From a virus: a stretch of DNA of 23,998 nt. The notes beneath the pieces are model-generated. The model ran no database searches. It saw only the letters and a program-made list of their open reading frames with translations, and was not told the origin of the DNA. Positions within the stretch are counted from its first letter, which is position 1. Each line of letters starts with the position of its first letter. This document shows positions 1 to 23,998 of this stretch, piece by piece. The DNA is taken from positions 1 to 23,998 of IMG/VR virus record IMGVR_UViG_3300025138_000350. One strand, 5' to 3'. The translations under genes and the position numbers were made by a program.

Positions 1-72
1 CTAATGGGAATGCTAGGTCTAGGCGCGATGCGTACAGTAGAAAAGACGAAATCCGTCGCAAGGGAAAAATAA
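1..72 (+). CDS. 3' end of a probable holin (partial, 5' end outside window)
   Basis: Frame 1 is open from the first base and stops at TAA 70-72, giving a 23-codon tail that contains LGAMRTVEKTKSVARE. A hydrophobic Gly/Leu/Met stretch followed by R-T-x-E-K-x-K-x-V is what I recall from the C-terminus of three-transmembrane holins of the GTA_holin_3TM type. The stop overlaps the ATG of the endolysin gene (TAATG at 70-74), the usual holin-endolysin arrangement. A holin would form the inner-membrane lesion that lets the endolysin reach the cell wall. Only the tail is visible, so no membrane segments can be counted; the call rests on the short motif and the neighbour. Confidence 0.5.
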   Translation, partial: LMGMLGLGAMRTVEKTKSVAREK

Positions 73-530
73 TGAGCAAGTTTAAATTATCGCAAAGAAG
101 CCTAAGTCGGTTGGAAGGCGTAGATGAGAAATTAGTTTCTGTAGTAAATTATGCAATTGATGTTACTAAACAGGACTTCGGTGTCATTTGCGGACTTAGA
201 ACAGAAGAAGAACAAAAATTATTGGTAGAGTCTGGGGCAAGTCAAACAATGTACTCCAAACATTTGCTCGGTCATGCTGTTGACCTTTTGTGTTATTGCG
301 GAGCACGGAGCTCGTGGGAGTTAAATTTGTACGATGAAGTCGCTGATGCCATGGCGGAAGGTGCTAAATTTGTTGGTGTTAAAATAAGATGGGGAGCGGC
401 GTGGACTGTTCCTAATATTGCGGATTACGAAGGTTCAATGGAAGACGCCATGAATAGTTATATAGACACTCGGCGCTCACAAGGACGCCGACCGTTCATA
501 GACGCCCCGCATTTTGAATTAATGACATAA
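72..530 (+). CDS. Endolysin, M15-family L-alanyl-D-glutamate/D,D-peptidase
   Basis: This 152-residue protein is a probable cell-wall peptidase for host lysis. It has the M15 zinc site: the SxHxxGxAxD motif at residues 62-71 (S62, H64, D71) and DAPHFEL at 144-150, with the third zinc ligand H147 and the likely catalytic acid D144. The same H/D/H plus D arrangement is known from the phage T5 endolysin. GLRTEEEQ at 41-48 matches the conserved G-x-R-T-x-E-E-Q segment of this family. Length fits single-domain M15C endolysins, and no separate wall-binding domain is visible. There is no signal peptide, so export would depend on the holin, whose gene overlaps the start codon. The ATG at 72 is preceded by AAGGG at 60-64. 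Confidence 0.88.
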   Translation: MSKFKLSQRSLSRLEGVDEKLVSVVNYAIDVTKQDFGVICGLRTEEEQKLLVESGASQTMYSKHLLGHAVDLLCYCGARSSWELNLYDEVADAMAEGAKFVGVKIRWGAAWTVPNIADYEGSMEDAMNSYIDTRRSQGRRPFIDAPHFELMT

Positions 531-603
531 ATTTCTCCCTCTTTTGTATAAGATATGATAGGATAAAATCTAACTTTCTTAGACAATATGGGGACATATA
601 AGA

Positions 604-798
604 ATGGATGAGATTCATGCCGCAAATGCGGTCTTCAGAATCATTAGAGATAGACGACAAGCCGTTCATGACCTTATGACTTTTGGAAATGTAAAATCAA
701 TGGAGCAATATCGTGAGCTCATGGGAAATTTAGAATCCTTAAATCACGTGGAACAGGAACTCAAGATCCTGCTAGAAAAACAGGAGCGTAGTATATGA
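604..798 (+). CDS. Small helical protein of unknown function
   Basis: A 64-residue, charged, mostly alpha-helical protein (Glu/Leu/Arg/His-rich, with a coiled-coil-like C-terminus around NLESLNHVEQELKILLEKQE). I do not recognise a family with certainty. It has no signal peptide or membrane segment. A short GGGGA sequence lies about 10 bases before the ATG. Its TGA (796-798) overlaps the ATG of the co-chaperonin gene (ATGA), which suggests translational coupling. The intergenic stretch before it (531-603) is AT-rich and may hold a promoter, but I see no convincing -35/-10 pair. Its position between lysis and capsid-assembly genes suggests a small accessory assembly protein; this is inference only. 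Confidence 0.7.
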   Translation: MDEIHAANAVFRIIRDRRQAVHDLMTFGNVKSMEQYRELMGNLESLNHVEQELKILLEKQERSI

Positions 799-1289
799 AA
801 AAGTCAACAATTGACTTATCTGCCGCACCCAGTGCATCTTTTCAAATGGAATCTGAACGAGAAGATACTGAGGTAGCTGATAAAAGTGCAGAAAATCTCA
901 AAGAGGCTTATGTAGATAAGCCTGTTCTTAGACCTGAAAATATTGGTAAAAGCCTTCTAGAAAAAATGCCGGACCCTACGGGATGGAGAATCTTGATTCT
1001 ACCGTACAGAGGAAAAGGACAGACTGAAGGCGGTATTTATCTTCCAGATCAATTAGTAGAGCAACAATCTGTGTCAACACAGGTTGGATATGTTCTTAAA
1101 GTTGGACCGCTTGCATACAAAGACCCTGCAAAATTCCCCTCGGGTCCATGGTGCGAAGAAAAAGATTGGGTTATGTTTGCTCGCTATGCCGGGTCACGTT
1201 TCGCAATTGATGGTGGTGAGGTTCGTATTCTTAACGATGATGAAATCCTTGCTAAAATTTTAGATCCGGAAGATGTACTGCATTATTAA
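795..1289 (+). CDS. GroES-like co-chaperonin (Cpn10 fold) with N-terminal extension
   Basis: A 164-residue protein whose residues about 60-155 follow the GroES pattern. PTGWRILILP is the first strand. GGIYLPD at 79-85 corresponds to the mobile loop that binds GroEL (GGIVLTG in E. coli GroES, GGIMLPE-type in other Cpn10s). DWVMFARYAGSRF matches the GroES segment GDIVIFNDGYG, and EVRILNDDEILAKI matches the C-terminal strands ending VLIMSESDILAIV. The protein is longer than host GroES (about 97 residues) because of an acidic, probably flexible N-terminal stretch of about 58 residues and a short C-terminal tail. Phage co-chaperonins such as T4 gp31 replace or modify host GroES for folding the capsid protein, which fits the location just before scaffold and capsid genes. 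AGGAG lies at 782-786, inside the preceding gene. Confidence 0.85.
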   Translation: MKKSTIDLSAAPSASFQMESEREDTEVADKSAENLKEAYVDKPVLRPENIGKSLLEKMPDPTGWRILILPYRGKGQTEGGIYLPDQLVEQQSVSTQVGYVLKVGPLAYKDPAKFPSGPWCEEKDWVMFARYAGSRFAIDGGEVRILNDDEILAKILDPEDVLHY

Positions 1290-1299
1290 AAGGTGACAT

Positions 1300-2133
1300 A
1301 TGAGTGAAGAAAATTTAAGTAATGAGGTTGCAGTAGAAAATTTGTCTGCTGAAAAGCCTGTACAAGAAGATCAATTCGACAAAGCAGAAAACGCAACGCA
1401 AAAAAGAATTGATAGGCTTACGAAAAAAATGCGTGAGGCTGAAAGACGCGAAAGTGAAGCCATAAATTACGCGAAACAAATACAACAGGAAAACGCTAAC
1501 GTCAAAGCACGGATGGCTAACTTAGATAATAGTTACGTGTCTGAGTATACTAATCGTGTTTCAACACAGACTGAAAGTGCTGAACAAGCTTTATCAAGAG
1601 CCATGGAGATTGGTGATACTAAAGCTGTTGTAGAGGCGCAAAGAGCTTTGACAAACCTTGCTATAGAAGGTGATAGGGCAAAGCAAGCGAAAATGCAACA
1701 AGATCGCTATCAACAACAATTGCAAGCGCAACAGCAAGCGCAATTGCGTCAACCTATGCCACAACAGGCTCCTGCCCCTCGTCGACCTGACCCGAAGGCC
1801 GAATCATGGGCTGTAAAAAATGATTGGTTTGGACAAGATGAAGTTATGACGTATGCGGCGTTTGGAATCCATAAAAAATTAGTCGAGGACGAAGGGTTTG
1901 ACCCGCAGAGTAATGACTATTATACTGAGTTGGATTCGAGAATTGCGAAAGAATTTCCGCATAAACTCAATAAACAGGGCAAACGACCCGCTCAGTCGGT
2001 TGCATCTGCAAAAAGAAACAACTCTGGGCGCAGTAGTGGGAGAAAGGTTAGACTCACCCCTAGCCAAGTCGCAATTGCGAAAAAATTGGGTGTGCCGCTA
2101 GAAGAATACGCGAAATACGTGAAGGAGAAGTGA
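1300..2133 (+). CDS. Scaffolding-like capsid assembly protein
   Basis: A 277-residue hydrophilic protein with the layout of a tailed-phage scaffold. Residues 1-35 are acidic, followed by a long charged helical/coiled-coil part rich in Glu/Lys/Arg (about 35-130). A Gln/Ala/Pro-rich linker occupies about 140-165. Next comes a more globular patch with AVKNDWFGQDEVMTYAAFG, and the tail is basic (KRPAQ...SGRKVRLTPSQ...) and ends in a helix KKLGVPLEEYAKYVKEK. Basic C-termini of scaffolds commonly contact the coat protein. It lies downstream of the co-chaperonin and upstream of the capsid proteins, as expected. No protease motif is visible, so it is probably a pure scaffold. The assignment rests on composition, coiled coil and synteny rather than on a signature motif. 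AGGTG precedes the ATG. Confidence 0.7.
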   Translation: MSEENLSNEVAVENLSAEKPVQEDQFDKAENATQKRIDRLTKKMREAERRESEAINYAKQIQQENANVKARMANLDNSYVSEYTNRVSTQTESAEQALSRAMEIGDTKAVVEAQRALTNLAIEGDRAKQAKMQQDRYQQQLQAQQQAQLRQPMPQQAPAPRRPDPKAESWAVKNDWFGQDEVMTYAAFGIHKKLVEDEGFDPQSNDYYTELDSRIAKEFPHKLNKQGKRPAQSVASAKRNNSGRSSGRKVRLTPSQVAIAKKLGVPLEEYAKYVKEK

Positions 2134-2134
2134 A

Positions 2135-2620
2135 ATGAGTGATAAAGACGAAAAGTTAAATGCGCCCATAGAAAGGTCTTCTCGCGCAAACACAGAAAGG
2201 AGTAAAAAGGCAGTGCGTAAGCCTTGGGCTCCTCCGTCAATGTTAGATGCACCACCTGCGCCTGACGGTTACAAACATCGTTGGATACGGGCTGAAACCC
2301 GTGGTTTTAACGATAGTAAAAACGTCAGTGCAAAAATGAGAGAAGGTTGGGAATTAGTCCGTAGGGACGAATATCCTGACTTTGAGTCTCCAACAGTAGA
2401 TTCAGGTAAATACGAAGGTGTATTTGGAGTAGGCGGATTACTTCTTGCACGTATCCCTCTTGAAACTGTAGCTGAAAGGTCTGAATATTTTTCTAGGAAA
2501 AGTTCTGATCAAATGGAAGCAGTGGATCAGGATATGATGCGAGAGAACGCACATTCATCCATGACGATTTCAAAACCGGATCGTCAAACTCGTGTAACTT
2601 TCGGCGGCCCCAAAAGATAG
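2135..2620 (+). CDS. Conserved phage head-region protein, unknown function
   Basis: A 161-residue soluble protein starting one base after the scaffold stop, with GGAG at 2123-2126 placed inside that gene. The first 50 residues are basic, Pro-rich and probably disordered. A compact core follows: YKHRWIRAETRGFNDSKNV, then a W-E-L-V-R segment and GVFGVGGLLLARIPLETVAE. The tail is charged. I recall similar proteins encoded beside the scaffold and capsid genes of uncultured marine phages, where they remain hypothetical. The GVGGLLLARIP patch could be an interaction strand. It may be a minor head or scaffold-associated component. No catalytic motif is visible. Confidence 0.72.
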   Translation: MSDKDEKLNAPIERSSRANTERSKKAVRKPWAPPSMLDAPPAPDGYKHRWIRAETRGFNDSKNVSAKMREGWELVRRDEYPDFESPTVDSGKYEGVFGVGGLLLARIPLETVAERSEYFSRKSSDQMEAVDQDMMRENAHSSMTISKPDRQTRVTFGGPKR

Positions 2621-2647
2621 GGCCCGTCATAACTGGAGATAAATCTT

Positions 2648-3298
2648 ATGGCAAATCAAAATACTGCCTATGGTCTTCGTCCTGTAGGGCTTGTTGGTTC
2701 AGCGGTCAATTCTACTGGGGTAACTCAGTATGAAATCGCTAGCGACAACACTAATGCTATTTTTCAATATAACATCGTCGTTCCTTTGGCGGCAGGTGTA
2801 ATTGATCAAGCCGGTGCTACCAATGGTGGCACTACACAAGCACTTGGTGTACTTATGGGCGTAGAATATCAAGACTCGGTGCAAAAAAAGCCGGTCTTTC
2901 TTAACTACTGGCCCGGATCAGGTTCCGTAAGCGTGGATACTAATTTTCCTGTAAAAGCTTTCGTTGCTGATAATCCGAACCAGATATTCAAAGTCGCTTC
3001 AGACGCGTCCTTGACTAACCGTGCTACTGCACTTGCTACTGTTTTTGCTAACGCCACTTTGGGCACTTCTGCCCGTACTGGTTCAACATCCACAGGTTCA
3101 GGTAATGGAGCATTAAGCGTTAGTTCGGTTGCTACTACAGCTACTTTGGCATTACGAATTGTGGGTATTGCAGACGATCCTGCTAACAATGATTACGCCT
3201 CTGCGGGTATACCATTGCTAGTTCGTCTAAATGCTCATTTTAACGCACCAACAAGCCGGTTCGATTCGCAGACTACTGCTACATCGACCGGTATTTAA
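2648..3298 (+). CDS. Probable head decoration/minor structural protein
   Basis: A 216-residue protein beginning MANQNTAYGLRPVG, a start shared by a common marine-phage structural family encoded directly before the major capsid gene. It is rich in Ala, Thr, Val and Ser and predicted to be mainly beta-strand, with a Gly/Ser/Thr linker (TGSTSTGSGNGALS) near residue 145. It has no signal peptide and no enzyme motif. Position and composition point to a capsid-associated protein such as a decoration/cement protein; a second coat-like protein is possible. GGAG at 2634-2637 precedes the ATG, and the gene follows 27 bases after the previous stop. Confidence 0.7.
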   Translation: MANQNTAYGLRPVGLVGSAVNSTGVTQYEIASDNTNAIFQYNIVVPLAAGVIDQAGATNGGTTQALGVLMGVEYQDSVQKKPVFLNYWPGSGSVSVDTNFPVKAFVADNPNQIFKVASDASLTNRATALATVFANATLGTSARTGSTSTGSGNGALSVSSVATTATLALRIVGIADDPANNDYASAGIPLLVRLNAHFNAPTSRFDSQTTATSTGI

Positions 3299-3304
3299 GG
3301 AGGG
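3297..3304 (+). promoter_or_regulatory. Strong Shine-Dalgarno of the major capsid gene
   Basis: AAGGAGGG is close to the full anti-SD complement and lies 7 bases before the ATG at 3312. It overlaps the stop codon of the previous gene. It is the most complete SD I see in the window, fitting the highest protein demand. Confidence 0.75.
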
Positions 3305-3311
3305 ATAAACC

Positions 3312-4223
3312 ATGGCTATTTCTCGCGCACAATTAGCGAAAGAGCTAGAACCCGGCCTTAATGCTCTATTTGGGTTGGAATATGATCGTTACGAAAACGA
3401 ACATTCTGAAATCTTTGAAGAAGAGTCCTCGGACAGAGCTTTTGAAGAAGAAGTAATGCTCGGCGGTTTCTCTACTGCACCTGTTAAAAGCGAAGGTGGT
3501 ACTATTAGCTTTGACGATGCACAAGAGACTTACACTGCTCGTTACACTCATGACACTATCGCTTTAGCATTCTCAATTACTGAGGAAGCTATTGAAGATA
3601 ACCTATATGATCGTCTTGCATCTCGCTATACGAAAGCTTTGGCTCGTTCCATGGCTCAGACTAAGCAGATTAAAGCGGCGGCTATTCTTAACAATGCCTT
3701 TATCGCCACTGGCGGTTTTGCGCAAGGTGACGGAAAAGCTTTATGCGCAAATGATCATCCATCTCTGTCTGGTAATCAAACCAACCTGCTAGCTACTCCG
3801 GCTGACCTCAACGAGACTTCTCTTGAGCAGATGCTGATTGAAATTGCAGGTATGACTGATGAGCGTGGTCTTAAAATTGCTGTACAAGGTACAAAGTTAG
3901 TTATTCCAAAAGAACTGCAATTTATTGCAGAGCGAGTACTTAACTCTAACCTGCGTTCAGGAACTGCGGACAACGATAACAATGCGATGAAAAATATGGG
4001 AATGTTGCCTGACGGCGCAGTGGTTAACCACTTCCTTACTGATTCTGATGCATACTTCATCAAAACTGACGCACCTAACGGGTTCAAATACTTCAACCGT
4101 TCGCCAATTAAAACGGCAATGGAAGGAGACTTTGACACTGGAAATATGCGCTTTAAGGCTCGCGAAAGATATTCTTTCGGTGTGTCTGATTGGCGTTCTG
4201 TTTTCGGTACTCCCGGCGCATAA
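3312..4223 (+). CDS. Major capsid protein, HK97 fold (Mu gpT-like)
   Basis: A 303-residue protein that forms the icosahedral shell. It resembles the Mu major head subunit gpT type of HK97-fold coat proteins. The N-terminal arm (about 1-60) is acidic and helical. A beta-hinge/E-loop-like part contains FDDAQETYTARYTHDTIALAF. A long helix carries RYTKALARSMAQTKQIKAAA. The C-terminal part holds FKARERYSFGVSDWRSVFG, close to the conserved end of gpT-like proteins. There is no N-terminal prohead-protease delta domain of the usual size, consistent with a separate scaffold upstream. The co-chaperonin in the same transcription unit is a plausible folding partner. The gene has the best SD in the window and is followed directly by an intrinsic terminator, both typical of the most expressed late gene. 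Confidence 0.88.
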   Translation: MAISRAQLAKELEPGLNALFGLEYDRYENEHSEIFEEESSDRAFEEEVMLGGFSTAPVKSEGGTISFDDAQETYTARYTHDTIALAFSITEEAIEDNLYDRLASRYTKALARSMAQTKQIKAAAILNNAFIATGGFAQGDGKALCANDHPSLSGNQTNLLATPADLNETSLEQMLIEIAGMTDERGLKIAVQGTKLVIPKELQFIAERVLNSNLRSGTADNDNNAMKNMGMLPDGAVVNHFLTDSDAYFIKTDAPNGFKYFNRSPIKTAMEGDFDTGNMRFKARERYSFGVSDWRSVFGTPGA

Positions 4224-4245
4224 TAAAGTTTTTTACTTTATGTGG

Positions 4246-4276
4246 AAAAGGCGGCACTTGCCGCCTTTTCTTTTTT
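4246..4276 (+). terminator. Rho-independent terminator after the major capsid gene
   Basis: The arms AAAAGGCGGCA (4246-4256) and TGCCGCCTTTT (4259-4269) are perfect reverse complements. The realistic fold is a six-base GGCGGC/GCCGCC core with an ACTT loop, extended by A-T pairs, and it is followed by CTTTTTT to 4276. The A-run on the 5' side means it could also work on the reverse strand, although no reverse-strand gene is seen. Confidence 0.88.
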
Positions 4277-4295
4277 GCGCTATATTAAACCTTCC

Positions 4296-4326
4296 CTGAC
4301 AGTTGCATTTCGTGACTGACATTTGC
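4296..4326 (+). repeat. Intergenic direct repeat, possible operator or promoter element
   Basis: CTGACAGTTGC at 4296-4306 and CTGACATTTGC at 4316-4326 match at 10 of 11 positions and are spaced exactly 20 bases, about two helical turns. They lie between the capsid terminator and the RBS of the next gene (AGGAGA, 4333-4338). The 122-base gap containing them is the longest gene-free stretch in the window. Tandem sites on one face of the helix would suit a protein-binding or promoter element, but no function can be shown from sequence. Confidence 0.4.
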
Positions 4327-4345
4327 CAAGACAGGAGAAATACTC

Positions 4346-4942
4346 ATGGCTAAAACAACTTTTACCGGAATAGTCCGGTCGGAAAATGGTTTTTCAGATA
4401 TTACAAAAAATGCTACTACTGGAGCCGTAACAACTAATTCAACTTACGCTACTAACGCTAGTGTTGGTGGAACTCTTGCCGTAACTGGCGCTACAACTCT
4501 CTCTTCTGCTGTAAACAGCACTTTTGTAAAGCATGTTGGATTTGCTTCAGGCGTTACTGTTAATACTACAGCAGGTGATAGCCCTACTATTGCTACGTTT
4601 GTACAACCCGCAAACACTATTATTACAGACATTAAAATATTCTGTGTTACTGCTCCAGTTATTGGAACAGGTGATATTGGTTATGAAGTTGGAACTTCGT
4701 CTTCTGGCGCACAAATTGTTGCGGCACAAACTGATGAGATTCTAGATGGCGGAACAACCGTTGTTGTTGGCAACGTAACAGTAACGAGCCTAGTTCTACA
4801 AACTCAAGATGCGACAACTGCTCCTGCCTCTGTGCAGTATACGTCAGCGGCCCGTAACATCTTCTGTAACATTACTAATACTGTTGATGCTACTACCGCA
4901 GGATCGTTTACTTTTATTATCGAATACGTTCAAATAGCGTAA
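4346..4942 (+). CDS. Thr/Ser/Val-rich virion protein, probable capsid decoration or fibre-like
   Basis: A 198-residue, beta-rich, low-charge protein. The N-terminus (MAKTTFTGIVRSENGF) and the segment GGTLAVTGATTLSS are typical of a family often found after the capsid gene in marine phages, where the TLxVTGxTTL motif can be repeated many times. Here it is present about once, so this is a short form. The C-terminal two thirds look like a compact beta-sandwich ending FTFIIEYVQIA. No membrane segment or signal peptide is seen. It is the first gene after the terminator, with AGGAGA before the ATG, and may have its own promoter. The exact virion position is unknown; capsid surface is my best guess. 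Confidence 0.7.
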   Translation: MAKTTFTGIVRSENGFSDITKNATTGAVTTNSTYATNASVGGTLAVTGATTLSSAVNSTFVKHVGFASGVTVNTTAGDSPTIATFVQPANTIITDIKIFCVTAPVIGTGDIGYEVGTSSSGAQIVAAQTDEILDGGTTVVVGNVTVTSLVLQTQDATTAPASVQYTSAARNIFCNITNTVDATTAGSFTFIIEYVQIA

Positions 4943-4955
4943 TTGTTAAAGCATT

Positions 4956-4981
4956 AAGGGGCGCCCTGCGTCCCTTTGTTT
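4956..4981 (+). terminator. Weak terminator or attenuator hairpin between two virion genes
   Basis: AAGGGGCGC (4956-4964) pairs with GCGTCCCTT (4968-4976) through a CCT loop: eight Watson-Crick pairs plus one G-U. It is followed by an interrupted U-tract, TTTGTTT, to 4981. It sits 14 bases after the upstream stop and ends just before the AGGAG (4984-4988) of the next gene. Partial termination or mRNA 3'-end protection would both fit. Confidence 0.55.
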
Positions 4982-4994
4982 CTAGGAGAAATTT

Positions 4995-5399
4995 ATGGCA
5001 GATACGGTAGCAACACAAATTTTAAGCGATGGGCCAAAATATACTGTCTTAAAGTTTACCAATGTGTCTGATGGAACGGGAGAATCTGCTGTTGTTAAGG
5101 TAGATGTTTCTGCGTTAAATCTTAGTGCAGATGGTAACGCTTGTACTGGCGTTGTTATAGAAAAAATGTGGTGGCAATGCATAGGAATGAAAGTGCAAAT
5201 CCTTTGGAATGCTAGTACAAACTTGTTTTGTATAGAACTTGGTGAAAATCAAAGCGGGCATCACGATTATTCTGTTTTTGGTGGTCTTGTAAACAACTCC
5301 GGCAGTGGAAAAAACGGCGATGTTCTTTTTACAACCGTTGGACATTCTAATACAGACACTTACACTGTAATTATGTATCTACGAAAGAAATTTGATTAG
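4995..5399 (+). CDS. Small beta-rich virion protein, unknown position
   Basis: A 134-residue protein predicted as a single beta-domain, with strands such as KYTVLKFTNVS, SAVVKVDVSAL and the final TYTVIMYLRKKFD. I recall the pattern T-x-T-V-x-x-x-L-R-K near the C-terminus from small structural proteins of marine T4-like and T7-like phages. It has a paired-Trp strand, VIEKMWWQCIGMKVQILW, but no catalytic motif and no membrane segment. AGGAG lies at 4984-4988, directly behind a hairpin that may lower expression relative to the gene upstream. A capsid- or neck-associated role is likely from synteny but not shown. Confidence 0.7.
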   Translation: MADTVATQILSDGPKYTVLKFTNVSDGTGESAVVKVDVSALNLSADGNACTGVVIEKMWWQCIGMKVQILWNASTNLFCIELGENQSGHHDYSVFGGLVNNSGSGKNGDVLFTTVGHSNTDTYTVIMYLRKKFD

Positions 5400-5404
5400 T
5401 AGTT

Positions 5405-5689
5405 ATGGCTACAACAAAAGACGCAAAAAGGTTACCTTCGGGGCGTATTAGCTACCGGGGGGAAACCTTTGCCGGATATAACAAACCTAAGAAAACCCCT
5501 AAAAAATCTAAAAAAAGCGCAGTGTTGGCTAAAAAAGGCAACGAAATCAAGCTTGTTCGTTTTGGCGACCCCAACATGAGCATCAAAAAAGATCAACCAA
5601 AAAGAAGAAGCAACTTTCGAGCTCGGCACAGTTGTGACACAGCAAAAGACAAATTTTCTGCAAGATACTGGTCTTGTAAAGCGTGGTAG
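5405..5689 (+). CDS. Small basic protein ending in RARHSCD...YWSCKAW (DUF5872/DUF6321-like)
   Basis: A 94-residue basic protein. Residues 1-30 carry RLPSGRISYRGETFAGYNKP, followed by a Lys/Pro-rich linker. The C-terminal block has FGDPNMSIKKD, RRSNFRARHSCDTAKDKFS and ARYWSCKAW. That C-terminal signature occurs, as far as I recall, in small uncharacterised proteins of marine T4-like phages and bacteria (DUF5872/DUF6321-type families; the exact accession should be checked). Two Cys and one His (H75, C77, C91) in the block could bind a metal, but the number of ligands is low. No clear SD is visible and the ATG follows the upstream stop by 5 bases, so translation is probably coupled. Function unknown; nucleic-acid or capsid contact is suggested only by charge. 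Confidence 0.75.
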   Translation: MATTKDAKRLPSGRISYRGETFAGYNKPKKTPKKSKKSAVLAKKGNEIKLVRFGDPNMSIKKDQPKRRSNFRARHSCDTAKDKFSARYWSCKAW

Positions 5690-5690
5690 C

Positions 5691-6290
5691 ATGACTCCTG
5701 AATTTTATACTTTTGGCATAGAAAAAAACATATGTGATGAGATTAGAGCATGGTCCGCAGAAGTCGTGGAAAAGCCTAATCCTTTTTTTAATAACATGCC
5801 GTCATGCCCTTTTGCTAGAAAATCATGGCAAGATGGAAAAATATCTATACTTTTTAAGAAAGATGGTGGTTTTCAAGATTTATATACAGCTATTAGTTGT
5901 TTTAACGACGAACTAGATATTGTTATATTAGTTGATTTGCATTTCCAAGAAAATGCTGATTTATTTCATGAATATTTAGAAGATTTAAACACGCAAATAT
6001 CTGCGGGTATGTTTATAGATCAAGATATATGGTTAATGGGCTTTCATCCGGATGATGATGAAAATGAGTTCATTGACGATAGTACTTTTTTGAATGTAAT
6101 CGAAAAAGAATATGCTATTATCTTTGTGCAAAGACTTTCTAAACTGCAAGAAGCGGCAGACAAGATTGCAAAAAAAGGATATTATGATAAGTATTTTCAA
6201 GAGTACAATGCGAAAGAAATTTTTAACAAAAGAGAGATTTTTAATAGGAGATTGAAAAATGGCTATGAAACCAAAGAAAAAACCAGTTAA
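5691..6290 (+). CDS. Acidic protein of unknown function, AT-rich accessory-like gene
   Basis: A 199-residue acidic protein that I cannot assign to a family. The best landmark is NPFFNNMPSCPFARKSWQDG near residues 29-48, then a hydrophobic strand DIVILVDLHF and an acidic middle (FHPDDDENEFIDD). The C-terminus is a charged helix (LQEAADKIAKKGYYDKYFQ, NKREIFNRRLKNG). I chose ATG 5691, one base after the preceding stop. A GTG at 5634 in the same frame would add 19 residues but overlaps the conserved end of the previous gene by 56 bases and has no SD. The gene looks more AT-rich than its neighbours and interrupts a run of basic virion peptides, so it may be a later insertion (moron-like). The single Cys in PSCPFAR could be functional, but nothing proves an enzyme. 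Confidence 0.72.
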   Translation: MTPEFYTFGIEKNICDEIRAWSAEVVEKPNPFFNNMPSCPFARKSWQDGKISILFKKDGGFQDLYTAISCFNDELDIVILVDLHFQENADLFHEYLEDLNTQISAGMFIDQDIWLMGFHPDDDENEFIDDSTFLNVIEKEYAIIFVQRLSKLQEAADKIAKKGYYDKYFQEYNAKEIFNKREIFNRRLKNGYETKEKTS

Positions 6291-6378
6291 AAAAATGCGA
6301 ATGGGTGGACCCGGAGGCTCTGTAAAACGCATGAGAGCCGGAGGTGCCTCCGGAGTTAAAAAAAGGAAAAAGAAATAA
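6259..6378 (+). CDS. Very basic 39-residue peptide, unknown function
   Basis: The ATG at 6259 has AGGAG at 6246-6250 with good spacing, and the stop is TAA 6376-6378. The product has 12 Lys and 4 Arg in 39 residues and no acidic residue. It is built of a Lys-rich head (MAMKPKKKPVKK), a short MRxGG-type repeat (MRMGGPGG, MRAGGASG) and a KKRKKK tail. The start lies 32 bases inside the previous gene in another frame, and the stop overlaps the next ATG (TAATG). The repeated K-x-M-R-x-G-G pattern recalls tiny basic proteins of marine phages. It could be a DNA- or RNA-binding virion peptide; this is inference from charge. Confidence 0.65.
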   Translation: MAMKPKKKPVKKMRMGGPGGSVKRMRAGGASGVKKRKKK

Positions 6379-6551
6379 TGCCCGGTAAGAAAAAAGGACT
6401 TTACGCCAATATTCACGCTAAAAGAGCCCGTATAAAAGCCGGTTCTAAAGAAAAAATGCGGAAACCCGGAGCAAAAGGTGCACCAACGGCGAAAGCTTTT
6501 AAAAATTCAGCTAAAACGGCAAAAAAAACACCCGTCAAACAAAAAAAATAG
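6378..6551 (+). CDS. Conserved very basic 57-residue phage protein (LYANIHAKR family)
   Basis: The ATG at 6378 overlaps the preceding stop, and TAG ends at 6551. The 57-residue product has 17 Lys, 3 Arg and one acidic residue. Its core GLYANIHAKRARIKAG, followed by KMRKPGAKGAP, is a pattern I know from small proteins conserved in T4-like cyanophages and other marine phages, usually annotated as hypothetical. The Lys/Ala tail (AKAFKNSAKTAKKTPVKQKK) resembles the disordered tails of histone H1-like proteins. The gene stands directly before the head-tail adaptor gene. A structural or DNA-condensing role is possible, but no function is established to my knowledge. Confidence 0.78.
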   Translation: MPGKKKGLYANIHAKRARIKAGSKEKMRKPGAKGAPTAKAFKNSAKTAKKTPVKQKK

Positions 6552-6560
6552 GTTTGTAAC

Positions 6561-7226
6561 ATGGCTGTTTCCGGAAGCACCGATTTTGAACTCGATGTTA
6601 CAGAGTACATCGAGGAAGCGTTTGAGCGTTGCGGCTTAGAAGTTCGCACGGGCTACGATTTAAAAACAGCAAAGCGATCCTTAAATTTATTGCTTGCAGA
6701 ATGGGCCAATCGTGGTCTAAATGCATGGACAATTAAACAAAATACACAAGCTTTAGTTGCTGAAGACGGGCTTTACACCTTAAACGCCAATATTATTGAT
6801 GTTTTATCTGTGGTCTGTCGAAGAGACGGAACAGATTATGCTCTTGAACGGCTCAGTAGAGACGAGTTCTTGTCAATTCCGAACAAAACGACGACGGGTC
6901 GACCTAATCAATTTTTCTTAGATCGTTTAACAACGCCTGTTTTAAAACTTTGGCCAATTCCAGAAAACGCTACAGATGTAATCATCTACGATGCTCTTAC
7001 ACGCATCGATGATGCAGATACTCCGACTAATACTCTTGCTGTTCCTTTTAGATTTTACCCCTGTTTAGCCGCCGGCTTGGCTTACTACATTGCTATTAAA
7101 AGAGCTCCTAATCGAATACAACTTCTAAAAGGTTTGTATGATGAGGAATTTGATAGAGCTATGTCAGAAGACCGCGATCGAGCGTCTTTTAATGTTGTTC
7201 CTGCACAGTCATACCATAGGAGCTAA
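6561..7226 (+). CDS. Head-tail adaptor-like protein (P22 gp4-type position)
   Basis: A 221-residue protein with features shared by podovirus head-completion/adaptor proteins. These are an N-terminal helix pair containing YIEEAFERCGLEVRTGYD, then KRSLNLLLAEWANRGLNAWT, followed by GRPNQFFLDR and KLWPIP, and a C-terminal helix pair (PCLAAGLAYYIAIKRAPNR, YDEEFDRAMSEDRDRASF). This combination is frequent in marine podovirus-like contigs and is placed between capsid and tail genes. The adaptor would bind the portal ring and receive the nozzle. SD is weak (AGG at 6550-6552), and the gene follows the basic-peptide genes by nine bases. Exact equivalence to P22 gp4 is inferred from position and pattern. 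Confidence 0.72.
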   Translation: MAVSGSTDFELDVTEYIEEAFERCGLEVRTGYDLKTAKRSLNLLLAEWANRGLNAWTIKQNTQALVAEDGLYTLNANIIDVLSVVCRRDGTDYALERLSRDEFLSIPNKTTTGRPNQFFLDRLTTPVLKLWPIPENATDVIIYDALTRIDDADTPTNTLAVPFRFYPCLAAGLAYYIAIKRAPNRIQLLKGLYDEEFDRAMSEDRDRASFNVVPAQSYHRS

Positions 7227-7228
7227 AC

Positions 7229-7531
7229 GTGTCTAAATTTGCTACTGGAAAAAGATCTTACGCAATATCTGATAGATCCGGGTTTAGGTATCGTTATCAG
7301 GATATGCGGAAAGAATGGAACGGGGCCCTAGTTGGAAAAGATGAGTTCGAAGCAAAACAACCACAATTAGGTCCTTTTCGTAAGGTTGTAGATGCTGAAG
7401 CGTTAAAAAATGCGCGACCAGACCGAGTCGAACCTTTGGATGTTTTTGTAGGTGTTCCTACAGTAGAACTACCTAATGTTTTGCCTTTGGCGGCTTTTTG
7501 CAGTGTTGGAACGGTTACGGTGACTACATGA
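7229..7531 (+). CDS. Conserved small virion protein, unknown function
   Basis: A 100-residue protein starting at GTG 7229, with AGGAG at 7218-7222. The first 70 residues are the conserved part: SKFATGKRSYAISDRSGFRY, RYQDMRKEWNG, VGKDEFEAKQPQLGP and KNARPDRVEPLDVF. I recall this pattern from small proteins beside neck/tail genes in cyanophages and pelagiphages. The final 30 residues (VPTVELPNVLPLAAFCSVG) are hydrophobic and beta-like. The stop overlaps the ATG of the next gene (ATGA at 7528-7531), which supports coupling with the adaptor. It is probably a head-tail joining component, but this is inferred from position only. Confidence 0.74.
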   Translation: MSKFATGKRSYAISDRSGFRYRYQDMRKEWNGALVGKDEFEAKQPQLGPFRKVVDAEALKNARPDRVEPLDVFVGVPTVELPNVLPLAAFCSVGTVTVTT

Positions 7532-8175
7532 GTTTTACATATTCTGAACTAAAAACAGCTTTACAAAATTATACCGAAAACGACGAAACAACTTTTGTAA
7601 ACACGTTACCGACTTTTATTCGCATTTGTGAAGAAAGAATTCTTAAAAGTGTACAATTAACACTTTTTATTAAAAATGCAACCGGTGCAACCATTTCCGG
7701 GCAAAAATTTTTAGCACAACCTACAGATTTTTTAGCGCCATTTTCATTAGCATTAACAAATTCTTCTGGGACAGAAGTTTTTTTAGATTTTAAAGATGTT
7801 GATTTTGTGCAAAGTTTTTCTCCAAGCAGTGAAACAGGCTTTCCACGTTACTATGCTTCTTTTGACAACGACAATTTTATTCTTTCGGCCAAACCCGATG
7901 CCGCTTATAGTGTAGAACTACACTACTATTATCGGCCAACAAGCCTTACTGCCGGCGCAGATAGTGGAACAACTTGGTTGAGTGAAAACGCAGAAGTTGC
8001 TTTACTTTATGGAAGTTTAATCGAGTGCTATACTTTCATGAAAGGTGAACCGGATTTGTTAGCTGTTTATGAAAAAAGATTTGTTGAAGCTATAAGCTCT
8101 CTTAAAATGCTAGGAGAGTCTAAACAGGTAACAGATGAGTATCGAACTGGAAAAGTAATTAGGCCAAAACAATGA
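7528..8175 (+). CDS. SU10-adaptor-like head-tail connector protein
   Basis: I start this protein (215 residues) at ATG 7528, which overlaps the previous stop; an ATG at 7498 would add 10 residues but lies deep in the upstream gene. The N-terminus MSFTYSELKTALQNYTENDE, then LPTFIRICEERILKSVQLTL and QPTDFLAPFSLAL, is the pattern I associate with the phage adaptor family typified by the podovirus SU10 adaptor. The middle is beta-rich (YYASFDNDNFILSAKPDA, ELHYYYRPTSL). The C-terminal helices contain EVALLYGSLIECYTFMKGEP and YEKRFVEAISSLKML. Two adaptor-like genes occur in this window (this and 6561), so they may form successive rings, or only one may be the true adaptor. Confidence 0.72.
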   Translation: MSFTYSELKTALQNYTENDETTFVNTLPTFIRICEERILKSVQLTLFIKNATGATISGQKFLAQPTDFLAPFSLALTNSSGTEVFLDFKDVDFVQSFSPSSETGFPRYYASFDNDNFILSAKPDAAYSVELHYYYRPTSLTAGADSGTTWLSENAEVALLYGSLIECYTFMKGEPDLLAVYEKRFVEAISSLKMLGESKQVTDEYRTGKVIRPKQ

Positions 8176-8468
8176 GTTTAAACGCGTGTATAGATTTGCC
8201 TCCGACCTACCAAGTAAGTGTAGAAACTGTTGACGGTCGTGGTTTTACTACCGCAGAAATTGCGGAAAGTTGCGCTTCTAAGATAGTAGAAGTTGCAGAT
8301 AATGCGGATCCTTTAGTAAAAGCACAAGCTTATGCGTTTAAAAATGACATTGTTAAAGTTATAGAATACTACATGAAAGAAGTTGTAAAAAGTGAACGAA
8401 CTACGATTTGCAACGCAATAACAAATGCAGGGCATAAAAATTTATCAGAATTAATTAGGAGACTTTAA
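8172..8468 (+). CDS. Conserved small helical phage protein, unknown function
   Basis: A 98-residue protein whose ATG overlaps the adaptor stop (ATGA at 8172-8175). After a short N-terminal strand (QVSVETVDGRGFTTAEIAES) it is mostly helical: KIVEVADNADPLVKAQAYAF, KNDIVKVIEYYMKEVVKSER and TTICNAITNAGHKNLSELIRRL. The order 'G-x-T, helix, A-x-A-F-K, helix, ER-T-T-I, G-H, L-IRR' matches, from memory, a small protein widespread in marine T4-like and T7-like phages that is annotated as hypothetical. No metal or catalytic motif is visible. It may be a virion protein or an assembly factor of the tail module. Confidence 0.75.
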   Translation: MSLNACIDLPPTYQVSVETVDGRGFTTAEIAESCASKIVEVADNADPLVKAQAYAFKNDIVKVIEYYMKEVVKSERTTICNAITNAGHKNLSELIRRL

Positions 8469-8469
8469 A

Positions 8470-8901
8470 ATGGCTTTTACCGGCAATTTTATGTGTACGA
8501 GCTTTAAGAAAGAATTATTAGAAGCCACGCACAATTTTAGTGCAAGTGGCGGCAATAGTTTTAAGCTTGCGTTGTACACAAATAGCGCGTCCTTTACTGC
8601 ATCAACGACGGCTTACACAACTTCTAATGAAGCTAGCGGAACTAATTACACTGCCGGGGGTGCGGCATTGACGAACATAGCACCAACGACAACGGGAACT
8701 ACAGCTTTTACTGATTTTGCAGATTTAACTTTTTCTAACGTAACAATTACTGCTCGTGGTGCGTTAATATATAACGATACTAATAGTGACAAGTCTGTAG
8801 TTGTGTTAGATTTTGGAGCAGACAAGACTGTAACAACTGGAGAGTTTAAAATAGTTTTCCCTACAGCGGATGCTACGAACGCAATAATTAGGATTGCATA
8901 A
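8470..8901 (+). CDS. Conserved beta-rich virion protein (MAFTGNFMCTSFKKELL family)
   Basis: A 143-residue protein with the N-terminus MAFTGNFMCTSFKKELLEAT, then FKLALYTNSASFTASTTAYT and SNEASGTNYTAGGAAL, a pattern common in tailed-phage structural proteins near the tail fibre. The second half is beta-strand (DLTFSNVTITARGALIYNDT, SVVVLDFGADKTV) ending TNAIIRIA. It probably folds as an immunoglobulin- or jelly-roll-like domain and may trimerise at a fibre or baseplate-like position; this is inference. AGGAG at 8457-8461 gives a good RBS. The stop TAA is followed by the next ATG (TAAATG), so the genes are adjacent without a gap. Confidence 0.76.
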   Translation: MAFTGNFMCTSFKKELLEATHNFSASGGNSFKLALYTNSASFTASTTAYTTSNEASGTNYTAGGAALTNIAPTTTGTTAFTDFADLTFSNVTITARGALIYNDTNSDKSVVVLDFGADKTVTTGEFKIVFPTADATNAIIRIA

Positions 8902-9213
8902 ATGGCAGATGCCCTTGTTTCATACAATGGATGGAACTCTGCTAGTCAGTCTTGGGGTTCTGGCGGATGGGGACAAAACACTCCGTTAGTGGCTTCTACA
9001 GCGTCTGTTGGAACGGCTGAAGCTTCTTTAAAATTTGAATTTTTTGCAACAGGTTTTGAAATTACAGCAGGTGTTAGTGGAGTTTCGGTTTGGGCAGACA
9101 TAAATCCAACTCCTAATAACAATTGGACAGCAACGACACCGAGTACAGGTAATAGTTGGACAGCAACGACACCGAATGCGGGTAATACTTGGACAAACAT
9201 AATAGCGGCGTGA
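8902..9213 (+). CDS. Small Trp/Gly-rich virion protein with C-terminal WTATTP repeats
   Basis: A 103-residue protein that starts right after the preceding stop. Residues 10-26 are Trp/Gly-rich (GWNSASQSWGSGGWGQNT), like the GWGxGxWGxNxWG segment in the 646-residue nozzle-like protein of this window. The middle is a beta segment (ASLKFEFFATGFEITAGVSG, VSVWADINP). The C-terminus has tandem 11-residue repeats N-[NS]-W-T-A-T-T-P-x-x-G and ends NTWTNIIAA. Similar W-T-x-x-T-P tails occur in small marine-phage structural proteins near fibre genes. It may connect to or support the fibre encoded next. No catalytic motif. Confidence 0.72.
   Translation: MADALVSYNGWNSASQSWGSGGWGQNTPLVASTASVGTAEASLKFEFFATGFEITAGVSGVSVWADINPTPNNNWTATTPSTGNSWTATTPNAGNTWTNIIAA
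9118..9207 (+). repeat. Tandem 33-base repeat encoding the WTATTP tail
   Basis: Two near-identical units and one diverged partial unit of 33 bases. The core TTGGACAGCAACGACACCGA occurs at 9122 and again 33 bases later. It encodes the 11-residue N-x-W-T-A-T-T-P-x-x-G repeat at the end of the 8902-9213 gene. Confidence 0.7.
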
Positions 9214-9222
9214 GGCTAAGAC

Positions 9223-12200
9223 ATGGCTAGTACATATACTACTAATACAGGAATAGAAAAACCGGGTACGGGCGAACAATCGGGTACTTGGGGTGATACT
9301 ACAAACACTAATTTCGATATTATCGATCAGGCTACTAATGGAATTGTATCCATTACGCTCAGTGCCACGGGATCTACGGGTTCTCCTAATGATTTACCTA
9401 TTACAAATGGTGCTTTGTCCAACGGTCGTAATCGCTTTATAGAATTTGTAGATGGTGGTGATATCGGCGGTACGGTTTATGTGCAATTGTCTCCCAATGA
9501 TGCTGAAAAAGTAGTCCACGTTAGAAACAGTTTGTCCGGTTCGCGATCCATATTAATATTCCAAGGCACTTACAATTCTAGTAACGATTTTGAGCTTGTA
9601 GCCGGGAAAGATTACACCCTTAAATTTGACGGTGGTGGCTCTGGGGCTACCGTAACGGACGTTAACAACAATTTAACGGTTACCGCGCTAGATGCGGGGA
9701 CGGTGGAGTTCGATTCTTTATCCGGGACAGGATCTGTTGCAGTTACAGACATCGTTGATGAAGACAACATGTCCTCTAACAGTGCTACTAAGTTAGCCAC
9801 CCAACAATCTATTAAAGCTTATGTTGATGCTCAAGTAGGAACAGTTGATACGCTTACAGAAATCTTGGCTAACGGTAACACAACAGCTACAGATCAAAAA
9901 ATACAGTTTCGTGATAGTGCTATATTTATAAATTCTAGCGCCGATGGTCAGCTAGACATAGTAGCTGATACAGAAATCCAAATAGCCGCTACAACAATTG
10001 ATATTAACGGCGCAATTAACGCTAGTGGTGAAATTATTGCCGCTAGTTTGGATATTAGTGGAAACATAGATGTTGATGGTACAACTAATCTAGACGTTGT
10101 AGATATAGATGGTGCTGTTGATATGGCGACTACACTTACCGTTGCCGGTAATGTAGATTTTAATGGTGACTTAGATGTTGATGGTACAACTAATCTAGAT
10201 GTTGTAGATATTGATGGCGCTGTTGACATGGCGACTACACTTACCGTTGCCGGTAATGTAGATTTTAATGGTGACTTAGATGTTGACGGCACTACAAATT
10301 TGGATGTTGTAGATATAGATGGCGCTGTTGATATGGCTTCTACGTTGACTCTAGCGGGCAATGCAGACTTTAATGGTGATTTAGACGTAGACGGTACAAT
10401 AGAATTCGATGCCCTATCTGGCACAGGGTCTGTTGCGGTTACAGACATTGCTGATGAAGATAACATGTCTTCTAACAGCGCAACTAAGCTTGCTACTCAG
10501 CAATCTATTAAGGCTTATGTAGACTCACAGGTTGGAACGGTTGATACCCTCGCTGAGATTTTGGCTAATGGTAATACTACTGGATCAACTGATATAGAAG
10601 TAACTTCCGCACAGAAAGTTCAATTCCGTGATTCAGCTATTTACATAAATTCTAGCACTGATGGACAGTTAGACATTGTTGCAGACACTGAGATTCAGAT
10701 AGCGGCTACAACCATTGATATTAATGGAGCTATCAACGCAAGCGGTGAGATTATCGCGGCCTCTTTAGATATTAGCGGCAACATAGACGTAGACGGCACA
10801 ACTAACCTTGATGTCGTGGACATCGATGGTGCTGTAGATATGGCTTCAACGCTTACTGTTGCAGGAGCTGTTACTGGTTCTAGTAGCTTTGCAACTGCGG
10901 CAGGAGGAACATTTACTACAGCATCTGGCAACGACTTAAACATTGTATATCCTGATTCTCGTTCATTATTTTTTAAAGAAGGCTCAACCACTACTCTTAC
11001 TCTGGACAATGCTCAAGGCGCTACATTCGCAGGGGATGTCACAATTCCTAGTAATATTATCCATGCAGGTGATACAAACACCTTTTTTGGATTTCACAGT
11101 AGTGATTTATTTAGAGTTACAACTGGTGGCGTAGGTAGGTTTGAAGTAAGTGATAGTGCTGTAATTATTAATGATTCTAGCCAAGACATGGACTTCAGAG
11201 TTGAGTCAAACGGCAACGCTAATATGCTGTTTGTGGATGGTGGTAATAATCGGGTTGGCGTGGGCACTGGGTCAGCGTTAGAGGTTTTACATGTTGCAGA
11301 CTCTAATCCAGTGGTAACAGTTTCTTCAACTAGCGTTGACCAAGCTATAAGATTGGAGCTTTATGAGCAGAAAAATGGCACAGCAGATTTAGGTGGTTTT
11401 TTTGAATACTCAGGGGCAAGTGCAAATTCATTACTTATAGGAACAACGCTTAACAGCACGGACACTACCCATATTACTTTACCAAGAGATGGCAGTGGTG
11501 CGGCTACGTTTAATTCTAGTGTGACTGTAGGTGGCGGAATAAGTATGCCCACCTCTATAAATCACGTAGGAGATACTGATACTAACTTTGGATTTCCTCA
11601 AAATGACCACATTAATTTTACAACTAATAATTTAGAAAGACTTAGATTATCTCCTGACTATACTGTATTTAATGATACAGGTGCAGACACTAACTTTATA
11701 GTTGAGTCTAGTGGTAATACGGCAATGCTGTTTGTTGATGGTGGTGAAGACCATGTAAACATCGGTACAACTTCTGATTTTGGAGATACCTTTAACGTAT
11801 CTGGCGCAGGACATTTTACTGCTAATGTAACATTATCACGACAAAGCAACGATACAGGCTCTACAGGTTTAGCTCTTGAAAAAACAAGAAGCACTTCTGT
11901 AAATGGTAACACTGTTGTACAAAACGGGGACCAATTAGGTTATGTAGCCTTCCGTGGAAATGATGGCGACCAGTTTATAGACGGAGCTTACGTTATTAGT
12001 TTTGTTGACGGTACTCCGGGCAATAATGATATGCCCACTAGTTTGCAATTCTGGACAACGGCAGATGGAGCAAGCTCACCTACTTCACGATTCCAAATAG
12101 CCGCAGACGGCTCTCTATCCACCCCAACCGCAGGAACCTCTAACGTCCGATTCGGTGTCAACGCAGGTAACAGCATTGCAAGCGGTGGTAATCACAATGT

Positions 12201-14925
12201 TTTTATAGGCGATGAAGCAGGTACTGCAATTACTACTGGTTTCCAAAATGTAGCAGTTGGTTATTTAGCATTAGATGCAGAAGATACAGGTGGCAGAAGC
12301 GTTGCCGTGGGTATGCAAGCGTTGTCATCACAAAATAATGACGCATCAAATTACAACACAGCAGTAGGTTACAACGCAGGTCTATCAGTAACCACAGGTC
12401 AATACAACACTCTTATTGGCGGTGATGCAGGTGATGCTTTAACCACAGGCGGCTCAAATGTTGCTATAGGTTATTTTGCTCTTTCCTCAGAAGATGCTCA
12501 TGGTCTTAACGTGGCTGTAGGTAATAGAGCTTTAGGGAATCAAAACGCAGGAACAAATGCTTACAACACTGCTGTTGGTAATGACGCAGGTCTATCAGTA
12601 ACCACAGGCGTAAAAAACATTCTCATAGGTGGTTTAGCAGGTGATGCAATTACAGATGCTGACGGTAATGCGGCTATGGGTCATTCTGCACTGTCTTCAA
12701 ATGTTCTTGGAAGCTACAGCGTAGCAATTGGTTTTAGAGCTTTAAATAATCAAAATCCTGTAGATGGTAGCGGAAACGCCACAGCCGTTGATATGTACAA
12801 CACCGCTATTGGAACAGATGCAGGAACCTCAGTAACCGTAGGCACTGAAAACACAATTATAGGTGCTTTAGCAGGTGATGCCTTAACTAACTCAGATAGA
12901 AACGTAGCATTAGGATCATCCGCTTTAGGCGCTGAAATATTAGGTCAGTACAGTACAGCCATTGGTTGGAACGCTTTAGGCGTACAATCAAACAGCAGTG
13001 CGACAAATGCTCTTAATACCGCAGTAGGATATAACGCAGGTGCGGCAGTAAGCACAGGCACACAAAATACCATTATGGGAGGTTTAGCGGCTGATGCTTT
13101 GGACATAGGAGCAGAAAATGTTGTTATTGGTTATAACGCTTTAACAGATTCTCAAGAAAGCATAGGCAATGTAATTATTGGACATGAGGCAGGTGGTAAT
13201 TTAGCCGATGGCGATAGTAATGTTGCTGTAGGTAAATTGGCTTTATACGGTGGAAGTAGTGCAAACTCTTCAAACAATGTCGCTATTGGCGCACAGGCAC
13301 TAAGACTTACTACAACAGGAGGTAACAATGTTGGTGTAGGGCATACGGCAGGTAAAGCTACTACAACAGGTCATAGTAATGTAGCTATTGGTTATGAATC
13401 ATTGCTTACTGAAGATACAGGAAGAAAAAATGTAGCAGTAGGGTTTGAAACTTTAAAAGTTCAAAACTCTGATGTAGATAATTACAACACGGCAGTGGGT
13501 TATCAGGCAGGTGTTGCTGTAACAGAAGGCGTACAAAACACGCTTATCGGTGCTTCAGCAGGTGACCATTTAGCCCATGCAGACTTTAACGTGGCTGTTG
13601 GGTACGGTGCATTAGATGCTGATACACAAGGAAGTAAATCAACAGCTATTGGAAAAAGTTCTTTAACTAATCAAAACTATAGTTCTGCAACAGATTCTCA
13701 TAATACAGCCGTAGGTTTTCATTCTGGTCTTGCAATAACTACAGGTGTCCGCAACACTTATGTAGGGTCTTTAGTAGGCGATAGCACAACAGATGCTGAC
13801 TTTAACGTAGCCGTTGGTTTTAATGCTTTAAGTTCAAATGTATTAGGTAGTAAGTCAGTAGCAGTAGGAACAGATTGTTTAACAGCGCAAAAACCTGTAG
13901 ATGGTAACGGAGATGACGTAGCTACTGATATGTTTAACACTGCTATGGGCTTTCAGGCAGGAGTAGCAGTAAGCACAGGCGTTCAAAATACCATTATTGG
14001 TGCTTTAGCAGGTGATGCCCTGACAGATGCTGATAACAATGTTGCTATGGGTTACTCTGCTTTAACAACAAATATCTTAGGCTCAGAAAGTGTAGCGATT
14101 GGTACATTTGCTTTAAACTCTCAAAATCCTGCATCAGCAACAAATATGTACAACGTAGCTGTAGGTCATAACTCTGGAGCCGCAATAACCACAGGCATTA
14201 AAAACACCTTCATTGGTGGTCTTGCAGGTGATCTGACTGATGATGGTGGGGAAAATGTTGCAATTGGATATCAGGCGCTATCAGCAAACTGTGAAGATGA
14301 AAATACTGCTTGTGGTTCTATAGCCCTTAGTGTTGCTACTGGCGCATCAAATACAGGGATTGGTAGAGCCGCAGGTTTTCAAATCACATCAGGGTCTAAT
14401 AATATAGCAATTGGACTCGATGCTCTGAGAACAGGAAGCCCCGGAGGCGCACAAACTACTGCGTCTAATAAGATTGGATTGGGTGATGAAAGAATTACTT
14501 CTGCACATATTCAAGTAGATTGGACAGTAGCCTCTGATGCAAGAGACAAGACAGACTTTACATCCCTAGACCTTGGCTTAGAGTTTGTTAAAGACTTGCA
14601 ACCTGTAACCTACAAGTGGGACAAGCGTTCTAAGTATGGTGACAAGACTGCTGATGGTTATGACCTTAACGCACAATCTCCAGATGGAACCCACAAAGAA
14701 GATTGGTTGGATATAGGTTTCAAAGCTCAAGAAGTTGAAGCCCTAGAAATTGCCGCAGGTTACAACAAAGACAACAAAACTAATCTAGTCTCTAGCCACA
14801 CTGAAGACGGTAAGCAGATGGGTCTACAGTACAGCAAGTTTGTACCAATCCTAGTCAAAGCCATCCAAGAACAACAAGCCTTGATTGAAGCATTAACCGC
14901 ACGAATAGAAACCTTAGAAGGATAA
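9223..14925 (+). CDS. Giant tail fibre / receptor-binding protein with YadA-like repeats and S74 self-cleaving chaperone domain
   Basis: A 1900-residue mosaic fibre, much longer than most podovirus fibres. Residues 1-150 begin MASTYTTNTGIEKPGTGEQS and probably attach the fibre to the virion. Residues 162-301 and 394-540 are two copies of one block. Three 35-residue tandem repeats (DVDGTTNLDVVDIDGAVDM...) occupy 283-387. Residues 541-970 are beta-rich with two FVDGG elements, in LFVDGGNNRVGVGT and LFVDGGEDHVNIGT. Residues 974-1742 are YadA/Hep_Hag-like repeats (NTAVGYNAG, NVAIGYxAL, SVAVGxxAL), expected to form a trimeric left-handed beta-roll. Residues 1771-1900 are a peptidase S74 intramolecular chaperone; SDARDK places S1771 and K1776 as the expected Ser/Lys dyad, with cleavage before S1771. 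The last 30 residues are a coiled coil. The fibre should trimerise, use the C-terminal domain for folding and then release it. SD is weak (GAGGC). Confidence 0.88.
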   Translation: MASTYTTNTGIEKPGTGEQSGTWGDTTNTNFDIIDQATNGIVSITLSATGSTGSPNDLPITNGALSNGRNRFIEFVDGGDIGGTVYVQLSPNDAEKVVHVRNSLSGSRSILIFQGTYNSSNDFELVAGKDYTLKFDGGGSGATVTDVNNNLTVTALDAGTVEFDSLSGTGSVAVTDIVDEDNMSSNSATKLATQQSIKAYVDAQVGTVDTLTEILANGNTTATDQKIQFRDSAIFINSSADGQLDIVADTEIQIAATTIDINGAINASGEIIAASLDISGNIDVDGTTNLDVVDIDGAVDMATTLTVAGNVDFNGDLDVDGTTNLDVVDIDGAVDMATTLTVAGNVDFNGDLDVDGTTNLDVVDIDGAVDMASTLTLAGNADFNGDLDVDGTIEFDALSGTGSVAVTDIADEDNMSSNSATKLATQQSIKAYVDSQVGTVDTLAEILANGNTTGSTDIEVTSAQKVQFRDSAIYINSSTDGQLDIVADTEIQIAATTIDINGAINASGEIIAASLDISGNIDVDGTTNLDVVDIDGAVDMASTLTVAGAVTGSSSFATAAGGTFTTASGNDLNIVYPDSRSLFFKEGSTTTLTLDNAQGATFAGDVTIPSNIIHAGDTNTFFGFHSSDLFRVTTGGVGRFEVSDSAVIINDSSQDMDFRVESNGNANMLFVDGGNNRVGVGTGSALEVLHVADSNPVVTVSSTSVDQAIRLELYEQKNGTADLGGFFEYSGASANSLLIGTTLNSTDTTHITLPRDGSGAATFNSSVTVGGGISMPTSINHVGDTDTNFGFPQNDHINFTTNNLERLRLSPDYTVFNDTGADTNFIVESSGNTAMLFVDGGEDHVNIGTTSDFGDTFNVSGAGHFTANVTLSRQSNDTGSTGLALEKTRSTSVNGNTVVQNGDQLGYVAFRGNDGDQFIDGAYVISFVDGTPGNNDMPTSLQFWTTADGASSPTSRFQIAADGSLSTPTAGTSNVRFGVNAGNSIASGGNHNVFIGDEAGTAITTGFQNVAVGYLALDAEDTGGRSVAVGMQALSSQNNDASNYNTAVGYNAGLSVTTGQYNTLIGGDAGDALTTGGSNVAIGYFALSSEDAHGLNVAVGNRALGNQNAGTNAYNTAVGNDAGLSVTTGVKNILIGGLAGDAITDADGNAAMGHSALSSNVLGSYSVAIGFRALNNQNPVDGSGNATAVDMYNTAIGTDAGTSVTVGTENTIIGALAGDALTNSDRNVALGSSALGAEILGQYSTAIGWNALGVQSNSSATNALNTAVGYNAGAAVSTGTQNTIMGGLAADALDIGAENVVIGYNALTDSQESIGNVIIGHEAGGNLADGDSNVAVGKLALYGGSSANSSNNVAIGAQALRLTTTGGNNVGVGHTAGKATTTGHSNVAIGYESLLTEDTGRKNVAVGFETLKVQNSDVDNYNTAVGYQAGVAVTEGVQNTLIGASAGDHLAHADFNVAVGYGALDADTQGSKSTAIGKSSLTNQNYSSATDSHNTAVGFHSGLAITTGVRNTYVGSLVGDSTTDADFNVAVGFNALSSNVLGSKSVAVGTDCLTAQKPVDGNGDDVATDMFNTAMGFQAGVAVSTGVQNTIIGALAGDALTDADNNVAMGYSALTTNILGSESVAIGTFALNSQNPASATNMYNVAVGHNSGAAITTGIKNTFIGGLAGDLTDDGGENVAIGYQALSANCEDENTACGSIALSVATGASNTGIGRAAGFQITSGSNNIAIGLDALRTGSPGGAQTTASNKIGLGDERITSAHIQVDWTVASDARDKTDFTSLDLGLEFVKDLQPVTYKWDKRSKYGDKTADGYDLNAQSPDGTHKEDWLDIGFKAQEVEALEIAAGYNKDNKTNLVSSHTEDGKQMGLQYSKFVPILVKAIQEQQALIEALTARIETLEG
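9706..10842 (+). repeat. Large internal duplication in the fibre gene
   Basis: The block at 9706-10125 (residues 162-301) recurs at 10402-10842 (residues 394-540). Both contain SLSGTGSVAVTDI or its near match, NMSSNSATKLATQQSIKAYV and DGQLDIVADTEIQIAATTID. The proteins are almost identical, apart from a seven-residue insertion in the second copy (DIEVTSAQ region), while the codons differ at many third positions. The space between the copies holds the 105-base tandem repeats. Confidence 0.85.
10069..10383 (+). repeat. Three tandem 105-base repeats in the fibre gene
   Basis: Units start at 10069, 10174 and 10279, each encoding 35 residues beginning DVDGTTNLDVVDIDGAVDM and continuing [AS]TLT[VL]AGN[VA]DFNGDL. 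By my count units 1 and 2 differ at 4 of 105 bases, all in third codon positions; unit 3 is more diverged. A truncated unit starts at 10384 (DVDGT), and another DVDGTTNL unit recurs at 10786. Confidence 0.88.
12142..14448 (+). repeat. YadA/Hep_Hag-like beta-roll repeat region of the fibre
   Basis: Residues 974-1742 repeat short motifs of the form N-x-A-[VIM]-G-x-x-[AS]-[GL]. They are arranged in super-units whose NTA/NVA starts fall at residues 1045, 1115, 1193, 1265, 1422, 1494, 1572 and 1644. The spacings are 70, 78, 72, 157, 72, 78 and 72. The 78-residue units carry an insertion resembling PVDGxGxxxAxDM. YadA-type heads form trimeric left-handed beta-rolls that bind surfaces. Confidence 0.82.
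14533..14550 (+). other. Predicted S74 autocleavage site in the fibre
   Basis: These codons give SDARDK, residues 1771-1776. In peptidase S74 intramolecular chaperones the Ser starting this motif and the Lys five residues later form the self-cleavage dyad, and the cut is just before the Ser. Cleavage here would release a 130-residue C-terminal chaperone from a 1770-residue mature fibre. Confidence 0.75.
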
Positions 14926-14931
14926 ATAATC

Positions 14932-15189
14932 ATGAGTGAAGCTAGAACTGAAGAAGAGATACAAACAATGTATGACGCAATTTCTGGTAGCGTTAGTGTC
15001 ATTAACAACTGTCTTAATCCAGACAATGAGTTTTGCAATGACGATACACCAGAAGAAAAGAAAGCTCGCGTAATGCGAAGTGAAGGTTATATGGCTATGG
15101 CTGTTGCCTTTGATGACTACGGTAGTCGTGATATGACTGCTATTAACACAGCTATAGCAACTGCTATTGCTTACGACCCAGATGCCTAG
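14932..15189 (+). CDS. Small acidic protein next to the fibre, unknown function
   Basis: An 85-residue acidic, helical protein starting 6 bases after the fibre stop, with AAGGA inside the fibre end. Visible segments are TEEEIQTMYDAISGSVSVIN, an acidic middle with two Cys (CLNPDNEFCNDDTPEEKKAR), and a helix with MAMAVAFDDYG ending AINTAIATAIAYDPDA. I do not recognise a family. Small genes directly after fibre genes often encode fibre-assembly chaperones or accessory tip proteins, but no sequence motif supports a specific role here. Confidence 0.7.
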   Translation: MSEARTEEEIQTMYDAISGSVSVINNCLNPDNEFCNDDTPEEKKARVMRSEGYMAMAVAFDDYGSRDMTAINTAIATAIAYDPDA

Positions 15190-15199
15190 GAGCTAAATC

Positions 15200-15550
15200 A
15201 TGGCTATAACCACTACTTGGTCAGTGACCAGTATGACCCACATGGACGCTGATGGTGGCGTTATTAAAGCGTATTGGACTTGCAATGCGGCTTCTGATGG
15301 AGACCCTGTTTACACAGCGGTAGAAGGCGGTAAGTTACTATGCACATACGATGCATCCTCATCAGATTTTATTAAATATTCCGATCTTAAAGAGTCTGAC
15401 GTTTTAGGTTGGATATATGACAGCATAAAAGAAGGTGAAGAAACAGCCGCTGAAGCTAAAAAGCGCGTTGAAGATAACCGTACAGCACGAGTGCAAGGTC
15501 AAATTGATCGTGCATCAACACAGGCTGAAGGACTACCTTGGAGCTCATAA
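15200..15550 (+). CDS. Conserved small phage protein (MAITTTWSVTSM family), fibre-adjacent
   Basis: A 116-residue protein. The N-terminal half is beta-rich: MAITTTWSVTSMTHMDADGG, VIKAYWTCNAASDGDPVYTA and EGGKLLCTYD. Then come DVLGWIYDSIKEG and a charged helix ending AEGLPWSS. I recall proteins of this pattern, with TTTWxV at the start, WTCxA in the middle and PW at the end, as frequent hypothetical proteins of cyanophages and other marine phages. It is probably a virion or fibre-assembly protein. AGGAG at 15188-15192 gives a good RBS, and the stop overlaps the next ATG (TAATG at 15548-15552). Confidence 0.74.
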   Translation: MAITTTWSVTSMTHMDADGGVIKAYWTCNAASDGDPVYTAVEGGKLLCTYDASSSDFIKYSDLKESDVLGWIYDSIKEGEETAAEAKKRVEDNRTARVQGQIDRASTQAEGLPWSS

Positions 15551-15921
15551 TGAATTTTATTAAAAAGTTATTCGGTAAAGCTGACATTATGACCAACCCT
15601 GTTGGAAGTAGTAGTAGCACCGGAATGGATTTTACATTGGCAAATGGAAGTTGGGATAAAAAGAAATCAGGCTACACCGGAGGTGCAACTTTTAACGCTA
15701 CTGCAACAATACAGGGTAATGCGCCGCAAAATAAAACGTGGACAATAAGAGTAAAAACTAGTTGTAACTCTTACGATAAAAGCCACACCGTGCAAACACT
15801 GGAGTCGTGTGATTTCACAATTAAAACCAATGGTATGTCAGACACTTCGATCCATATTTACATCACTTCAGATGATCCGTCACAAGCATCGGCATCTGGT
15901 AACTTACACATTACTTACTAG
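15550..15921 (+). CDS. Small beta-rich protein, fibre-adjacent, unknown function
   Basis: A 123-residue protein from ATG 15550, which overlaps the previous stop; an ATG at 15538 would add four residues but lies inside the upstream gene. The first 12 residues are basic and amphipathic (MNFIKKLFGKAD). After a Ser-rich linker there is a beta-sandwich-like domain with FTLANGSWDKK, TWTIRVKTSCNSYDKSHTVQ, CDFTIKTNGMSDTSIHIYIT and a final LHITY. The alternation of hydrophobic and polar residues suggests an Ig-like fold. No signal-peptide cleavage site is clear. A role at the fibre tip or in host adhesion is possible, but no family is recognised. Confidence 0.68.
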   Translation: MNFIKKLFGKADIMTNPVGSSSSTGMDFTLANGSWDKKKSGYTGGATFNATATIQGNAPQNKTWTIRVKTSCNSYDKSHTVQTLESCDFTIKTNGMSDTSIHIYITSDDPSQASASGNLHITY

Positions 15922-15929
15922 GATATATA

Positions 15930-16133
15930 ATGATTACTATTAACGACGTTACATACGAAGAGTCAGATTTAACGCCAGAAGCCATTGCAAATGTTGCTCG
16001 TGTTAACGAGCTAAGATCAGAGCGCAATGCTCATCAGATTAGAACAGCAGAGCTAGATGTTCTTATATCAGCCTATGCTAATGCTATAAAAGATAGTGTT
16101 GAAATCGTAGAAGACGAAGTAGAAGAAGCGTAA
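15930..16133 (+). CDS. Small coiled-coil protein (DUF6447-like)
   Basis: A 67-residue protein. It starts with a strand MITINDVTYEESDLTPEAIA followed by one long helix (ARVNELRSERNAHQIRTAEL DV... to VEDEVEEA). The layout 'ITI-x-x-x-x-Y-x-x-x-x-L then coiled coil' matches what I recall of DUF6447-type phage proteins, which occur beside tail genes. It probably oligomerises through the helix. The ATG is preceded by AGGATAT at 15921-15927, and the gap to the next gene holds only a weak AT-rich 5-base hairpin (16134-16146). Confidence 0.7.
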   Translation: MITINDVTYEESDLTPEAIANVARVNELRSERNAHQIRTAELDVLISAYANAIKDSVEIVEDEVEEA

Positions 16134-16154
16134 ACTTTATTAAAGTGAGATGAA

Positions 16155-18095
16155 ATGCCCCTTACTAAACTGCAATTTAGACCCGGTGTTAATCGCGAAA
16201 CTACCTCGTACACTAACGAAGGTGGTTGGTTTGACTGCGATAAAATTCGGTTTAGGTTTGGTACGCCAGAAAAAATTGGTGGTTGGCAAAAAAAGTCAGG
16301 GCGTTCTTATCTAGGAACTGCTCGCGCTTTACATCCTTTCGTTGCTTTAGATAGCACCTCATACGTAGGTGTAGGTACTCATCTTAAATACTATATAGAC
16401 GAAGGTGGTGGATTTAACGATATTACGCCAATCCGCGTTACAACCGCGGCGGGCGATGTTACGTTTTCCGCGGCCAACGGCTCTACTAGTATAATCGTTA
16501 CAGATACAAGCCATGGTGTGATTGTTGGTGATTTTGTAACTTTCAGCGGTGCCGCATCTCTAGGCGGCAACATAACCGCCGCGATTCTTAACCAAGAATA
16601 TCAAGTTGACACTGTTTCCAGTACAAGTGCTTACACGATTACTGCAAGAACCGTATCTACTATCAGTGATATTACGGTAGATGGTGTTTTAACGCCGACG
16701 ACTGTTACGGCCAGTGGATCTGATTCAGGCAATGGTGGAGGCTCCGTAATTGGTAAATACCAAGTTAACGTAGGGCTAGATACCTCTGTCGCGGGAACAG
16801 GTTGGGGCGCAGGAACATGGGGCAGAAATACGTGGGGCTCCTCTGCTAATCTAACGGTTGCCGGCTCGCAACTTAGAATTTGGAGCCATGACAATTTAGG
16901 TGAAGATTTAATTATAAATGTTCGCAACGGCGGCATTTTTTATTGGGACAAAAGTGTTTCTATAACAGGTCCTTTTACCCGAGCGGTCGCTTTGCAAGAC
17001 TTAGTTATTGATGGTGTAAGTAGTGATGGAACAGCACCTACGATTGCAAAGAAAGTGTTGGTGTCAGATAGAGATAGACACGTTATTGTTTTTGGGTGCG
17101 ATGCTGAAACCTCTATCGGCGTACAAGACCCACTTTTGATTAGATTTTCTGATCAAGGTAACCCGTTAGTGTGGCAGTCTTTAGCTACTAACACTGCGGG
17201 TGATTTGCGTATAGGTTCTGGTTCTGAAATTATTACAGCGGTAGAAACTAAGCAACAAATAATGGTGTTTACCGATTCTTCTTTACATGCTATGCAGTTT
17301 ATAGGCCCTCCTTTTACTTTCGGTATTACACAAGTAGCGGAAAATATCACAATTGCTAGTCCTCTAGCGGCAACCGCGGTAGATGACAACATTTACTGGA
17401 TGGGTGTAGAAGACTTTTATATCTATGGCGGTCAAGTTCAAAAGTTACCGTGCACGGTTCGTGCTTTTGTTTTTGACGATTTTAATTCTAACCAAGCTGA
17501 AAAAGTTGTTGCCGGGGTAAATTCTAGTTTTTCTGAAATCTGGTGGTTTTATCCTTCAGGTTCTAGTAACGAAAATGATCGTTACGTTGTTTACAATTAT
17601 CAAGAACAAGTTTGGTACTATGGTGCTCTAAACCGTACCGCTTGGATGGATCGCGGCATTAACAAAAATCCTATTAGTGCAAGCACTGATAATTATCTGT
17701 ATTTGCAAGAATTTGGGTTTGATGACGGAAGCACAGCACCTGTAACGGCAGTTTCTTCGTATATTGAAAGCAGTCAAATGGATATAGGTGAGGGCGATAA
17801 TTTTGTGTTCTTGAAAAAACTTATACCAGACATAACTTTTACCGACTCTACAGCAGACTCACCCTCGGCTAGTTTTATTTTGCAAGCACGTAACTATCCC
17901 GGTGAAAATTACACTAATACTACGACTAGTTCGACTGTTAGAACAGCCACCGTACCTGTTGAGCAATTTACCAATTTTGTAAATTTAAGGTTAAGGGGTC
18001 GATCTTTTGCGTTAAAAGTTGAATCAGTAAATACAGGTGTTGGGTGGAGACTAGGCTCCCCCAGAGTAGACATACAACAAGACGGGAGACGTTAG
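16155..18095 (+). CDS. Tail nozzle / packaged-DNA stabilisation protein (P22 gp10-like)
   Basis: A 646-residue, beta-rich protein. The N-terminus PLTKLQFRPGVNRETTSYTN, then EGGWFDCDKIRFRFGTPEKI and GGWQ, is the characteristic opening of the stabilisation/nozzle proteins of podovirus-like marine phages. Repeated blade-like segments follow: VGTHLKYYID, LIINVRNGGIFYWD, KVLVSDRDRHVIVFG and DDNIYWMGVEDFYIYGG. These suit a beta-propeller like P22 gp10. The region about 85-230 is an insertion of Ser/Thr-rich beta-sandwich type ending in GWGAGTWGRNTWG. The C-terminus has a beta domain with FVNLRLRGRSFALKVE. The protein should close the tail tube below the adaptor. It is longer than P22 gp10 (about 470 residues), mostly because of that insertion. 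Its stop overlaps the next GTG start. Confidence 0.78.
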   Translation: MPLTKLQFRPGVNRETTSYTNEGGWFDCDKIRFRFGTPEKIGGWQKKSGRSYLGTARALHPFVALDSTSYVGVGTHLKYYIDEGGGFNDITPIRVTTAAGDVTFSAANGSTSIIVTDTSHGVIVGDFVTFSGAASLGGNITAAILNQEYQVDTVSSTSAYTITARTVSTISDITVDGVLTPTTVTASGSDSGNGGGSVIGKYQVNVGLDTSVAGTGWGAGTWGRNTWGSSANLTVAGSQLRIWSHDNLGEDLIINVRNGGIFYWDKSVSITGPFTRAVALQDLVIDGVSSDGTAPTIAKKVLVSDRDRHVIVFGCDAETSIGVQDPLLIRFSDQGNPLVWQSLATNTAGDLRIGSGSEIITAVETKQQIMVFTDSSLHAMQFIGPPFTFGITQVAENITIASPLAATAVDDNIYWMGVEDFYIYGGQVQKLPCTVRAFVFDDFNSNQAEKVVAGVNSSFSEIWWFYPSGSSNENDRYVVYNYQEQVWYYGALNRTAWMDRGINKNPISASTDNYLYLQEFGFDDGSTAPVTAVSSYIESSQMDIGEGDNFVFLKKLIPDITFTDSTADSPSASFILQARNYPGENYTNTTTSSTVRTATVPVEQFTNFVNLRLRGRSFALKVESVNTGVGWRLGSPRVDIQQDGRR

Positions 18096-18391
18096 TGTCT
18101 AGAGGATTAGTACAACCACAGTTTCCAAGTGCTCCGGATGAGTACAATAAGCCCTTTATGGCGGAAGTCGTAAGGTCTTTTGCGGTATTTTTGCAACAAA
18201 TCAACAATCCGGGACCGTGGAGAGCAACAGATTTAGTTTTAACAAATTTACAAACCGATGACCAAGGTTTAGAGCTTGGTGGGTTATTTCAACAAGACGG
18301 CTATGTAAAGGTAACAATCCCATACATGCCTCACCCTAGAGGTAATGTGGGTACAGGAGCGGTAGGCGCGGCCACCGTAGCAATTTCATGA
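18095..18391 (+). CDS. Short conserved tail-module protein
   Basis: A 98-residue protein from GTG 18095, which overlaps the upstream stop (TAGTG). A GTG at 18044 would add 17 residues of shifted nozzle-gene sequence and is less likely. The conserved parts are PQFPSAPDEYNKPFMAEVVR, SFAVFLQQINNPGPWRATDL and VLTNLQTDDQGLELGGLFQQ, followed by DGYVKVTIPY. I recall this 'P-x-F-P-x-A-P-x-x-Y, R-x-F-x-x-F-x-x-Q, N-P-G' pattern from small structural proteins encoded after the gp10-like gene in marine phages. It probably sits in the tail complex; the exact role is unknown. Its stop overlaps the next ATG (ATGA). Confidence 0.74.
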   Translation: MSRGLVQPQFPSAPDEYNKPFMAEVVRSFAVFLQQINNPGPWRATDLVLTNLQTDDQGLELGGLFQQDGYVKVTIPYMPHPRGNVGTGAVGAATVAIS

Positions 18392-18567
18392 GTAAAGACT
18401 CTATTTTTTGTACAAAATGTTCGTATGTTTTGACGGTAAATACGCAACTCGATTTACCTGTTACAGAGAACTGTCCGCAGTGCGGCAACTTTTGGACGGG
18501 CGAAGAAAAACGAAGTACAATGATTGAAGTCACAATGCCAATAGCTTTGTCAGGTGGAGCAGGATAA
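18388..18567 (+). CDS. 59-residue zinc-ribbon mini-protein
   Basis: The ATG at 18388 overlaps the previous stop (ATGA) and TAA 18565-18567 overlaps the next ATG (TAATG), so it fills the gap exactly. It has two knuckles, C8-T-K-C11 and C29-P-Q-C32, spaced as in a rubredoxin/zinc-ribbon fold, with FCTKCSYVL and NCPQCGNFWTGEE around the ligands. The tail (MIEVTMPIALSGGAG) is hydrophobic and Gly-rich. It should bind one zinc ion. In phages such ribbons occur in transcription regulators and in small structural or assembly proteins. The location between tail and ejection-protein genes favours a virion or late-assembly role, but regulation of late expression is possible. Confidence 0.75.
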   Translation: MSKDSIFCTKCSYVLTVNTQLDLPVTENCPQCGNFWTGEEKRSTMIEVTMPIALSGGAG

Positions 18568-20366
18568 TGGGTCAAACAGCATTAAAAAAAGATGAAGAGC
18601 TTTTAGAAGTTGAAGAAGTACCCGAAGGTGGTATTGGCGACTTTGCAATGTCAGACGAAGATTTTGCGGTTTTAGAAGCAGAAGAGGCTGAAAAACAAGT
18701 TGGGTCTGAAGGCATTGGTAACGTCGTAGAGTTTTCTGAAGTCTCTAAACGCATGGCATCGTTAGGTCGTTATGGTGATGACATGGTTGTGCATGTTGAA
18801 ACAGGCGAGCTTGTTGTTCCTAGACGCCTTATAGAGCAAAGTCCTGAATTAAAAGAATCTATTTTTAGTCATTTGCGTGAACAAGGTATCACAGATCCTG
18901 AAAGGTACGTGGTTGGTTCTAGTGAAAACAGCATTAACCCTGAAACAGGGCTGATGGAGTTTGGTTTTTTCTCTAAGTTGTTTAAAAGTGTCAAAAAAGT
19001 ATTTAAGAAAGTTGGTAAGGCGCTTAAAAAAGCCGCTCACATTATTTTACCTATTGTTGGAACTGCAATATTCGGTCCGATTTGGGGTGCGGCAATGGGG
19101 TCTGGTATTGCAACGCTTGTGCAAGGCGGTAATCTCAAAGATGCATTTAAATCTGCGTTATTAAGTGGAGCCACTGGCGCTCTTGCAACGGGTGTAAGTG
19201 GAGCAATGGGCGGTGGTACGGGTTCCTTTGTCGGTAACGTCCAAGCCGCGGGTAGTTTAGGTAATGTCTCACAAGGGTTTGCAAATATTGGAAATGCCAT
19301 AACAGGGCAAGGCGGTAGCCCCGTATTTAGTTTCGATAATATGGTTACAGGTCCAGAAGCCACCGCTTTAACTCCGGCTGAAATAACCGCTCAAGCGACC
19401 GCGCAAGCGGCTCCGGTTATAGATGCTGTTCCTACAATGCCTGATGGAGCGGGGGGCACGGGCTCTTTGGGTGGATCTAACATGCAAGCAAATCTAGACG
19501 CCGCCAACACAGCTATTAGTGACAGCATGACCGGAACTCCTATAACAGAAGGTGTGCCGCAACTGGGAACGGGATCAACCGGCGGGGTAGATCCAAGCAC
19601 ACTTCCGGCAGAATTTAGCCAAGACGTTGGTTTCAAAGAATATATGACGCAAGCAGGAAAGTCTGATTTTGCTGTGCAAGAAGCGCAACAAGCGGCGGCT
19701 GACAGAATGGCGGCGTCACTTAAAAGCTCAACTATGAGCCAAGCGGCTAAAGATGCTTTAGTACTTGACGCCTTTAACAAGGCAGGTCCCGGCATGTTAG
19801 CTAAATTCGGTCCCAGTGCTCTTGCCGGTACAGCCCTAATGGGTGCGACGGGAATGTTTGATGTACCTCCTATGGAAGATCCCGGCATATTACGAAGAAA
19901 TGCGGATGGTTCTGTAACTACAGGCGAAGATTTGCTTCGGGCAGATCCAAGAAGCTACATGGTTAGTGATTTAGGGTCTGCTATTTATGATCCTTATGGT
20001 CAATATGGAGGCGGAAGCTTTACCGCAGAGGACAGCGACGAAGATTACGATGATGAAAACCCTTCTTCAGAAGATTTGTTACGAAATGAAATAGCAAAAA
20101 GTAACGTGTTTAAAGACGGTTTCGCTAGCTCGCCAGTTTTGGGTTTTAACGAAGGCGGTGAAATATTTCCGAGACGCAACGGCGGTATAATGCCTAATGA
20201 AGGTGTGGCTAATGAAGACAGTGTTAGAGCACTCTTAATGCCCGGTGAGTTTGTGATGACTACTGATGCGGTTAAAGGTTTAGGCAACGGAAGCCAGACT
20301 AAAGGCATTAAAAATATGTACGATGTCATGCGTAACTTAGAACGTAGAGGGAGGGCAATGGCATAA
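18567..20366 (+). CDS. Probable internal virion / ejection protein with cationic membrane-active segment
   Basis: A 599-residue protein. Residues 1-60 are acidic. The conserved stretch MVVHVETGELVVPRRLIEQS and the region to about 130 are typical of a marine-phage virion protein. Residues 134-157 (FFSKLFKSVKKVFKKVGKAL) form a Lys-rich amphipathic helix, directly followed by hydrophobic residues 157-186 (HIILPIVGTAIFGPIWGAAM). A long Gly/Ala/Ser-rich middle with coiled-coil parts follows. The C-terminus contains FNEGGEIFPRRNGGIMPNEG and RALLMPGEFVMTTDAVKGLG, a motif I know from tape-measure and internal virion proteins. It lacks a transglycosylase motif. Position after the nozzle gene and before the 1111-residue repeat protein fits podovirus internal core proteins that are ejected into the envelope. 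The stop overlaps the next ATG. Confidence 0.72.
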   Translation: MGQTALKKDEELLEVEEVPEGGIGDFAMSDEDFAVLEAEEAEKQVGSEGIGNVVEFSEVSKRMASLGRYGDDMVVHVETGELVVPRRLIEQSPELKESIFSHLREQGITDPERYVVGSSENSINPETGLMEFGFFSKLFKSVKKVFKKVGKALKKAAHIILPIVGTAIFGPIWGAAMGSGIATLVQGGNLKDAFKSALLSGATGALATGVSGAMGGGTGSFVGNVQAAGSLGNVSQGFANIGNAITGQGGSPVFSFDNMVTGPEATALTPAEITAQATAQAAPVIDAVPTMPDGAGGTGSLGGSNMQANLDAANTAISDSMTGTPITEGVPQLGTGSTGGVDPSTLPAEFSQDVGFKEYMTQAGKSDFAVQEAQQAAADRMAASLKSSTMSQAAKDALVLDAFNKAGPGMLAKFGPSALAGTALMGATGMFDVPPMEDPGILRRNADGSVTTGEDLLRADPRSYMVSDLGSAIYDPYGQYGGGSFTAEDSDEDYDDENPSSEDLLRNEIAKSNVFKDGFASSPVLGFNEGGEIFPRRNGGIMPNEGVANEDSVRALLMPGEFVMTTDAVKGLGNGSQTKGIKNMYDVMRNLERRGRAMA

Positions 20367-23300
20367 TGGCTACTGAAACCACTCAATCGATAGTCCGCGA
20401 AGCCCCCGAAATTGAGGCGTATAAACTCGGTCTTTTAGGTTCTGCAAAACAATTAGCTGATCAAAGCGTTGGTTTTAGACAACCGCGGTTAAATCCTGAC
20501 GGCAGTCCTATGATGGATCCAGATGGAAACGTCGTTTACCAACAAGAATCTTATTTAGACGCTAGCGGTAATAGACAAACACGCGATGTTCGACGCCTAC
20601 CAAGACAACAAGTAGCAGACCAAACTGCTTTGCAAAACGAGGCTGTGCGATTAGCTTCAGAAGGCGTGGGTGCTTTTCAACCATATGTGCAACAGGCCGC
20701 TTATTCTATGGGCGACTCCGTCGGGGCGTTAGGCGGAGTATATAACGAAGAAACAAATCAAATGGAAGGCGGCATTATGCAAGCCGCTCAACCTTTCCAA
20801 AGAGATGCGGCTAGTATGATGGCTTCTGCCGCACAAGGCATAAATCAAGAAACACTTGCCGGTCAAACAGGTATCGGCAACGCGTTAGCAAGAAGTTCTT
20901 TAGATACCGGTGCCGGTCAGGCAGGATTAGCAGAGTCAGCCCTTGGCGCACGAACCATAGCCAATCAATCTATGGCCGACCAATTAGCGGCATATGACGC
21001 TATACCCGGGCAAATTTCACCTGCTCAAACAGCCATGTCTCAGTCAGGGGCTATGGCACAGGATGTTGCAAAAGCTTCAAGAGAGGGTGGAACTAATGTT
21101 ACCGCCGGGCTAGCAGATCAATTATCTAGAGCAACAACTGGCGGACAAATGGCCGCGGCCACCGGCGCTTCACAAGCTTTAACTTCAGCAAGAGCGGCGG
21201 AAGGTCTTACAGACGATGCGGCTGACAACGCTAGAGCAAATGCCGCGCTTGCACAGAATCAAATCTCACAAGCTAACGCCTTATTGCCTTCGGAAATGTT
21301 AACAGCTACGCAACGTGGACGTACCACGGCGCAAGATGCAAGATTTAGCGGTCGTGAAGCAAGCAGAACTGCCGCGCAACAGGCACAACAAGCCGTTCAA
21401 GGGGCTGAAGCTACTGCCGCAAGAACATACGGTGATCTTGGTGATGTAACAAGTCGAGCTAGAACTCAAGCCGATGAAACAAGCCAAGGAATTGCTCGAG
21501 CGCAACAACAGGCACAACAAGCCGCCGCCGGACTTGCTTCTGGGGTTACAGGAGCCGCGCAACAGGGTCAACAAACCGCGCTTGAGACAATGGGCGGAGC
21601 TTTGCAAGCGGCTGATCGTTCTAGACAACAAGCGGCAGGTGCTCAACAAGGCTTAGATCGAGCTACGCAAGGTGGATTAGGTGCTTATGAAGATGCCTTG
21701 TCCGGTGTTAGTGATGTTGCTAAAGCCGCTAAAAGTATACAATCTGATACTCAATTTGGCGCAACAAGTGCGGCAGATCAAGCGGCAATGCAAACGCGAA
21801 GGGCTGTCCAAGGTGCTAGAGACACTACAGGTAAAGCGGCTACAGCGTTAGAACGCGCAGGTCAAATGGGTGTTGGAAGAGCAGAACAAGGCATTTCTCA
21901 ATTAGCCGGTACAACAGGTGGGTTTGATCCTAGCTCTTCCGGCGCTTTTATGAATCAATTTGAAGATGCCGCAGTACAACAAGCTCTTAAAGATATTCAA
22001 CGAGCCAGTGATATTCAACAACAGGGTAATCGTGCGCAAGCTGTTAGCGCCGGTGCTTTTGGTGGATCTCGTAGCGGAATCATGGAAACAGAACAAGCTC
22101 GAAACACATTGGAGCAACAAGCGCGGACCGCGGCACAAATGCGGCAAACTGGTTTTGAAAGTGCTTCACAAAGAGCACAGCAAGCGTTTGAGCAACAACA
22201 AGCTAGAGCACAGCAAGCGGCGTCCTTAACAGGTTCTCTGGGTCAAGCCGGAGCAGGGTCTGCCACTCAAGCGGCGCAAGCGGCGGGTCAGTTAGGGCTT
22301 TCAGCAGAACAATTAGCCTCACAAGCGGCTCAACAGCAGGGTCAACTTGGCCTGTCGGCCACGGATCTTGGCGCTAGAACAGGTATGCAAGCGCAAAATC
22401 TTATACAATCCGGCGCTTTGCAGGGTGGTCAAATGGGTCTGTCTGCAAATCAACAAGCGGCGGCTAATGCGGCACAAGCCGGACAATTAGGCATGTCTGC
22501 CGAGCAAATGGCGCAACAAGGTATTTTACAAAGTGGTCAGCAACGACTTGCGGCAGATCAAGCGGCGCAACAAGCGGCGCAACAAGGCGGTCAAGCTTTG
22601 ATGTCTGCGGCTCAAATGGGTCAAGCGGGTGCTTTGCAGGGTGGTCAAGCCGGTCTAAGTGCCGAACAGCTTGCCGCATCGAACGTGGCTCAAGGCTCCC
22701 AAGCCGGAATGTCTGCCGCGCAGTTAGCCGGACAACTTTCTCAGCAACAAGGTCAACTAGGTCTTTCTGCCGAGCAGTTAGCGGCGCAAACAGGTTTAAC
22801 TGCCGAGCAACAAGCGGCTAGAAATGCTCAGACAACTGCTCAATTAGGCACAAGCGCGGCGCAAGCCTTTGGTCAGCAGGGTCTTGCGGCAGAGCAACTA
22901 GCGCAACAGGGTGCCTTGCAAGCAGGTCAGTTAGGTGTGTCCGCGGGTCAAACCGCAGGTCAGTTAGGTCTGTCAGCACAACAACAAGCCGCACAGAATG
23001 CACAAGCTTTAGCGCAACAAGGCATGTCTGTAGAGCAGTTAGCGGCACAGTCCGGTCTTAGTGCGTCACAGCTTACTGGTCAGATGGCACAACAAGCCGG
23101 ACAGCTAGGACTACAAGGCGCTCAAACTCAGGCTGACATTGCAAATCGTGCAGGACAGCAAGGAATTGGCGCAGAACAACTAGCCGGTCAACTTTCTGGG
23201 CAATATGCGCAATTAGGTCAAGGGCTAGGTACGCAGGGTATGCAAGGTGCTCAAAGTGCCGCACAACTTGGACTGCAAGGTCGGGAAATGTACGGTAGAA

Positions 23301-23701
23301 TGGGTGAAGGTATAGGTAATTTAGGTACGCAATACGGTCAACTTGGTTTGCAAACTGCTGATGCTCTAGGAAATGCAGGGCTTCGTCAGGCAAGCTTGGG
23401 TCAGATGAACCAACAGTTAATGCAGGGTGAGCAAGGATTCCTGTTTGATCTTGGTAAGACTCAACAAGCTCAAAATCAAGCAGTACTGGAAGCCAATCGT
23501 CAGTCTGATATGGCACAATTGTACGAACCTTACCAGAGAGTTGGTTTCCTTTCAGATATTTATAAAGGTGCTCCAACATCTCAACAATCAATTACGGGCT
23601 CGACAGCACCTAGTGTTTCTCCGGCACAATCCATGCTTGGGTTGGGAGTAGCCGGTCTGTCAGCCGCAACAGGAGCATCTAAAGCGGGGTTATTCGGATG
23701 A
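20366..23701 (+). CDS. Gln/Ala-rich repeat protein, probable internal virion/ejection protein
   Basis: A 1111-residue, mostly alpha-helical protein. Residues 1-90 are a conserved head (EAPEIEAYKLGLLGSAKQLA, LDASGNRQTRDVRRLPRQQV). Residues 140-520 are Ala/Gln-rich coiled coil with many AQQA patches. Residues 528-615 form a less repetitive, more conserved block with SSGAFMNQFEDAAVQQALKD and AVSAGAFGGSRSGIMETEQA. Residues 641-947 are tandem helical repeats of 18 and 11 residues (GQLGLSAEQLA...). The C-terminus has LEANRQSDMAQLYEPYQRVG and FLSDIYKGAPTSQQS, typical of marine podovirus internal proteins, and a hydrophobic Gly/Ala tail. It probably lies in the internal core and may extend across the periplasm on ejection. 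A tape-measure role is the alternative. The start overlaps the previous stop. Confidence 0.74.
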   Translation: MATETTQSIVREAPEIEAYKLGLLGSAKQLADQSVGFRQPRLNPDGSPMMDPDGNVVYQQESYLDASGNRQTRDVRRLPRQQVADQTALQNEAVRLASEGVGAFQPYVQQAAYSMGDSVGALGGVYNEETNQMEGGIMQAAQPFQRDAASMMASAAQGINQETLAGQTGIGNALARSSLDTGAGQAGLAESALGARTIANQSMADQLAAYDAIPGQISPAQTAMSQSGAMAQDVAKASREGGTNVTAGLADQLSRATTGGQMAAATGASQALTSARAAEGLTDDAADNARANAALAQNQISQANALLPSEMLTATQRGRTTAQDARFSGREASRTAAQQAQQAVQGAEATAARTYGDLGDVTSRARTQADETSQGIARAQQQAQQAAAGLASGVTGAAQQGQQTALETMGGALQAADRSRQQAAGAQQGLDRATQGGLGAYEDALSGVSDVAKAAKSIQSDTQFGATSAADQAAMQTRRAVQGARDTTGKAATALERAGQMGVGRAEQGISQLAGTTGGFDPSSSGAFMNQFEDAAVQQALKDIQRASDIQQQGNRAQAVSAGAFGGSRSGIMETEQARNTLEQQARTAAQMRQTGFESASQRAQQAFEQQQARAQQAASLTGSLGQAGAGSATQAAQAAGQLGLSAEQLASQAAQQQGQLGLSATDLGARTGMQAQNLIQSGALQGGQMGLSANQQAAANAAQAGQLGMSAEQMAQQGILQSGQQRLAADQAAQQAAQQGGQALMSAAQMGQAGALQGGQAGLSAEQLAASNVAQGSQAGMSAAQLAGQLSQQQGQLGLSAEQLAAQTGLTAEQQAARNAQTTAQLGTSAAQAFGQQGLAAEQLAQQGALQAGQLGVSAGQTAGQLGLSAQQQAAQNAQALAQQGMSVEQLAAQSGLSASQLTGQMAQQAGQLGLQGAQTQADIANRAGQQGIGAEQLAGQLSGQYAQLGQGLGTQGMQGAQSAAQLGLQGREMYGRMGEGIGNLGTQYGQLGLQTADALGNAGLRQASLGQMNQQLMQGEQGFLFDLGKTQQAQNQAVLEANRQSDMAQLYEPYQRVGFLSDIYKGAPTSQQSITGSTAPSVSPAQSMLGLGVAGLSAATGASKAGLFG
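22286..23206 (+). repeat. Tandem 54-base (18-residue) and 33-base (11-residue) repeats
   Basis: In the 1111-residue protein, 18-residue units begin G-Q-x-G-[LM]-S-A-x-Q at residues 641, 688, 706, 724, 742, 760, 778, 865, 912 and 930. Compound 29-residue units (11+18 or 18+11) lie at 659, 796 and 825, and single 11-residue units at 854 and 883. Since 18 = 11 + 7, the region can be read as mixed hendecads and heptads of one long helix. The DNA copies have diverged. Confidence 0.78.
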
Positions 23702-23998
23702 TGAACAGAAGTTTGATGGGCAGACAAATGTTTGCTAAAGGCGGAGAAGCAAAATCATTCCCGGATTACAGCGGAGATGGACAAATAACGCAAAAAGACA
23801 TTTTGATGGGTCGTGGTGTGTTGCCTATGCAAGAAGGTGGTACGGTTCCCATGGACCCCATGATGGCTGACCCCATGATGGCTGATCCCATGATGGCTGA
23901 TCCCATGATGGACCCTTCTTCAGGTTTTACTCCTGAAAACAATCCAGAAGCTGTGCAAAATGCAATGATGGCCGCCGCTGAAAACTTTGGCAACTTAG
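23698..23998 (+). CDS. Virion protein with EF-hand-like loop and DPMMA repeats (partial, 3' end outside window)
   Basis: The ATG at 23698 overlaps the previous stop (ATGA), and the frame stays open to the window end, giving at least 100 residues. The N-terminus MMNRSLMGRQMFAKGGEAKS precedes DYSGDGQITQKD at residues 23-34, which fits a 12-residue EF-hand/dockerin calcium loop with acidic or polar residues at positions 1, 3, 5 and 12, Gly at 6 and Ile at 8. Residues 53-72 are four D-P-M-M-[AD] repeats. I recall similar openings (Met/Gly-rich, DYxGDGxxTxKDIL, GRGV) in proteins of marine phages near the internal virion genes. It may be a third internal or tail-tip protein. Whether calcium is bound is untested. 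Confidence 0.72.
   Translation, partial: MMNRSLMGRQMFAKGGEAKSFPDYSGDGQITQKDILMGRGVLPMQEGGTVPMDPMMADPMMADPMMADPMMDPSSGFTPENNPEAVQNAMMAAAENFGNL
23854..23913 (+). repeat. Tandem 15-base repeat, four units
   Basis: Units of the form GA[CT]CCCATGATGGCT at 23854, 23869 and 23884, and a fourth at 23899 ending in GAC. They encode D-P-M-M-A three times and D-P-M-M-D. The near-identical DNA suggests recent slippage expansion, so copy number may vary between relatives. Confidence 0.85.

Follow-up and report, generated by a model that had tools for sequence, protein, structure and literature searches.

AglA, an enzyme of argolaphos biosynthesis, is a heme-thiolate protein of the YqcI/YcgG family that hydroxylates a guanidine nitrogen and has Cys44 as the heme ligand (PMC12866846). 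Its authors reported no DALI neighbour above Z 5.4 (PMC12866846). The YqcI/YcgG enzymes as described act on free or small-molecule arginine, not on peptides. Among phages, the closest described relatives of the gene considered here are gp66 of HMO-2011 and gp78 of CRP-345. In both, a basic M-R-G-G peptide directly follows this gene and a p94 homologue lies upstream, as in the window. A search of the open literature found no description of these small basic phage proteins.

The locus between the head genes and the adaptor

The window is the whole stretch of DNA analysed, 23,998 bases in length, and corresponds to the IMG/VR record IMGVR_UViG_3300025138_000350. The closest relatives of its capsid and adaptor genes are found in the HTVC023P/HTVC027P-type pelagiphages, DSL-LC04, 023Pt_psg01 and the roseophages CRP-901/902. 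The features of the locus are as follows.

3312..4223, + strand: major capsid protein (MCP), given as context
4995..5399, + strand: p134, a conserved gene that follows the head genes and marks the upstream limit of the site; CRP-901/902 have a homologue
5405..5689, + strand: p94, 94 aa, stand-alone basic domain (27 K+R, 7 D+E, net +20); phrog_7595 / phrog_9979; often upstream of p199
5691..6290, + strand: p199, acidic, 199 aa from ATG (23 K+R, 37 D+E, net -14); predicted AglA (YqcI/YcgG)-like fold; Cys39 (codon 5805-5807) in a CP[FY]A motif; phrog_28122
6246..6250, + strand: AGGAG, candidate ribosome-binding site of p39, read from the sequence; within the p199 gene, 8 nt before the p39 ATG
6259..6378, + strand: p39, basic, 39 aa (16 K+R, 0 D+E, net +16); two M-R-x-G-G units; putative p199 partner or substrate
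6378..6551, + strand: p57, small basic protein, 57 aa (20 K+R, 1 D+E, net +19); KGLYANIHAKRxRI family (phrog_16028); a neighbour, not an obligate member of the pair
6561..7226, + strand: head-to-tail adaptor (Pfam SU10_adaptor), which marks the downstream limit of the site

The three basic proteins and the acidic one listed in the initial annotation are all present as ORFs on the + strand, and the composition count agrees with the 16 basic and no acidic residues it gave for the 39-residue peptide. The p94 stop is at 5689 and the p199 start at 5691; p39 starts 32 nt inside p199, the p39 stop and the p57 start share one base, and 9 nt separate p57 from the adaptor gene. No terminator-like site was found in 5000-6700, and the stretch from p134 to the adaptor is one packed + strand run. 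The four ORFs are genes rather than chance, given the constraint on p94 (dN ~0.03-0.1, with synonymous sites saturated) and on p57 (dN/dS ~0.1), the PHROG profile matches of p94 (phrog_7595, E 5.9e-21), p199 (phrog_28122, E 1.3e-21) and p57 (phrog_16028, E 4.8e-26), and the recurrence of a p39-type peptide beside p199 in more than 150 loci. Since p199 homologues begin at the equivalent of the ATG at 5691, the longer GTG ORF (5634) is not the gene.

Several other features of the window were observed. A strong terminator-like hairpin of 9 pairs (4956-4976) lies directly 3' of the gene for the 198-aa head protein, before the p134-adaptor run. A GroES-like co-chaperonin is encoded upstream of the head genes (795-1289), where CRP-901/902 and DSL-LC04 have an annotated GroES. 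The stretch 9223-14925 encodes a protein of 1900 aa; its long repeats are NTAVGYNAG-like and DLDVDGTTNLDVVDIDGAVDM-like, and its C-terminal region resembles a tail-fibre intramolecular chaperone.

Some 80 related viral contigs have p94 placed between head genes and adaptor, and the interval from p94 to p199 usually holds extra small genes, two of them basic (phrog_27331, phrog_23735). Of 100 distinct loci fetched through p94 or p199, 19 have p94 but no p199, and CRP-2 carries a p94 homologue without p199 in another module. The C-terminal part of ICP1 gp125, an annotated capsid protease, shares 45% identity with p94 over 82 residues. This domain (phrog_9979) is fused to the protease in ICP1 and free-standing in the window; by sequence, p94 is a stand-alone copy of it. 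The p57 gene is present only in a minority of the related loci. The family to which it belongs was seen in ~75 phage records, chiefly of cyano- and pelagiphages, and extends to T7-like podoviruses; in both neighbourhoods read it lies near genes for the capsid and a gp11-like tail tube. The phrog_16028 proteins of cyano- and pelagi-podoviruses resemble p57 in sequence and in their placing by capsid and gp11/adaptor-type genes; unlike the window, these two neighbourhoods had no p199 homologue annotated or seen.

The initial annotation had proposed that the four genes form one system, a virion nucleoid in which protamine-like basic peptides condense the genome and an acidic protein keeps them soluble. 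With p57 missing from most related loci and p94 found without p199, there is no co-occurring set of four, and the system as a unit is ruled out. What stands of that proposal is the link of p199 to a tiny basic peptide, found in several unrelated phage contexts. In DSL-LC04 and HTVC023P, other small basic proteins occupy the same head-neck site; this, together with the variability of the four-gene set, marks the site as a recurrent home of small basic late proteins. Both p94 and p57 would be neighbouring basic head-module proteins outside the enzyme-peptide pair.

Genome condensation by the basic peptides, taken apart from the four-gene set, draws on their small size and strongly basic composition, on the recurrence of small basic proteins of several unrelated families at the head-neck site, and on the basic proteins associated with packaged DNA of PBCV-1 (PMC3281028). 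The same source states that no evidence exists for basic proteins adding much to the neutralisation of phage dsDNA (PMC3281028), which counts against it, and a peptide of charge +16 would by arithmetic be needed in ~7,000 copies to neutralise a 55-kb genome. That the four genes are not a co-occurring set tells against it as well. Such a role is improbable.

Two kinds of basic domain, the p57 type and the RRKSFCAR...RRRWKC type (DSL-LC04; L098 4564-4848), match the same longer profiles, phrog_11180 and phrog_28131, at different positions, and small basic proteins of this sort therefore behave like interchangeable domains. A 225-240 aa protein starting with MPYLQS(N/S)IP is encoded in this region of relatives without p199 (L030 7104-7781; L215 downstream of p199); a similar protein of HTVC023P at the same site is annotated as PurM. 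A PDB sequence search with p199, p94 and p57 returned nothing meaningful.

The conserved pair of p199 and an arginine-repeat peptide

The conserved unit of the locus is the pair p199 and p39. A basic M-R-(x)-G-G peptide directly follows p199 in 154 of 170 loci, these being distinct loci, not independent evolutionary events, obtained via p94 or p199 queries. Such a peptide follows the control genes in 0/100 cases for MCP, 0/39 for p198, 0/39 for p134, 0/121 for the adaptor, 0/109 for p100 and 22/142 for p94. Its start codon mostly overlaps the p199 stop by 9-19 nt.

The pair was found in three types of context: the HTVC023P-type head-neck site, the HMO-2011/CRP-345-type region, and contigs of bacterial MAGs, which look phage-derived. 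The HMO-2011-type phages differ from the window in that their pair lies not in the capsid-adaptor interval but near lysis and terminase genes, which it adjoins in HMO-2011 and CRP-345. The M-R-G-G peptide was sought and found absent by the S-SSM7 homologue (the most distant phage one) and in some HMO-type loci. In CRP-810, an annotated 2OG-Fe(II) oxygenase gene overlaps the p199 homologue, and the basic peptide that comes after the homologue is of a different kind. The ORF following the cyanobacterial p199 homologues of Dolichospermum and Limnofasciculus (L250 3971-5338 and L251 3974-5347) is one we take to be a PhyH-type 2OG dioxygenase. No phage genes are visible nearby, and the homologue with this ORF possibly constitutes a small biosynthetic unit. 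On a Myxococcales MAG contig (L248 3432-4667), a p199 homologue and a basic peptide occur together with the basic RRKSFCAR peptide and a YPSAYA peptide, as in marine phages.

The variety of contexts bears on whether the pair has a virion role at all. As a moron, it would be cargo at a variable insertion site and act on the host, for instance through an RGG-like peptide binding host RNA or ribosomes. The content between the cement-like genes and the adaptor does vary widely among relatives, and the HMO-2011-type phages carry the pair in other modules. In the lineage of the window, however, the pair lies inside an uninterrupted late gene run, and 81 of 100 distinct p94-adaptor loci retain it there, a count biased by the fetching of loci through p94 or p199. 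Host-directed cargo is given a low probability.

The residue linked to p199 is arginine. Among loci again obtained via p94 or p199 queries, 17 of the 19 same-site relatives that lack p199 keep GG-repeat basic peptides, the repeats of which are mostly M-K-x-G-G or M-A-x-G-G; one M-R unit occurs in five of these relatives and two M-R units in none. The association of arginine with p199 at the same site has a Fisher p of 2e-8 for unique peptides and 4e-20 for units, with no phylogenetic correction. Since GG is kept in the relatives without p199 and arginine is not, it is arginine that goes with p199. Two scans of IMG/VR DNA, which used narrow patterns not seeded by p199 and are free of the p94/p199 query bias, gave the same picture. 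Of the 92 distinct loci with three M-R-G-G units among the matches listed, 88 had p199 no more than 900 nt upstream, and three M-K-x-G-G units had it upstream in 4 of 16 (Fisher p 1e-9, kinship ignored, the 88/92 again being among the matches listed). The Arg-repeat loci fetched, among the matches listed, included 75 with p199 and capsid or adaptor genes nearby and 30 with p199 and neither of these on the stretch. Across the peptides compared, arginine in the repeats depends on the presence of p199. This Arg-for-Lys switch offers a direct handle on the function of p199. For genome condensation it is a further difficulty: arginine rather than lysine mainly where p199 is present would not be expected of a general polycation.

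The main rival to an enzymatic role makes p199 an acidic protein without catalytic activity, a binder or assembly chaperone with specificity for the RGG-like repeats, which would bring the peptide to the portal, the neck or the packaged DNA. It accounts for the pairing equally well: p199 with its net charge of -14 is tightly paired with a highly basic peptide, its gene lies between head and adaptor, and arginine-specific binding would equally explain the arginine dependence. On the other side, the invariant Trp, Cys-Pro-x-Ala, Asn, Gln and Tyr of p199 look like an active or cofactor site, not a charge surface, both models find their best structural match in an enzyme, and p199 homologues adjoin oxygenases in CRP-810 and the two cyanobacteria. 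A purely binding function of p199 is regarded as rather unlikely.

Predicted fold of p199 and a candidate mechanism

The Trp, Cys-Pro-x-Ala, Asn, Gln and Tyr positions of p199 are invariant across its phage and cyanobacterial homologues, and Cys39 is invariant in every homologue aligned. The AF2 model of p199 (pLDDT 80, pTM 0.80) was compared by VIA-align, in which five AglA entries took ranks 1-5 with Z 7.2-6.9 and 163 residues aligned, the top value being below 8, the level where fold similarity is safe; the next match had 4.9. For a cyanobacterial homologue with 24% identity, the model (pLDDT 85, pTM 0.78) placed the same five entries first (Z 7.2-6.7; next 4.6). Foldseek alone against the PDB gave no significant match for either model, and AglA was not among its best matches. 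Owing to the Z below 8 and to AglA being missed by Foldseek alone, the likeness to the AglA 'sandwich' fold is suggestive rather than established; the predicted fold of p199 appears closest to AglA. A BFVD search with the p199 model gave three uncharacterised homologues at E < 0.001.

Profile comparison points in the same direction weakly. The hhalign comparison of p199 with 11 YqcI/YcgG proteins had a probability of 10% and P 0.003; its score of 27 exceeded those of 15 column shuffles, which reached at most 19. In the profile alignment, consistent with the structural ranges, Cys39 is in register with the AglA heme ligand Cys44. No Pfam match to PF08892 (YqcI/YcgG) was found among 43 p199 homologues or in the window. 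DUF1415 (PF07209), which has the CPFA motif region in common with p199 and is itself uncharacterised, matches 22 of the 43 family members (best E 1.4e-5); p199 of the window scores 14.2 bits, under the 26-bit cut-off. One YqcI protein matches DUF1415 weakly (0.042). The literature search on DUF1415 found it mentioned only in unrelated work, and an NCBIfam search gave no informative match.

The acidic partner of the initial annotation, which was to keep basic peptides soluble, is not borne out by these models: with its invariant Cys, p199 resembles an enzyme in fold rather than a charge-neutralising chaperone. An invariant Cys together with a near-invariant His could also suit a protease or other hydrolase that cuts the peptide at Gly-Gly sites, and the Met-x-Gly-Gly-x of the peptide resembles the adenovirus proteinase site. 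The His is, however, missing in S-SSM7, no protease fold appears among the structural matches, and GG, unlike arginine, is kept in relatives without p199. A hydrolase is thus very improbable, and the protease reading was rejected on the lack of His conservation and of a protease fold.

The reading preferred here is that p199 and p39 form a two-gene cassette in which p199 is a heme-thiolate protein of the AglA kind. Cys39 would ligate heme as the corresponding Cys does in AglA, and p199 would recognise p39 and N-hydroxylate or otherwise oxidise the arginines in its M-R-(x)-G-G repeats. The basic peptide, once modified, would then function late in infection, with the head or neck as its likeliest place, given that the cassette lies between capsid and adaptor genes in this lineage. 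That p199 binds heme and is catalytic, what precisely it does to the peptide, and where the peptide acts, its virion role included, are all inferred. The pairing, its recurrence in different contexts, the arginine dependence, the invariance of Cys39, the predicted fold closest to AglA and the oxygenase neighbours speak for this cassette. Against it speak the missing PF08892 match, the weak profile comparison, the low Z of 7.2, the absence of AglA from the best Foldseek matches, the fact that a shared fold does not show function, the small-molecule substrates of the described YqcI/YcgG enzymes, the lack of ferrochelatase and ferredoxin in the contigs searched, and the loci without an M-R-G-G peptide. 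Taken together, oxidation of p39 by p199 is put forward tentatively, as a possibility that falls somewhat short of an even chance. The wider statement that widespread marine phages encode a heme-thiolate enzyme oxidising the arginines of a dedicated RGG-repeat peptide bound for the virion head or neck is more doubtful still, and is unlikely in this full form.

Heme and electrons for such an enzyme would have to be supplied by the host, as a search of 13 long contigs from these lineages turned up neither ferrochelatase nor ferredoxin. Two 2OG oxygenases were present in one of these contigs. In other HTVC023P-type phages, ferrochelatases adjoin 2OG oxygenases (PMC9599517).

Comparison with RiPP systems and AglA

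Should the chemistry proposed here prove mistaken, p199 and its RGG peptide still make up an enzyme-like/peptide unit that is common in abundant ocean phages, has not been described and lends itself to experiment. To our knowledge, a viral peptide-arginine hydroxylation system has no precedent. If the proposal is true, a phage makes a post-translational arginine modification on its own structural or late peptide.

The pair differs from RiPP systems, with their multi-core precursor and tailoring enzyme, in belonging to a phage late module and in having no recognisable leader, protease or exporter. It resembles them in that a short repetitive peptide is genetically linked to an enzyme-like gene, p199 being putatively an enzyme; the arginine dependence is suggestive of modified core residues. 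Compared with AglA and the YqcI/YcgG proteins (PF08892), p199 is shorter, phage-borne and devoid of a Pfam-level match, and its partner is a ribosomal peptide, not a small molecule. In common are a suggestive likeness in predicted fold over ~150-163 residues, an invariant Cys in register with Cys44 and a link to arginine. Should the proposal hold, the class of thiolate-heme enzymes, so far described in the literature consulted only for small-molecule biosynthesis, would gain a peptide substrate.
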